Shown here one piece after another: positions 1 through 64,000 of a stretch of DNA of 64,000 nt. This DNA comes from Holophagaceae bacterium (lineage in GTDB: Bacteria; Acidobacteriota; Holophagae; Holophagales; Holophagaceae): contig JANYBM010000064.1 of the NCBI GenBank assembly GCA_025361125.1, positions 1 to 64,000 on the forward strand, given 5' to 3'. Numbering within the stretch: position 1 is the first letter of the stretch; the number at the start of each line of letters is the position of its first letter. The notes beneath the pieces are model-generated. The model worked only from the letters and a program-made list of their open reading frames with translations, was not told the origin of the DNA and ran no database searches. Position numbers and translations under genes: made by a program.

Positions 1-362
1 TCGTTCTCGTAGAATTCGAGCTCCACCTGCATGTTGGGAGTGAGGAAATCCAGGTCGTCGCCCAGAACATCTTTGTTCACTTCCATCTGTTCATAGGTTT
101 CATTGTTCATGAAGACCAGGTGGTGTCCATCGTCATAAAGAAATTCCATGACGTGCTGCTCAAGCGATGCTCTATCCACTTTTTCCGCGGACCCAAAGCG
201 ATTTTCACGATTGATGCCGTCCTTCAGGCGCTTCATCTTGGTCTGCACACGGGCCGGCAGGTTGCCAGGGGTCTGATGCTCCACGGAAATCACGCGGCAG
301 AGCTCATTCTCAAAATTAACGATCATGCCTGCGCGGAGCTGGTTCGCATTGATGAAAGCCAT
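1..362 (-). CDS. efp: Elongation factor P (3' end truncated by window edge)
   Basis: Reverse strand reads MAFINANQLRAGMIVNFENELCRVISVEHQTPGNLPARVQTKMKRLKDGINRENRF...VMEFLYDDGHHLVFMNNETYEQMEVNKDVLGDDLDFL, typical of EF-P. Confidence 0.93.
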   Translation of the reverse strand, partial: MAFINANQLRAGMIVNFENELCRVISVEHQTPGNLPARVQTKMKRLKDGINRENRFGSAEKVDRASLEQHVMEFLYDDGHHLVFMNNETYEQMEVNKDVLGDDLDFLTPNMQVELEFYEN

Positions 363-402
363 GGGTTCCTCATTCATGAAGCAAAGGCGTAAAAGGCCCA
401 GA

Positions 403-523
403 TCAGGGGCGCTAGGGTGTGTCCAGCGCTAGTTGGGTCAGACCACAACGGCGCCTCCAGCTATCGGACGCATTGCGCCCTCCTGCTCACTATGTTCGCA
501 GAGCTGGAGCCACTATGTCGGAT
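403..523 (-). repeat. Dispersed intergenic structured repeat, copy A (short form)
   Basis: Reverse complement CCGACATAGTGGCTCCAGCTCTGCGAACATAGTGAGCAGGAGGGCGCAATGCGTCCGATAGCTGGAGGCGCCGT...GCGCCCCTGA aligns with copies at 5733, 6004, 13988 and 43836. Confidence 0.8.
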
Positions 524-550
524 AAAGGACGACAAGGTGCTTTTGGATGG

Positions 551-622
551 TGGGCGTACCAGGATTCGAACCTGGGACTTCTACCGTGTGAAGGTAGCAC
601 TCTACCGCTGAGTTATACGCCC
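551..622 (-). tRNA. tRNA-Val (anticodon CAC)
   Basis: Reverse complement GGGCGTATAACTCAGCGGTAGAGTGCTACCTTCACACGGTAGAAGTCCCAGGTTCGAATCCTGGTACGCCCA folds as cloverleaf; anticodon loop TTCACAC. Confidence 0.93.
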
Positions 623-658
623 TGAGGCCCTCTAGAATAGCGAATCCACCCGTGTTGT

Positions 659-1897
659 CTACAGCGATTCCTTGTAAGCTAAGGCGAAAATCGGCGTGTC
701 CTGGGCCCTTAGGCCACAAAGGCCTATCCGTAGCCCCTTGGGTATGGGAACAACGAAAACACCGCGGTCTTTGAGTTTGCCAGCCGTTGCAAGCGGATCT
801 TCAGCCGGAAGCGTGACGAAAAACCCGCCCTGCCAGGGAACTCCAGGCAATTTTTCCATCCGGAGCGCAGCACTCAGCGAATGCGCTCGCGCATTGAGTT
901 TTTCCGACCAATGCCGGTGTTCATCCGCCAGCCTGGCCTGGGCCTTTCCATCCTTTGCCAAGCGCACCACCAGGGATTGGGGAGCCTTTGGCGCGTTGGA
1001 GAAAATCCCCCGGCAGGACATGGCCAATGCGGCCTGAAGCGAGGCATCCCGCGTCCAGGGAAACACCAGGGCCCCGACCCGGGCCCCGTAAAGGGTGAGG
1101 GTTTTGGAAACCGATAGCGATGCACCCACAAGTACCCGCCCTTCAAGCGCGAACCGCGCGTAATCCTGCAAGGCCTCCATCACCCCTGCAGGATCCGCGG
1201 CGTATTCCAGGTAGGCCAAATCCAAAAGCAGGGTGATGGGCCCCAAGTGGCAAAGCTCTCGAAGCACTTCCAGGATGGCCGCGCGACCCGCGGGACTCGT
1301 GCTGCGGCCCGTCGGATTGTGGCAGGGGTCGTTGAGCCAAACGAGCAGGCGCCCCTGTTTCACTAAGATGCTCTTGGCCTTTTCCATCAAGGCAAGAGCA
1401 TCAATGGCGCGACCGGGTTCCGGAATGGGAAACGTTTCGACACGGGCCCCATTTTCTTGGGCAAGGGTGTCGTAGGGACCCCAATAGGGCGCGAGGGTCA
1501 GGACCGCTTGTCCTGGCTCCAGAAAATTACGGATGGATAAAGCCAAGGCGCCACTGCCGCCAGGGGTGGCGCAGCCCGTGCCGAAGTGGGAAAGGTCCGG
1601 CCAGTAGCGCTGCACCATGGCCGTCAAATACGCCGGATCCCCGGCAATGGGCGCGTAGGGGGCGATTTCCATGGGCGTCAATTCTCGCCACAGCTCCATG
1701 ACCGTATCGAGGATCACCAATTGGCCGTTGTCATCCAGAAGCGCGCCTACGGTGGCATTGATGACGGTCTCGCCCTTCGCGGCGCGAATTCGAGCCTCTG
1801 TGTTCAGGGCGAAAATGGGATCGTCGGCGGGGAAGTCGCGTCGGGAGGGCAGCAGATTTTTGAGCATCAGGTTTCCATCTTTAGAAAACTCCAGCAT
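659..1897 (-). CDS. Aminotransferase class I/II (aromatic/aspartate aminotransferase-like, PLP-dependent)
   Basis: NDPCHNPTG motif and SVSKTLTLYGARVGAL PLP-lysine region. Confidence 0.85.
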   Translation of the reverse strand: MLEFSKDGNLMLKNLLPSRRDFPADDPIFALNTEARIRAAKGETVINATVGALLDDNGQLVILDTVMELWRELTPMEIAPYAPIAGDPAYLTAMVQRYWPDLSHFGTGCATPGGSGALALSIRNFLEPGQAVLTLAPYWGPYDTLAQENGARVETFPIPEPGRAIDALALMEKAKSILVKQGRLLVWLNDPCHNPTGRSTSPAGRAAILEVLRELCHLGPITLLLDLAYLEYAADPAGVMEALQDYARFALEGRVLVGASLSVSKTLTLYGARVGALVFPWTRDASLQAALAMSCRGIFSNAPKAPQSLVVRLAKDGKAQARLADEHRHWSEKLNARAHSLSAALRMEKLPGVPWQGGFFVTLPAEDPLATAGKLKDRGVFVVPIPKGLRIGLCGLRAQDTPIFALAYKESL

Positions 1898-1923
1898 AGC
1901 GATCCTCCAGTCATGCTAAGAGC

Positions 1924-3051
1924 ATGCATTCTGTGGATTGGGCAGCTTGGGTCATTGGCGGGGCATGGCTGGTCATGCTGGGCATGCTGCACCGCAACTC
2001 AACCAAGCTCGATCAGCTTCCCGAAGCCCCGCCAACACCCAGCTACCATGGCCGTGTATGTCTCTGCATGCCCGCCAGGAATGAGGCCGCTGCCGTGGGT
2101 GGAGCTTTAGACTCATGGCTGGCCCAGGACTACCCAGGCTTCTTCCTTTGGGTAGTGGATGATGGCTCCACCGATGCCACCACCACTATCCTAGAAGAGA
2201 AATCCAGACTGCATCCCAACCGACTTCGGGTGCTCCGCAATGATTCGCTTCCCGTCGGCTGGTTGGGTAAAAATCATGCGTTGAATCTCGCCGTGCAGCA
2301 GCCTGAGGCCCTTGTCGCTGACTGGCTGCTTTTTGTGGACGCCGACGTTTATTCAACACCTGATCTGATGCGCCGGGTCTTCGCCTATCTGGATGACAAA
2401 CCTGCGGACATCCTGGCCTTGCTGTTCGCGGTGGATGCGGTGGGTCTCGTGGAACGTGTGGCGGTGCCTCTGGCAGTGCCGGGGTTTCTGGCATTGGTAC
2501 CGCCCCACCAGGTGCCGAATCCCCGCCACCCAGCCTTTGCGGGCATCGGGGCTTTCACACTGGTTAAACGGAGTGTTTATGACGCCATAGGTGGCCATGC
2601 CTGTGCGCCACTTGAAGCCGTGGACGACATGATGCTGGCGTACCGGATCAAGAAGGCGGGTTATATCAATCGCCTGGCTTGTGGTGGACCCATGTTGCAT
2701 TTGCGCATGTATCGGGGCCTGTTGGATCTCGTGCGGGGAATGCGCAAGAATACGGCGAGTCTGCCAGGTTGGTGGGCCATTCCTGTAGCAGTCCCATTGC
2801 TGCTGGTGAGTTACCTGTCGCCCCTTTGGCTGCCATGGGTGGGGCATCCCATTCTGGGCTTCCTGGTTTGGATTCTGACCCCGGCCATCGCTGGGGATGC
2901 CTCCCAGCGCATCACAGGGAAACCCATGGACTGGATCTGGGTCTTCTGGCCTGTGAATGGCTTGATCCTGGGCGCCGGGATGCTTTGGGCCTTCTGGGAC
3001 CGTGCTTGGGGGGTGAACACTTGGCGTGGGCGCAAGGTTGGGTTGAGCTGA
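1924..3051 (+). CDS. Glycosyltransferase family 2 membrane protein
   Basis: CMPARNEAAAVGGALDSWLAQDYPGFFLWVVDDGSTD motif, DAD-type motif (LLFVDADVY), C-terminal TM helices. Confidence 0.87.
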   Translation: MHSVDWAAWVIGGAWLVMLGMLHRNSTKLDQLPEAPPTPSYHGRVCLCMPARNEAAAVGGALDSWLAQDYPGFFLWVVDDGSTDATTTILEEKSRLHPNRLRVLRNDSLPVGWLGKNHALNLAVQQPEALVADWLLFVDADVYSTPDLMRRVFAYLDDKPADILALLFAVDAVGLVERVAVPLAVPGFLALVPPHQVPNPRHPAFAGIGAFTLVKRSVYDAIGGHACAPLEAVDDMMLAYRIKKAGYINRLACGGPMLHLRMYRGLLDLVRGMRKNTASLPGWWAIPVAVPLLLVSYLSPLWLPWVGHPILGFLVWILTPAIAGDASQRITGKPMDWIWVFWPVNGLILGAGMLWAFWDRAWGVNTWRGRKVGLS

Positions 3052-3239
3052 GCACCCCATTTAAAGAAACAATCCTTGGATGAAAATATTTCTTGTTTTT
3101 TTCGCTTTTTGACTCATCCTTGTCCTATCGCCTCAATAGAAGTCCTCAAGCGGCATCCGCAGGGCCTTCATCCCACCCCACGCAGCGGTTCCGAGCGGAA
3201 CCGGGTCATCATATTTTCAGTTTTCCCGCAGGAGCGCCC

Positions 3240-4298
3240 ATGGCCGCCAGCACAGAACAAGAAGAGCGACTTAAAGTCCTGAACCGCACCCTGGCCGACA
3301 TAGATCGGGCTTTCGGCAAGGGCTCCATCATGAAACTCGGCGATCGTATGAGCAACGCTGAAGGCATTGAAGTCATCTCTACGGGTTCCATCAGCCTCGA
3401 TTCTGCGCTCGGTGTCGGGGGCGTTCCCAAGGGCCGCGTGATCGAGATCTATGGCCCCGAAGCCAGCGGCAAGACCACCCTTGCCCTCCACATAGTGGCC
3501 CAGGCCCAAAAGAAAGGTGGCTTGGCCGCGATCATTGACGCCGAACATGCGCTGGATCCCGAATACGCCCGGAGGCTTGGGGTGGACGTGGACAACCTCT
3601 TCATCAGCCAACCCGATAGCGGCGAGCAGGCCCTGGAAATCTGCGACCAGCTGGTTCGCAGCGGTGCCCTCGACATCATCGTCATTGATTCAGTGGCGGC
3701 GCTGGTGCCGAAAGCCGAAATAGATGGCGAGATGGGCGAAAGCCATATGGGACTGCAGGCACGGCTTATGAGCCAAGCGCTGCGCAAGATGACCGCCACC
3801 ATTTCGAAGACGAATACTTGCGTGGTCTTCATCAACCAGATCCGAATGAAGATTGGTGTGATGTTCGGCAGCCCCGAGACCACAACCGGCGGCAATGCGC
3901 TGAAGTTCTACGCCTCTGTGCGGTTGGATGTGCGCAGCGTTCAAAGCATCAAAGGCAATACCGGCGATCCCCTCGTGTCCGCCAAAGACGAAGACAGCTC
4001 CGTCATCGGTAAGAAGACCAAAGTGAAGGTCGTCAAGAACAAGGTGGCGCCGCCCCTCAAGGTCGCCACCTTCGACATCATGTACGGCGAGGGTATCAGC
4101 CGTACCTCGGAACTGGTGGAACTTGGCACTCAGCTGGAGATCATCCAGAAGAGCGGCTCCTGGTACAGCTACAAGGAGTCACGTCTCGGCCAGGGAGCCG
4201 AGAACGTGAAGAAGCTATTCATCGACAACCCCGAACTCGCCGACGAAGTCGAGACTCAGATCCGCGAGAAGCTGGGGCTGAAGGTCAGCGGAAGCTAA
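3240..4298 (+). CDS. recA: Recombinase RecA
   Basis: [23 protein letters not shown] Walker [37 protein letters not shown]; start ATG 3240 preceded by AGGAG. Confidence 0.98.
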
Positions 4299-4329
4299 AT
4301 CGCCTCCATCAAATCACGGGCCGTTTCCA

Positions 4330-5640
4330 TTACCTTAAACGAGTAGTACTTTGCTTCAATTCGTTGGCTAGGGCCTTAGCCTGCGATGCGTCCAGCTTTG
4401 CTAGCCTGACCAGAGCATCCTGCATCCCGGACTCGTCTCGAGCCTTAGCGCAGGCACGGATCAGGTCCGCCCACCAATCGGTCCGAAAGGGAGATAGGCC
4501 AAGAGCCGTTCGGTAGTATCGGACTGCCACTGCAAACTGGTGCAGATTCATCTGCGCCTCGCCCAAGTGCTCCCAACCTTCCGCATTGTCTGGCACGAGA
4601 TCCAGCCCCCGGGTTAGGGCTTCGGTGGCTTCCTCTGCTCGTCGGGTTTCCAGCAACAGGGCACCCAGATTAAGCCAGGCAATTCCATATCGAGGACTTA
4701 GGGCCAGGGCTCGACGATACGCCGCTTCAGATTCTTGGAAGCGATTGACCAACTGCAAGCTGGCACCCAGATTGTTCCAGACTTTGGGTGAATCTTTACG
4801 CAGGGCCAGGGAACGGTCGTAAGCCTCAATGCGTTCCTGGATTCGCTCCGGTTCAAGGGCTGGCTCCAGAGAATTGGCATAGGCGAACCATGCATCAGGA
4901 TCTCCCGGGGCACTTTTTAACCAAGCTCGGGTGAAGGCATCCCAGGCCGGTTGGTTGGCTGGGTTGGAGGCGAGGGTGTCAATAAAACCTGGCATTTGAA
5001 AGTCAGTCGCGAGGAATTCATCTGCTGATTTGGCACTGGGGTCGTCGATCAAATCGAGGATCCATCGCGCTGGCACCGAGAAATGGATGGCCGAGCTATT
5101 CGTGAAGATGAAGGTGGTCAGGCCCAGCAAGTGGCCAGACTCGTCGAAAAGCCCACCACCACTGGACCCGGGGGCTGTAATGGTGTTGCTTTGCAATACT
5201 TCGGATCCGAGGTAAGCCCAAAGGCCAGTGATCTTCCCTGCCGAAGGTTGCGGCCCTTGCCCGGCTGGGAACCCAATGGCAATAACGGTCTGACCGACAG
5301 TGGGTGTGGTCGCCACTATCGGCACCACTGGCAACGACAATCCCGGTACGACCAGCACACTCAAATCTCGGCGCAGGTCATCCTTCCGGGATAAAACCTG
5401 CCAGATCTGCGAGCCTGAGGAAACGCTCACACTGAGGGCTCCCGAAGTCACGTGGGCGTTGGTGGCCACCAGACCAGGACCAACCACCACGCCACTTCCT
5501 TGACGGATGGATCCCTGGCCCTGATTGGCCAGCACCTTCACAACGCTCAGGGTCGGGGGATGAGGTTCCTGGGCAACCGAAAGCGCACCCCAAAAGCAGA
5601 AGAGGGCAACAATTCGTTTGCTGCTAAACCATTGCTTCAT
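4330..5640 (-). CDS. Trypsin-like serine protease domain plus TPR repeats, secreted
   Basis: Signal peptide; TNAHV, DLSVL and APGSSGGGLFD triad motifs; C-terminal TPR-like repeats. Confidence 0.85.
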   Translation of the reverse strand: MKQWFSSKRIVALFCFWGALSVAQEPHPPTLSVVKVLANQGQGSIRQGSGVVVGPGLVATNAHVTSGALSVSVSSGSQIWQVLSRKDDLRRDLSVLVVPGLSLPVVPIVATTPTVGQTVIAIGFPAGQGPQPSAGKITGLWAYLGSEVLQSNTITAPGSSGGGLFDESGHLLGLTTFIFTNSSAIHFSVPARWILDLIDDPSAKSADEFLATDFQMPGFIDTLASNPANQPAWDAFTRAWLKSAPGDPDAWFAYANSLEPALEPERIQERIEAYDRSLALRKDSPKVWNNLGASLQLVNRFQESEAAYRRALALSPRYGIAWLNLGALLLETRRAEEATEALTRGLDLVPDNAEGWEHLGEAQMNLHQFAVAVRYYRTALGLSPFRTDWWADLIRACAKARDESGMQDALVRLAKLDASQAKALANELKQSTTRLR

Positions 5641-5732
5641 AATAGTTTGGACCCTGAAGACAAAAGTTGGAGAGGGGGCTGCAACGCACCCTCAACCCGC
5701 AGTTCAGACCACCCATCGCGGGGTCCTACATT

Positions 5733-5870
5733 CGACATAAAGGCTCCAGCACTGGCGAACATAGTGGGCGGGAAGACTCCGCATCCACAAGCATAGCCAG
5801 TGGGAGCGCAGACTGCCCCAGATAGCTGGAGATGCAGTAGCGCCCTGGTCAGAAATGCGCTGGCCTGTAT
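5733..5870 (+). repeat. Dispersed intergenic structured repeat, copy B (long form, degenerate 3' end)
   Basis: TCGACATAAAGGCTCCAGCACTGGCGAACATAGTGGGCGGGAAGACTCCGCATCC...GATAGCTGGAGATGCAGTAGCGCCCTGGTCAGAAATGCGCTGGCC. Confidence 0.7.
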
Positions 5871-6003
5871 TCGATATGAGGCCTGCCTACGCCCTCCGGC
5901 CAACTCCGGAGCAGCACCCATCGCGTCGGCCTATGATCGGTATCGGGGGCCACAAGGGCTTCGATCTAGCTCAGAGCATAACCAATCGCTTCGGCCGTTT
6001 TGG

Positions 6004-6123
6004 CCGACATAGAGGCTCCAACTCCGCAAACGAAGTAAGCGGGAGGGTGCACTGCCCCCGATAGTTGAAGGGGCCGTTACGCCTTGGCCAGAAAAGCGGT
6101 GGCCAAGACGCAACAGCCCCTAA
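6004..6123 (+). repeat. Dispersed intergenic structured repeat, copy C (short form)
   Basis: CCGACATAGAGGCTCCAACTCCGCAAACGAAGTAAGCGGGAGGGTGCACTGCCCCCGATAGTTGAAGGGGCCGTTACGCCTTGGCCagaaaagcggtGGCCAAGACGCAACAGCCCCTAA. Confidence 0.85.
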
Positions 6124-7391
6124 TCTTCACCCTGAACGCCAAGTACGGCTTCACGCAGGTTATTGGGCAAGGGTGTGGCGGTCTGGACGGTGTTCAGAGG
6201 GGCACCTGGCGTGTTGAGGGCGTTGGCCGCTGCGGGAGTCGTGGGTCTGGGTGCTGGTTTGGGGGCTGTGTCTTGGCCCATCGCCTTCATTTGCTCAGCG
6301 GTCGCGAAAACTTCGAGCCGCTCCAGTTGCTCGGCGGTGGGAAATCCATCAAAGCGACTGCGGCGCGGACCCCAAAGGGGAATGGTTTTACCCCGGAGCT
6401 CTTGGATGCGCGGCAGACTTGGGCGGAAATAGATGCCAAGCGATTCGCCATCGGCCCTCACGAATGCAATGAGATCCACTTCGGGCAGGGCAATGGGATT
6501 GCCCTCATTCCAAGTGGCGTAGGTCAAAGTACGGCCCTGGCTATTGCGCAGTGTGCCTAAAGGCATAGGCCACGCCATGCCATCCATGGCAGGATCCAGA
6601 GCGCGATCTTGAGCCCGTAGCGCTTGCAACAGGTCCAACTGGCGTAGTTCTCGTTGGGGTTGGGCGATGGGGTGGGGGTCCTGCATATTGGCCGGCACCA
6701 GCTTTTTTTCCACCTGGGTCATGATCGTCGCCAGCAATACTTGATCGGTAGTGCCGATGACCTTCGTGGCGGCTTCCAGGAGTTTCGGCAAAAGCACCTG
6801 CGGTGCCACCAGCAGTGTGTCCGCGGTCGGAATAGCCAGGAAGTGATTCTGGCCAGGGAAAAGGTGGTCCCATAATTCCGGCAACAGCAACAGGGCCGAA
6901 GACCCCACAAAGGGGTCATGAAACGTGCTTTGGTAGATGCCACTGGGCAAACGTTCGAAACTCGCCTCTTTCGCCTTCTCGTGAAGGTTGTACAAGGCCT
7001 GGTCCACCACTTCTTCCAGGCTCGTTTCAAACAACACCGCCCAGGCTTTGGTGAGCCTGTGTTCACCAATGCGTACCCGAAGCGTCAGCCCTTCGCAGAA
7101 TGGGCGATGAAAAACGCCATCGCGCTCCCCAACCCAATGCGGAACCAATTCGGGCAACACTTCGTACTGGGCGAACTTCCAGGGTTCCGGTAAAGCGATG
7201 CCAGCCTGGTGCAAGTCGGCCACTGCGTCCAGGTACGTCACGCGCTCCAGGGTGCTGAAGTGAACGAAATCTTTGGTGAGTTCGTCCAACCCAGGCAGAT
7301 CTGGAGGCAGCGACCGCTCCGACAGCAGGGCGCCCAGCTCCGGGCGGGGGACTTCGTCAGTGTGTTTAAAGAACCTGGAAAACAAGGCCAT
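6120..7391 (-). CDS. DUF1444-like (YtpQ-like) protein
   Basis: 412+ aa ORF with layout resembling the DUF1444 family; family assignment from recall only. Confidence 0.55.
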   Translation of the reverse strand: MALFSRFFKHTDEVPRPELGALLSERSLPPDLPGLDELTKDFVHFSTLERVTYLDAVADLHQAGIALPEPWKFAQYEVLPELVPHWVGERDGVFHRPFCEGLTLRVRIGEHRLTKAWAVLFETSLEEVVDQALYNLHEKAKEASFERLPSGIYQSTFHDPFVGSSALLLLPELWDHLFPGQNHFLAIPTADTLLVAPQVLLPKLLEAATKVIGTTDQVLLATIMTQVEKKLVPANMQDPHPIAQPQRELRQLDLLQALRAQDRALDPAMDGMAWPMPLGTLRNSQGRTLTYATWNEGNPIALPEVDLIAFVRADGESLGIYFRPSLPRIQELRGKTIPLWGPRRSRFDGFPTAEQLERLEVFATAEQMKAMGQDTAPKPAPRPTTPAAANALNTPGAPLNTVQTATPLPNNLREAVLGVQGED

Positions 7392-7461
7392 GGCAGCATC
7401 TCATCCGAATCTTCCATGTTTGCGCGAAAAGGGGCTGCTGTCAGCGTCTATTCTGGAAGCT

Positions 7462-8469
7462 ATGAAGCTGTTGGATACCTTTTCCCGCCCCTTGGGGGCC
7501 TTGCGCATCTCGGTGACGGACCGCTGCAACTTCCGCTGTCCCTATTGCATGCCCCGGGAAGTCTTTGGCGCGGATTATCCGTTCATGGACCGGTTGGATA
7601 TCCTCAGATTCGAGGAAATCGAAAGGTTGGTTGGCCTTTTTGTGGGCTTGGGCGTGCGCAAGGTGAGGCTCACGGGTGGGGAACCCTTGTTGAGAAAAAG
7701 CCTCCCGGATCTCGTGGCGCGTATCGTACGAATTCCGGGCGTTGATGATCTGGCCCTCACGACGAATGGGGTGCTCTTGCCGGAATTTGCTCAGGCTTTG
7801 AAGGATGCAGGGCTTAAACGATTGACCGTGAGCCTCGACACATTGAATGCCGACAGATTCAGAAAACTAAGCGATTCGGAAATTCCGCTTACGCGTGTGC
7901 TCTCAGGTCTTGCAGCCGCTCGCAGCGCAGGATTCGCCCCCATCAAGCTCAATTGCGTGCTGCAACGCGGCATCAATGAGGATGAAATCCTGAATCTTGC
8001 AACCTTCGCGCGGGAGGGCGGGCACATCCTGCGTTTCATCGAATTCATGGATGTGGGCACCCAGAACGGCTGGAAACTGGATGCGGTCGTGCCCATAGAC
8101 GAAGTCCTGGCCAAAATAACAGCTTTAGGGGAGATCGAGCCCATCGAAGATTCCAAGACCGGGCGCGTGGCGGAACGCTGGCGCTATCGCGATGGCTCGG
8201 GAGAATTCGGTGTCATCGCCTCGGTCACGAAAGCATTTTGCGGAGGCTGCGACCGGGCGCGCCTCAGCGCCGAAGGAGCCCTCTATACCTGCCTGTTCGC
8301 CGGGTCTGGCGTCAACCTGAAAACAGCGCTCAGAAATGGGTCCAGCGACTCCGACCTTCGTGCCCTCATTGTGAGCTCATGGAAGCGGCGCGATGACCAC
8401 TATTCCGAGCTGCGCAGCTCCAACACCCCACCCACGCGGAAAGTGGAAATGTTTCACATTGGTGGATAG
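7462..8469 (+). CDS. moaA: GTP 3',8-cyclase MoaA
   Basis: MKLLDTFSRPLGALRISVTDRCNFRCPYCMP radical SAM motif; C-terminal FCGGCDRARLSAEGALYTCLF. Confidence 0.96.
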   Translation: MKLLDTFSRPLGALRISVTDRCNFRCPYCMPREVFGADYPFMDRLDILRFEEIERLVGLFVGLGVRKVRLTGGEPLLRKSLPDLVARIVRIPGVDDLALTTNGVLLPEFAQALKDAGLKRLTVSLDTLNADRFRKLSDSEIPLTRVLSGLAAARSAGFAPIKLNCVLQRGINEDEILNLATFAREGGHILRFIEFMDVGTQNGWKLDAVVPIDEVLAKITALGEIEPIEDSKTGRVAERWRYRDGSGEFGVIASVTKAFCGGCDRARLSAEGALYTCLFAGSGVNLKTALRNGSSDSDLRALIVSSWKRRDDHYSELRSSNTPPTRKVEMFHIGG

Positions 8470-8486
8470 GCAAGCTGATTCACGGC

Positions 8487-8984
8487 TTACATGTTCAATT
8501 CCGCCCAAGCTCTTCCAGGAAAATCGGGTGTCTCAAGGTGGAACATCCGCAGCAAAAGGATCATTTGGGCGCGGTGGTGGGTTTCTTCCAATAGCATCAG
8601 ACGTAAATAGTTTTCGGGCGTGGACACATTCCCGAATTCGGTCTGGAAGGGCTTTTGAAGATCCGCAGTGTGGAGATCCGCCAGCATGATCTGGCAACGG
8701 CGGGTGTGGAGGTCCCAGGCTTGCAGCAGATCAGAGGTACCACCGATCGCAGACCAGGGTTCAGTTGCAAAGATTGCCTTTAGCGCTTCCGGATCACGAC
8801 CCGTCAGGGTACAAACGATGCTTTCCCGGATGAGAGCGATGTGAGTGAGCTGCTCGCGCAGGGTCATGAGATGAAGTACCGGATGTAAATCCCACAATCG
8901 CAACTCTGCCTCGGGCACGGCTCGGATCACGGCGGCGGTGTGGGCCGTAGCGACACCGAAGGGCCGCAACTCCATACGGCTCAT
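8487..8984 (-). CDS. DinB-family protein
   Basis: LREQLTHIALIRESI and LLEETHHRAQMILLLRM helix/histidine pattern; ATGA overlap with upstream gene. Confidence 0.65.
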   Translation of the reverse strand: MSRMELRPFGVATAHTAAVIRAVPEAELRLWDLHPVLHLMTLREQLTHIALIRESIVCTLTGRDPEALKAIFATEPWSAIGGTSDLLQAWDLHTRRCQIMLADLHTADLQKPFQTEFGNVSTPENYLRLMLLEETHHRAQMILLLRMFHLETPDFPGRAWAELNM

Positions 8985-9508
8985 CCCAAAATTTCCTTCA
9001 CTGACTTCAGGCAGGACACCCATACGTCATCAGAGGTCTCCTCTAAATAGAATTCAACCGCAAGGCCAGCGGGGTGGGCTTCTTCGTGAGCAGACCAAGC
9101 CTCGAAAAGAGCGTCCAGCTTGGTGGTATCCATTTTATCTCGACGGTATTTATGGGATTTTCGAACCCGGTCCGGATCTGGCCCCCGCATGCTTACGCCA
9201 TGTTTGGGTGAAGCGTGAAAATAACAAACCTGGCACCAGTGATCGGCGATGAATTGGTTGAAGTGCAGGAATACTCCGTGGGTCGATTGGGTCAAGTCCA
9301 ACACGCGTTCCTTGCTTTTCCAGGCCGAGACCCATTTGTTCAGCAAGCCCTCCAACCGCTGGCGATCCGCCGGGTGGCGCACGGAGCCTCGACTTGCAGC
9401 CAGAAAATCTTGAAGGGCGAGCGTGTTCGGGTCCAACGGCAGCTCCAGGATGTGAGACGGCCCTAAGGATCGCTCCGATCGAAGGAACCGTCCATCACCA
9501 AGCCCCAA
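8981..9508 (-). CDS. Hypothetical protein
   Basis: ORF coupled to the DinB-like gene by ATGA overlap. Confidence 0.6.
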   Translation of the reverse strand: MGLGDGRFLRSERSLGPSHILELPLDPNTLALQDFLAASRGSVRHPADRQRLEGLLNKWVSAWKSKERVLDLTQSTHGVFLHFNQFIADHWCQVCYFHASPKHGVSMRGPDPDRVRKSHKYRRDKMDTTKLDALFEAWSAHEEAHPAGLAVEFYLEETSDDVWVSCLKSVKEILG

Positions 9509-9552
9509 GCCCTATAATGCAGTGATCCTCCCGATCCTTCCGTTGTGAGCCC

Positions 9553-12087
9553 ATGCGCCTGCCCTGGTTTTCAAAATCTCCGCCTGTCATGCGGGAACAC
9601 CCCTTCCTCACGGCATTGGGGATACTCTTCTTTGGTCTTGGCCTATCCGTCACCATCAGCGTGATAGGCCAGCGACATGCCAGTGAACGCATCCAGGCTC
9701 GCGTGGACCGTCAGGTGCAGCGGACCTATCTTTCCATGCAGGAGCACCTGTTCACCTATGAGGGTCTACTGCGAGGAGGGCGTGGGCTCTTCGAAGTGCG
9801 CACGAAAATTGCGGAGGATGATTGGCGCCGTTTCGTGGAGGAATTGGACCTTCCACACCGGTATCCGTCGGTCAAGGGGCTCGCCTATATCGAACCCGTT
9901 CCCGGCGATAAAGGTGAACGATTCCTGATCCGATATTCGGAACCAGTGCTGCTGAATCCCAATGCCGTCGGCTATGACATCGGGCTTGATCCGGAACAGC
10001 GTGGGGCGGCGATTCGTGCCATGGAATCAGGTCAGAGCGCGATTACTGCGCCGATTTACTTCAAAGACTCTGGGCGGGAACGCCCCGCATTTGGCCTGCT
10101 CTTGCCAGTCTACATGCCGGGCACCATGGCCTTCACACCTGCAGCCCGAAGAGCGGCGCACCTGGGTTGGATTTCTGCGGCGATTTATCTGGACACCATG
10201 ATGGACGAGGTCATGCGGGAGATGGACCCGGATTTCGGGACCCAGATCTTCGGTGGCAACCATCCGGTGCATGGCAATCTGGCTTATCAGCACAATACGG
10301 GGGCGCTGAAAGGCCACCGCAGCATCACGCCACCCCGTCAATTGGATTTCAAATGGGGCGACCGGGCCTGGGTCGGGCGGGTAACGCCCTTGCCCAGTTT
10401 TGATCAGACCGCGGATTATCGCTGGCCTACCTGGGCGCTTATCACAGGCTCCGTCATCTCCCTTCTGTTGGCAGGTTTGACCTGGTCCCTGATCTCCACT
10501 CGGGCAAGGGCCGTGGCAATGTCAAAAAGCATGACCCGCGCCCTGGAAGAAGCCCTCCGTCGCCATGAAAGCCATGTGGAAAACACCCCCCTGGCAGTGA
10601 TGGAATGGGACCCGGAAGGCAAGGTGCGTACCTGGAATCCAGCAGCTAGCCGCATTTTTGGCTACACCGAAGCAGAAGCCCTGGGCCGCGGCGTCGTTGA
10701 ACTGCTTGCGCTGACGGAAGGGCCTGGCAGCCTGGCGACAACACTGGAAAACATTGCATGGTCAAAGGCTGGAACCCACAGCTCCTTGGAATGCCGCGCG
10801 AAAAATGGCCACACAATCATTTGTGGCTGGTACAGCGCGCCCCTCCTGGGAGAGGACGGAGAATTCCTGGGGGCAACCACGCTCATCGAAGATCTCACCT
10901 CCGCAAGACAGCGGGAGGAAGCGCTTCGCCAGGGCCAGAAGCTTGAGAGTCTGGGCCTTCTGGCCGGCGGCATAGCCCACGACTTCAACAACATCCTGAC
11001 GGCGCTTTTGGGGAATCTGGACGCCGCGGTGGAGGCCACCGACGAGCGATCACCGGCCATGGAACATCTCCTCAAAGCCATCACCAGCGCCGAACGGGCC
11101 GGGGATCTTTCCACCCAAATTCTTGTCTACAGTGGCAAAGGTGCCTTCACCACCAAGGAAGTGCTGCTCAACCATGTAGTAGAAGAAATGACGGAATTGC
11201 TGGCGATCTCGCGCCCACCAGGCATCACACTTCGATTGCAGCTCGCGCCGGATCTGCCCTTCATCCAGGCCGACCCCATACAAATGCAACAGGTGGTGAT
11301 GAACTTGATCCTCAATGCCACGGAGGCATTCGAAGGTTCAAGAATAATTGGCACTCCAGAATGCATCATTACCCTCACGACCTCTCATCGCGTGTATTCC
11401 GACGTTGAATTGGAAACGGCCTTTGCGGGTCAGGACCTGCTTCCTGGTCCCTACGTTTCGCTGCGAGTGAAAGACAGCGGGTGTGGCATGGAGGAAGCAA
11501 CCCTCATTCGAATTTTTGATCCATTCTTCACCACCAAAGCCACCGGTAGAGGCCTCGGGCTAGCAACCTTGCAGGGTATTCTGAAGGCCCATCATGGTGG
11601 CCTCTGGGTGAACAGCAAGCCTGAAGCTGGGACGACCTTCAACCTGCTCTTCCCCGCCGCCGAGGCCATGCCTGCACTATCCAGGAAGAATGCCAGCGGT
11701 GGTTATGAAAGTGAAGGCACCGTTCTGTTGGCGGACGATGAAGAAGCCATCCTGACCATCACCGCCTTGGCCCTGTCAAAGGCCGGCTTTGAAGTACTTA
11801 CCGCAGCTAATGGCCTGGATGCTTTGAAACAATTTGCCTCCAACTCGGAAATCATCCGGTGTGCGTTGATTGACGAAGTCATGCCTGGCATGAGCGGCGC
11901 CGAATTGATGCAAGCCATGCGGGCCATGAAGCCAGAGCTTCGCGTCGTTCTATGCAGTGGCTATAGCGAGTCCGGTATTGTGAATGCTGCTCCGAATAAT
12001 TCAATCGCAGCCGCTGATGCTTTCCTGCAAAAGCCCTACCGCACAGCAGATATGGTGGATCTGATCCGGAAGGTGATAGGGAGTTGA
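9553..12087 (+). CDS. Hybrid sensor histidine kinase (CHASE - PAS - HisKA - HATPase_c - receiver)
   Basis: N-terminal TM; CHASE-like periplasmic region; [22 protein letters not shown]-box; [17 protein letters not shown]; receiver [10 protein letters not shown]...[12 protein letters not shown]. Confidence 0.93.
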
Positions 12088-14107
<2,020 letters not shown>

Positions 14108-14323
14108 TATGTATCGTGGGGGGAACCGCCAACTCGCTTCGCTCACTACGTCCCCCAGGGACCCCCCACCTCTTGGCGGGGACCCTCGCATGAGGTCTAT
14201 GGTTCATCTGCCCATTGTGGCGAAGGTCAGACCGCCACCCTCCAAGATCGCTGATGGACCGAACCTGTTCTGGTTTGGTCGCATCTTGCAGGGGTAGCGC
14301 TACAATTATGAATTGGAGTATCC

Positions 14324-14641
14324 ATGCAAATTCTCAAGGCAGTGGCGATCACGTTTCTGGTGGGTGAGTTGGCCTTTGCCTTTCAGATCCCCGAGGATCC
14401 TGTGCTGAAGGCCCGGACCCAGCGCGCTCAGGCCCAAGGCATCTCCGATGGCGACCTGCCCCCGGTCCCCAGGGCTATCGCCGAACCACCCCCCCTTCCC
14501 GCCCCTGAAACAAATTACAAAGACACCCGCAAGGGCAGGTCGGTACGCGCCAGTCGGTCAACACGGGCCAAGAAAGGCCAGCGAGCCACCAAACACAGGG
14601 TTCATGCCACAGTAAAACGTCGGGTCAAGACGCAGCATTGA
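14324..14641 (+). CDS. Small basic secreted hypothetical protein
   Basis: N-terminal signal-like segment, Lys/Arg-rich C-terminus; TGA overlaps the next ATG. Confidence 0.55.
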   Translation: MQILKAVAITFLVGELAFAFQIPEDPVLKARTQRAQAQGISDGDLPPVPRAIAEPPPLPAPETNYKDTRKGRSVRASRSTRAKKGQRATKHRVHATVKRRVKTQH

Positions 14642-14682
14642 TGACTCTGATGACTCTGATGAACCTGATGACCCTGATGATC
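14641..14682 (+). repeat. 9-bp tandem repeat (ATGACTCTG)n upstream of pfkA
   Basis: ATGACTCTG ATGACTCTG ATGAACCTG ATGACCCTG ATGATC read directly. Confidence 0.9.
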
Positions 14683-14693
14683 CAAGTCTACTG

Positions 14694-15692
14694 ATGATGC
14701 GAATTGGGCTCCTGACCTCGGGCGGCGACGCCCCCGGAATGAATGCAGCAATCCGCGCTGTCGTAAGGCAGGCAGATGCTTTGGAAATCGAAGTCATTGG
14801 TATTCGCCAGGGCTTTCAGGGCTTGGTGAATCAGGACTGGGAACCCCTGCCCTCACGGGCTTGCGCCAACATTCTGCAGCGGGGCGGGACGGTTCTGCAC
14901 ACGGCCCGATGCGAGGCTTTCTACGATCCGGCCGTGCGTGCGGTAGCAGCGGCGGGGTTGCAGGATGCAGGCATAGAAGCCTTGGTCATCATCGGTGGTG
15001 ACGGCTCTTTTACCGGCGCAGAACTGCTCAATCGCAGCAATGGAATCAAGTGCGCGGGCATTCCAGGCACCATTGACAACGATTTGCCTGGCACCGAGCG
15101 AACGCTTGGATTCGATACGGCGCTCAACACCGCCGTAGAAGCCATTGACCGCATCCGTGACACCGCGTCTAGCCACGAACGCCTTTTTCTCGTGGAAGTC
15201 ATGGGGCGCCGCAGTGGCATGTTGGCGGTACACACGGCCATCGCCTGTGGGGCGGAAGCCGTGTTGTATCCCGAAAGTGAAGAAGACAATTACGAGACCC
15301 TGGTCCAGCAGCTCAAATCCAATTGGGCCCGAGGCAAACTCAGTTCCATCGTGGTGGTGGCCGAGGGTGATCAATCCGTTGGTGCATCCCACCTCATCGG
15401 CGGCGGAGCGGCCTTCCGCATCGGTGAGCGGCTCAAGCGGGAATACAACCTCGATCTGCGGGTGGTGGTGCTAGGTCACATCCAGCGGGGAGGCAGTCCT
15501 TCCGCCCTGGACAGGATTTGGGGCAGCCGCTGGGGCTGCGAGGCGGTGATCCGACTTCAGGCTGGAGAAGACGCTTTTTATTTGGGCACCCATGCGGGGG
15601 AGATGGTGGCGAGACCTCTCTCCTACGTGCTGGGGCCCCGGCCGGAACCACCCAAGGAACTGAGCGCCATGGTGCGTGTACTCGCCCGGTGA
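14694..15692 (+). CDS. pfkA: ATP-dependent 6-phosphofructokinase
   Basis: RIGLLTSGGDAPGMNAAIRAVVR, GGDGSFTGA, GIPGTIDNDLPGTERTLGFDTA. Confidence 0.96.
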   Translation: MMRIGLLTSGGDAPGMNAAIRAVVRQADALEIEVIGIRQGFQGLVNQDWEPLPSRACANILQRGGTVLHTARCEAFYDPAVRAVAAAGLQDAGIEALVIIGGDGSFTGAELLNRSNGIKCAGIPGTIDNDLPGTERTLGFDTALNTAVEAIDRIRDTASSHERLFLVEVMGRRSGMLAVHTAIACGAEAVLYPESEEDNYETLVQQLKSNWARGKLSSIVVVAEGDQSVGASHLIGGGAAFRIGERLKREYNLDLRVVVLGHIQRGGSPSALDRIWGSRWGCEAVIRLQAGEDAFYLGTHAGEMVARPLSYVLGPRPEPPKELSAMVRVLAR

Positions 15693-15937
15693 GCCCTTCT
15701 CCGGTGCCTGACAAGTTTAGGCCATTTGCAATGCTTGAATCCCTCGATCAGAACTACACGCGCAGAGGTTCCCAGAGAAGACCGAGGTTCGCAAAGAAAA
15801 ATAGGCTGCTCGAAAAGCCTCTGCGCACCTCTCCCCCCCTGCGAACCTCCAGGAGTATTTTTTTTCGATAGCACCATCACACTTTCAGAGCACGCAATAT
15901 AGCCTTGGCACACCCTTCCATCGGATAAGGTTTCATC

Positions 15938-17005
15938 ATGGAAAACACACATCAGAAAATCGCAGTGGTCATGGCCGGGGGCAAAGGGACGCGTTTTTGG
16001 CCGCGCTCGCGCTCACGGCGCCCCAAACAATTCCTGGCCATCGCCGGAAAGGAAACACTTTTGCACCAGACCGTGCATAGACTCGACCGAGCCTTTGAGC
16101 CACAGCATATTTTCATCGTCACCACCCGCGAATTGGCCGATGAAACCAGGAGGATGCTGCCGGAACTACCCCCAGAAAATATCCTGGTGGAGCCGGAAGG
16201 CCGCAACACCGCACCCTGCCTAGCCTTGAGCCTGGTAGAAATAGAGCGGCGCATTCCCAAAGGCGTGATGGTGGTGCTTAGTGCAGATCATTGGATCGGA
16301 GATACCGAAGCCTTCATCGAGGACGTTGAAACGGCGGTGAAGCATGCGGCGACCACCGGGGAATTGGTGGTTTTCGGCATCAAGCCCACCTATCCCGAAA
16401 CAGGCTATGGCTATATCGAGGTGAATGACAGTGGGCATGATCTCGTGCAGAAGGTCTTCGCCTTCCGCGAAAAACCGCCCATGGACATGGCGCTGAAATA
16501 CCTTGAATCAGGTTGTCATTACTGGAATGCGGGCATGTTCGTCTGGACCCTTCAAGACTTTCGCAAGGCGCTACTACAACATTGTCCGGACGTGCTCACG
16601 CCCTTGGATGCATGGGCGGACCAGGGCGCCGACGAGGTCGCCCTGCCTGTAATTTATGGGCTATTACCGCAAGTCGCCATTGATGTCGCACTCATGGAGA
16701 AGGCCCAAAACGTGGCTCTGGTTTCAACCCATTTCCGCTGGTCAGATGTGGGCTCCTGGCCTGCCGCCATTGAATTCCAGGACCCTGATGCGAATGGCAA
16801 CGTAGTGCAGGGCCAAGCCATCTTGCTGGATGTGAACAATTCCGCCATTTTCGGAAGCACTCGGCTCATCGCCGCCAGCGGCATCAGCGATCTCATCATC
16901 GTGGACGAGCCTGATGCCCTGCTCATCTGCCACCGCGATAAAGCCCAATCCGTGAAACAGATCGTGGATCGTCTGAAGCAAGCTGGACGGGAAGACCTGC
17001 TTTAA
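15938..17005 (+). CDS. manC: Mannose-1-phosphate guanylyltransferase
   Basis: VVMAGGKGTRFWPRSRSRRPKQFLAI, VLSADHWIGD, FREKPP, YWNAGMFVW. Confidence 0.9.
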   Translation: MENTHQKIAVVMAGGKGTRFWPRSRSRRPKQFLAIAGKETLLHQTVHRLDRAFEPQHIFIVTTRELADETRRMLPELPPENILVEPEGRNTAPCLALSLVEIERRIPKGVMVVLSADHWIGDTEAFIEDVETAVKHAATTGELVVFGIKPTYPETGYGYIEVNDSGHDLVQKVFAFREKPPMDMALKYLESGCHYWNAGMFVWTLQDFRKALLQHCPDVLTPLDAWADQGADEVALPVIYGLLPQVAIDVALMEKAQNVALVSTHFRWSDVGSWPAAIEFQDPDANGNVVQGQAILLDVNNSAIFGSTRLIAASGISDLIIVDEPDALLICHRDKAQSVKQIVDRLKQAGREDLL

Positions 17006-17523
17006 GCGTTATGAGGAGTGGGTTCTGTGAGTTGCCACCTGGTGCCGTCGAACTGTAAGTCCTGGCCAGAAAGCATTTTGGAGCTTGGTTGAACGCGGGA
17101 GGCATCAAACTGAGCCTTTGCCCGCCATCCACCATAAATAAGCATGGCGACCGCCAGAGTAAAGAAACCTAGGCGCAAAGCCACGGTGGTTTTCCTTCCA
17201 GTCACGGCGGAAAAACAGTGACTCAACCAGGGCGCCCCTAGGCCTACCAGCACTGCAGCATAGAGTGGAAACGAAAAGGGATGAAGGCTCCAGGCATCCC
17301 GGTATTGGCCATGGGAGATGGCGCAAAAGGCCCGCGTAAGCCCACAGCCCGGGCAGGACAGGCCCGTGAGGGAATGAAACGCACAAGTATCAATCCCAGA
17401 AAAACCCCCGGCTGGGAGTACCAGGCTGACCAACAGAACGCCAAGGCTGGCTACCGATAACAGAACCGCGCTTTCGGGGAAGCGGAGTTTCCCGTCGGCG
17501 CGGTGGTTGACCCATGAAGACAT
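17002..17523 (-). CDS. DUF2752-type membrane protein
   Basis: SLTGLSCPGCGLTRAFCAISHGQ motif with TM helices. Confidence 0.8.
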   Translation of the reverse strand: MSSWVNHRADGKLRFPESAVLLSVASLGVLLVSLVLPAGGFSGIDTCAFHSLTGLSCPGCGLTRAFCAISHGQYRDAWSLHPFSFPLYAAVLVGLGAPWLSHCFSAVTGRKTTVALRLGFFTLAVAMLIYGGWRAKAQFDASRVQPSSKMLSGQDLQFDGTRWQLTEPTPHNA

Positions 17524-17524
17524 A

Positions 17525-17938
17525 TCACCCCTGGAAAGCGGCCTTGACCTCAGGTTTGAGGAGCACGATGAGTGCCCAGATTCCTAGGGGGAGGCCAAAT
17601 AAGCAGCACGGGGAGACGCACGGGATCATGGCGATGATAGCGGCGGCCATGGCGAACCCATAGCTCTCGGCATTTTTCATCTTGGAGGCGCCCATGAACA
17701 CCACCACAGCCATGACGATACCGATGACACTGAACATGACACCGATGCCGCCCGAGAGCATGCTGGGCATGCCACGGGTACCGCGCATCATGGCGCCCAT
17801 GCCAGCGCCCATGAGATTCAAAATTAAGCTCAGCACCTGCCATGCCGCCCCGATGCCGGCGGTGACCAACAAGCCAATGGCTGGCCCCTTGAGTTGCTCT
17901 ATGGCCGCAGCGCGGTTGCCATCAGGTTCGTAGTTCAT
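17525..17938 (-). CDS. Small membrane protein (DUF4190-like)
   Basis: TM helices, Met/Gly-rich segment; co-directional in RDD/FHA cluster. Confidence 0.6.
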   Translation of the reverse strand: MNYEPDGNRAAAIEQLKGPAIGLLVTAGIGAAWQVLSLILNLMGAGMGAMMRGTRGMPSMLSGGIGVMFSVIGIVMAVVVFMGASKMKNAESYGFAMAAAIIAMIPCVSPCCLFGLPLGIWALIVLLKPEVKAAFQG

Positions 17939-17956
17939 GGGCTTCCCCCTCGGATA

Positions 17957-18388
17957 CTACCGATCCACTTTGATGACCTCAGATTTGGCGATCATGTCGC
18001 TAAGGCTGATACGTTCATCGCCTTTGATTGCCAAAACAATGAGATTGAGCGCGAAAAAATTACCAAACTGGCGAAGGATCGCGGGCACCAGCTCCAAGCG
18101 ACCCGTGGGATTCCCAAGGGGCACCACCCTGAGTTTCTGCATCTTTTTCCCAATGCTTGCACCATGTTTGGATACGCAGTAAGGGATGAAATAGAAGTAG
18201 TAGACCAACTGAAGGGGAAAATTGATAAAGACCCAGAAGCACCCAACGATGGGGATGAATTGAGGAATCGTGAGGATGAGGGAGGGCACCCAATCAATGA
18301 TCGTGGCTACTAATCGTTCTCCCAATTCCCCACGTTGACCCGTGGGAACGGCATCATCAGGAATCAGGGGCAGGTAGGCATCCAGCAT
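17957..18388 (-). CDS. RDD-family membrane protein
   Basis: GERLVATIIDWVPSL ... GKKMQKLRVVPLGNPTGRLELVPAILRQF, similar to the C-terminal domain of 18818..19996. Confidence 0.78.
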   Translation of the reverse strand: MLDAYLPLIPDDAVPTGQRGELGERLVATIIDWVPSLILTIPQFIPIVGCFWVFINFPLQLVYYFYFIPYCVSKHGASIGKKMQKLRVVPLGNPTGRLELVPAILRQFGNFFALNLIVLAIKGDERISLSDMIAKSEVIKVDR

Positions 18389-18445
18389 GGCGGCTCCGGG
18401 AAATGGGTAGGGAATGGAAGGCGCAGGAATTCAAAGGTATGTGTA

Positions 18446-18796
18446 TCAGGCCCTGGAGCAGGTGGCGGTTTTGTCCACCATGCTGATGATCTTGAAAAGC
18501 ATGGGCATGGAGTATTCGTTCTCGGGAATGGTTTCTCCGGCTTTCAGGCGTTCGGCTGTCTGATAGGCATCAATGATGCTCATGATGCCAATAATCAAGC
18601 CCGGTAGGATGCAAAGGATCTCGCCAATGAATGTTGCCAAGAGGGTGAAGAGCCATTTCCGCTGCTGGCCATTGACGACCAGGTGCCCGATTCCGAAGAC
18701 CAGGCACAAAAGCGCTGCAACTACGGGGTTCGCATCGGGTTTGGTGATGGTGTTCTGGCTCACTGGGGCCTCCGAGAAATGGGCGCAAGGGCCCAA
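18446..18796 (-). CDS. TM2-like small membrane protein
   Basis: NPVVAALLCLVFGIGHLVVNGQQRKWLFTLLATF. Confidence 0.55.
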   Translation of the reverse strand: MGPCAHFSEAPVSQNTITKPDANPVVAALLCLVFGIGHLVVNGQQRKWLFTLLATFIGEILCILPGLIIGIMSIIDAYQTAERLKAGETIPENEYSMPMLFKIISMVDKTATCSRA

Positions 18797-18817
18797 GGTT
18801 ACAAACGGGCTAGCGGG

Positions 18818-19996
18818 CTATCGGTCTACCTTGATGACGATTGTTTTAGTGATCATGTCATGAACAGCTTTGCGTTCAGCGCCAAAAACCAGCAGATAGC
18901 CAACGCCGAAATTAGCGATGTGGCAGATCTGACGGATAAGGGCCTGGCCAAAGGTCAGACGGCCATGGGGATCATCCTCCGGTACGATGCGCAGTTTCAT
19001 CATTTTCTTGCCAGGTGTAGCCCCGTACTTGGAGATGCACTTGATCAAGAAAACGAAGTATCCAAGACCTACCGCGAGTTCGGCCACGGACCAGATGCAG
19101 CCAAGGATGATTGAGATCTTGGCCAGGATGAAGCCAATGACCATCATTGCGATCATCGCGACCATGATCGGTACGCTATCGATGACCGCCGCGATGAGCC
19201 GGGTGATGAAATCCCCGCGCTCGCCCGTGGGCTGGGCATCGTCAGGTATAGGCGGAAGGAACTTGCCAAGAAACCCCGAGGATTGAGCCGCCGGGGCGGC
19301 AGGGAATCCACTATGAGTGACTGGAGTGACTGGCGTGACTGGCGCGACTGGTGCGACCGACACGATGGGCGCTGGTGCACCATAAGGCCGTGCGGGCGTG
19401 GAAGCCGGCGGGGGCATGGAACCGGGTTGGGGCACAGCGCCGGGATCGGTGAAATGGCCGAATTCTGGAGCCCTGGATTCAGGCATGTGCTGCATGGGTG
19501 CCGGCGAGGTGTCAGTGGGGGAGGGGGGGGGCTGCGACATCATTGAAGGTATTGGCGGTGGCGGCGCGGAGTGTGGAATGGCGGGGGGACCCGATGGAAC
19601 GCCGACGGTCCCATGAACCTGGGCCATCTGTTCTGGGCTCATGCGGACGGTGCCGGTCGCCGCGGGTTCCGGGGTGCCCATCCGCTGCACGGCCACCGTG
19701 GCGTTTTCCTGGGCGGGATCCATGAAGGTGATCTGAATTTGGCCCAGGGTCACCCGGTCGCCATCTCTCAGGGGCGAAGTCTGCACGCGGCTACCGTTTA
19801 GCAGCACGCCATTGCTGCTTTGCAGATCCTGGACCTCATAGCCACTGCCTGTTTGGCGGATCACCGCATGGTGGCGGGAGATGCTTGGGTCCGCCAAGCG
19901 CAGGGTGTTGTCCAACTCCCGTCCTATATGGACTTCGTTGTCCACCATCTCGAATTCACGAACCCCCACACTCTCGTGCACCAGAAGTTTCGCCAT
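18818..19996 (-). CDS. FHA domain - Pro-rich linker - RDD domain fusion protein
   Basis: VHIGRELDNTLRLADPSISRHHAVIRQTGSGYEVQDLQSSNGVLLNG (FHA); Pro/Val-rich linker; RDD C-terminus. Confidence 0.88.
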   Translation of the reverse strand: MAKLLVHESVGVREFEMVDNEVHIGRELDNTLRLADPSISRHHAVIRQTGSGYEVQDLQSSNGVLLNGSRVQTSPLRDGDRVTLGQIQITFMDPAQENATVAVQRMGTPEPAATGTVRMSPEQMAQVHGTVGVPSGPPAIPHSAPPPPIPSMMSQPPPSPTDTSPAPMQHMPESRAPEFGHFTDPGAVPQPGSMPPPASTPARPYGAPAPIVSVAPVAPVTPVTPVTHSGFPAAPAAQSSGFLGKFLPPIPDDAQPTGERGDFITRLIAAVIDSVPIMVAMIAMMVIGFILAKISIILGCIWSVAELAVGLGYFVFLIKCISKYGATPGKKMMKLRIVPEDDPHGRLTFGQALIRQICHIANFGVGYLLVFGAERKAVHDMITKTIVIKVDR

Positions 19997-20183
19997 GATG
20001 TCCTCAAAAAAGCATTGGTTTGATGCTGAAGTGTAGTTGGGCTGTGGTCGGGATGCAAAGAAGAAGGAAACTTTTCCAAACATGTTTCAATAGCCCTGGT
20101 CCTGGTCTTGTCTCAAAAGCTTGACCTGGGGCCATATCCTGCACCAATCTTGCGGAAACGAACCCCCTGACCCCGGAGGCAGC

Positions 20184-21095
20184 ATGGTCCTCTTCAATGC
20201 GGCCACCAAAGAGCTCACCGCCAAAATCGTCTACTACGGCCCTGGACTCTGCGGAAAAACCACGAATCTCCAAAAGATCTATGATTCCCTTCCCGGCGAC
20301 GGCCGCGGAAAGATGCTGAGTCTCGCCACCCAAACAGACCGCACCTTGTTTTTCGATTTCCTGCCCATCGAACTGGGCACCATCCGTGGCATGAAAACCC
20401 GCATCCAGCTTTACACAGTCCCAGGGCAGGTCTTTTACGACGCCACGCGGAAACTGGTGTTGCGCGGCGCCGATGCCGTTGTGTTTGTGGCGGACTCTCA
20501 AGCTCCCGCGCTGCTGACGAACAAGGAGAGCTTTCAGAATCTCATCGAGAATCTGAAAGACCAGGGAACTGATCTGGAGAAAATCCCGCACGTCATCCAA
20601 TGGAACAAGCGAGACACACCCAACGCGCTGCCCGTGGAGACCCTCGACAAAGAGATCAACCGCTTCCATGCGCCGACTTTCGAGGCTTGTGCCATGAAGG
20701 GCGATGGCGTGCGGGAGACCCTTTCCGGCGTGGCCAAGCTGGTACTGAAACACCTTGCAGATAAATACGGTGGCGGCGTGGTCGAGGCTCCTGCCCTGGC
20801 TGCCATGGCTGCTCTGACAGCACCGGCCCACACACCCATGCCCGAGGCCCCAGCCCCTCCCAAGGAAGAGTCCAAGCCTTTAGAGGTGGAGGAGCTTTCC
20901 GCAGGTGAAATGATTGAAGAGCTGGAAGATGCTCCCCTTGCCACCATGGGCGGCGGCATGCAAGGCGACGCGGCGCCCATCCACGTGCCCCACACCCCCA
21001 ATGTGAGCACCGTGGAAGTCCCTGTGGTGTTGGACCGTAGCCTGTTCAGCGGGGATTCACCCGTGGAAATCCGGCTGAAGCTGTACATCAAATAG
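20184..21095 (+). CDS. MglA-like Ras-family GTPase with C-terminal extension
   Basis: KIVYYGPGLCGKTTNLQKIYDSLP...TDRTLFFDFLPIELGTIRGMKTRIQLYTVPGQVFYDATRKLVLRGADAVVFVADSQ; NKRD motif. Confidence 0.93.
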   Translation: MVLFNAATKELTAKIVYYGPGLCGKTTNLQKIYDSLPGDGRGKMLSLATQTDRTLFFDFLPIELGTIRGMKTRIQLYTVPGQVFYDATRKLVLRGADAVVFVADSQAPALLTNKESFQNLIENLKDQGTDLEKIPHVIQWNKRDTPNALPVETLDKEINRFHAPTFEACAMKGDGVRETLSGVAKLVLKHLADKYGGGVVEAPALAAMAALTAPAHTPMPEAPAPPKEESKPLEVEELSAGEMIEELEDAPLATMGGGMQGDAAPIHVPHTPNVSTVEVPVVLDRSLFSGDSPVEIRLKLYIK

Positions 21096-21112
21096 GCTAT
21101 GAGCCTTGAGCC

Positions 21113-22111
21113 ATGAGCCGGTACTCAAAACAGCGCACCTTTCTAGGCGCTGAAGCCGACGCGCTCCTGCGCACGAAGCGTGTGGTGGTCGTAGGTCTTG
21201 GTGCGTTGGGATCGGTGATCGCGCCCTGGCTGGCGCGGGCCGGCGTGGGACACCTTACGTTGCTAGACCGCGATCTCGTGGAACGCAGCAACCTACAACG
21301 GCAACTGCTTTACACGGAAGATGATCTTGGTCAGCCCAAGGCGGAAGTGGCGGCAGCAAGGCTTTCCAGGGCCAATACTGAAATCGAATTGCGGCCCATC
21401 GTGGCGGATCTCACATCAGGCAATGCGCGGGAACTGCTTTCGGGCTTCGACCTGATCTGTGATGGAACCGACAATTTCGAAGCCCGGTTCCTCATCAACG
21501 ATGTGGCAATTCTCACTGGCACACCGTGGATCTATGCCGGCGCCATCGGTGCGGAAGGAGTGGTTTGGCCGATTCAAGTACCCCACACACCCTGCCTGCG
21601 CTGTCTCATTGAAGAGCCGCCAGCTTTTGGCGATGTGGATACCTGCGACACGGCTGGCGTACTGGGTCCCACCGCGGGCGTCATCGGCTCCTGGGCTTCG
21701 CTGGAGGCTCTGAAAATACTCACGGGCAAGCTCCCGAGCCGTGAATTGGTCCGTTTCAACCTCTGGGATGATGAGCGGCAGTTCCTCCATCCTCCCAAAA
21801 CCCGCTGCCGCTATTGCACAGAGAAAATCACCGAATTCCTGGACGCGCGTTGGACCATGAAGGCCTCTGAGCTCTGCGGCTTGGAGGGAGTGCAGATTCG
21901 CGTGAACCCACCCGGAAAACTCGATTTCGATGCCCTCCAAGTGCGCCTGGAGATCCGCAGCGGAAGCCCCTGGAGCCAGCGGGGCATGACCCTCAAGGGG
22001 TGCGATGGGGGATGGGATATCACCCTGTTCCAAGACGGGCGTGCGATGATCCACGGACCCGCGACGCCAGAGCGGGCAAGGAGTTGGTATACCGAAGTGG
22101 TGGGCTGCTGA
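21113..22111 (+). CDS. ThiF/MoeB/HesA family adenylyltransferase (E1-like)
   Basis: VVVVGLGALGSVIAPWLARAGVGHLTLLDRDLVERSNLQRQLLYTEDDLGQPKAE; CysXXCys (CRYC). Confidence 0.9.
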   Translation: MSRYSKQRTFLGAEADALLRTKRVVVVGLGALGSVIAPWLARAGVGHLTLLDRDLVERSNLQRQLLYTEDDLGQPKAEVAAARLSRANTEIELRPIVADLTSGNARELLSGFDLICDGTDNFEARFLINDVAILTGTPWIYAGAIGAEGVVWPIQVPHTPCLRCLIEEPPAFGDVDTCDTAGVLGPTAGVIGSWASLEALKILTGKLPSRELVRFNLWDDERQFLHPPKTRCRYCTEKITEFLDARWTMKASELCGLEGVQIRVNPPGKLDFDALQVRLEIRSGSPWSQRGMTLKGCDGGWDITLFQDGRAMIHGPATPERARSWYTEVVGC

Positions 22112-22713
22112 TGCACCTTCTCATGGCTTCCCGCAACCCAGGTAAACTCCGCGAATTGGCGGGACTGCTGCAGGGAATCACGCTCATGCCCTGGCCCATT
22201 GAAGCACCTGAGATCCCCGAGGATGGCGCTTTCTTCCGAGACAATGCGAGTCACAAGGCAGCTTTCGCAAGAGACTGGTGGCGACTGCACGGCACCGTAT
22301 CCGTGGACGCTGTTTTAGCCGATGATTCAGGGCTGTGCGTGGACGCGCTCTGGGGCGGACCCGGTGTGTTATCGGCGCGATTCGCCAGTGGCCTTCCCAA
22401 CGACGATAAGAATCGTACCTTGCTCGCGATGTTACCGCCGGATGCCACGCGGACTGCCCGCTTCGTATGCGTGCTGGCTCTGGCGCCAATGCCTGAAGGT
22501 GACCTGCGTTTCTTTGAAGCCAGCGTCGAGGGTTCGTTGGCCATGGAACCACATGGTCAGCAGGGTTTCGGCTACGATCCCATCTTCATGCCTGCAGGCT
22601 TTGACCAGACTTTTGGCGAGCTATCGGATGCTGTGAAGGCCCGGCTCAGCCATCGAGCAAAGGCAGCTCGGGCTCTGCGGGAAGCTCTGGCAACTCTGGC
22701 AGCGGGACACTGA
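22111..22713 (+). CDS. rdgB: XTP/dITP diphosphatase (RdgB/HAM1 family)
   Basis: MHLLMASRNPGKLRELAGLL, DDSGLCVDALWGGPGVLSARFA, GFGYDPIFMPAGFDQTFGEL. Confidence 0.92.
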   Translation: MHLLMASRNPGKLRELAGLLQGITLMPWPIEAPEIPEDGAFFRDNASHKAAFARDWWRLHGTVSVDAVLADDSGLCVDALWGGPGVLSARFASGLPNDDKNRTLLAMLPPDATRTARFVCVLALAPMPEGDLRFFEASVEGSLAMEPHGQQGFGYDPIFMPAGFDQTFGELSDAVKARLSHRAKAARALREALATLAAGH

Positions 22714-23134
22714 AGCCCCCTTCCCGCAGGGCGATGGCCCGCTGGAAAGCGAGGAGAACCGCGGTGCGCACGCGCAGGTAACTTGTATCGGTGACCTTGG
22801 ACGCGAAGCTCAAGGTGGAGACCACGTACCAACCACCGGCAGGCAATTGTTGCGGCGCGCTGATCTGGATCTTGGGTGGGAGGATCGCCGAGGAGCTACC
22901 CTCCCGCAGATCCAGTGAGATTTTTTCGGACCAGGCCTGAAGCGGCTCCACCAGCTGCCCCGCAGCCTCTTCGGACTCGGCCGTCACGCGCCCATACATC
23001 GTGAAAAAGAGGCGCATCTGGGGCGGCTCGATGCTCGAATTCATGAAGCCCGCCATGCTGGCGATCTGTTGGAAATCCTTTTGCAGCGCAAGCAGCTTGG
23101 GACTGGGTTGAAGGGGTTGCCGGGTAGCCATCAA
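22646..23134 (-). CDS. Hypothetical protein, antisense overlap with the rdgB 3' end
   Basis: 162 aa ORF ending in LPELPELPAEPELPLLDG; supported by intergenic position and length. Confidence 0.55.
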   Translation of the reverse strand: MMATRQPLQPSPKLLALQKDFQQIASMAGFMNSSIEPPQMRLFFTMYGRVTAESEEAAGQLVEPLQAWSEKISLDLREGSSSAILPPKIQISAPQQLPAGGWYVVSTLSFASKVTDTSYLRVRTAVLLAFQRAIALREGGFSVPLPELPELPAEPELPLLDG

Positions 23135-23204
23135 CCTTAGAATGTCACGAACTGGTTGAATGATTCGTCAACAAAGGTCAGGCCTACCCGGCCATCATGG
23201 TCTG

Positions 23205-23783
23205 GTGATCCCCCTATTCCTGATGAGACATGGCCCCACGGAGGCTTCCAGCCTTGGCGCACCGCTGGGCCGGATGGATTCCCCTGTGAGTCTAGTGGGG
23301 CTGGAGGCTTGGCCCGCCATCAAGCACGAATTGCTGGCCTCAGGTATTCAGCGGGTACTTACCTCGGATTTGGCGAGAGCGAGAGTCCATGCCTTGGATC
23401 TGGGTCTGCCCACCCTTGTGTTGCCAGACCTCGGCGAACAGGATTTCGGTTCCTGGGAGGGAATCCCCTGGCAGGAGATCAAGGGGGCTGAACCCTTCTT
23501 TGCCAATCCTGTACTGGGCACACCGCCCGGTGGCGAAAGCTTCGCCCACTGTGCCAGCCGTGCCTTGCTGGCGTTCCAGGGTGCCATGGGCGGCGACGCA
23601 CCCACCTTGGTGTTCACCCATGGCGGTCCCTTGAGGGCGATCCTTTCGCATTTCATGGGTCTTCCATTGCATCGGGCGTTGGATCTTGCTTGGCAACCCT
23701 ACGGGATTTCAAAATTGGAAATTCATAGCTCCAACCGCGCGGTGCTGCGCTATCACAACCGACCCATGCCAACCAGATTGTAG
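23205..23783 (+). CDS. Histidine phosphatase family protein (possible alpha-ribazole phosphatase, CobC-like)
   Basis: FLMRHGPTEASSLG RHG motif, FTHGGPLRAIL; immediately upstream of a cobalamin riboswitch locus; likely GTG start. Confidence 0.75.
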   Translation: MIPLFLMRHGPTEASSLGAPLGRMDSPVSLVGLEAWPAIKHELLASGIQRVLTSDLARARVHALDLGLPTLVLPDLGEQDFGSWEGIPWQEIKGAEPFFANPVLGTPPGGESFAHCASRALLAFQGAMGGDAPTLVFTHGGPLRAILSHFMGLPLHRALDLAWQPYGISKLEIHSSNRAVLRYHNRPMPTRL

Positions 23784-23812
23784 TCGGCAGGCTGTTGGCG
23801 TTTGAAATAGGC

Positions 23813-23857
23813 CCGAGGGGCTGCACCTGGGTCTATTGCACAGCCAACCGCCCCTCG
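23813..23857 (+). terminator. Hairpin after the histidine phosphatase gene (possible terminator, weak U-tract)
   Basis: CGAGGGGC...GCCCCTCG inverted repeat. Confidence 0.4.
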
Positions 23858-23872
23858 CCACTTTGGCTTGCC

Positions 23873-24108
23873 AATCGGGTGCATCCCTGAAACTCTGAAT
23901 TCCGACAACGTGTGCTGGATGCACGGGAAGCCGGTTAGATTCCGGCGCTGCCCCGCAACGGTATGCACCCCACGGAAGAACAAGTTCCGTGGGAGGCCCG
24001 GCCCGGAAGCGATCTTCTGGAGACCGGCAGGAGCCACTGGCGCGACGCGCTGGGAAGACTCCAGGGAGGTCATCCGACCCCTGCCGCGTGCGAGCCCGGA
24101 GACCGATT
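23873..24108 (+). promoter_or_regulatory. Cobalamin (B12) riboswitch
   Basis: GGGAAGCCGGTTAGATTCCGGCGCTGCCCCGCAACGGTA core, GAGCCACTGGC...TGGGAAGAC, GAGCCCGGAGACCG; P1 AATCGG/CCGATT closure; upstream of btuB-like gene. Confidence 0.93.
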
Positions 24109-24198
24109 CGGTACCAAGACCACCGCCGAGGGAGCGGAGGGATCACGCCTTTTGGCGTAGCCCTCCCTTTCCTCCGCGATTCATGCGTGGAGGCGTGA

Positions 24199-26184
24199 AT
24201 GACTACTACCCGGCTTTTTTTCATCCTGGCACTAGGAGCCAGCCTTTCGGCTGAAACCACTGAAACCGCCGAACGCCCCAAACCCAAGGCCGACGCGGCC
24301 GCCACGGTGACCGTCACGGCAGAATCCGCTCCTGTGGAGCTGGCCAGAACACCTGCTCCGGTGCAGGTGCTGGATTCCGAGGCTATCCGGCGGAGCGGCG
24401 CGAGGACGCTTGGGGATCTACTAGCCCAGGTCTTTCCTGGCCAGATCCAGGCCTACGGCGGCCCCGGCACCACCGCAAGCCTGTATCTGGGTGGCACGCG
24501 GGCGCGGGATGTGGTCGTGCTGCTGGATGGCATCCGCATCACGGACATTTCGAACTTGAATGCCGACTTCGGCACCTTCGGCCTCGAAGGCATCGAGCGG
24601 GTGGAAATCCTGTCCGGGCCCGCTTCGACACGCTATGGCAGCGACACCCATGGCGGTGTCGTGGCGCTCTATTCCGCAGGCCCGACCAAGCCGGGGCTGA
24701 GCGGCGAGGCCCTCGTGGGCCTCGGCAACCGGGGTGTGCAACAGGGCCAGTTGAGCCCGGCTTTCGGATGGGGGAGCGGTTGGGCCCGGTTGGATCTGCG
24801 GGGCGGACGCGAGGACCAGAGCACCGAAACGACGAACCCGTTCCGCAGCACCGGGGCGGCATTAAATCTCGGCCAGCAGATTGGATCCAACGGCGTGGCG
24901 GCCCTCACCTACCGCAACCATTTCCAGGGCACGCCGATACCTTACGATTCCAGCTACCCGCCGCCGGATTTCACATTCGCCAGGCTCTACAACCCGGACC
25001 GCGAATCCACCTTGCGCAATGAGCAGCTCATCGGCAATTACCGGCAGAGCTTCGGCGAGGCACTGCTGGCGGAATTCAGCGTGGGCCAGAGCTTGCAGGA
25101 CCGTGTGGAACCTGGCTTTGGAAGCGCGCCGGACCGCTACCACAGCCGACGCAACCAAGGCGTCGCGACGTTGACCTGGACGCATTCCACCAGTCTCCGT
25201 TTCAGCGGAATGCTGGATGCAAATGACGAAGTCTCCACTATTCCCGGTTCTGCCACACCCGGCAGCGACCGGGCCGAGGGCAGGCATCTGTCGCTGGGCC
25301 TCGAGGGCGCTTTCGACCTCGCCGAAGCTTTCAGGATCGTGGCGAGCGTGCGGAACCAGGACGACCGCATCGCCTACCGCTTCGGCGATGGCAGCGCGGT
25401 GCCCGAGCGATCCAGCAACGCCGTCGTGGGCAAGCTGGGCGTCAACTGGTCCTTGGCCCCTGGCTCGCGGGTGTATGCGTCCTACGGCACCAGCTACAAC
25501 ACGCCGGACCTCTTTTCGCTCACCCATAACTTGAGCAACGGGTTTGGCGACCTGCGAAATGAAAAAAGCAAGACCCTCCAGGCAGGCGCTGCAATTGAAC
25601 AAGGGCTCTGGTCCGCGAAGCTGGAAGCCTCCCGCACCAGCTACGACGCGGTGGTCTTTTTCGTACCTCTACCGGGATTCACCTACCGCTACGACAACGG
25701 GGCAAACCTACGGGTACAGGGCATCGAAGGGTCAGTGGCCTTCAAACGGAGCAGCTGGATGGTCCAAGCTTTCGCCCGCAGCCAGGAAGCCCGCAATTTG
25801 AGCCAGCCTACGGAAGCCCAGTTCACCACCGGCGGCGCCATCGGGCGCCCTTTCTTCACGGGCGGCATTAGGGGCTCGGCTGCTTTCGGCGACTGGGATC
25901 TTTTCGCAAGATGGTCCTGGGTGGGGTCGAGCTACCAGTATTTCGACGACCTGAACGGCGTGAGCGGAGCCCATTCGCACTTCAATGATCTGGGCTTGGG
26001 GGCCATCTGGAAACTGGCAGGAGGGCTCAATCTGGAGATCCGGGGCGAACATCTGCTGCAGCCGCGATGGACCCAAATGGACTGGCTTAGCGGCAAACGC
26101 TTCCGCGAAAACGACGCCTACCTCATACCCACGTTCCCGGCGCCAGGCCCCACGCTGACCGTGGCCTTGCGCTACCGTTATTGA
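24199..26184 (+). CDS. btuB: TonB-dependent outer membrane receptor (BtuB-like)
   Basis: Plug domain (VQVLDSEAIRRSGARTLGDLLAQVFPGQIQAYG), beta-barrel with terminal aromatic; downstream of B12 riboswitch. Confidence 0.87.
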   Translation: MTTTRLFFILALGASLSAETTETAERPKPKADAAATVTVTAESAPVELARTPAPVQVLDSEAIRRSGARTLGDLLAQVFPGQIQAYGGPGTTASLYLGGTRARDVVVLLDGIRITDISNLNADFGTFGLEGIERVEILSGPASTRYGSDTHGGVVALYSAGPTKPGLSGEALVGLGNRGVQQGQLSPAFGWGSGWARLDLRGGREDQSTETTNPFRSTGAALNLGQQIGSNGVAALTYRNHFQGTPIPYDSSYPPPDFTFARLYNPDRESTLRNEQLIGNYRQSFGEALLAEFSVGQSLQDRVEPGFGSAPDRYHSRRNQGVATLTWTHSTSLRFSGMLDANDEVSTIPGSATPGSDRAEGRHLSLGLEGAFDLAEAFRIVASVRNQDDRIAYRFGDGSAVPERSSNAVVGKLGVNWSLAPGSRVYASYGTSYNTPDLFSLTHNLSNGFGDLRNEKSKTLQAGAAIEQGLWSAKLEASRTSYDAVVFFVPLPGFTYRYDNGANLRVQGIEGSVAFKRSSWMVQAFARSQEARNLSQPTEAQFTTGGAIGRPFFTGGIRGSAAFGDWDLFARWSWVGSSYQYFDDLNGVSGAHSHFNDLGLGAIWKLAGGLNLEIRGEHLLQPRWTQMDWLSGKRFRENDAYLIPTFPAPGPTLTVALRYRY

Positions 26185-26185
26185 A

Positions 26186-27031
26186 ATGCTCACGCTCCGG
26201 TATTGGGTTGTCCTGCTCCTGGGCGCCGCGCTCTCCGCGGTGCCGCCGCAGGGGATGCCCTCGCGGGTCGTCTCCCAGACCGTCGGCACCGACGAGTTGC
26301 TGCTGGCCCTGGCCGATCCTTCGCAAATCGCGGCCCTGAGCCATCTGGCGAAGGATCCAGCCTTCAGCCCCGTGGCTAAAGCAGCCGAGGGCTATTCCTG
26401 CCTTCGCACCAGCGATGCGGAAAGCATTCTAAAATTTCATCCGGATTTGGTGCTCATCGCGAGCTATACCCGCGCCGAGACGAAGGCCCTGTTGCTGCGG
26501 ACTGGTGTAAAGCTGCTGGTTCTTGAAAAGTTTGAAAACCTGGAGGATCTCTACGCCAACGCTCGCCTTATCGGCCGGGCTCTGGGCCACCCAGATCGCG
26601 CGGAAACCGCGATCCTGAAATGGCAGCAGCGCGTGTCAGCATTGCAAAGCAAGCTCAAAGGTGTGCGGCCCGTGCGGGTTTTGCCCGCCAGCACGTTTCC
26701 CTTCACTGCGGGAGCTGACACAACCTTTCAGGATGTCTGTGAACATTCCGGTGCCCTTAATGTGGCTGCCGAAGCAGGATTGAAAGGGCACCAGCCCACG
26801 CCAACCGAAAAACTGCTCACCTGGAAGATTGAAGTCCTGGTGGCCAGCGGTGAAGAGGGCACCCGTGTTATTGAACGACTTCGGGAATTGCCCTCCTACA
26901 CATTTCTACCAGCGATGAGAGCGGGCCGCGTGGTGCTGGTGTCAGGGCCTTGCATGGCTTCCACCGCCCAGGCGCGGTTGGATGCCTATGAGGAACTCGC
27001 CCGTGCCCTGCATCCGGAGCGATTCAGATGA
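26186..27031 (+). CDS. btuF: Cobalamin ABC transporter substrate-binding protein (BtuF-like)
   Basis: RVVSQTVGTDELLLALADPSQIAALS ... HPDLVLIASYTRAETKALLLRTGVKLLVLE; operon context. Confidence 0.82.
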   Translation: MLTLRYWVVLLLGAALSAVPPQGMPSRVVSQTVGTDELLLALADPSQIAALSHLAKDPAFSPVAKAAEGYSCLRTSDAESILKFHPDLVLIASYTRAETKALLLRTGVKLLVLEKFENLEDLYANARLIGRALGHPDRAETAILKWQQRVSALQSKLKGVRPVRVLPASTFPFTAGADTTFQDVCEHSGALNVAAEAGLKGHQPTPTEKLLTWKIEVLVASGEEGTRVIERLRELPSYTFLPAMRAGRVVLVSGPCMASTAQARLDAYEELARALHPERFR

Positions 27032-28014
27032 GGCGAGCTTGGGCTCCCTCTTGGCTCCTGGCGCTGATGACGCTGGTGCTGGTGCTGTCGTTCATGGGGT
27101 CCTTGGCCCTCGGCGAAGTTCGTGTGCCACCCTCTGAAGTCCTGGCTGTTTTGATGGGGCGTGGTGAAGGCTTGGCCCGCACGGTGGTGCTGGATTTCCG
27201 CCTGCCTCGGGCCCTGGTGGGTATGGCGGTGGGTGCGGGGCTGGCGGCTTCAGGTGTCTTGATGCAATCTTTTTTCCGCAATCCACTGGCCAGTCCCGGG
27301 TTGCTGGGCGTGAGTACGGGCGGAGCCCTGGGCGCTGTGACAGCGCTCGCCTTGGGTTGGGCTTCCAACTCAGTTTTCGCCCTTCCTGCCGCCTCTATTG
27401 CTGGCGCCTTTCTGGCAACTTTCGCCGTCATGGCGCTCGCCAAACGGGAAGCCAGCGCCGAACATTTACTGCTCGCGGGCGTGGCGCTCAATGCGCTCTT
27501 TGGCGCGGCCACGAGCTTCATCTTGAATCTCACCGCAGGCCAATTCGAGGTCACCGGCCAGATTGTCTTCTGGATGCTGGGCGGGCTGGAAAACCGAACC
27601 TGGGCTCACGTCTGGATGGTCCTGCCCGGCACAATCGTGGGGTGCCTGATGCTGCTGCCCTATGGCCGCGCGCTGAATCTGCTCTCGCTCGGCGAGCAGG
27701 GCGCCCAGAGCCTGGGTGTGAATGTGCGGCGGCTGCAATGGGAGATCATCGCGCTTTCGACGATCCTCACGGCTCTGGCCACAGCGGTGGGCGGCGTCAT
27801 CGGCTTCGTCGGCCTAGTGGTGCCCCACATCCTTCGCCTGGGGTTCGGGCCCGATCACCGCCGCCTGTTGCCGCTCTCCATGCTCGGCGGTGCGGCCTTC
27901 ATACTGGCCTGCGATCTCATCACGCGCTTCCTGCCGGGGGAACTGCGCCTGGGCGTAGTCACGGCGCTGCTCGGCGGCCCCTTTTTCCTGTGGATGTTGC
28001 GGAGGCCCTCATGA
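27028..28014 (+). CDS. btuC: FecCD/BtuC-family ABC permease
   Basis: DFRLPRALVGMAVGAGLAASGVLMQSFFRNPLASPGLLGVSTGGALG. Confidence 0.9.
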   Translation: MRRAWAPSWLLALMTLVLVLSFMGSLALGEVRVPPSEVLAVLMGRGEGLARTVVLDFRLPRALVGMAVGAGLAASGVLMQSFFRNPLASPGLLGVSTGGALGAVTALALGWASNSVFALPAASIAGAFLATFAVMALAKREASAEHLLLAGVALNALFGAATSFILNLTAGQFEVTGQIVFWMLGGLENRTWAHVWMVLPGTIVGCLMLLPYGRALNLLSLGEQGAQSLGVNVRRLQWEIIALSTILTALATAVGGVIGFVGLVVPHILRLGFGPDHRRLLPLSMLGGAAFILACDLITRFLPGELRLGVVTALLGGPFFLWMLRRPS

Positions 28015-28718
28015 TCCGCGCGGAAAACATCACGCTGGGTACGCGGCTGCTTGACGTGTCATTGCATCTGCCCAAAGGCAGCCTCACCGCGGTGGTGGGT
28101 CCCAATGGCGCGGGCAAATCCACGCTGCTGCTGGTGCTCGCGGGCCTACTCAAAGCCCAAGGCTCCATCGCCTGGATGGGCGAAGATTTGAATCACATCA
28201 CCTTTCCAGAACGGGGAAGAAGGCTGGCCTGGGTGGGTCAGGATTTAAGCGCGGAGTTCGCGTTCCCGGTGCGGGAGGTGGTGGCCCAAGGGCGCCATGC
28301 CTTCGGGGATGATGGGGCATTTGTGGCTGGCGCGATGCAAGCCATGGATATTGCCCATCTCGCTGATCGAGCTGTGACGCGGCTTTCCGGGGGAGAGCGT
28401 CGGCGAACTTTTCTGGCACGGGCTCTGGCAACGGATGCGAAGATTCAGCTCTGGGATGAGCCCACTGCCAACCTGGATGTTCGTCATGGCTTGGATGTTC
28501 TTCAGCTCGCAGCGAAGCTACGGGATGAGGGCCGCGCGGTGCTCATCTCTCTGCACGACCTCCGCGCCGCATTGTGCTTCGATCAGGTGCTGGTGCTGGA
28601 CCGCGGTCGCCTGGCCGCCAGCGGCAAACCCGACGCAGTGCTGAATGCAGATCTTATCCAACGTGTATTTGGCGTTAAGGCTCACATGGGTCAGGAGATG
28701 ATCCTGGAATTGCCGTGA
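28011..28718 (+). CDS. btuD: ABC transporter ATP-binding protein (BtuD-like)
   Basis: GPNGAGKSTLLLVLAGLL, LSGGERRRTFLARALA, WDEPTANLD; ATGA overlap with permease. Confidence 0.9.
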   Translation: MIRAENITLGTRLLDVSLHLPKGSLTAVVGPNGAGKSTLLLVLAGLLKAQGSIAWMGEDLNHITFPERGRRLAWVGQDLSAEFAFPVREVVAQGRHAFGDDGAFVAGAMQAMDIAHLADRAVTRLSGGERRRTFLARALATDAKIQLWDEPTANLDVRHGLDVLQLAAKLRDEGRAVLISLHDLRAALCFDQVLVLDRGRLAASGKPDAVLNADLIQRVFGVKAHMGQEMILELP

Positions 28719-28868
28719 TTGGAACCACCGAGGTCCGAAGGAAGCATAAATAACGAATAAAATAAAAAGCAAAATTTTGGGACTTCGCCTGCGCCTAGGA
28801 TCCGAGCCAAGGGGATTTGAACAACCCTGATTTTCAATGGAAGAACCTTGTTGGTGCAGAGATCGGCC

Positions 28869-29525
28869 TTAAGACCGGCTTCGCTGCCGCCAATGGCTGA
28901 TAAGGAACCAGACCACGCCCGCGAGCAGCGCGCTTCCGATGACCAGATCAAAGCGATGGAAATAGGCGCCGAGGGTCGTCCAATGCTCGCCCAACTTGTA
29001 GCCCAGTATCGCAAGTCCCAGGCACCAGGGCAGTGACCCGGCAAATGTGTAGATGTGGAATTTCCGGCGGTCCATTTCAGCGATGCCGGCGGGCAGCGCG
29101 ATGAAGGTCCGCACCATCGGCAACAATCGGCCGATGAAGACCGCCGCGCCGCCGTGCCGCTCAAAAAAACGATGCGCCATGTCAAGGTGGCCCTGGTTCA
29201 GGAAAATGTACTTCCCGTAGCGCGCCACCGCCACGTGACCGCCCCTGGCCCCGATTTCAAATGGGGGAATTGAACCCAGGTTGCAACCCAGTGCGCCAAA
29301 CACCGCCGCGATGGCTATTTGTGTGACAGGGCTGCCCGCGCCGAAGCCGAATAGGGTCAGTTTGTCCTGATAAGCGAGATAGCCCGCAAAGGGCATGATC
29401 ACTTCAGAAGGAATGGGAATGCAGGCGCTTTCAATGGCCATAAGCAGCATCACGCCGAAAGGCCCCATGGCCCCCATGACAGAAGTCATCCAGGCGACGA
29501 TGGGAGCGAGAATTTTTGACAGCAT
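28869..29525 (-). CDS. DedA-family membrane protein
   Basis: ESACIPIPSEVIMPFAGYLA, FFERHGGAAVFIGRLLPMVRTFIALPAGIAEM, GSLPWCLGLAILGYKLGEHW. Confidence 0.92.
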   Translation of the reverse strand: MLSKILAPIVAWMTSVMGAMGPFGVMLLMAIESACIPIPSEVIMPFAGYLAYQDKLTLFGFGAGSPVTQIAIAAVFGALGCNLGSIPPFEIGARGGHVAVARYGKYIFLNQGHLDMAHRFFERHGGAAVFIGRLLPMVRTFIALPAGIAEMDRRKFHIYTFAGSLPWCLGLAILGYKLGEHWTTLGAYFHRFDLVIGSALLAGVVWFLISHWRQRSRS

Positions 29526-29719
29526 TTTTAATTTCCTGTTTCCGTTTTGCAGTGGGGACAAAAATAATTCAACTGGCGTTTTTCGATGTGCGATTGAAGC
29601 AGGCGAACCAACAATGATGACGGACTCCAGACTCTCGATTTTAAATTCTCGACCCTTGACCCTGCCCCCAGAACTCTCCAGGCTACAAGCTCACAGGCTG
29701 ATTGCGTCACAATGGAAGC

Positions 29720-30631
29720 ATGACCGCCGATGCACTTGATCTTCCCTTCACCTATGTAGACACCCCCGAGCTATTGGCGGAAGCTCTGCCGGTCTGGTTC
29801 GCTGCTGGAATACTGGGTGTGGACATCGAGTGCAGCTTGACAGGCAACCATCATTGCGTGTTGGCCCTGCTTCAGATCGCCACCCACGATCAGGTTTGGC
29901 TGGTGGACCCACTGCCTTTGTCAGACCTCATGAAGCCTACCCTTGAAGCATTGAAAGAAATCCCCTGGATCGTCCACGATTTCAGTGGCGATGGCATCGT
30001 CTTCAAACGCATCTACGACGTGGTGCCAGATTCGGTATTGGACACCATGCTGCTCTCAAAAGCCCTGGGCTACCCGCTTCCGGGCCTCAAGACCATGGCC
30101 AAACTGAAACTCGGATTGAGCATCCCCAAAGAGGAACAAGATTCCAATTGGATGCTGCGGCCCTTGCGCGAAACCCAACTGCTTTACGGGGCCCGGGACG
30201 CCGCGCTGATGCTGCCATTGCTGCGCACCTTGGCGCTGGAAGTGGAAGCGCGGCGCGACGAACCCGCCGTGGCCCAAAGGCTCGCCCATCTGCCCATTGA
30301 GATGCGTGGGATTTTTCAACGTATCCATGCCTACAAGCCGCCGCGCATAGACAACCTGGTTGAAAAAATCCAGGGGATGGGCCTGGGTCAGCGTGCGGAA
30401 GACAAGGCCAAGAAGCTGTTGGACCTTCGCCACAAATGGGGCAATGAAGGTGATGTGGCTGCGGTGATGGAAATGGGCATGCGCTGGATCCTGGCGCGCA
30501 TCCAACATCCACCCACAACCCGGGAGGCCCTGGAACGAGCCATCCCCAATCCGCGCTTCCGTCGTAAGCGCTTGGAAGCCCTTTGGGAAATTCTGGCTGA
30601 AGAGCAGATCACCGTGCATAACGAGGAATGA
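29720..30631 (+). CDS. rnd: Ribonuclease D-like 3'-5' exonuclease
   Basis: GVDIECSLTGNHHCVLALLQIATHDQVWLVDPL DEDD exonuclease, LSKALGYPLPGLKTMAKLKLG, HRDC-like C-terminus. Confidence 0.85.
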   Translation: MTADALDLPFTYVDTPELLAEALPVWFAAGILGVDIECSLTGNHHCVLALLQIATHDQVWLVDPLPLSDLMKPTLEALKEIPWIVHDFSGDGIVFKRIYDVVPDSVLDTMLLSKALGYPLPGLKTMAKLKLGLSIPKEEQDSNWMLRPLRETQLLYGARDAALMLPLLRTLALEVEARRDEPAVAQRLAHLPIEMRGIFQRIHAYKPPRIDNLVEKIQGMGLGQRAEDKAKKLLDLRHKWGNEGDVAAVMEMGMRWILARIQHPPTTREALERAIPNPRFRRKRLEALWEILAEEQITVHNEE

Positions 30632-30689
30632 GTTTTGGCTGGTATGGGGGGTCGCCTTGGGACCCTTTCGGTCACAGCAACTGACCCTG

Positions 30690-31760
30690 CTATTCCATGA
30701 GTGCTACGGATTTGACCTGCACCCATACGGCCTGACCGGGAACCACCTGAAGCGATGCCGCAGCTCGCTTGGTCAGGCGGGACAAGAACATGACATCGCC
30801 AACCTGCACGCGCACCAAGGCCAGGCCTGGGTGATCGTCATCGGCCATGGCATCCACACGCCCTCGCAATGCATTTTGGATGCTGCTATTCCCCGGTGGC
30901 TCAACAGCCAGACTCACATCCCTGGCCAGCACCCGCACTCTCACCCGGCGACCCACAGAAAGTCCCTGATCCCTGGCCCAGAGACTACCCCCCGCAAACT
31001 CCATCCGGGCCAAATGCCACGTGTTATCCACCTCGGCAACGGTGGTATCGAGGATCGCCCCGATGTCCTCTCCCAAGCAGATGGGCAGGTCGAGGCGGGC
31101 CAGGATTTCAGCCAAGGGGCCGCTGGCCAGCACACGCCCGTCCTCCATCGCCACCAGATGGTCCGCCAGCCGGGCCACCTCGTCGGATGAGTGGCTGACA
31201 TAGAGCACCGGGATGTCCAATTCGTCATGCAAGCGTTCAAGGTAGGGAAGAATTTCTTGTTTGCGCTTCACATCCAATGAAGCCAAAGGCTCATCCATCA
31301 ACAGGAGCCGGGGGCTGACCGCCAGGGCACGAGCAATGCCGACGCGGCTGCGCTCGCCACCGGATAGGCGTTCAGGTTTGCGGTCAAGCAGGTGGGCGAT
31401 GCCCAATAGCTCAATCGCCTGTTCCAAGCTCACCTTGTGCCCGTTCGATAGGCGGCTCCGGCCATAGCGCAAATTGCCCATCACCGTGAGGTGTGTGAAC
31501 AAACTCGCTTCCTGAAATACATAGCCGAGCGGCCGCTTGTGGGTGGGCAACCAGTGGCGCTCATCCTGCCAGACTTCGCCATTCACGATGAGTCGCCCTG
31601 TGGGCGTTCGCTCCAACCCAGCCATGCAGCGCAGCAGGGTGGTCTTGCCGGAACCCGAATGACCGAACACCGCGGTAACGCCACGGCCTGGCAGCTCCAG
31701 ATCCACATCGAGGTTGAAGCCGGGCCAGTTGAGCTGGAAGCGCGCTTGAATTCCCGTCAT
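30690..31760 (-). CDS. modC: Molybdate ABC transporter ATP-binding protein with TOBE domain
   Basis: GHSGSGKTTLLRCMAGLERTPTGRLIVNGEVWQD, LSGGERSRVGIARALA, LLMDEPLASLD; C-terminal TOBE. Confidence 0.92.
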   Translation of the reverse strand: MTGIQARFQLNWPGFNLDVDLELPGRGVTAVFGHSGSGKTTLLRCMAGLERTPTGRLIVNGEVWQDERHWLPTHKRPLGYVFQEASLFTHLTVMGNLRYGRSRLSNGHKVSLEQAIELLGIAHLLDRKPERLSGGERSRVGIARALAVSPRLLLMDEPLASLDVKRKQEILPYLERLHDELDIPVLYVSHSSDEVARLADHLVAMEDGRVLASGPLAEILARLDLPICLGEDIGAILDTTVAEVDNTWHLARMEFAGGSLWARDQGLSVGRRVRVRVLARDVSLAVEPPGNSSIQNALRGRVDAMADDDHPGLALVRVQVGDVMFLSRLTKRAAASLQVVPGQAVWVQVKSVALME

Positions 31761-31761
31761 G

Positions 31762-32442
31762 TCAGACCCCTTTCTTCGTGCCGGGTCGCCAGGTGTAGAG
31801 GACCAAAAGCACGAGGAAGGAGAAGATCAGCATCACGGCAGCGAGGCGATGCGCCTGCAGGTATTCCATGGCTTCCACATGGTCGTAAATCTGTACCGAG
31901 GCCACGCGGGTCACGCCAGGCAGATTGCCACCGATCATCAGCACTACGCCGAACTCGCCCACGGTGTGGGTGAAGGTCAGGATCGAGGCGGTCAGAAAGC
32001 CCGGCAACGCCAACGGCACCGCCACTGTGAAGAAGGCGTCCAGCGGTGACGCCCGCAAGGTGGCGGCAACCTCCAGCGGTCGCTCGCCCACGGCCTCAAA
32101 CGCTGTTTGCAGCGGCTGCACCATGAAGGGCAGCGAGTAGAACACCGAGGCGATGACCAGGCCCCAAAAGGTGAACGGCAACGGCCCGATGCCGAGCGCC
32201 TGGGTGAGTCGTCCCACGGGGCCCTTCGGCCCCATCGCCAAGAGCAGGTAAAACCCCAATACTGATGGCGGCAAAACCAGCGGCAGACCCACCACCGCAC
32301 CAATCGGCCCTTTCCACCACGCTCTGGTGCGAGCCAGCCACCATGCGATGGGCGTACCCACCAATAGCAGGATCAGCGTCACAATGCCCGCAAGCCGCAC
32401 CGTCAGCCAAATGGCCTTGAGATCACTATCTGTCAGGTACAT
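31762..32442 (-). CDS. modB: Molybdate ABC transporter permease
   Basis: [80 protein letters not shown]. Confidence 0.93.
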
Positions 32443-32456
32443 CCGCGTCCCTTCCC

Positions 32457-33251
32457 TTACCTGCTGGCCACTTCGCCAGGCAGCACGAAACCATATTTCA
32501 TCATCACGGCGCGCGCGGTCTTGCTGCCCATGAAGTCGGCAAACTGCTTGGCAAGCGCATTGCCCGCCGCATGTTTGGTGATGATGAAACCCTGCTCCAG
32601 CGGCGAATGAAGCTGGTCCGGGATCAACCCATAGCCACCCTTGCTCGCCAATTCAGAATTGATTGCCAACGACAGGGCAATAATGCCTATTTGGGCATTC
32701 CCGGTCTGCACGAACTGCGCGGTGTGGGCGATGTTTTCACCATAGACCAGCTTCGGTTCGAGCTGTTCCCACAGGCCCGATGCCCGCAGTGCTTCTTCAG
32801 CGCGTTTGCCGTAGGGCGCGTGCTTCGGATTGGCGATGGCGATGCGGATGATCTTGGGGTCGGTCAGGCTGGTCAAGGTCATTTTGCTGGCATCCAGGCT
32901 TGCGCTCCACAGCACGATGCGGCCCAAGGCATAGGGCTTCACTTCAGAGGCGGCAAACCCGGATTTGGCCAACTCACGCGGGAAGCCAATATCGGCAGAA
33001 AAGTACAGGTCAAAGGGCGCACCCTGCTGAATCTGGGTCTGAAACTTGCCCGAGGAGCCATAGACCACGTCCACAGCATTGCCGGGATTGGCTTTTTTGA
33101 ACCTGGTGACGATCTCGTCCATGGCAAATTTCAGATCGGCCGCGGCCGCGATGGTGATTTTGAGGGCATGGGCGTTTGCTGTGCTCTCCTGGGCGGGGAG
33201 TAAAACGAAAAAACCGAGAGCCAGGAAAAGGGTCCGAAACAGATGGTGCAT
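32457..33251 (-). CDS. modA: Molybdate ABC transporter substrate-binding protein
   Basis: [63 protein letters not shown]. Confidence 0.94.
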
Positions 33252-33271
33252 GAAATTCTCCGTGCTTTGGA

Positions 33272-33293
33272 AATATACACTGGGATATATCGG
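33272..33293. promoter_or_regulatory. Candidate ModE-binding box upstream of modA
   Basis: AATATACACTGGGATATATCGG; shares GATAYATCGG and 7-bp spacer with the box at 34497. Confidence 0.65.
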
Positions 33294-33307
33294 AAGGTAC
33301 GGCATGA

Positions 33308-34477
33308 TCAGAATTTCAAAGTGGTCATCACCCAGAATTTTTTCAGATCCTTATTCAAGCTGTTGGTGGAGGGAGCGGTCGAATCCGCTTGATAGCTGGC
33401 CCATTTCAGGGTGAGGGTCAGATTCTTCTTGAAGGACCGGTAGACCTGGAGATCCCACTCCTTCCCATAGTCCTGGCCATCCTGCTGGGTGGTGAAGCGG
33501 TGGATCTGCCCTTCGAAAGTGATTTCCCACTGCTTCGTTTCCGCCAGCAGGTAGCGGTCCACGAGCCCCTTGGCGGGGGTCCTGCCGATGCGGTCGGACC
33601 ATCCGTAGAAACCGTGCAGCGAGGAAAGCGGTGTATCGAAGCCCCCTTCCAGCTCCTCGTCCACTGCTTTGAACGTCACGCCCCAGTGGCTGAAGCCCAC
33701 CATGCCCATGCGGTATTGGCGAGCGGGCGTGGTAGTGGAGGCCTTGTAACCTCGCTGCTGGGCGTAGCTCGCCTCATACAGGAAACTGCCGTCCTTCCCG
33801 TCAATGCGCAGGCCATCGTGTTGGTAGGAGGTCTTCGGGGCGGTCGTTTCTTCCACTCCGAACCAGAAGTGGGTTACGTTGAGCATCTTCCAGGGTGTGT
33901 AACGGAACCGGGCGAAGTCCGCCTTGAGATCCCGGTTGATCCCCAGGCTCGTGTGGATGCGGATGAGGTGGCCCACCATGAGGTCAGTGGCGGGAACCCA
34001 AGTGCTGTTCTGGAACACGGCCCCGGTGAATCCCTTTGGGGTTTGGTTCCAGGCTCCGGGGCCGATGAAGCGCTGGTTGTCCACAGAGAGCGCTTGGCGG
34101 CCCACTTTGAGCCCTTTGAACTCCAGGTAGGCCTGGTTCACCTGGGTGAGCCCTGGATTCTGCACCACCGCGAATTGAGCGCGGCCATCCAAAGTGCTGT
34201 TGAAACGCTCCTCCCCCAGGGCGGAGACATTCAGGAACTCCAGTTTGGCCTTGATGCCGTGGAAGGGCCCGGTGGTGTACCCGAGTCGAGTCTGGTTCGT
34301 GAGGGCATTGGCGGTCTTGTGGTCTGCGGGAGCCGTGAAGGCGGCATCGTCATCATTCTCATATCGGGTCCGGGTATCGAGCGAGGTTTTCCCGTTCTGG
34401 AGCGTCTCCGACACAGTGGCTTGAGCCACAAGCATGGATGACATGGCGGCAAAGGAAAGCAGAGCAAGACGGTGCAT
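33308..34477 (-). CDS. Outer membrane beta-barrel/porin-like protein (alginate-export-like) in the mod locus
   Basis: Signal peptide, repeated amphipathic strands, C-terminal FWVMTTLKF ending in Phe; between modE-like and modA. Confidence 0.72.
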   Translation of the reverse strand: MHRLALLSFAAMSSMLVAQATVSETLQNGKTSLDTRTRYENDDDAAFTAPADHKTANALTNQTRLGYTTGPFHGIKAKLEFLNVSALGEERFNSTLDGRAQFAVVQNPGLTQVNQAYLEFKGLKVGRQALSVDNQRFIGPGAWNQTPKGFTGAVFQNSTWVPATDLMVGHLIRIHTSLGINRDLKADFARFRYTPWKMLNVTHFWFGVEETTAPKTSYQHDGLRIDGKDGSFLYEASYAQQRGYKASTTTPARQYRMGMVGFSHWGVTFKAVDEELEGGFDTPLSSLHGFYGWSDRIGRTPAKGLVDRYLLAETKQWEITFEGQIHRFTTQQDGQDYGKEWDLQVYRSFKKNLTLTLKWASYQADSTAPSTNSLNKDLKKFWVMTTLKF

Positions 34478-34496
34478 GTGGCTCCTGTCTACGTGA

Positions 34497-34524
34497 ACCG
34501 ATATATTTGCATGGATACATCGGT
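34497..34524. promoter_or_regulatory. Candidate ModE-binding palindrome between modE-like gene and porin
   Basis: ACCGATATATttgcatggATACATCGGT, near-perfect 10-bp arms. Confidence 0.75.
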
Positions 34525-34559
34525 GAACAGGAGCACAGTGTCGGATATTGTCCTGCGCG

Positions 34560-34931
34560 CTACTTTTTCGAGCCGATCCTGGCCAGCTTGGATTCGAGGA
34601 AAGCCAACTCTTTGCGCGCCGCCGTGGCCGCCTTCGCCTGGAGTTTTCGATAGGCCGCCAAGACTTGGGCTCCTAGTTCGGTGACCTTCGCGCCACCACC
34701 CTGAGCCCCGCCTTTCGCTGTGATGACCAGTGGCTTCCGGTAACAGCGGTTCATGGTGTCCACGAGCATCCACGTGCGCCGGTAACTCATGCCCAGAGCC
34801 TTCCCAGCGTTGGTGATGGACCCTGTTTCCTGGATCGCCTCCAGCAGGTCGGCTTTCCCAGGACCCATCGCGATTTCAGCGCCAGCATAGAGGCGGATTT
34901 TCAGCGTGCTGATGCGCTTGCTCGGTGTCAT
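34560..34931 (-). CDS. ModE-type winged HTH regulator (HTH domain only)
   Basis: GPGKADLLEAIQETGSITNAGKALGMSYRRTWMLVDTMNRCYRKPLVITAKGGAQGGGAKVTELG; no molbindin domain. Confidence 0.9.
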   Translation of the reverse strand: MTPSKRISTLKIRLYAGAEIAMGPGKADLLEAIQETGSITNAGKALGMSYRRTWMLVDTMNRCYRKPLVITAKGGAQGGGAKVTELGAQVLAAYRKLQAKAATAARKELAFLESKLARIGSKK

Positions 34932-34988
34932 TCGACAGTCCTGAAGAGACCTCTAGGGTTTTTACGGGAAAAGCTGGTGCAACCGACA

Positions 34989-36251
34989 TCATCCCCTTTT
35001 CAACAACCCCACGCATTCCACATGATGGGTCAGCGGAAACAGATCCAGCACCACGAGTTCCATGAGTTTCCAGCAGGGGCTCATGCGCTGGATATCACGG
35101 CAGAAGGCGGCACCGTCGCAACCCACCAGAACCATAGTCTCCGCCTTGGCGGACAGCAACCTCGCAGCGACCTCCGGCTCCAAACCGGAGCGGGGTGGAT
35201 CCAACAGAATAAGGTCCTCTGGACCACCTAGATTTTCCGGCAACCATTTCCCTACGTCAGCTGCGATGCACTGCGAGGGCAGTTCCAACTGATCGAGATT
35301 CTTCTTCGCCCATTCCACCGCTGCAATGTCAAATTCCACCAACACGCGATGCTGAAAACGCTTGCCCAAAAGTGCCGAAAAAAGGCCCACGCCACCGTAG
35401 AGATCAAAGAGTGTTCCGCCCTTCAGATCCCAGTTTTCGAGCACTGAGCCAAAGGCCTTCACGGCCCAGGGTGGGCTCACCTGAAAGAAGCCCCCGGCAC
35501 GATGCCACAACGTGAAGTCATCAAAGGCCTCGCTCAGCTCAGAATCGTCGCGATGCCAGCCATCCGGTTCCAGGAGCCAGATGTGCCTCTTCTCGCCAAT
35601 CTCTGCGATGGCGACCACCCGGCCTTCGGGGGTGCCCGTGGCCAGTTCCCAGCGCTGGGGACGCTGAGGCAGCAGCTTTGCCTGGATCGCTTCCAACAGG
35701 CGGGGTATCGCTTTGGAAAGGGAATCGGCGGCGGCGGGGCAGCCATTGACGGGAACGATTTGATGACTGCTTCGGCGATGGTAGCCCAGAGACGTGCCAT
35801 CCCAATGGAGTTGGATGCGGTGGCGACGGGCGTCCGCAGGGGCTGGTAAATAACTCCAGTTGGTGCCTTCCGGCAACTGCCGATGCAGCAGGTCCGCCGT
35901 CATGGATTGTTTTAATTCCGCGACCGCTGCTCCAGCTTCCCAGAGGTCACACCCTCCACACGTGGCCGCCAGGGGACATCCGGCGGGCACTCTCCGGGGA
36001 TCCTTCTTGCTCCAGCGGAGGACATTCCCTTCGCCATGACGGGCTTTCCAGTGGACTTCGGCTTCGACCTCTTCACCAGGGAACAGAGCCATGGGCGCGC
36101 TCAAAAGCAGCAGGCGGCCATCCTCGGAACGGGCCAAGCCCTTGCCGCCCCAGGCCAATCTTTCAATCGTCCCGCGCCAAATTTCGCCAGGGTTCCTGGG
36201 CTTCCGGTATTCTGGGAGTCCTTTACCGGACCCGTGCCTCGTGCGTTTCAC
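34989..36251 (-). CDS. Class I SAM-dependent RNA (uracil-5) methyltransferase, RlmD/TrmA family
   Basis: TRAM-like N-terminus, CPLAATCGGCDLW Fe-S motif, FFQVSP, LFDLYGGVGLFSALL, LLDPPRSGL; likely GTG start. Confidence 0.87.
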   Translation of the reverse strand: MKRTRHGSGKGLPEYRKPRNPGEIWRGTIERLAWGGKGLARSEDGRLLLLSAPMALFPGEEVEAEVHWKARHGEGNVLRWSKKDPRRVPAGCPLAATCGGCDLWEAGAAVAELKQSMTADLLHRQLPEGTNWSYLPAPADARRHRIQLHWDGTSLGYHRRSSHQIVPVNGCPAAADSLSKAIPRLLEAIQAKLLPQRPQRWELATGTPEGRVVAIAEIGEKRHIWLLEPDGWHRDDSELSEAFDDFTLWHRAGGFFQVSPPWAVKAFGSVLENWDLKGGTLFDLYGGVGLFSALLGKRFQHRVLVEFDIAAVEWAKKNLDQLELPSQCIAADVGKWLPENLGGPEDLILLDPPRSGLEPEVAARLLSAKAETMVLVGCDGAAFCRDIQRMSPCWKLMELVVLDLFPLTHHVECVGLLKRG

Positions 36252-37950
36252 TGTTGCCCTGCCTTCAGAGCACCGTAACACCCTCCAGGATCGCTTGGGC
36301 AGGGAGTTGCGCGCTTCAATGGAATGGAAAGATCAGGGACCCGCGGATGTGGTCGTGGGAGTGGAGGGTTCAGGCGCCCTGGCCCAATGCACCCAATGGC
36401 CCGGCGAGGCTGGTGCCCTGGCGCTCATCCAGGCAGGCTACGAGCGCATCCGGGATCGGTCCCGCATGGGCCGTCTGAACGAAGTGGGACGCGCCCTGGT
36501 TTCAGAACAGCACTTGGACAAGCTGCTGGATTTGATCCTGACCCAAGGTCGTGAATTGCTTCGCGCCGAAGCGGGGTCGCTTTACCTGGTGGATGACGCT
36601 GGCAATGAACTGATTTTCGCCCACACCCAAAACGCCAAGTTGGACTTGCCCTATCATCGGTTCCGAATGCCCATCACGACCACGACCCTTGCGGGCTTCG
36701 TCGCGTCCACCGGAGAATCCCTGAACATCTCCGATGTCTACGGTATTCCGGCAGACGCACCCTACAGTTTTTCGGATTCCTTTGATCGCCAAAGCGGCTA
36801 CCACACGCAAAGCATGTTGGTGGTGCCCATGACGGATAACGAAGGCAAGGTCCTCGGCGTCCTGCAATTCATCAATCGCGTCTGGGAAGAAGACGGGCAG
36901 CATGGTGTCGTGCCCTTCCAGCTGGAACACCAGAATCTGGCGCAAAGCCTAGCGGGACAGGCGGGCGTCGCGGTGAAGAACGCAGCGCTACGGCAGGAAA
37001 TCGAACTGCTTTTTGAAGGCTTCGTCAACGCCTCAGTGACCGCCATTGAGAGCCGGGACCCCGTGACATCCGGTCATTCAAGCCGCGTGGCCAACTTGAC
37101 CGTGGGCCTTGCGGAGGCTATCAACGCCACGCCCAATGGGCCCTACGGTGAAACTTTCTTTACGGAACGGCAACTGCGTGAGATCCGTTACGCCAGTCTG
37201 CTTCACGATTTCGGCAAAGTGGGTGTGCGGGAGCAAGTGCTGGTAAAAGCCAAAAAACTCGATCCCATGAAACTGGAGTTGATTCTTCAGCGGCTGCGGC
37301 AAAGGGACCTGGAACAGGCATTGGCCATGCTTTCAGAGTCATGGAAGGGTGGGGATCATTTTGACCCGGCCACTTGGGAATCCATTATTCAGGATCGTCA
37401 GATAGAGACTGATCGCCTCATCGCCTTGGTGCGGCAAAGCGATATGCCCACCGTGCTGCCCCAGGATATTGCGGATGGACTAGGGCTTGTGGGTGACCTG
37501 GAATTTACCCATTGGACTGGAGAGCGACGACATTTGGTGGAGCGCGCTGATCTGAATTGCCTGCGCATCCGGAAAGGCTCCCTTTCAGATTCGGAACGGC
37601 TGGAAATCGAGAGTCACGTCACCCACACCTTTCGCTTTCTGAAGCAAATTCCATGGACCCGCGATCTTCAAGGTGTGCCCGATATCGCCTACGCCCATCA
37701 CGAAAAACTGGGTGGCAGTGGATATCCGCGCGGCCTTCAGGCCCTCGCCATCCCTGTGCAGAGCCGCGCCATGACCATCAGTGATATTTTCGACGCGCTC
37801 ACCGCCCAGGATCGTCCCTACAAGTTGGCGGTGCCATTAACCAAGAGCCTCAACATCCTTCATGAAGAAGCCAATGATGGCAACGTGGATCGGGTGTTGC
37901 TGGAACTCTTCATCGAAGCCAAAATTTTTGAACGAACCTCTAAAGTATGA
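36241..37950 (+). CDS. GAF - HD-GYP domain phosphodiesterase
   Basis: GAF (AEAGSLYLVDDAGNELIF), VTSGHSSRVANLTVGLAEAI, LLHDFGKVGV, YAHHEKLGGSGYPRGL; likely GTG start. Confidence 0.92.
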   Translation: MRFTVALPSEHRNTLQDRLGRELRASMEWKDQGPADVVVGVEGSGALAQCTQWPGEAGALALIQAGYERIRDRSRMGRLNEVGRALVSEQHLDKLLDLILTQGRELLRAEAGSLYLVDDAGNELIFAHTQNAKLDLPYHRFRMPITTTTLAGFVASTGESLNISDVYGIPADAPYSFSDSFDRQSGYHTQSMLVVPMTDNEGKVLGVLQFINRVWEEDGQHGVVPFQLEHQNLAQSLAGQAGVAVKNAALRQEIELLFEGFVNASVTAIESRDPVTSGHSSRVANLTVGLAEAINATPNGPYGETFFTERQLREIRYASLLHDFGKVGVREQVLVKAKKLDPMKLELILQRLRQRDLEQALAMLSESWKGGDHFDPATWESIIQDRQIETDRLIALVRQSDMPTVLPQDIADGLGLVGDLEFTHWTGERRHLVERADLNCLRIRKGSLSDSERLEIESHVTHTFRFLKQIPWTRDLQGVPDIAYAHHEKLGGSGYPRGLQALAIPVQSRAMTISDIFDALTAQDRPYKLAVPLTKSLNILHEEANDGNVDRVLLELFIEAKIFERTSKV

Positions 37951-38804
37951 GCCTTCGTACCGTCCTGGCTGCCGACCTGAATCCCATCCAAACCAATGGC
38001 TGGCTGACAGGAAGCATCGCGCCACGGCCCATTGCGTTCGCCTCGACGGTGAATGCGGCGGGAGTGCGCAATCTTTCACCGTTTTCATTCTTCAACGCCT
38101 TCGGCTCCAACCCTCCCATGCTGGCTTTCGCACCCAATCGCCGAGGCCGCGATGGTACCACCAAGCACACCTACCAAAATGTGGTCGCAACCCATGAATT
38201 CGTCATCGCCACCGTAAGCCACGCCATGGTGCAGCAGATGAACGTGGCCTCGGCCGAATATCCCGACGGCGTAGATGAATTCACGAAGTCGGGATTCACG
38301 CCGCTGCCCGCCTCCTTCGTGAAAGCGGCGCTGGTGGCGGAAGCACCTGTACAGATGGAATGCCGGTTGCATCAGGTGGTGGAGTTGGGAACTGGGCCGG
38401 GGTCCGGCCTTATGCTCATTGGCGAGATTCTTTGCTTCCACGCGAACGAGGAAATGCTCACCCATGATCTTCCCGATCCGCGGAAGCTCGATCATGTGGC
38501 CCGCAACGGCGGCGCCTTCTATACCCGCGCTTTTGGAGATTCCTTGTTTGAAATCGCCAAGCCCGCCGGAATGCCTCTCGGCTACGACCGTTTACCCGAA
38601 GTGCTGAAGCACAGCCGCATTCTCAGCGGCAACGATCTGGGCCGGCTTGCCAACACAGCTGAACTGCCCGATCTAGCAACCATGCCAAGGAAAACCGGCG
38701 ATCCGGAAGGCGCACAGGATCTGGAAGAAGCCATCGCCCTGGCCGTCCGTAGCGAGAACATGGCGGAAGCCTGGCGATTGATCGGGCAACGATTGCGGTG
38801 CTGA
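37947..38804 (+). CDS. Flavin reductase-like domain protein
   Basis: GWLTGSIAPRPIAFASTVNAAGVRNLSPFSFFNAFGSNPPMLAFAP. Confidence 0.87.
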   Translation: MSLRTVLAADLNPIQTNGWLTGSIAPRPIAFASTVNAAGVRNLSPFSFFNAFGSNPPMLAFAPNRRGRDGTTKHTYQNVVATHEFVIATVSHAMVQQMNVASAEYPDGVDEFTKSGFTPLPASFVKAALVAEAPVQMECRLHQVVELGTGPGSGLMLIGEILCFHANEEMLTHDLPDPRKLDHVARNGGAFYTRAFGDSLFEIAKPAGMPLGYDRLPEVLKHSRILSGNDLGRLANTAELPDLATMPRKTGDPEGAQDLEEAIALAVRSENMAEAWRLIGQRLRC

Positions 38805-39701
38805 TCAGTCCACGGAGGCGGGTGCAATGCCATCATCGCCCACCGTCTTTGTATGCACGATACGCTGGGGAATGGGGCTGGCGATGCCTTCTTCGCGGAA
38901 GTTCTCGATAATGCGTTTGCGCAGCAGGCGGGCCACTTCGAATTGTTTTCCTGGTGCGCACTTGGTAAGGGTGCGGATGGTGCAGCCATCCTTGCCAAAT
39001 GCCTCTACGCCCCGCACGTCAGTGGGCTCAAGAACCAGCTCTGGCTTGGCCTTGCGCAACTCCACGCCGATGGTGTCGATCAGCGCGAAGATGCGGTCAA
39101 GGTCTGCGTCGTAGCCCACTTCCACATCCACCAAGGCCTTGGAGTATTCCTTGCTGAGCACGATCACACGGTTGATGGAACCGTTGGGAATGTAATGGGT
39201 GCGTCCTTCCACATCGCGCAGTTGGGTGATGCGAAGCGTCATGCGCTCGACGGTGCCCACGTGTTTCTCCTCGATGCTGATGAGGTCGCCGACACCAAAC
39301 TGATCCTCCATAAGCAGGAAGAAGCCCGAGATCACATCCTTCACCAACGACTGGGCCCCGAAGCCCAAGGCCACACCAGCGATGCCAGCGCCGGCGACGA
39401 GGGGCGCGATATTGATGCCGAATTCCTGGAGCACCATGAGCCCAAGAAAAACCAGGACCAGCACACGCGCGGCGTTGTTCAACACCGCCGAAAGTGTTTC
39501 GGCACGGCGCTCGGCTTCGGAAGTCGTGTTGTCGTCGCCGTCGTCCACCGCGTGGCGCACCGCACGCGCCACAAGATGCACCGCCAACAGGATGAGCGCG
39601 CCGGTGAGTACTACCAAGCTCAGTCGCTGGAGTTTGGCCCATCCCGTTCGTTCAAGCCACTTGGAAAGAGGTTCCAGGCGGGACAGAATTGCAAAAAGCA
39701 T
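38805..39701 (-). CDS. Mechanosensitive ion channel (MscS family)
   Basis: VAGAGIAGVALGFGAQSLVKDVISGFFLLMEDQFGVGDLISIEEKHVGTVERMTLRITQLRDVEGRTHYIPNG. Confidence 0.94.
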   Translation of the reverse strand: MLFAILSRLEPLSKWLERTGWAKLQRLSLVVLTGALILLAVHLVARAVRHAVDDGDDNTTSEAERRAETLSAVLNNAARVLVLVFLGLMVLQEFGINIAPLVAGAGIAGVALGFGAQSLVKDVISGFFLLMEDQFGVGDLISIEEKHVGTVERMTLRITQLRDVEGRTHYIPNGSINRVIVLSKEYSKALVDVEVGYDADLDRIFALIDTIGVELRKAKPELVLEPTDVRGVEAFGKDGCTIRTLTKCAPGKQFEVARLLRKRIIENFREEGIASPIPQRIVHTKTVGDDGIAPASVD

Positions 39702-39777
39702 GGTGCTCCAGTTCCGGCCACAGGCCGATTGGATTATTGTCCCTCAAAAGCGGACACCGACTGATTGTTCTCGGCCC

Positions 39778-40386
39778 TTACTTTTTTGCTTCCGGCACTT
39801 GCTTGACGGCCTCGATGGCTAGGCTGATGTCCACATCGTCGCTGAGCATGGCACCCCCGGCTTCCAGCGTCTTGTTCCATTTCACGCCGTAGTCCTGGCG
39901 ATTGACCTTGAGACTTCCTTCAAAGCCGGCGCGAAAATCCTTGAAGGGTGTGGCTATACCTCCAAGACTAGCGATGGGCAGCGTGATTCGCTTGGTTACG
40001 CCGTGCATGGTGAAATCGCCCGTGACCAGTAACTGGCCCTTGGAGACCTCTTTAACTTCCGTGCTCTTGAAAGTGATGGTGGGAAATTTCTCGGCATCAA
40101 AAAAGTCGGGGGACTTCAGGTGGTTATCACGGCTGGCGTTGTCTGTGTTGATGCTGGCGACAGCAATGCTCACGACCACGCTGGAATTGGCCATGTTCTT
40201 CTCATCCAATTGAATGGTTCCCTCAAACTTCGTAAAGCGTCCCGAAGTACGGGAAACCAAGTGGCGAACCTTGAATCCCACTTCGGAGTGAACCGCGTCA
40301 ATTTTATAGGCGTCAGCGGCGAAGGCAGGGGCCGCCAGCATGATCGCGGGAAGCAGGAAACGGAAGGGAAGGCTGGTACGACTCAT
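39778..40386 (-). CDS. YceI-family periplasmic protein
   Basis: YKIDAVHSEVGFKVRHLVSRTSGRFTKFEGTI; signal peptide. Confidence 0.93.
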   Translation of the reverse strand: MSRTSLPFRFLLPAIMLAAPAFAADAYKIDAVHSEVGFKVRHLVSRTSGRFTKFEGTIQLDEKNMANSSVVVSIAVASINTDNASRDNHLKSPDFFDAEKFPTITFKSTEVKEVSKGQLLVTGDFTMHGVTKRITLPIASLGGIATPFKDFRAGFEGSLKVNRQDYGVKWNKTLEAGGAMLSDDVDISLAIEAVKQVPEAKK

Positions 40387-40435
40387 GGGAACACCTCAGG
40401 AAGGCCAAGTGGCCAATATCAGTCTAGAGCATAAT

Positions 40436-40453
40436 TAGATGTTGTAACATCTA
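40436..40453. promoter_or_regulatory. Perfect palindrome, candidate MarR operator
   Basis: TAGATGTTgtAACATCTA, 8-bp arms, between divergent yceI-like and marR-like genes. Confidence 0.72.
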
Positions 40454-40490
40454 TTATTTTACCGCACTCTTCAGATACCCTGAAGGAGCC

Positions 40491-40979
40491 ATGCACCTGC
40501 GCGAAGAACTCAAGATCGGCAAACCCATCGAGCCCGGACACGAGGTGGCTTTGGCGTTGCTACTGACGCGGGAGTATGTGTCACGCGTTCTCGATGAGCA
40601 GGTCTTCAAGAAGGCCGGCATCACCGACCAGCAATTCAATGTGTTGCGCATTCTAAAAGGTGGCCCCACCAAGGGCTACCTCATCGGCGAAATCAAATGC
40701 CGCATGATCTTTCGCAATGCTGATGTCCCGCGACTGGTCAACCGTTTGACGGATCAAGGCCTGGTGAAGCGCTATGAAAACCCCCGCGACCGGCGAGGCA
40801 GCCGTATCCGCCTGACAGCTGATGGGGACGCTTTCCAGAACCAGGTCCGCCCCATCCATGGCACCGTTTGTGAAGCCATTGACGGCTGTCTCAGCGATGC
40901 GGAGCGCAACCACCTATTGGTTCTGTTGGAGCGATTGCGGGATCACTACCGGTTGATGCTGTCAGCCGGGGCGGAATAA
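40491..40979 (+). CDS. MarR-family transcriptional regulator
   Basis: GITDQQFNVLRILKG ... RNADVPRLVNRLTDQGLVKRYENPRDRRGSRIRLTADG wHTH. Confidence 0.93.
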   Translation: MHLREELKIGKPIEPGHEVALALLLTREYVSRVLDEQVFKKAGITDQQFNVLRILKGGPTKGYLIGEIKCRMIFRNADVPRLVNRLTDQGLVKRYENPRDRRGSRIRLTADGDAFQNQVRPIHGTVCEAIDGCLSDAERNHLLVLLERLRDHYRLMLSAGAE

Positions 40980-41008
40980 AAATCGCGCCCTCAAGGTGCA
41001 GCTGTCAC

Positions 41009-42226
41009 TCAGCGGTCCAGCTCACCGGCAATAATGTTCATTGCTCCCAACTCGGCGACGGCATCGGCGATCAGGAGGCCACGGACTTTCTGGTCAAAGC
41101 TGCTGAAGATCGGTAGGCAGGGCGGACGGACCCGGATGCGATAGGGGCTCTTGCCGCCATCGCTGACGATGTAGAAGCCCAGCTCGCCATTCGCAGCCTC
41201 AGTAGAGCTGTAGACCTCGCCCACCGGCATCTCGATGCCATGCATGATGAGCTTGAAGTGATGGATGAGGCTTTCCATCCGCGAGTAGACCTTTTCCTTG
41301 GGAGGAAGGGCCACCTTGTAATCATCCACGATGATGGGACCAGGGCCGAGTTCCCGCAGCTTGTCCAAGGCCTGCCGAATGATGCGCAGCGACTGGCGCA
41401 TTTCTTCGACGCGCACCAGATAGCGATCGAATACATCGCCGGTGGTGCCCACCGGAATGTCGAAGTCATATTGGTCATACCCGAGATAGGGTTGGGATTT
41501 GCGCAGATCCTGTGGCACGCCACAGGCTCGCAGGCAGGGACCGGTGTAGCCCCAGGATATAGCCTCTTCTGGAGAAAGTGCACCTATGCCCTTGGTGCGG
41601 TCATGCCAAATGGGATTGCGTGTCAGCAGCCCTTCCAACTCGTCAATGGCCAAGGGGCACTCTTCAAGGAAGCGCTCGGCCAACGGAAAAAAGTCGTCAG
41701 GCAGGTCGCGGAACAACCCGCCCACGCGAGTGAAGCTCGTGTGCAGGCGTTGGCCCGCAGCCATTTCGAATAAGTCGTAGACCGTTTCGCGCTGCTTGAA
41801 AAGATAGAGGAAGGCAGTGAAAGCGCCGATGTCCACGGCGTTGATGCCAATGCAGACCACATGATCCGCGAGGCGAGCCAACTCCGAGACCAGTACGCGG
41901 ATGATCTTCGCCCGCTCGGGGATTTCAAGGTCGAGCAGTTTTTCGACGGCTCCCGTGTACCCGACGTTGTTCATGATGGAGGAGCAGTAGTTAAGGCGAT
42001 CCGTCAGCGTCACGAATTGGTTGTAGCTCAAATTCTCGCCGAGTTTTTCCACCCCGCGATGCAGGTAGCCGATTTCTGGTGTGGCGCGAGTGATGAACTC
42101 ACCTTCCAGTTCCAAAACGATTCGCAGGGTGCCATGGGTAGCCGGGTGGGTCGGCCCCATGTTCACGATCATTTTATCGCCGTCGAGCGCTTGAGTTGCG
42201 AGGGCGATGGATTCCATAGTTGCCAT
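41009..42226 (-). CDS. nuoD: NADH-quinone oxidoreductase subunit D
   Basis: MIVNMGPTHPATHGTLRIVLELEGE, YLHRGVEKLGE, FDQKVRGLLIADAVAELGAMNIIAGELDR. Confidence 0.97.
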   Translation of the reverse strand: MATMESIALATQALDGDKMIVNMGPTHPATHGTLRIVLELEGEFITRATPEIGYLHRGVEKLGENLSYNQFVTLTDRLNYCSSIMNNVGYTGAVEKLLDLEIPERAKIIRVLVSELARLADHVVCIGINAVDIGAFTAFLYLFKQRETVYDLFEMAAGQRLHTSFTRVGGLFRDLPDDFFPLAERFLEECPLAIDELEGLLTRNPIWHDRTKGIGALSPEEAISWGYTGPCLRACGVPQDLRKSQPYLGYDQYDFDIPVGTTGDVFDRYLVRVEEMRQSLRIIRQALDKLRELGPGPIIVDDYKVALPPKEKVYSRMESLIHHFKLIMHGIEMPVGEVYSSTEAANGELGFYIVSDGGKSPYRIRVRPPCLPIFSSFDQKVRGLLIADAVAELGAMNIIAGELDR

Positions 42227-42234
42227 GGGTCTGC

Positions 42235-42759
42235 TCACGGATTCGTCGTAGGAATGAATTGTGCGTAGGGCGCGGTGCTGTCGGCCATGCAAAAGGGGTC
42301 GCCGCCATCGAGGGGAAAATCCTTACGCAGCGCGTGGCCGGGGAAATCCTGCCAGGTAAGGAGGCGCACCATGTTGGGGTGGTTTTCAAAGGGAATGCCA
42401 AAAAGATCAAAGACCTCTCGTTCGAACCAATTGGCTGTCTTGAATCGAGGTGGGAGAGCTGGGTCCACAAGGCTTGGCACTGATTCACCCGCGCCGACGC
42501 GGACCTTGATGCGCAGGCGTTCCTGGCTGGTCATATTAAGCCAGTGATAGACCACATCGAACCGCACCAAGCGATCTCCTATCTGCCGCTCAGGCCAGTC
42601 CACCGCCGTGATGTCCACCAGAAGCTGATAGCCATCCTTGAAAATGAGATCCACTACCTCAAGAAAACTTTCCCTTGCTACGACAATGGTCACGTCACCC
42701 CGGAAGGCGTGGCGATCCGTGATGGCGCCCGGGAATTGCTCTTCAATGCGTTCAATCAT
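42235..42759 (-). CDS. nuoC: NADH-quinone oxidoreductase subunit C
   Basis: TAVDWPERQIGDRLVRFDVVYHWLN, WFEREVFDLFGIPFENHPNMVRLLTWQDFPGHALRKDFP. Confidence 0.96.
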   Translation of the reverse strand: MIERIEEQFPGAITDRHAFRGDVTIVVARESFLEVVDLIFKDGYQLLVDITAVDWPERQIGDRLVRFDVVYHWLNMTSQERLRIKVRVGAGESVPSLVDPALPPRFKTANWFEREVFDLFGIPFENHPNMVRLLTWQDFPGHALRKDFPLDGGDPFCMADSTAPYAQFIPTTNP

Positions 42760-42776
42760 TTAGTTCACCACTAGGA

Positions 42777-43388
42777 TTAGAAGATCGTTGCCAGACCGCG
42801 ATCCCCTGCGTCCAGCAGCATTTCGCGAACGGCCTGCTGAGGACTGAGGCCACGGCTGGCTTCCAATTCCTTTTGGCGGTTCAGGCTTTCGTAGAAACGT
42901 GCGATGTGATCCTTGCGCATGGTGAGGGATTCCTTCTCGATCTTCTCCTGCAGCTTCATCAGGCCATACAACATGCTCTCAGGCCGGGGGGGGCAGCCGG
43001 GTACATAGACATCCACGGGCACCACCCGGTCAATGCCCTGGAGCGTGGCGTAGGTGCGGTACATGCCACCGCTGGAAGCGCAGACCCCCACACTGATGAC
43101 CCACTTGGGTTCGGCCATCTGGGCGTAGATGGTGCGGAGCACCGGCGCCAGCTTGTTCGTGACAGTGCCCAGCACCAGCATCATGTCGCTCTGGCGCGGG
43201 CTGAAGCGCATGGCCTCGGCGCCGAAGCGGGACATGTCATATTTCGAAGCCATAACGCTCATGAACTCGATGGCGCAGCAGGCGGTGCCAAAAGGCATGG
43301 GCCAGAGACTGTTTTTTCGGGCCCAGTTCACCACAGTGTCGAGTCGGGTGGTGAGCACCGCCTCGTTGAGATTCAACTCTGCCGCCAT
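42777..43388 (-). CDS. nuoB: NADH-quinone oxidoreductase subunit B
   Basis: [56 protein letters not shown]. Confidence 0.97.
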
Positions 43389-43768
43389 CAGCGCTCCCAC
43401 TCAAACGCACCCTTGCCCCAGGCGTAAATGAAACCCACCAGCAGGGTGGCGAAGAAAGTCAGCATGGGGACAAAGGTTTCCAGATGGGTTTTATATTGCG
43501 CAGCCCAAGGCAGCATAAAGGCGACTTCCACATCGAACAGGATGAAGAGCATGGCCGTAAGGTAGAACTTCACTGAATACCGATGCCGGGCGCCAACCTG
43601 CAGGGGCGGTGCCCCACATTCAAACGGCGCCAGCTTGTTGGCGTCGGGATTGTTGGGTTTGAAGCGCGGCAGGATGACGCCGGATAGCACCAGCACGATG
43701 GCAGCGACGACGATAGCCACCAACAGGAGGATCAGGACGCCAAGAAAGGGAGTAAGGGGGCTTTGCAT
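43388..43768 (-). CDS. nuoA: NADH-quinone oxidoreductase subunit A
   Basis: [42 protein letters not shown]. Confidence 0.96.
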
Positions 43769-43835
43769 AGTGGATTCCCAGAACCTTCATCCTAAGTCGT
43801 TGGGCCAAAATAAACTAGTCGGCTCGATAACAGTC

Positions 43836-44010
43836 CGGCCCAGAGGCTCCAGCTCCGCGAACGCAGCCAGCATGGAGGCTCCGCGTCCAAAAGCGCAGCG
43901 AGTGGGAGCACGCACTGCGTGCGATAGGTGGGGGGCGCACTGCGTCCGATAGCTGGAGGGGCCGTAGCAAATAACCTGAACTGTACGGGTTACTTTGGCA
44001 CGGCCCCTAA
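43836..44010 (+). repeat. Dispersed intergenic structured repeat, copy E (long form)
   Basis: CAGAGGCTCCAGCTCCGCGAACGCAG...GCACGCACTGCGTGCGATAGGTGGGGGGCGCACTGCGTCCGATAGCTGGAGGGGCCGTAGCAAATAACC...GGGTTACTTTGGCACGGCCCCTAA. Confidence 0.85.
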
Positions 44011-44070
44011 CCGCGCCTCTGGCGGTGACCCAAGGCACTTTCACGTTAGAATCATTCAAACGAGGGCTGC

Positions 44071-44328
44071 ATGAGCGATTTGAAGACCGAACTGAAAACC
44101 ATGATCATCGAGCGTCTCAAACTGGAGGGCATGACGCCGGACCAGATTGATGACAAGGCTCCGCTGTTTGGCGAAGGGCTGGGTCTGGATTCTATTGACG
44201 CGCTGGAATTGGTGCTGGGTATCGAGCAGCACTTCGGCGTGAAGATCGAAGACGAAGCCGCAGGGCTGCAAGCCTTCAAGAACGTGGAATCCCTAACTGC
44301 CTTCATCGCCGAGCATCGGACTGCATGA
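44071..44328 (+). CDS. Acyl carrier protein
   Basis: GEGLGLDSIDALELVLGIEQHFGVKIEDE phosphopantetheine Ser. Confidence 0.92.
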   Translation: MSDLKTELKTMIIERLKLEGMTPDQIDDKAPLFGEGLGLDSIDALELVLGIEQHFGVKIEDEAAGLQAFKNVESLTAFIAEHRTA

Positions 44329-44386
44329 GCCGACCTGTCGTCGCCTCCATCGCCATCGTCGCTGTCAACGCTGGGACTTGAAGCCA

Positions 44387-44821
44387 ATGAATGGGGAAGC
44401 CATCACGGCCCAAATACCGCATCGCTATCCTTTTCTATTGGTGGATCGGTTGCTGGAGCGGGAGCCAGGCGTTCGGGTGGTGGCGGAAAAACTGCTCACG
44501 ATCAACGAGCCATACTTTCAAGGTCATTTTGCCGAGCGGCCACTCCTGCCTGGCGTATTGATGTTGGAGATGCTGGCCCAGGCCGGTGGCTTTCTGGAAT
44601 CTGAACCGCTCCTGGGCAAGCCCATTTTTCTCGCCCAGGTACTTGACGCCCGTTTCAAGGGCGCCGCCTTCCCAGGCGACAAGCTTCGATTGGAAGTGAG
44701 CCCCGACGCGAGTTTTGGCGGCTTGATGCGCATCAAGGGAATCGTCAGTTGCGACGGACGGGTGCTTTGCACGGCCAAGTTGCTGCTGAAGAACAGCGTG
44801 GGTCCAAAGGGCTCCGCATGA
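44387..44821 (+). CDS. FabZ-like 3-hydroxyacyl-ACP dehydratase
   Basis: IPHRYPFLLVDRLLE, PYFQGHFAERPLLPGVLMLEMLAQAGG. Confidence 0.9.
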   Translation: MNGEAITAQIPHRYPFLLVDRLLEREPGVRVVAEKLLTINEPYFQGHFAERPLLPGVLMLEMLAQAGGFLESEPLLGKPIFLAQVLDARFKGAAFPGDKLRLEVSPDASFGGLMRIKGIVSCDGRVLCTAKLLLKNSVGPKGSA

Positions 44822-46017
44822 CCCGGCGCGTGGTCATCACGGGGGTTGGATTTGTTTCGAGTCTTGCCTTGGACGCCCCCTCCACTTGGGCGCGCATGCT
44901 GGAGGGCGACTGTGCCATCGGGCCCCTTACCCAATTGAAGATGCCGGGGGAACCCGCGCAGATGGCAGCAGAGGTCCATCTGGCAGAGGGCGAACTGATC
45001 AACCGGAGAGCCACCCTGGGTGAGCACATCGCCCTCATGGCGCTGCGGGAAGCCCTGCGAACGACGCCGGGGCCAAAAGGGTTGGACCCCCGTCGCATGG
45101 GGGCGTTCCAGGGTGCCGGGACGTCCGGCTTGCCTTCAGCCGAGGCCTACGCCCAGGGCCGCATGGCTGGGCGAAAACCCGGCGCGACGGATGCGATCTA
45201 TCAAAGCCCAACGACGGTCACGGATGCGCTCGGCAGGGAATTGGGCGCCACCGGTCCCCGCAGTACCGTCATGACGGCTTGTTCATCATCCCTGTTGGCC
45301 CTCGGGCAGGCTTGGGAGCGCATCGCGTTTGGCGAATTGGATCTCGCCGTGGCGGGTGGCGCCGAAACCTTGTGCATGACCACCTACGCCGGATTTGCCA
45401 GCCTCAAGGCCATGGATCCAGGCCTTTGCCGCCCCTTCAGCAGGGACCGCGCAGGGTTGAATTTGGGCGAGGGCTCCGCACAATTCATCCTGGAACCTTT
45501 GGAACAGGCCCTGGCGCGCGGCGCGGAAATAGTTGCCGAATTGCGAGGCTATGGAGCCAGCCTGGACGCGCATCATTCCACGGCACCCCACCCTGAAGGT
45601 GATGGCGCGGCGAGGGCCATTCGCATGGCCATGAATTGCGCGGGCTTCAATCCCGATGATGTTGATTTCGTCAGCGCCCACGGAACCGCCACGCCGGCCA
45701 ATGACAGCTCTGAGACGATCGCCATCAAGTCCGCCCTGGGTGAAGCCGCGGCGCGGGTCTCCGTGACCTCCACCAAATCCCAGTTCGGCCATACGTTAGG
45801 CGCCTCAGGCGCCGTGGGCACCTTCGCCGCGGTGATGTCGTTAAAAACCGGCATCGTGAGCCCCACCTTGCGGTTGGATGACCCGGACCCCGCCTGTGAT
45901 CTGGATTACACCCCACTCCAGGCCAGGCAACGCAGCGTGCGCGCGGCCCTAGTGAATGCCTTCGCCTTCGGGGGCAACAATGCCTGCGTGGCCCTTCGGC
46001 GCTGGGAGGGACGATGA
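44818..46017 (+). CDS. Beta-ketoacyl-ACP synthase (KS, intact Cys-His-His)
   Basis: VMTACSSSLLALGQAW, VSAHGTATPAND, KSQFGHTLGASGAVG. Confidence 0.92.
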   Translation: MTRRVVITGVGFVSSLALDAPSTWARMLEGDCAIGPLTQLKMPGEPAQMAAEVHLAEGELINRRATLGEHIALMALREALRTTPGPKGLDPRRMGAFQGAGTSGLPSAEAYAQGRMAGRKPGATDAIYQSPTTVTDALGRELGATGPRSTVMTACSSSLLALGQAWERIAFGELDLAVAGGAETLCMTTYAGFASLKAMDPGLCRPFSRDRAGLNLGEGSAQFILEPLEQALARGAEIVAELRGYGASLDAHHSTAPHPEGDGAARAIRMAMNCAGFNPDDVDFVSAHGTATPANDSSETIAIKSALGEAAARVSVTSTKSQFGHTLGASGAVGTFAAVMSLKTGIVSPTLRLDDPDPACDLDYTPLQARQRSVRAALVNAFAFGGNNACVALRRWEGR

Positions 46018-47111
46018 GTCTTCCAACCAGCGATAAAACTATTGTCATCACTGGCATGGGCCTGGTGCTGCCCTGCGGCGATGGGATTGAAGCCGCCCGC
46101 CAATCCTGGAGTTCAGGGGAGCCCTGCTTTGCCGACTTGCCGCCCAACCTTGGCAAGGGGCGCGCGGCCTATTGCTCTGCCTTTAATCCCTCAGGCATCA
46201 TCCCCCCAATGCAACTGCGGCGATTGGACAGGCCCTCCCGATTTGCCTGGAGCGCGGCCCACCAGGCCTTGGTGGATGGTCGGATGAATTGGAAAGGTGA
46301 CCCGTTAGGAGAACGGGTGGCCATGACAGTGGGTACGGTCACCGGCGGCAGCGAAGCCGGGGAAGTTTTCATGCTGCCCTACTTTGAGCGGGGCCCCGAA
46401 GGCGCATCACCCATGGTGTTTCCCAATTGTGTGGCCAATGCAGCCTCGGGTCATGTGGCCCTGGCCTTTGGCATCAAGGGACCAAGCATCACCCAGGTGG
46501 CACGGGAGAATGCGACTTTCATGGGTCTGGATCAGGCCGTGCGCTGGTTGCGGCGGGAAGTGGCGGAAGCCGTGCTGGTCATCGGAACCGATGGGATCTT
46601 TCCCCTTCAGATGGAGTTGCTGCGGCACGCCGGGCGCTTGACGATCCAGGGCGACCCCAGGGCGAATGCCGCCACAGGCTATCTTCCAGGCGAAGGAGCG
46701 CAAGCCTTTTTACTCGAAACCCGCGACCATGCTGAGTCCCGCGGCGCCAAGATTCGCGCCGAGGTGGTGTCGGTCGCTTGTGTCTCACCCGACCAGGAAA
46801 ATTTTGAGGCCCGCGCGAGAGCTCTCTCCCTAGCTGTTGCAGAAGCGTTGAGGGACTTGGTTCCATCGGCATGGATCGGCGGCAGCAATGGTTCCCGGCG
46901 ATTGGACGAACTGGAAACGGCGCTTCAGAAGCTTCATCCCCACTGGCCTGGGCCCAGGTTCCCCAAACTCAGCTGGGGGGAATTCTGCGGCTCAGGTGGC
47001 CAAATGATGGCCGCAGCCATGTTGGAAGATCTGGATGGCCCGATACTCATTTCGGGGCCCGGCTCCCTAGGACCCCAGTGCGCGGCAGTGATCCGGCGGG
47101 TTAGGATCTAG
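46014..47111 (+). CDS. Degenerate beta-ketoacyl synthase (KS-beta/chain-length-factor-like)
   Basis: KS fold (TIVITGMGLVLPCGDGI...) but Cys region reads SITQVARENATFMGL and both His motifs are replaced. Confidence 0.8.
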   Translation: MSLPTSDKTIVITGMGLVLPCGDGIEAARQSWSSGEPCFADLPPNLGKGRAAYCSAFNPSGIIPPMQLRRLDRPSRFAWSAAHQALVDGRMNWKGDPLGERVAMTVGTVTGGSEAGEVFMLPYFERGPEGASPMVFPNCVANAASGHVALAFGIKGPSITQVARENATFMGLDQAVRWLRREVAEAVLVIGTDGIFPLQMELLRHAGRLTIQGDPRANAATGYLPGEGAQAFLLETRDHAESRGAKIRAEVVSVACVSPDQENFEARARALSLAVAEALRDLVPSAWIGGSNGSRRLDELETALQKLHPHWPGPRFPKLSWGEFCGSGGQMMAAAMLEDLDGPILISGPGSLGPQCAAVIRRVRI

Positions 47112-47113
47112 CG

Positions 47114-47683
47114 ATGGGCTTCCGCGATCCCCACGCCATCCTGCTCAACCGCTCCAGCATCCTTGTGGTGACCAGCGTGGGAGTTGCCTTGCTCACCTTG
47201 AGCTACGTGCTGGGCGTCCAGGTAGGTAAGCAAAGCGCGGCTTTGCAGCGACCTACTTCCAAAGGCAGCGGTGAAGATCTGAAAGCATTGCCGGCGCCGA
47301 TCCTGGACCAACTCCATTCCTTTGATGGCGACCCAGAAAACATGACAGCAAAATTGGATCCTAAAAAAGACGAGAAGACAGCTCCCAAATCGGAACCACA
47401 ACCAGAGGCGAAGCCGGAAACAAAATCCAAGCAAACCGCTTCGACTCCAGTGGTGGCGCCTTCTGGCAGATGGACTTTGCAACTGCTTTCAACCCCGGAC
47501 AAGGCGGAAGCGGATCGGACAGCTAGCAAGGCCAAGACTGCGGGGTACCTTGCCCAAGTCGTGAAAGAAAATGGCATCTACAAAGTGCGCTGGAATCACG
47601 CGGGGGCCAAACCCGAAGTGGATGCCACGGCTACCAAAATGAAGGCAGCGGGTTTCAAGCCCTTTGCTGTGCCTGCGGAGTAA
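47114..47683 (+). CDS. SPOR-domain-like membrane-anchored protein
   Basis: N-terminal TM, charged linker, GRWTLQLLSTPDKAEADRTASKAKTAGYLAQVVKENGIYKVRWNHA. Confidence 0.75.
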   Translation: MGFRDPHAILLNRSSILVVTSVGVALLTLSYVLGVQVGKQSAALQRPTSKGSGEDLKALPAPILDQLHSFDGDPENMTAKLDPKKDEKTAPKSEPQPEAKPETKSKQTASTPVVAPSGRWTLQLLSTPDKAEADRTASKAKTAGYLAQVVKENGIYKVRWNHAGAKPEVDATATKMKAAGFKPFAVPAE

Positions 47684-47686
47684 TGG

Positions 47687-48550
47687 ATGAGCCCAACAGG
47701 ACTGCATCTGCGCTGGTGCCTTTCGGTGCCCGAGGCCATGGAAGATGGTCTCAGCGATTGGCTTCTGGGGTTTGGCGCCACAGCCACCTACCGGGATGCG
47801 GACCCACCAAATTATTTTTACGCCTACTTCAAACCAGGCTCGGAAGGCGCTGATCCATCGGATTTGGTGGCATTCCCGGGCGTGGTTCTGGAATCCGCTG
47901 AACGTTTTGGCGATGAGGATTGGATCACCAAAAGCCGGGAAGGGTTTGGTTCCTTCAACGTGGGCTCACGCTTTTTCATCCGCCCCTTGTGGGATCAAGG
48001 ACCCCTGCCATTGGACCGTTTCGCCATCACCGTGAATCCTGGCCTCGCCTTCGGGACCGGTGGGCACGAGACCACGCGACTTTGCATGGAATTCCTCGAG
48101 CAACTCGCCATGGAAGGCAGGCTCAACAGCCCCATCCTGGATATCGGCGCCGGCACCGGGATTCTCTCACTGACCGCGTATCTGCTGGGCGCGCGCGGCA
48201 TCACCACCTTCGACATTGATCCCGATTGCGGCCCCGCCATGAATGAGTTTATCACCATGAATGAAGGACCGGGAGGGCCCGCTCCCTTCGACTATTTCGT
48301 GGGTGATCTGGAAGATGAAAAAATTCACCCCCCTTACCGCGGACTGTTGGCGAACATTCTCTTGCTGACTATTCAAGACCTGTTGCCCCGCATGGCTGAA
48401 ATCACCGAACCCGGCAGCTGGCTCATCGCCTCAGGCATTCTTGCAGAGTGCCAGGATGAAGCCCTGGTGAGCCTTGCGACTCACGGATTCAAACCTCTGA
48501 AGATGTGTACCGAAGGTGCCTGGGTGGCCATTCTGGCGGAGCGGGTGTGA
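47687..48550 (+). CDS. prmA: Ribosomal protein L11 methyltransferase-like
   Basis: NPGLAFGTGGHETTRLCMEFLEQL, ILDIGAGTGILSLTAYLLGA, GLLANILLLTIQDLLP. Confidence 0.88.
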   Translation: MSPTGLHLRWCLSVPEAMEDGLSDWLLGFGATATYRDADPPNYFYAYFKPGSEGADPSDLVAFPGVVLESAERFGDEDWITKSREGFGSFNVGSRFFIRPLWDQGPLPLDRFAITVNPGLAFGTGGHETTRLCMEFLEQLAMEGRLNSPILDIGAGTGILSLTAYLLGARGITTFDIDPDCGPAMNEFITMNEGPGGPAPFDYFVGDLEDEKIHPPYRGLLANILLLTIQDLLPRMAEITEPGSWLIASGILAECQDEALVSLATHGFKPLKMCTEGAWVAILAERV

Positions 48551-48611
48551 GGGGATTTTTCGATTTTCGATTTCTGTTTACCGATTGGAAGCTCGCTTCT
48601 GAGAAGGGCCG

Positions 48612-49400
48612 ATGAACTCAAACCGCCCCATTGGTGTTTTCGATTCCGGCATCGGCGGCCTCACGGTGGTCCACGCGTTACGCCGATTGCTGCCGGGGGA
48701 ATCGCTGGTGTACCTGGGCGATACGGCACGTGTGCCCTACGGCACCAAGAGTCACGCCACCATCGAACGCTACACCTTGCAGGCCGGAGCCATCCTCCAA
48801 CGCTATGACCCGAAACTGCTGGTCATTGCCTGCAACACCGCATCGGCTCATGGTCTGCCTGCCCTGCAAGCCGCTGCCACCTGTCCCGTGCTTGGCGTCA
48901 TCGAGCCCGGCGCCGAACTGGCCGCGAAAGTGCAAGGTCCCGTGGGCGTGATGGGGACCTTGGCCACGGTCCAAAGCGGCGCCTATGAAACTGCCATCCG
49001 ACGCCGCATGCCCGGCGCCGAAATACACAGCCTGGCGTGCCCCCTGCTGGTGAGCCTCGCTGAAGAAGGCTGGCTTGACGATCCCATCACCACGGAAATA
49101 TGCCAGCGCTACCTGAAGCAATTGCCCGACGCCGTCAAAACCATCGTACTGGGTTGCACCCACTATCCCGTGCTGCGCCCCTCCCTGGATCGTGCCCGGC
49201 CTGGCACCACCTGGATTGATAGCGGTGATGTCACCGCACGCGCCGTGGATGCCTTGCTGGAAAATTCACTCGGCTATCGTACTGAAAGCTCAGCAGGTCC
49301 CCTGCGCGTCCTCTTCACCGATGCCGGCACGCGTCTAAAAGAAGTGGGCTCTCGCTTTCTTGGCGAATCACTGGAAGCCGTAGAGTTGGTGGAGCTGTGA
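48612..49400 (+). CDS. murI: Glutamate racemase
   Basis: IGVFDSGIGGLTVVHALRRLLPGESLVYLGDTARVPYG, VIACNTASA, VLGCTHYPVL. Confidence 0.96.
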   Translation: MNSNRPIGVFDSGIGGLTVVHALRRLLPGESLVYLGDTARVPYGTKSHATIERYTLQAGAILQRYDPKLLVIACNTASAHGLPALQAAATCPVLGVIEPGAELAAKVQGPVGVMGTLATVQSGAYETAIRRRMPGAEIHSLACPLLVSLAEEGWLDDPITTEICQRYLKQLPDAVKTIVLGCTHYPVLRPSLDRARPGTTWIDSGDVTARAVDALLENSLGYRTESSAGPLRVLFTDAGTRLKEVGSRFLGESLEAVELVEL

Positions 49401-49409
49401 ACCAACGAG

Positions 49410-49865
49410 TCAATTTTTCTGCTGGCGCGATTCGAAGCCCGCCACCCTGCTTTTTAATGCTGATTTCGGCAGGGGGCCCCAGGCTCTTCCGTCGTGGCTC
49501 TGGGGGCGATTATCGCCAAGCATCAGATAGCCGTCACCACAGGCCCATGCGCCGCTGAGATGATCGCTACTGCGAACGTAGGGCTCATGGAGGCGCGATC
49601 CGTTGCGGAAGATCTCGCCATCTTTGGCTTCGATCTGTTCGGTAGGCAGGCCCACGGTTCGTTTCACGGAGATGCCTTCGGGCCCCTTTACCAACCAGAC
49701 CTCCCCTCGTTTCGGTGGGCCGACGCACCAGGCCCAAAGGGTCCAAACCAGCTCACCATCGTGCAGGGCAGGCTCCATGCTGTGACCCGAAATTTGCACG
49801 GGATGGATTACCAAGAGGGGACTCAAGGCCAAGAGCAGCGCGGCGATGGGAACCCATGGCTTCAT
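49410..49865 (-). CDS. Signal peptidase I-like (S26) protein, short form
   Basis: ISGHSMEPALHDGELV Ser box, ISVKRTVGLPTEQIEAKDGEIF Lys box, LMLGDNRPQSHDGRAWGPLP. Confidence 0.88.
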   Translation of the reverse strand: MKPWVPIAALLLALSPLLVIHPVQISGHSMEPALHDGELVWTLWAWCVGPPKRGEVWLVKGPEGISVKRTVGLPTEQIEAKDGEIFRNGSRLHEPYVRSSDHLSGAWACGDGYLMLGDNRPQSHDGRAWGPLPKSALKSRVAGFESRQQKN

Positions 49866-50311
49866 TCCGGTTTGCTCGTCTGTGCCAGCGCCCCATGAAG
49901 CGCCAACAGCGCAAGGCCCAGGTCACGGAGCAGAGCCATCTTCATATCGAACAGCCGCTGATCCTTGGTCTTCTGCACCTTCGCCGTGCCAAAGCAGCCG
50001 CAGTCCACAGGGTTGCCCTTAGCGAGATTGAACCCGAGGCCGGCCGTGAAAACCACCATCAGGACCAGGATCAAAGCCGCCGCGCTACGTCGGGCTACGC
50101 CAAACACCAGGCCAAGCGCTGTGAGCAGTTCCAGCCAGGGCAAGACGAGCGCCAATGGCGCCACCAGCGCCATGGGAAGCAGGCCATAGGCGAAAACGGC
50201 CTGCGCGAAACCCGGTGGATCAAGGAGTTTCGGAACTGCTGCGAAGAGCATCACCGCGGCAAGCAGCCAACGAGAAAGGCGAAGCACCAGAGGGTGAACC
50301 AACCAATTCAT
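49862..50311 (-). CDS. DoxX/MauE-family membrane protein
   Basis: LVLRLSRWLLAAVMLFAAVPKLLDPPGFAQAVFAYGLLP, NPVDCGCFG. Confidence 0.83.
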   Translation of the reverse strand: MNWLVHPLVLRLSRWLLAAVMLFAAVPKLLDPPGFAQAVFAYGLLPMALVAPLALVLPWLELLTALGLVFGVARRSAAALILVLMVVFTAGLGFNLAKGNPVDCGCFGTAKVQKTKDQRLFDMKMALLRDLGLALLALHGALAQTSKPE

Positions 50312-50982
50312 GGTTGCTCCCCCTTGGCCACGGCCTGCTTTCGGGCTTCCCAATCCGGGTAGCCATCGGTGTAGATGCGCAAGTTGCGGAAGCCCGCCAG
50401 CCAGAGTTTCTGCGCTACGAGATGGCTGTCGCGGCAGTCTCCGCCGGAGCAGTAGATCACGATGGGCAACTTGAGATCCGCAGTGAAGAGGGATAGCTGA
50501 TCCACCTTTTCCGTCAGGCCGTCTTCCCAAGCAGAAAAGGTTTTGGCGCCAGGGATGTGGCCCTCGGCGTACATGGCCGTGCGCCGTGCGTCCAAAAAGA
50601 CCGCGCCATGGGCATGCAGCCATACGGCCTCGTCGCCTCGGATGGCTGCCTGTGCTTCCTTCACGAGGGGCGGAAAGCGGGTCGTCAATTCGGCCTTGGC
50701 AGCCACTGGAGTCACGGAACTGGGTGCGACGGTTTTAAGTAGCTGCAGCGGACGGGCGGCCTTTTCTGAAGGATGGTCCGATGTGGATAGGACGGAATCA
50801 GGTATGGCCACCGGGGCCATGGACGTGGTCGCAGGAAGGCCTGCTAGGGCAGTCCGCGTGGGTTCCTTAAGGTGCCAGGAAAGGCGCCGTGTTGGACCCG
50901 CCAGGGCGTTGGAGAGCCACGCGCAGCCCAAGGCCAGCGCAAGGTAGGCGGGAATCTCCAGCCCTGGCTTGAAGCGTGTCAT
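50308..50982 (-). CDS. Rhodanese-like domain membrane protein
   Basis: AVFLDARRTAMYAEGHIPGAKTF ... IVIYCSGGDCRDSHLVAQKLWLAGFRNLRIYTDGYPDWEA. Confidence 0.88.
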   Translation of the reverse strand: MTRFKPGLEIPAYLALALGCAWLSNALAGPTRRLSWHLKEPTRTALAGLPATTSMAPVAIPDSVLSTSDHPSEKAARPLQLLKTVAPSSVTPVAAKAELTTRFPPLVKEAQAAIRGDEAVWLHAHGAVFLDARRTAMYAEGHIPGAKTFSAWEDGLTEKVDQLSLFTADLKLPIVIYCSGGDCRDSHLVAQKLWLAGFRNLRIYTDGYPDWEARKQAVAKGEQP

Positions 50983-51371
50983 TTGGCTCTAACAGCGAGC
51001 CTGCGCCCACGGCCATCGGTGAGTGCGACTTCGGAAAGGTGGGCCGGGGCGGGCACATGGGAAGCTAGCTCATCAGCCAACTTCCGTGCAAGTTCCAATG
51101 GCCCAGCCAGGCCCAACTCCGAAAGCAGGCGGCCTTGCAGCGGCCCAAGGATCCGGTCCATCACCGCTTCCAGCTCGCGGAAGTCCATCACTACGTCAAA
51201 GTCATCCAGCCCCTGACGCGAAGTGATGACTTCCACTTTGTAATCGTGGCCTTCCCAGGCTCCATCGGGAGTCTGAAAAACCACCGACAATGGCCGTTCC
51301 ACAGCGGCTTCGAAGGAGAGTTTCATTGCAGTAGGGGAATCCATCCCCTGATTCTGACAGCCCTTTCCCAC
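50979..51371 (-). CDS. 6-pyruvoyltetrahydropterin synthase/QueD-like divergent protein
   Basis: EGHDYKVEVITSRQGLDDFDVVMDFRELEAVMDRILGPL; reduced metal-ligand set. Confidence 0.6.
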   Translation of the reverse strand: MGKGCQNQGMDSPTAMKLSFEAAVERPLSVVFQTPDGAWEGHDYKVEVITSRQGLDDFDVVMDFRELEAVMDRILGPLQGRLLSELGLAGPLELARKLADELASHVPAPAHLSEVALTDGRGRRLAVRAK

Positions 51372-51482
51372 TAGCGCCTTTCCTGCCTCACCTCGGGTAA
51401 GCCGCCCAAATTTTCGAGGAGGGGGTCATACTCGTTGGAAACTTGGGTCCACGCCCTTCAGCTGGACATATATGGAGGCACC

Positions 51483-53531
51483 ATGAAGCCCCTAGAGCTT
51501 GGACTGTTTTGGCTGTTTGTCCTCGGCGCCGTCGGCTTCTTCGCCTATACAGTGCGCAAACGGATCGGGGCCTTGCTCGCCGGCAGGACAGACAACCGCT
51601 TCGACCGCCCTGGCGAGCGGCTGAAACGCGTCTTCCTGGATGCGTTCATCCAGAGGCGAATGGTTCGCGACCATTACGCGGGCTTTTATCACCTGCTCAT
51701 CTTCTGGGGTTTCTGCGCCCTGGCGCTGCGTTCCCTGGGACTCGTCATGGAGGGATTGTTCCCCGCCTTCCACATGACCGAAGCCATGGGCCGGTTCGGA
51801 CTGGTCTACCAGACGACCAAGGACATCTTCGAAGTCCTGGTCATCGTCGGCATCGGCCTCGCAATGGGCCGCCGGGCCCTGGCCAAGCCATGGCGGGTCG
51901 AGAATTCCATTGATGCCTGGGGCACACTGAGCTTCATCGGCGGCCTGATGGTGACCGACATCCTGGCGGATGGCGCCTTCATCGTCATGAATCATCCCGC
52001 CTGGGCCTCCTGGGCCCCGGCCAGCAATGCCATGGCGGGAGCGCTCACGGGCATGAGCGCTGGAGACCTCATCGTGCTCTACAAGAGCATGTGGTGGGCG
52101 CACCTGGTCCTGCTTTTCGGCTTCCTCAATTTCCTGCCCTACTCCAAGCATTTCCATGTGCTTACCTCGCTGTTCAACCTCTATTTCCAGTCGCTTGAGC
52201 CCACCAATAACCTGAAGCCCATGGACCTGGAAGCGGAGCATTTCGGTGCCAACCGCATCCAGGATTTCACCTGGAAGCAGATGCTGGACTTCTACACCTG
52301 CACCGAGTGCGGGCGCTGCTTGGAGGCCTGCCCCACGACGATGACGGGCAAGCCGCTCCGCCCGAAGAATTTCGGCAATGATCTGCGGAATTATCTGTAT
52401 GACACACCCTTGGCGGACATGGCCCAGGACAAGCCTGTGCCCGAGGGCCGCAAGCTCATCGGCGGCCCTGTGCCCGAAGGTTCCGTATGGGACCTGAAGC
52501 AGGACCATTCTCCGTGGAATGCGGAGCAACTGGGCGGCGCCATCAGCACGGACACCATCTGGGCCTGCACCACCTGTGGCTACTGCGAATGGGCCTGTCC
52601 GCTCCACATCACCTTCGTGGACAAGCTCGTGGAGATGCGGCGCAACCTCACCTTGGAGGAAAGCGATTTCCCAGCAGAAGCTCAAGTCGCATTCAAGGGC
52701 ATGGAGCGCCAGGGCAATCCATGGAACTTTGCGCAGGCCGATCGCGCGAAGTGGTCCGAAGGCCTGGAAGTGCCCACAGTGGCTGAGAAACCCGATGCGG
52801 AATATTTATTCTGGGTCGGCTGCGCTGGCTCCTATGATGCCGCAGGCCAACGGGTATCCAAGTCACTGGTGAAGTTGCTGAAGGCCGCCGATGTTTCCTT
52901 CGCCATCCTGGGCACCGAGGAATCCTGTACTTGTGAATCCGCACGGAGGCTGGGCAACGAGTATCTTTTCCAGTCCGCCACCGAAGCGAACGTGGGGGTC
53001 CTGAAGGGCCATGGCGTTAAGAAAATCATCACCAACTGCCCGCACTGTCTCAATACGCTGAAGAACGAGTATCCGGATTTCGGCGGTCATTTTGAAGTCA
53101 TCCACGGCACCGAGTTGGTGTCGGAGTTGGTGGCGAAGGGCAAGATAAAATTCGAGGAGACCGTGCAGGCCGACCTCACCTATCACGATCCCTGTTACCT
53201 GAGCCGCTACAACGGCCAGGTGGACGCCCCACGCGCCATCCTCGACGCGATCCCCGGCATCAAGCTCACGGAGATGGAAAAGCACGGCGAAGCCACCCAA
53301 TGCTGCGGCGCCGGGGGCGGTCGTATGTGGCTGGAGGAAAAATTGGGCTCCCGGGTCAATCACGCGCGCTTCGAGCAGGCCCTGGAGACCCAAGCCACCA
53401 CGGTGGCAGTGGCCTGCCCCTTCTGTAACGTGATGATGAACAACGCCGCAGGGGAAACGGGTCACGAAACCGTTCACACCCAGGATGTGCTGGAACTCGC
53501 AGCCAAAGCACTGAAGCCCGCTGAAGTATGA
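51483..53531 (+). CDS. Membrane-bound (Fe-S) oxidoreductase: NarI-like TM domain, 4Fe-4S, two CCG domains (HdrD/GlpC-like)
   Basis: CTECGRCLEACPTT, CTTCGYCEWACPLH, CCGAGGGRMWLEE, two CCG-type domains; N-terminal TM helices. Confidence 0.9.
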   Translation: MKPLELGLFWLFVLGAVGFFAYTVRKRIGALLAGRTDNRFDRPGERLKRVFLDAFIQRRMVRDHYAGFYHLLIFWGFCALALRSLGLVMEGLFPAFHMTEAMGRFGLVYQTTKDIFEVLVIVGIGLAMGRRALAKPWRVENSIDAWGTLSFIGGLMVTDILADGAFIVMNHPAWASWAPASNAMAGALTGMSAGDLIVLYKSMWWAHLVLLFGFLNFLPYSKHFHVLTSLFNLYFQSLEPTNNLKPMDLEAEHFGANRIQDFTWKQMLDFYTCTECGRCLEACPTTMTGKPLRPKNFGNDLRNYLYDTPLADMAQDKPVPEGRKLIGGPVPEGSVWDLKQDHSPWNAEQLGGAISTDTIWACTTCGYCEWACPLHITFVDKLVEMRRNLTLEESDFPAEAQVAFKGMERQGNPWNFAQADRAKWSEGLEVPTVAEKPDAEYLFWVGCAGSYDAAGQRVSKSLVKLLKAADVSFAILGTEESCTCESARRLGNEYLFQSATEANVGVLKGHGVKKIITNCPHCLNTLKNEYPDFGGHFEVIHGTELVSELVAKGKIKFEETVQADLTYHDPCYLSRYNGQVDAPRAILDAIPGIKLTEMEKHGEATQCCGAGGGRMWLEEKLGSRVNHARFEQALETQATTVAVACPFCNVMMNNAAGETGHETVHTQDVLELAAKALKPAEV

Positions 53532-53537
53532 TGAATC

Positions 53538-53720
53538 ATGCTTGATCCCCGGCTTTTGGAAATCCTCTGCTGTCCCGCCGAATTGAACGGTGAGTCCTGC
53601 CATGGCGATTTGAAGGAAACACCGGACGGACTGCTTTGCACAAAATGCAGACTGCTTTATCCCATTGAGGATGGCATCCCCGTGATGCTGGCCGACCACG
53701 CCAAAAAGGTTTCCGAGTGA
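53538..53720 (+). CDS. Trm112-family protein
   Basis: LLEILCCPAELNGE...CTKCRLLYPIEDGIPVML. Confidence 0.88.
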   Translation: MLDPRLLEILCCPAELNGESCHGDLKETPDGLLCTKCRLLYPIEDGIPVMLADHAKKVSE

Positions 53721-54721
53721 AGCTCGACCAGAGCCACGCGGAATCGCTATTGGCCCGTATCCGCGGGCTCAAGGTGGCGGTGCTGGGCGATTTGATGTTG
53801 GACGAGTATTTGTTCGGCGAGGTGAGCCGCATCTCGCCCGAAGCGCCGGTACCCATCGTGCGGATCGTACGCGAAAAGGCCGTGCTGGGTGGCGCTGCGA
53901 ATGTGGCCGCTAACCTGCAAGCCCTGGGCGCTGAGCCCCTGCTCATCGGCACGCTGCAAAAAGATGCAGCGGGCACGCGACTCATGGAATTGTTGGCGCG
54001 TACCGGGATCTCCAGTGAAGGGCTGGTGGTGGATCCATCGCGGCCCACCATCATCAAAACCCGCGTCATCGGTCAGACCCAACAAATGCTGCGCATTGAC
54101 CGGGAAGAGCCTCGGGAACTGGATGAACAGGCCGTGCTTGAACTTGTGGGGCAACTCAGGGGTTGCCTTCCCGATGTTGGCGCACTCATCGTTTCAGACT
54201 ATGCCAAGGGCATCATCGGGCCTCAGGTGATGGAGGAAGTGCGCGAGCTTTGCAGGCGCCACCAAATTCCTTGGGTCGTGGACCCCAAGCCCGCCCATCG
54301 CGCGCTCTATCAAGGCGCGACCTTGATGACGCCAAACCGCAAGGAAACCGCTGAGCTAAGTGGGCTGCCCGCTGACAGCGATACCGAAGTCGCGGCGGCA
54401 GGCAAAATGCTATTGGATAACCTTGGCCTTTCGGGCCTTCTCATCACCCGAAGCGAAAAAGGCATGGCCCTGTTCACTCCGGACGCGGAGCATTCCGCTC
54501 CCTGGATGATTCCCACCATGGCGCAGGAAGTGTTCGACGTGAGCGGCGCCGGAGACACGGTCATCGCGGCGTTCAGCGTCGCCGTGGCCGCTGGTGCGGA
54601 CTGGAAGGATGCCGCCATGCTCGCCAACGCCGCCGCTGGCGCTGTGGTTGCCAAGATGGGCACCGCCACCGTCACCGCAACAGAACTGCTGGCGCATTAT
54701 CACGAGCAGGAAGCAGTGTGA
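53717..54721 (+). CDS. rfaE1: D-glycero-beta-D-manno-heptose-7-phosphate kinase-like (HldE N-terminal domain/RfaE1)
   Basis: VAVLGDLMLDEYLFGEVSRISPEAPVPIVRI, GGAANVAANLQALGA, DVSGAGDTVIAAFSVA. Confidence 0.9.
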   Translation: MKLDQSHAESLLARIRGLKVAVLGDLMLDEYLFGEVSRISPEAPVPIVRIVREKAVLGGAANVAANLQALGAEPLLIGTLQKDAAGTRLMELLARTGISSEGLVVDPSRPTIIKTRVIGQTQQMLRIDREEPRELDEQAVLELVGQLRGCLPDVGALIVSDYAKGIIGPQVMEEVRELCRRHQIPWVVDPKPAHRALYQGATLMTPNRKETAELSGLPADSDTEVAAAGKMLLDNLGLSGLLITRSEKGMALFTPDAEHSAPWMIPTMAQEVFDVSGAGDTVIAAFSVAVAAGADWKDAAMLANAAAGAVVAKMGTATVTATELLAHYHEQEAV

Positions 54722-54859
54722 CGTGGGCGATGAGCGATGAGCGATGAGCCAACAGCTCTGAGCCACAAGCTAAAAAAGCCGCGCCGAAAGCGCATCCCAA
54801 TTTACTGATAGCTGATTGCCTATCGCCAGCCGCCCATCGCTGAACAGCCTCACACCCCA

Positions 54860-55471
54860 TCAGTCCCGAAGTTCGACGCTCAGCACGTAGTGGTCGCCCT
54901 TAGGCAAGCGATCTTTCACCTGGAAGAAAGCCAGGTCGAAGGTTTCAGTCGTGCCGGGTTTCACGGTGCCGATCTTGGTGCCTCCGTTGGCGGCGCCCAA
55001 CAACCGACCCTCTTTGTCGAAGACCGCGATGGCGAATCCTGGCGTGCGGGATTTCTTGGAGGTGTTGGTCACGTGAATGAGGGCACGGCTACCATAGTTC
55101 GGTCCTTGAAAGAGCTTGGACTTGGGTTCCCGCTTGCCAATGGCGAGGGAAGTGACCTTTAATCCATCCACATTGATGTCAAGAGCCTGCAATTGGTTCC
55201 AATGGAAAGGGAAAGACCCGCTGAAGAAACTCAAGGACTGGGGTTGTGTCGGTGTTGATTGCTCCAGTATTCCGGTCTCGACTTTTGGAGGCTCGGAGGG
55301 TTTCGCTTCTTGCGTGGGATTGTCTTGCAGCACAAGCAGGAGGACGAGGGATAGGAGGGTCATGGAAACTCCGAATACATATACATTGGCCGCAACCTTG
55401 CGTGCAGGCTGCGGTGAATAAGGTTCCAGCACGAATTGAGGGGAATCAATTCCTTCCGAACAGCCCGCCAA
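54860..55471 (-). CDS. Membrane-anchored hypothetical protein
   Basis: Single TM, C-terminal FxLYD-like region; overlaps the 3' end of the upstream gene. Confidence 0.6.
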   Translation of the reverse strand: MAGCSEGIDSPQFVLEPYSPQPARKVAANVYVFGVSMTLLSLVLLLVLQDNPTQEAKPSEPPKVETGILEQSTPTQPQSLSFFSGSFPFHWNQLQALDINVDGLKVTSLAIGKREPKSKLFQGPNYGSRALIHVTNTSKKSRTPGFAIAVFDKEGRLLGAANGGTKIGTVKPGTTETFDLAFFQVKDRLPKGDHYVLSVELRD

Positions 55472-56768
55472 AGAGACTCTTTTTCACAGGGGCGGTTTCA
55501 TTGGAAAGGGTTGGCACAGGCCCAATTTGGGTGGCGCGGCGCAGTCGCTCGAAGACGGGACGCAAGGCCGGCACCTTGTTGGCCTCCAGCCAGTTCTCGC
55601 TGAATTGCCGGGCTACCAGATGGTATTCCTTCACGCGGCCCTGTTCCACCAAATGAATCAACTGATCCATGGCCACATTCGACAGGGTCTCGGTTTCCAA
55701 TTGGATCTTCAGCAGGTTGGGATCCTTGACTGCCTCCTCGTGGTGCGCCATGGGGGGCGGCATCGGCATGGGCAAGGTCACCGTGGGTGCCAATGGTGGC
55801 GGAGTCAGGGTCGGCATGGGCATCATCATGGTCCTTGCCTGGGGTGACAGTTCCTCATCTGGCAGGTCCTCGCGATGCATGAGCCGGGTGGATGCTGAGG
55901 GCTCTGGTTCGGCGGTTTGAGCAGTCATGGCCCGGTCCAGTTCCATGGGCGACAGTACCGAGGTGGAAGCAGGTTCCACCGAAGCATCAAATTGCGGCGC
56001 CGGTATGCCACCCAAGGTCAATTCAAGCGCGTCCAGGGTTGTTTCAACATCCATGGGCGCACCTCCCCGCATACCCATGGATTGGGGTCTCGCACGTTGC
56101 ACGGAGGGCATCCCGGCCATGAGTTTGTCAATGGCATCTCGGGCGGAACTGTAGGTGGACGTCCCTTCAGTGGACGTGTCCGCTTCCATGGCTGAGGCGT
56201 GTTCAGCAAGGCTCTCCGGCATAGATGGCGGCCCTCCCATTCCAAGAGCTTCCAATTCATCGGCAGAATGGGTTGGGAATGCAGACAGCTTGGGAAATGG
56301 CCGTTGTTCTGGATGTTCCGCAGGATGTAAAACAAGGGTCTTTTCCATGGCGCCATCAGGTTCTTCGAGGTCATGAAGCGTCAGCGGGGGAAGGTAGGTC
56401 AGCGGACCCTCTGAAAAGGTTTCAGTGGCATCCGGCAGCACTAGGCGCCCCTCGGCCGTGGTGGTCGCCTCGCCCGCCAAAGTTGCTCGGAGAGCTTCCT
56501 CGGAGATGCCTGTGGTAGACGCGGTTTGTGCCCTCAGATCCCAAGCATCCACGGCAACGGTGTCTGAATCAGGTTGGTCGAAATGGTCGAAAGAGACGCT
56601 TGCGTCAGCAGGGGGCGGAAGTTCGCCCACTAAGCGTTGGACTTCTTCGGAAATGGAAAAGATGTGATCGCAGGTGAAACATTTGGCCCGCCGGTGCCGG
56701 TGCTGCACGCGCGGTGAACGAAGCGCGTAATGGGTCGCGCATTTCGGGCAGTGAACGGATTCAAGCAC
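55446..56768 (-). CDS. Zinc-ribbon (MJ0042-like) N-terminal domain protein with long low-complexity middle
   Basis: VHCPKCATHYALRSPRVQHRHRRAKCFTCDHIFSI. Confidence 0.75.
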   Translation of the reverse strand: MLESVHCPKCATHYALRSPRVQHRHRRAKCFTCDHIFSISEEVQRLVGELPPPADASVSFDHFDQPDSDTVAVDAWDLRAQTASTTGISEEALRATLAGEATTTAEGRLVLPDATETFSEGPLTYLPPLTLHDLEEPDGAMEKTLVLHPAEHPEQRPFPKLSAFPTHSADELEALGMGGPPSMPESLAEHASAMEADTSTEGTSTYSSARDAIDKLMAGMPSVQRARPQSMGMRGGAPMDVETTLDALELTLGGIPAPQFDASVEPASTSVLSPMELDRAMTAQTAEPEPSASTRLMHREDLPDEELSPQARTMMMPMPTLTPPPLAPTVTLPMPMPPPMAHHEEAVKDPNLLKIQLETETLSNVAMDQLIHLVEQGRVKEYHLVARQFSENWLEANKVPALRPVFERLRRATQIGPVPTLSNETAPVKKSLFGGLFGRN

Positions 56769-56792
56769 GGCGCACTCCGAATGATCAAGGCC

Positions 56793-56843
56793 AATCTTAG
56801 GCTGGAAACGGCGAATCTTAGGACAGATACGGCTAATCTTAGG
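56793..56843. repeat. Three 21-bp-spaced direct repeats (AATCTTAGG) between divergent genes
   Basis: AATCTTAGG at 56793, 56814, 56835; flanking bases also partly conserved. Confidence 0.85.
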
Positions 56844-56911
56844 CCCAATCCCGACCAGACTCCATCCTTTGGCTCCCGGTATCCTGAATTATTGATTGCG
56901 AGGAGGAAGGT

Positions 56912-57577
56912 GTGACAGGGGTGCTCATCACCATGGAAGGGGTGGAGGGGTCGGGGAAATCCACTCAACTCCTGCGGCTCTCTGAGCATCTACGGCGTCT
57001 TGGCCTGCCCATCGTGGTCTCCAAGGAGCCGGGTGGCACCGCCCTGGGCCGGGATCTGCGAACCCTGCTGTTGACCCACCATCCCAGCGGTGAAACCTGG
57101 TGCGCGGAAGCCGAACTGATGCTTTTCTATGCCGATCGCGCCCAGCACCTGGCCCAAGTCATCCGACCTGGGCTGGAGGCCGGAAAAATTGTACTCATTG
57201 ACCGTTTTGAGGACAGCACTCGTGCCTACCAGGGAGCCGCAGGCGTTTCGGAGCACATGCTGGACCGGCTCCATGAGCTGGTGGTGGGGCGCCTGAAGCC
57301 CCATGTGACCTTACTCCTGGACATGGACCCTGCCTTGAGCCTGCAGCGCGTGGAAGTACGCAATCTCTCCATGGGCGATGAATTCAAAGAGACCTTGTTC
57401 GATGAAAAACGCATCGAATTCCACGCTTCAGTCCGCGCGAGATTCCTGGCCATCGCGCAAAGTGAACCCCTCCGCGTGGCCGTTATCCCCGCCAGGGATG
57501 CTCCCACCTTGGTGGAAGAAACCATCTGGCGTCGCGTTGCGCCTCTGCTGCGCAGTGCGGGTTTCACGGTGGAATGA
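56912..57577 (+). CDS. tmk: Thymidylate kinase
   Basis: LITMEGVEGSGKSTQLLRLSEHLRR, KEPGGTALGRDLR, LIDRFEDSTRAYQGAA; GTG start. Confidence 0.95.
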   Translation: MTGVLITMEGVEGSGKSTQLLRLSEHLRRLGLPIVVSKEPGGTALGRDLRTLLLTHHPSGETWCAEAELMLFYADRAQHLAQVIRPGLEAGKIVLIDRFEDSTRAYQGAAGVSEHMLDRLHELVVGRLKPHVTLLLDMDPALSLQRVEVRNLSMGDEFKETLFDEKRIEFHASVRARFLAIAQSEPLRVAVIPARDAPTLVEETIWRRVAPLLRSAGFTVE

Positions 57578-58563
57578 TGTTCGACGATCGCTTGATCGGC
57601 CACCGGGCCATCCGAGAAAAACTGCTATCCCGTTTGCAAGCGGGCAAGCTTGCGGGGTCATTGATATTTGCTGGGCTGGATGGCATTGGCAAGCGCCGCA
57701 TCGCACTGGAACTAGCCCAACGGGAACTCTGTTTCAAAGGCACTGCTTGCGGGCTCTGCCAAGGCTGCAAAGCCTTCTGGTCGGATCCGCTGCCGACGGA
57801 ATTACCGAACCTGCTGCGGATCGCACCGGAAGGCAAAGCAGGGATCATCAAAGTGGGTGCCATCCGCGATTCAGACTTGGTGGAGGGCGGCGTCATCGCG
57901 TGGGCTTCCATGGCCCCGCCGCCCAGGTGCCATAGATGGATTCTGATTGAGGATGCGCACCGGCTCCACGGCGCCGCAGCCAACATGCTGCTGAAAACGT
58001 TGGAAGAACCGCCCCTGGGCACCCACGTGGTCCTGATCACCCACCGTCCAGAAGCCATGCTGCAAACCATCCGATCGCGCTGTGAGCGGATCGCCTTCGC
58101 GCCGCTTTCACACGATGATGCATGGAGAGTGGCTTGCGCCAACGGATGGGGCGAGGCAGAGCGTGAAGCATGGATAGCGCTATCGGCTGGATCACTGCGG
58201 TTCCTCGAACGCGATGCCTTCGAACGCGCGTCCGCCCAGGTCGAGGCCTGGCTGCTCTTGAGTTCAGGCGCATCTTTTCGCGATGCCGCAGGGCCCTTGC
58301 TACCTGATCGGAATTCCGAATTAGCCGTGAGCGAACAACTGCGCCAACCCCTGGAATTGCTGTTGGCCTTGCTCAAGGATGCGGCCCGTACCCGCAGCGG
58401 TGGAGAGCCTTCCCTGGCACCGTGGAAGGCAGGTATCACAAAGCTCGCGGGGTCCATGACCGATTTGAAACTCCCACAGGATCTCATCTACCATGCCCTG
58501 CGCCATCTCCCCCGCAACCCTGCGCCAGAGCCTGTGCTGCGGGAGATCGGAATGGTCTTGTAG
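57574..58563 (+). CDS. holB: DNA polymerase III delta' subunit-like AAA protein
   Basis: LIGHRAIREKLLSRLQAGKLAGSLIFAGLDGIGKRRIALELAQ, CGLCQGCKAF, EDAHRLHGAAANMLLKTLEEPPLGTHVVLITHRPEAMLQTIRSRCERI. Confidence 0.88.
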   Translation: MMFDDRLIGHRAIREKLLSRLQAGKLAGSLIFAGLDGIGKRRIALELAQRELCFKGTACGLCQGCKAFWSDPLPTELPNLLRIAPEGKAGIIKVGAIRDSDLVEGGVIAWASMAPPPRCHRWILIEDAHRLHGAAANMLLKTLEEPPLGTHVVLITHRPEAMLQTIRSRCERIAFAPLSHDDAWRVACANGWGEAEREAWIALSAGSLRFLERDAFERASAQVEAWLLLSSGASFRDAAGPLLPDRNSELAVSEQLRQPLELLLALLKDAARTRSGGEPSLAPWKAGITKLAGSMTDLKLPQDLIYHALRHLPRNPAPEPVLREIGMVL

Positions 58564-58623
58564 TTCCGGGATCCGCAGTGATTATTGCGTGAGGCTCCAG
58601 GTGGAAAATCGAGAAACCTTCTT

Positions 58624-58645
58624 TGATATTCATAGGATACATCGG
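58624..58645. promoter_or_regulatory. ModE-like box upstream of GNAT gene
   Basis: TGATATTCATAGGATACATCGG, right half GGATACATCGG identical to box at 34497. Confidence 0.45.
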
Positions 58646-58722
58646 CAACTAATGCCGACTGCTTTATCTCCCAAGATACTTATGTTGATTTTTGATATCT
58701 AATATCAGAAGGAGGCAGAAAG

Positions 58723-59343
58723 ATGGAACTGACGCTTACACCCTCCTTGCTCCAGACGCCACGGATCAAGTTGATACAGGTGGGGGATAAAGCCACCCTT
58801 GCCGAGGCCTTCAAACTGGTATCTATCCCCGACATCAAAATGGGTCTCGAGGTTCCGCATCTCATCAACGCACGGCAATTTGCGGAACGGTTGAAGGCCA
58901 ATCCCTCGCTCCGCTGTTTTCTAGTGGCCCCCCACGGCAGCGATGAGCCCGTCGGTATGGTCGTCTATTGGGGCAACACACCCGCGGCGGGGTGCGGGCA
59001 GATCCTCTACGCCATCCACCCGGATCATCGAGGGCGTGGTTTTGCGATCGAAGCGTCCAAAGCTTTGCTGAACCACCTGTTCGAGCGGGAGGCCGTTCAA
59101 GGCGTCAGTGCATTGGTGGCCTCGGGGAATGAGGCCAGCCGCCGGATTCTTGCCAGGTTGGGCATGAGGCCGGTGGGACATGACCGGACCAACATGATCT
59201 GCTACTTCGTGGGGCATAAAGACTACCGCTTGGGACCCCTGGACCGCCTGATCCAGAAGGTGAATTGGTCGAATTCACGCAGCCGTTTCGCGAAGTTGGC
59301 GGCGATGCTGTATGGGCTGATGATCACAAGTACCGATTTTTGA
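58723..59343 (+). CDS. GNAT-family N-acetyltransferase
   Basis: ILYAIHPDHRGRGFAIEASKALLNHLFER...GVSALVASGNEASRRILARLGMRPVG. Confidence 0.92.
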   Translation: MELTLTPSLLQTPRIKLIQVGDKATLAEAFKLVSIPDIKMGLEVPHLINARQFAERLKANPSLRCFLVAPHGSDEPVGMVVYWGNTPAAGCGQILYAIHPDHRGRGFAIEASKALLNHLFEREAVQGVSALVASGNEASRRILARLGMRPVGHDRTNMICYFVGHKDYRLGPLDRLIQKVNWSNSRSRFAKLAAMLYGLMITSTDF

Positions 59344-59364
59344 AATCCGTTTCCTTTCCCCCCT

Positions 59365-60558
59365 TCAAAGAGGCATCGCGTAGGCTTCTGCCCCGATGAA
59401 ATTCGCCAATCGCTCAAGGGCAGCTTCCAGGGCCTGTTTACGAGCCTTGGTGGCCTTCACGCCGGGCTCCCACCACAGGCCCTTGATTTCCAGTAGGCCC
59501 TGGTCGCGGTGAAATTTGGGGTCCAGGCGGCCCACGATGTTCTCGCCCTCCAGAATTGGCAGCACGAAATAGCCATAGGTCCGCTTGGCTTCAGGCACAA
59601 AGGCCTCGAATCTGTAATTGAATCCAAAAATTCTCAGCGCCCGGGCCCGGTCGCGCAGTACAGGATCGAACGGGCAAAGCAGCCGGGTGAGATCCGGCGC
59701 ATCCGGTAGCTGCTGCAGGCGCGTCTCCCAATTCGCGACTGCAAATGCGGCCCGCGGTTTGGAACCATCGGCACCTTCCGCATGCACCGGGAGAATATGA
59801 CCCGCCTTGGCTTCACGATCACACCAGGCTTTGACCTGGGGGACATCCAGCACAGCCCAGAAATCCGCCAGTTCTTTGGGTGAAGCCACGCTCAACCGTT
59901 CCAAGGCCGATGAGCAGGCCCAATGGATATGCGTTTCCTCATCGGGTTCCGAGGCGGAATGATGCTCAGGGAGCACCCGTTCGGTCAGGTCGTAGACTTT
60001 GTGGAAATGGATTCGCTTGACGATGGCCAGTTGACCCGTGCGCCACAGAAAATCCAGCGCCGCTTTTTGGGGTTTCCAACCCCACCAGGGCCCGCGTTTT
60101 TCAGGGTGCTCAAAGTCGGCACTTTTCAACGGTCCTTCACTGGTTATGCGTTCCAGAACCTGCGCCACCACCTTATCTCCATCCATACCGCGGAAGTGGT
60201 ATTGCCACCACGCGTTGCCTTGGAGTCGGGACTTGTCATTTCGGAATCGCGGCTTCCAATGAGGAAACCATTCCACTGGAATCGCGGAAGCATCATGAGT
60301 CCAATGCTCAAATAGGGACCGGTCCTTTTCCAGGGCGGAAGTGAATTGCTCTTGTTTGAATCCATCCATCCGCGCATGCAAGGTCAGGTGATGGGCCCGC
60401 TGCAACACATTGATGGAATCCATCTGCACGAATCCCAAGCGGTGGATGAGCTTTGCAAGTGAGCTTTTGGTGACACGCCCGCTCGGATTGTCCAACAGAC
60501 CCTGGGAGCCCATGAACAGGCGGCGGGCGGTTTTCGCCGGGATCAGCACTGGGTTCAT
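59365..60558 (-). CDS. YcaQ-family winged-helix protein (interstrand crosslink DNA glycosylase-like)
   Basis: IHRLGFVQMDSINVLQRAHHLTLHARM ... LFEHWTHDASAIPVEWFPHW; FDPVLRDRARALRIFGFNYRFEAFVPEAKRTYGYFVLPIL. Confidence 0.87.
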   Translation of the reverse strand: MNPVLIPAKTARRLFMGSQGLLDNPSGRVTKSSLAKLIHRLGFVQMDSINVLQRAHHLTLHARMDGFKQEQFTSALEKDRSLFEHWTHDASAIPVEWFPHWKPRFRNDKSRLQGNAWWQYHFRGMDGDKVVAQVLERITSEGPLKSADFEHPEKRGPWWGWKPQKAALDFLWRTGQLAIVKRIHFHKVYDLTERVLPEHHSASEPDEETHIHWACSSALERLSVASPKELADFWAVLDVPQVKAWCDREAKAGHILPVHAEGADGSKPRAAFAVANWETRLQQLPDAPDLTRLLCPFDPVLRDRARALRIFGFNYRFEAFVPEAKRTYGYFVLPILEGENIVGRLDPKFHRDQGLLEIKGLWWEPGVKATKARKQALEAALERLANFIGAEAYAMPL

Positions 60559-60570
60559 GAAACGGTCAGA

Positions 60571-61524
60571 TCAAGTGGCTGTATCGAATTCCACACGATC
60601 CCGCCCCAGATTCTTCGCGCGGTAAAGTGCTACGTCCGCCCGTGCCAACAGGGATCCGGCATTGGCGTCCACTTCCTGGACTTGCGCCACGCCCAGGCTG
60701 ACTTTCACGTAGAATGGCGTGCCGTCGGGTCGGCTCACAGGCTCGGATTTGATGGCATTGCGCAGATTTTCAGCGACACTCACCGCTTCGTGGCCATGGG
60801 TTTCCGGAAGCACCACCAGAAATTCCTCGCCTCCGATTCGACCCACCTGATCGCTTCCCCGCAGTCGGCCCAAGAGGATCATGCCAAAGGTCTGCAAGAC
60901 GAGGTCTCCTGTAGCATGTCCATAGGTGTCATTGACAGCTTTGAAAAAATCCAGGTCAGCGAGGATCACTGAGAGCGGGCGTTTATACCTCCGCGCCAAA
61001 TCAAAATGCTTCTCCAGGTGGCCTAATACCGTGGCGCGATTCCCGACGCCGGTGAGAGGGTCCACCGTGGTCTGCGTCAGGACGACCTCATGGTAATGGC
61101 GTTCCATGTCGTCCAGGCGCTTGAGCTTGAAAGCGTGGCTTCCAACCCTCACCACATCCCCGTTATTCAACAGGGTGGGGTCGGCCTCTGGAACCAGTCG
61201 TTTCCCGTTCACAAAAGTGCCATTGGTGGAGCCCAAATCCTGGAGTGTCACCGATACGGCTTGCCCGCCTTCCATCACCACGTCCAACCGTGAATGCCGC
61301 CGACTAACCTCGGCCTCCTCCAAACAGATGTCGTTATCGGTGGAACGACCGATGATCATGCCATTGGAACGCAAGGTGATGACTTCGCCGATGGGCTGCC
61401 CAACATAACGGATCAACGCCCACTCCTCAAACGGGGAATTCGAACGCAAAAGTCCAGAGTTGGCCGCCATGGTGGCGCCATCCAGATCAAATGTGTTCTC
61501 TTGGTTCACGCGTTTGGGATCCAT
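60571..61524 (-). CDS. FHA - GGDEF diguanylate cyclase
   Basis: IIGRSTDNDICLEEAEVSRRHSRLDV FHA; DFFKAVNDTYGHATGDLVLQTFG ... GRIGGEEFLVVLPET. Confidence 0.94.
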   Translation of the reverse strand: MDPKRVNQENTFDLDGATMAANSGLLRSNSPFEEWALIRYVGQPIGEVITLRSNGMIIGRSTDNDICLEEAEVSRRHSRLDVVMEGGQAVSVTLQDLGSTNGTFVNGKRLVPEADPTLLNNGDVVRVGSHAFKLKRLDDMERHYHEVVLTQTTVDPLTGVGNRATVLGHLEKHFDLARRYKRPLSVILADLDFFKAVNDTYGHATGDLVLQTFGMILLGRLRGSDQVGRIGGEEFLVVLPETHGHEAVSVAENLRNAIKSEPVSRPDGTPFYVKVSLGVAQVQEVDANAGSLLARADVALYRAKNLGRDRVEFDTAT

Positions 61525-61711
61525 GCCACTTTTGGGGAATACGCCAAGGGTAGCACCTTGGCGTTTTAAGAGGCCTGATGGATTGTCATTCAGGCATCTC
61601 GACTGGTCTTGGTGATGGAGGATAGAGAGTAGATCACAAGGCATCGGGCATTGGCGTGACGCGGGCCACGATTGCCGCCAGAATGGAGCGACCCTTCCAG
61701 GAGCCCTGCCC

Positions 61712-62683
61712 ATGCGTCTATTGCTGCTTTCCGCCCTGACCCTCGCCACCGTTCTTGGAGCTCAGCAGACTAAGAAACCCGCGAAGTCCAAGGCCCCAGC
61801 CCATGCACCCGCCACGGCCAAGGCCGCGGATGCGAAGGCCACCGACACCAAACCTGCGGAGCCACTGATCACTCCTTCGATCGCGACCCAATGGACCGTC
61901 CCCGGCTTCAGCAAGCCTGAAAGCGCCTTATGGGATGCGGAAGGAAAGGTCTGGTACGTCACGAACATGGCCGATGGGGAGATGAGCCATGCGAGCAGGG
62001 GCTTCATTGCCCTGCTGGACAGGAATGGCCTGATCACAACCCTGGAATGGGTGAAGGGCCTCAACGCGCCCAAGGGCATGGGCCTGGTGGGCCGCACGCT
62101 CTATGTTGCCGACATCGACGCGCTGGTCGCGGTGGACGTGGCGAAAGGGAGCGTGGTCGCCCGATTCCCCGTGGCTGGGGCCAAGTTCCTCAACGACGTG
62201 GCGGCATCGCCTGCGGGCGACATCTACATCTCCGACACACTGGGCAACGCGATCTTCGTTCTGAGGAAGGGGGCCAAGGCCGTCGAAACATTCGGAAGGG
62301 GGCCCCAAATGGATGGGCCCAATGGCTTGCTGATGCGGGATGGGAAGCTGCTGATGGCGGGCTGGGGGCGAATCAGCAACGCCGCCACCTTCGAGACCAG
62401 CGTCAAAGGCAGCCTCCACCGCATCGATCTCAAGACCCGCGCCGTCAGTGCCCTGACCAGGGAACCCCTGGGCAATCTCGACGGCCTCGAAGCTTTCGGG
62501 AAGCACCTGCTCGTGACGGACTGGAGCGGGGGCAAGCTCTTCCTGGTGGACGACGCCGGCGCCAAGGTGCTGGTGAAGGACGGGTTCAAGAATCCCGCTG
62601 ATATCGGCGTGGATGGGGCCCGGCACCTCGTCGCGGTTCCCGAAACCGGCGGCGGCCAGGTGACCTTCCTCGTTCTGAATTAA
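61712..62683 (+). CDS. Secreted SMP-30/NHL-type beta-propeller protein
   Basis: Signal peptide, Ala/Lys-rich linker, KPESALWDAEGKVWYVTNMADG ... GPNGLLMRDGKLLMAGWG. Confidence 0.75.
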   Translation: MRLLLLSALTLATVLGAQQTKKPAKSKAPAHAPATAKAADAKATDTKPAEPLITPSIATQWTVPGFSKPESALWDAEGKVWYVTNMADGEMSHASRGFIALLDRNGLITTLEWVKGLNAPKGMGLVGRTLYVADIDALVAVDVAKGSVVARFPVAGAKFLNDVAASPAGDIYISDTLGNAIFVLRKGAKAVETFGRGPQMDGPNGLLMRDGKLLMAGWGRISNAATFETSVKGSLHRIDLKTRAVSALTREPLGNLDGLEAFGKHLLVTDWSGGKLFLVDDAGAKVLVKDGFKNPADIGVDGARHLVAVPETGGGQVTFLVLN

Positions 62684-62690
62684 GTCACGG

Positions 62691-63527
62691 CTAAGTAGAG
62701 GCTGGGAACAGGCTGTACAGCCCTTCGGCGCGTGCCCGCCGATTGGCGTTGTACCAAGCGGAATCACGCCGGGCGACGAACCGACCCACTCCAATCGTCT
62801 TGTTCACATCCAGCAGGATTATCCGGCCTTCGTGGCGGACATAATCGAACTTGCCATAATCAAACCCCATCCGTTGCCTCAGCTCCAGGATTTCGGAAGC
62901 CACTTCCACTTGATAGCTGGCGCAGCGGGTCTCCTCCTTCACGATGGGATTGTGGGAGGCGTTCCTTGTGCACTTGCCCCAAGAGCCAAGGAAGAAGTAG
63001 CTATGGGTGTGGAAGAGGTCGTCCTCGATCTCTGGAAGAAATCTTTGCACCACCAGATCCGGCATCGCGAAGGCCTCCTGTGGGACGTCCTGCAACCGGG
63101 AGAACAGCCGGTATTCCATAGGGGAGCGGAAAGGCGGATTCAAGCCCTTGCCATCGAGCCTCGGTATGCCCCTTTCAGCCTCGGGAAGCCCTCCGAAATT
63201 ACGGTTCGACTTCACGATCACCGGGCCCGCCCAGTCATCCCCTGGCCCCAGCAGATGCTCCGAGAAAGCCGCCTTCCGGATATCCCGGACCCGCGCGTTC
63301 ACGGCCGCCGGGTAACGTGAGGCCAGGTCCATGTAGGCCTCGGGAACTTCCGAAAGATCGACATGGAGGAACAGGATGTCGGCGGGTCGGTACTCATCGG
63401 GCCCGAACAGCGTGAACACCTCGTGTCCATCCTCCTGCCAGAAGGGGATCATGCGCTGGATTGCGTATCCGGCCGTGTCCTGGCCCCGCTCGGAGGCGTG
63501 CTGAAGAATGGCGATGCGACGGCCCAT
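62691..63527 (-). CDS. Hypothetical protein, possibly ATP-grasp-like
   Basis: GPVIVKSNRNFGGLPE ... DYGKFDYVRHEGRIILLDVNKTIG, resembling an ATP-grasp metal-ligand region. Confidence 0.6.
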   Translation of the reverse strand: MGRRIAILQHASERGQDTAGYAIQRMIPFWQEDGHEVFTLFGPDEYRPADILFLHVDLSEVPEAYMDLASRYPAAVNARVRDIRKAAFSEHLLGPGDDWAGPVIVKSNRNFGGLPEAERGIPRLDGKGLNPPFRSPMEYRLFSRLQDVPQEAFAMPDLVVQRFLPEIEDDLFHTHSYFFLGSWGKCTRNASHNPIVKEETRCASYQVEVASEILELRQRMGFDYGKFDYVRHEGRIILLDVNKTIGVGRFVARRDSAWYNANRRARAEGLYSLFPAST

Positions 63528-63536
63528 GGCACGATG

Positions 63537-64000
63537 TTAGGAGGGTTCCACTCCGGGGTGAAGTGGTCCTCTGGCCCTGCGGCTGGCTATCAGGAATACA
63601 GGGACACCCATGAGTAGCAGCACCAAGCCAATGGATGACCGCAGGGGATGCTGGCAATAAAGCTGGATCGTCATGACCACCGAGCCCAGGACGAACAGGC
63701 CCGGCACCACCGGATAGCCCGGGGCGCTCACCGGACGGGGCAGGTCCGGCTCCAGGCGGCGAAGGCGGAACAGGGCCAGCCCTCCCAGCCCAAAGAACAG
63801 CCACTGCAGAAAGACGTAAAAGGAGGAAAGCTCCTCGAAGCTGCCGGTGAGCACCAGCAGGCACGCAAACAGCGACTTGTAGACCACCGCCCCCACCGGG
63901 ATGCGGGTGCGGGGTGACACCACCCCAAGAATCCGGGGCAGGAGTTTGTCCTTCGCCAACGCGTAGGGGATCCGGGAGGCCGCAAACAGGTTGGCATGCA
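63537..64000 (-). CDS. APC-family amino acid permease, N-terminal part outside window
   Basis: Frame continues upstream of 63959 to the window edge as ...ANLFAASRIPYALAKDKLLPRILGVVSPRTRIPVGAV. Confidence 0.9.
   Translation of the reverse strand, partial: HANLFAASRIPYALAKDKLLPRILGVVSPRTRIPVGAVVYKSLFACLLVLTGSFEELSSFYVFLQWLFFGLGGLALFRLRRLEPDLPRPVSAPGYPVVPGLFVLGSVVMTIQLYCQHPLRSSIGLVLLLMGVPVFLIASRRARGPLHPGVEPS

Follow-up and report, generated by a model that had tools for sequence, protein, structure and literature searches.

A four-gene ketosynthase-chain-length factor cassette beside the nuo operon of Holophagaceae and an unlinked LpxL-like acyltransferase of nearly matching distribution

Where a ketosynthase (KS) is paired with a chain-length factor (CLF), a secondary-metabolite cluster is normally suspected. 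Among the known kinds of system are type II systems built on KS-CLF, polyene systems and pairs of acyl carrier protein (ACP) and KS that divert fatty acid synthesis (FAS). In NodF-NodE of Rhizobium, an example of the last kind, the housekeeping FAS is diverted to an unusual polyunsaturated acyl chain for one acceptor, the Nod factor. Among polyene systems, ApeO-ApeC alone produced the full-length polyene in vitro, and KS-CLF systems of this type need a ketoreductase (KR) and a dehydratase (DH) to complete each round (PMC8358021). The published minimal Amc clusters, of the cispentacin/coronafacic acid type, include a loading acyltransferase, AmcH (PMC10698177), and, at the level of the phylum, Acidobacteria appear in one catalogue (PMC10132072) as a source of KS-CLF pairs. 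In the open literature, of which coverage was incomplete, no published description of the four-gene cassette reported here was found, and nothing usable was found on Geothrix pigments, fatty acids or type II polyketide synthases (PKS) in Holophagaceae.

The cassette lies in a window of 64,000 nucleotides (the whole stretch of DNA analyzed) from a metagenome-assembled genome of Holophagaceae (G000; Acidobacteriota, relatives of Geothrix) of 3.13 Mb and 91.6% completeness. A first, sequence-only reading had described four tightly packed genes for an ACP, a FabZ-like DH, a KS and a degenerate KS, and all four open reading frames were recovered (Table 1), with ATGA overlaps at both the DH/KS and the KS/degenerate KS junctions. 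The DH probably starts at the ATG at 44387 instead of the TTG at 44378, because the DHs of relatives begin there. Motifs and profile matches were in agreement on the intact active sites attributed to the first three proteins. The ACP matched PF00550 at 44 bits and lay above the cutoff of NCBIfam NF006617, its phosphopantetheine motif being invariant among relatives (75-95% identity). The DH scored 128.7 bits against the FabZ equivalog NF000582 (cutoff, 113), and it also matched PF07977 and carried PGVLMLEMLAQ. In the KS, the catalytic Cys-His-His and the Lys (KSQFGHT) were intact, with motifs invariant or nearly so among 18 sequences.

Table 1. Coordinates of the cassette genes, their borders and the second LpxL-like gene
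Feature	Position	Strand	Remarks
nuoA	43388..43768	-	Divergent from cassette; left border
Intergenic region nuoA/ACP gene	43769..44070		Divergent; from gene layout only
ACP gene	44071..44328	+	85 aa; LDSIDAL phosphopantetheine site (GLDSIDAL)
FabZ-type hot-dog DH gene	44387..44821	+	GHF His and LEMLAQ Glu both intact
KS (KS-alpha) gene	44818..46017	+	PF00109 and PF02801; TACSSS, AHGTAT, FGHTLG
Degenerate KS (CLF-like KS-beta) gene	46014..47111	+	PF00109, 74 bits; QVARENA, GGSNGS, WGEFCG
SPOR-domain gene	47114..47683	+	PF05036; right border of cassette
Second LpxL-like acyltransferase gene	G000 contig 3: 6925-7872		315 aa; HX4E motif AHAGNYE

Judging from the gene layout, the promoter of the cassette must lie in the divergent intergenic region next to nuoA. 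The SPOR gene begins 2 bases past the stop codon of the degenerate KS gene and is probably cotranscribed with the cassette; by itself its protein is no pathway member, since cassette-negative genomes have the gene too. The first reading had also found no KR, acyltransferase or tailoring gene adjacent to the cassette, and the same held in the relatives examined. Thus, neither a KR, an acyltransferase nor an enoyl reductase was present in the cassette, and no SDR lay between nuoA and the SPOR gene, in the G000 locus or in those relatives; the cassette also contained no starter-loading ligase, exporter or thioesterase. G000 encodes three strong KS-family proteins in all, the only one outside the cassette being the housekeeping KS on contig 179, beside an ACP. 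One further FabA-domain protein is encoded on contig 18, and the maximum for any family genome was two. When G000 was compared with three congeners, dN/dS was 0.15-0.21 for the degenerate KS, 0.10-0.11 for both the KS and the DH and 0.02-0.07 for the ACP, within the range of the neighboring PrmA and SPOR genes. All four cassette genes are therefore under purifying selection (0.02-0.21).

The degenerate KS had been said to have lost all three catalytic residues; these were found to be replaced (Cys by Glu165, His by Gly291 and the second His by Glu323), and the replacements are conserved. Arg164-Glu165, Gly290, the retained Lys318 and Trp321-Gly322-Glu323 were invariant in an alignment of 22 sequences, with Glu165 at the position of the KS Cys and Glu323 at that of the second His. 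The structural model (pLDDT of 84) had a thiolase/KS fold. Foldseek searches of the PDB with the models of both ketosynthases placed FabF/FabB at the top and the ishigamide KS further down, a ranking that does not discriminate between KS classes. By its residues, the protein looks like a chain-length factor (KS-beta), and it is referred to below as the CLF.

In a tree of 80 KS and CLF sequences, the CLFs of the family formed one clade with other acidobacterial CLFs and with the CLFs of Streptomyces highly reducing systems (support, 99/88), away from the CLFs of aromatic PKSs. In a KS-only tree that included the family's own FabFs, the cassette KS grouped with KSs having such CLF partners, and forcing it into one clade with FabF cost 72 log-likelihood units (p-AU, 1.6e-50); long branches leave it uncertain exactly where it joins ApeO and the Streptomyces KSs. 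The phylogeny that the first reading had proposed as a check thus placed the KS outside FabF and the CLF among the highly reducing ones. An ordinary FabF/FabB paralogue was ruled out by the tree and the AU test. Of the two circumstances that this reading had named as counting against it, the placement of both ketosynthases in FabF/FabB clades was not seen, while a housekeeping context does surround the locus, in the form of the nuo operon and the SPOR gene. Its comparison of the KS/KS-beta pairing with type II PKS or aryl polyene systems was borne out by the residue signature, the CLF clade, the AU test and the gene clusters of relatives. An aromatic type II PKS was rejected, as the CLF and the KS fell elsewhere in the tree and no cyclase or aromatase gene lay nearby.

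In the broad sense of a KS-CLF type II system, the locus has an intact KS beside a nucleophile-less homologue, with an ACP in the operon. With highly reducing type II PKSs (ishigamide Iga11-Iga12 type; NZ_CP108007, NZ_CP108982) it has in common the KS, the degenerate CLF, the ACP and a DH of its own, as well as the phylogenetic placement of KS and CLF, whereas a KR in the cluster, FabD, further KSs and loading or tailoring genes are absent from it. In the CLFs of both, Glu replaces the second His (PKxxxGE); however, the Cys position is occupied by Glu in the cassette and by His in Streptomyces, and the KSs are just 39-40% identical. Aryl polyene (APE)/flexirubin systems (ApeO-ApeC, DH, KR, ACPs, LpxL-like acyltransferase, LolA and MMPL) also share KS-CLF, ACP and DH with the cassette, and the likeness extends to a recurrent link of KS-CLF pairs to LpxL-like acyltransferases and to acidobacterial relatives in APE-like clusters (L086). 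In contrast to them, the cassette has no second KS (ApeR), KR, starter ligase, LolA, MMPL exporter or glycosyltransferase, and its acyltransferase is unlinked. NodF-NodE is likewise a dedicated ACP and KS, but with neither a CLF nor a DH of its own, and NodE formed a separate clade. NodE-type KSs were among the best matches of the cassette KS; since it is only ∼40% identical to them and to the Streptomyces KSs, its substrate is not readable from the sequence. Overall, the cassette is neither a full aryl polyene cluster, several defining genes of which it lacks, nor an aromatic PKS, and it would work like a highly reducing KS-CLF core.

Outside the family, members of several acidobacterial families encode KS-CLF pairs with a like signature (QREA/SGASG/PKxxxGEYGG), and most of these pairs have an ACP next to them. 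One of these loci (L086) combines KS-CLF and ACP with an AMP-ligase, MMPL, an LpxL-like acyltransferase, a FabA-like protein, methyltransferases and a FAD halogenase-like protein, and its gene content has the hallmarks of an aryl polyene-type cluster. In two others, the pair is accompanied by ACP, KR, LolA-like and PHP proteins (L094) or by a FabA-like protein, ACP, PHP and AMP-ligase (L101). Of the CLF relatives encoded on plasmids, the best annotated belong to Streptomyces clusters containing fabD, an ACP, a KR, two DHs and a KS fused to a CLF. These plasmid clusters contain an additional KS-like gene with TAD at the Cys position (L083:9390-10679 and L084:7381-8667), which is the second inactive KS of its cluster.

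Within the family, the degenerate KS was detected at high score in 52 of the 77 genomes searched, and the order ACP-DH-KS-CLF was identical in every positive locus examined gene by gene. Among the positive genomes examined, the cassette precisely occupies the gap between the divergent nuoABCD genes, whose order and adjacency are kept in cassette-positive and cassette-negative genomes, and the SPOR gene, which adjoins it in nearly all relatives and is also present at the empty site. Eight negative genomes had a clean empty site (G051, G052, G060, G061, G065, G066, G069 and G070), with nuoA and the SPOR gene ∼80-170 bases apart and nothing between them; the SPOR gene was absent at the site in two more distant negatives (G001 and G073). 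The cassette is thus a syntenic unit, present or absent as a whole, and it is far beyond chance, because it recurs in 52 of 77 genomes in one gene order with dN/dS of 0.02-0.21. Its presence required five changes on the NuoABCD tree, at least four of them forced by well-supported branches, and both deep branches had it at the same site. Repeated insertion into a single site with a constant gene order would be improbable; we therefore infer that the common ancestor of most of the family already had the cassette, which was later lost whole on several occasions. In one positive genome (G053, locus L051), a TonB-dependent-receptor-like gene (4468-7584) lies between nuoA and the ACP gene, and a gene for 389 aa without a Pfam match (10582-11751) lies between the CLF and SPOR genes.

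The catalytic His loop (GHF) of the cassette DH was missing in four genomes (G007, locus L154; G024, L155; G014, L157; and G036, L046). The loss came about through differing in-frame deletions or substitutions, with at least three events on the ACP+KS+CLF tree. The rest of the DH reading frame was intact in these copies, as were the KS, CLF and ACP motifs, and in the clade adjoining G007 (G004, G013 and G050) GHF was changed to xHP. DH dN/dS was 0.21-0.42 in pairs with a His-less copy, versus 0.07-0.17 in other pairs. Because the His is gone while the motifs of the other three proteins are intact, DH activity in these lineages must, to judge from the sequences, be either dispensable or supplied by the housekeeping FabZ. 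The KR and the malonyltransferase, both lacking in the cassette, must come from the housekeeping FAS. The first reading's suggestion that general FAS enzymes are borrowed was strengthened by the missing KR and by the repeated losses of the DH His. With everything else intact, these losses form a natural experiment in the borrowing of functions by such a system.

Each of the family genomes examined encodes one LpxL-type acyltransferase of its own. A second LpxL-like enzyme (≥59% identity), unlinked to the cassette, was present in almost exactly the cassette-bearing genomes. Of the 50 genomes with a completeness of ≥90%, 37 had both and 11 had neither, with the cassette only in one (G035) and the acyltransferase only in one (G037); the corresponding counts for all 77 genomes were 50, 19, 2 and 6. 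On the Nuo tree, four of four independent contrasts were concordant, a number with which the sign-test p cannot go below 0.125, while the Fisher p of 4e-9 ignores kinship. Of the families checked for co-variation (FabA-domain, desaturase, condensation, LpxL and MMPL), LpxL was the sole one that tracked the cassette, besides its own DH. LpxL-like genes also lay within ∼10 kb of six nonfamily acidobacterial KS-CLF loci (L086, L088, L089, L090, L094 and L101) and inside an enterobacterial aryl polyene cluster (L104). With the co-varying acyltransferase, what would be an unknown polyketide becomes a lipid hypothesis that can be tested. An MMPL exporter was ruled out as a partner, MMPL being nearly universal in the family genomes and without co-variation with the cassette. 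A nonribosomal peptide synthetase (NRPS), for which the polyene would be the starter of a lipopeptide, had come into view through the carrier domains that long open reading frames of G000 encode; it is no general partner, as condensation domains occurred in just 2 of 50 genomes.

On balance, we lean toward the view that the cassette is a minimal highly reducing KS-CLF type II system that probably makes a polyenoyl chain on its ACP, from which the LpxL-like enzyme would move it to an envelope lipid. In this mechanism, the putative KS-CLF heterodimer would elongate an acyl starter carried by the dedicated ACP, using malonyl units from the housekeeping FabD; reduction would be carried out by the housekeeping FabG, and dehydration by the cassette DH, or by the housekeeping FabZ where the DH His is gone. 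Enoyl reduction would be omitted in at least some rounds, and for this reason the most likely product would be a conjugated polyenoyl-ACP, with its length set by the KS-CLF pocket. The unlinked LpxL-family acyltransferase would then transfer the chain to a glycolipid or other envelope lipid. Acyl-ACP is the donor of LpxL enzymes; the pathway would thus be complete without ligase or thioesterase, and this direct use of acyl-ACP would explain why the cassette has neither of them nor an exporter. More tentatively, we propose a two-locus pathway ancestral to the family, in which the cassette, borrowing KR, AT and sometimes DH, may act with the distant LpxL-like enzyme to give a polyene- or otherwise specially acylated envelope lipid.

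Several points count against this mechanism: the cassette lacks a KR, a starter-loading ligase and an exporter of its own, MMPL transporters do not follow it, and its DH is catalytically defective in some members. The polyene step is the weakest part, and a chain of fixed length without conjugation is a serious rival. In that case the KS-CLF would measure the length of a dedicated saturated or hydroxylated chain, the FAS would perform all reductions, including the enoyl reduction, and the LpxL-like enzyme would use the product for secondary acylation of lipid A or another lipid. The lack of a polyene-specific tailoring gene in the cassette, the dispensability of the DH active site in several lineages and the association with an LpxL-family enzyme all fit this reading, which we nevertheless regard as unlikely: the same KS-CLF signature has aryl polyene-like neighbors elsewhere, FAS elongation requires no CLF, and the simplest reason for a dedicated ACP would be to shield the chain from FabI.

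It is decidedly unlikely that the cassette is an anaerobic unsaturated-fatty-acid branch, analogous to the FabN/FabO type of pair (a dehydratase/isomerase and an elongation KS) and supplying ordinary membrane monounsaturates. The adjacency of a DH and a KS, additional to the housekeeping FabZ and FabF, would suit such a branch, as would the absence of any further FabA-domain protein beyond the two per genome. However, a CLF and a dedicated ACP would be superfluous to it, the cassette was repeatedly lost, and the DH catalytic His is gone in several genomes. The reading is further weakened by a fatty acid desaturase, which most genomes encode whether or not they have the cassette, G000 included.

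A cyclizing KS system like that of cispentacin or coronafacic acid, in which the DH-like protein and the degenerate KS would form a small ring, is very improbable. The four protein types are identical to those of AmcB-E-F-G (ACP, hot-dog protein, KS and degenerate KS), and weak matches to all of them were obtained; yet every Amc cutoff was failed by a wide margin (AmcF, 203.5 versus 325; AmcG, 15.8 versus 80; AmcE, 49.8 versus 140; AmcB, weak and also below its cutoff), the DH passes the FabZ equivalog, AmcH is missing, and the CLF is of full length with a conserved signature of its own. The notion of an ordinary FabF duplication in decay, devoid of special function, has the housekeeping flanks (nuo and SPOR) in its favor but is scarcely credible against the AU test, KS and CLF dN/dS of 0.10-0.21 and replacement residues that are invariant across the family.

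Under the preferred reading of a minimal polyene-forming KS-CLF system, what most members of an environmental bacterial family have retained is a KS-CLF system cut to four genes beside the complex I operon, its remaining functions apparently drawn from primary metabolism. Cluster finders that rely on neighboring tailoring genes would be expected to miss such cassettes easily.

Several other biosynthetic genes were observed in these genomes, and elsewhere in the window a cobalamin riboswitch (Rfam RF00174, 53.5 bits) was recognized at 23860-24125 on the + strand. NRPS genes of G000, with condensation domains on C44 and C54 and carrier domains on C63 and C170, are absent in its congeners and in almost the entire family. 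In a member of another acidobacterial family (G186), the aryl polyene-type locus mentioned above (L086:460-13444) encodes a tryptophan-halogenase-like FAD protein and two methyltransferases, and a halogenated or methylated polyene is a possible product. Finally, two cassette-negative Holophagaceae genomes (G060 and G061) carry another operon, with the order acyltransferase-ACP-KS-CLF (L180:1188-4725 and L179:3177-6585). A StlD/DarB-type ketosynthase gene (L180:10467-11615) and B12 radical SAM genes lie near the L180 operon, which suggests that these operons may lead to a dialkylresorcinol/flexirubin-like product in Holophagaceae.
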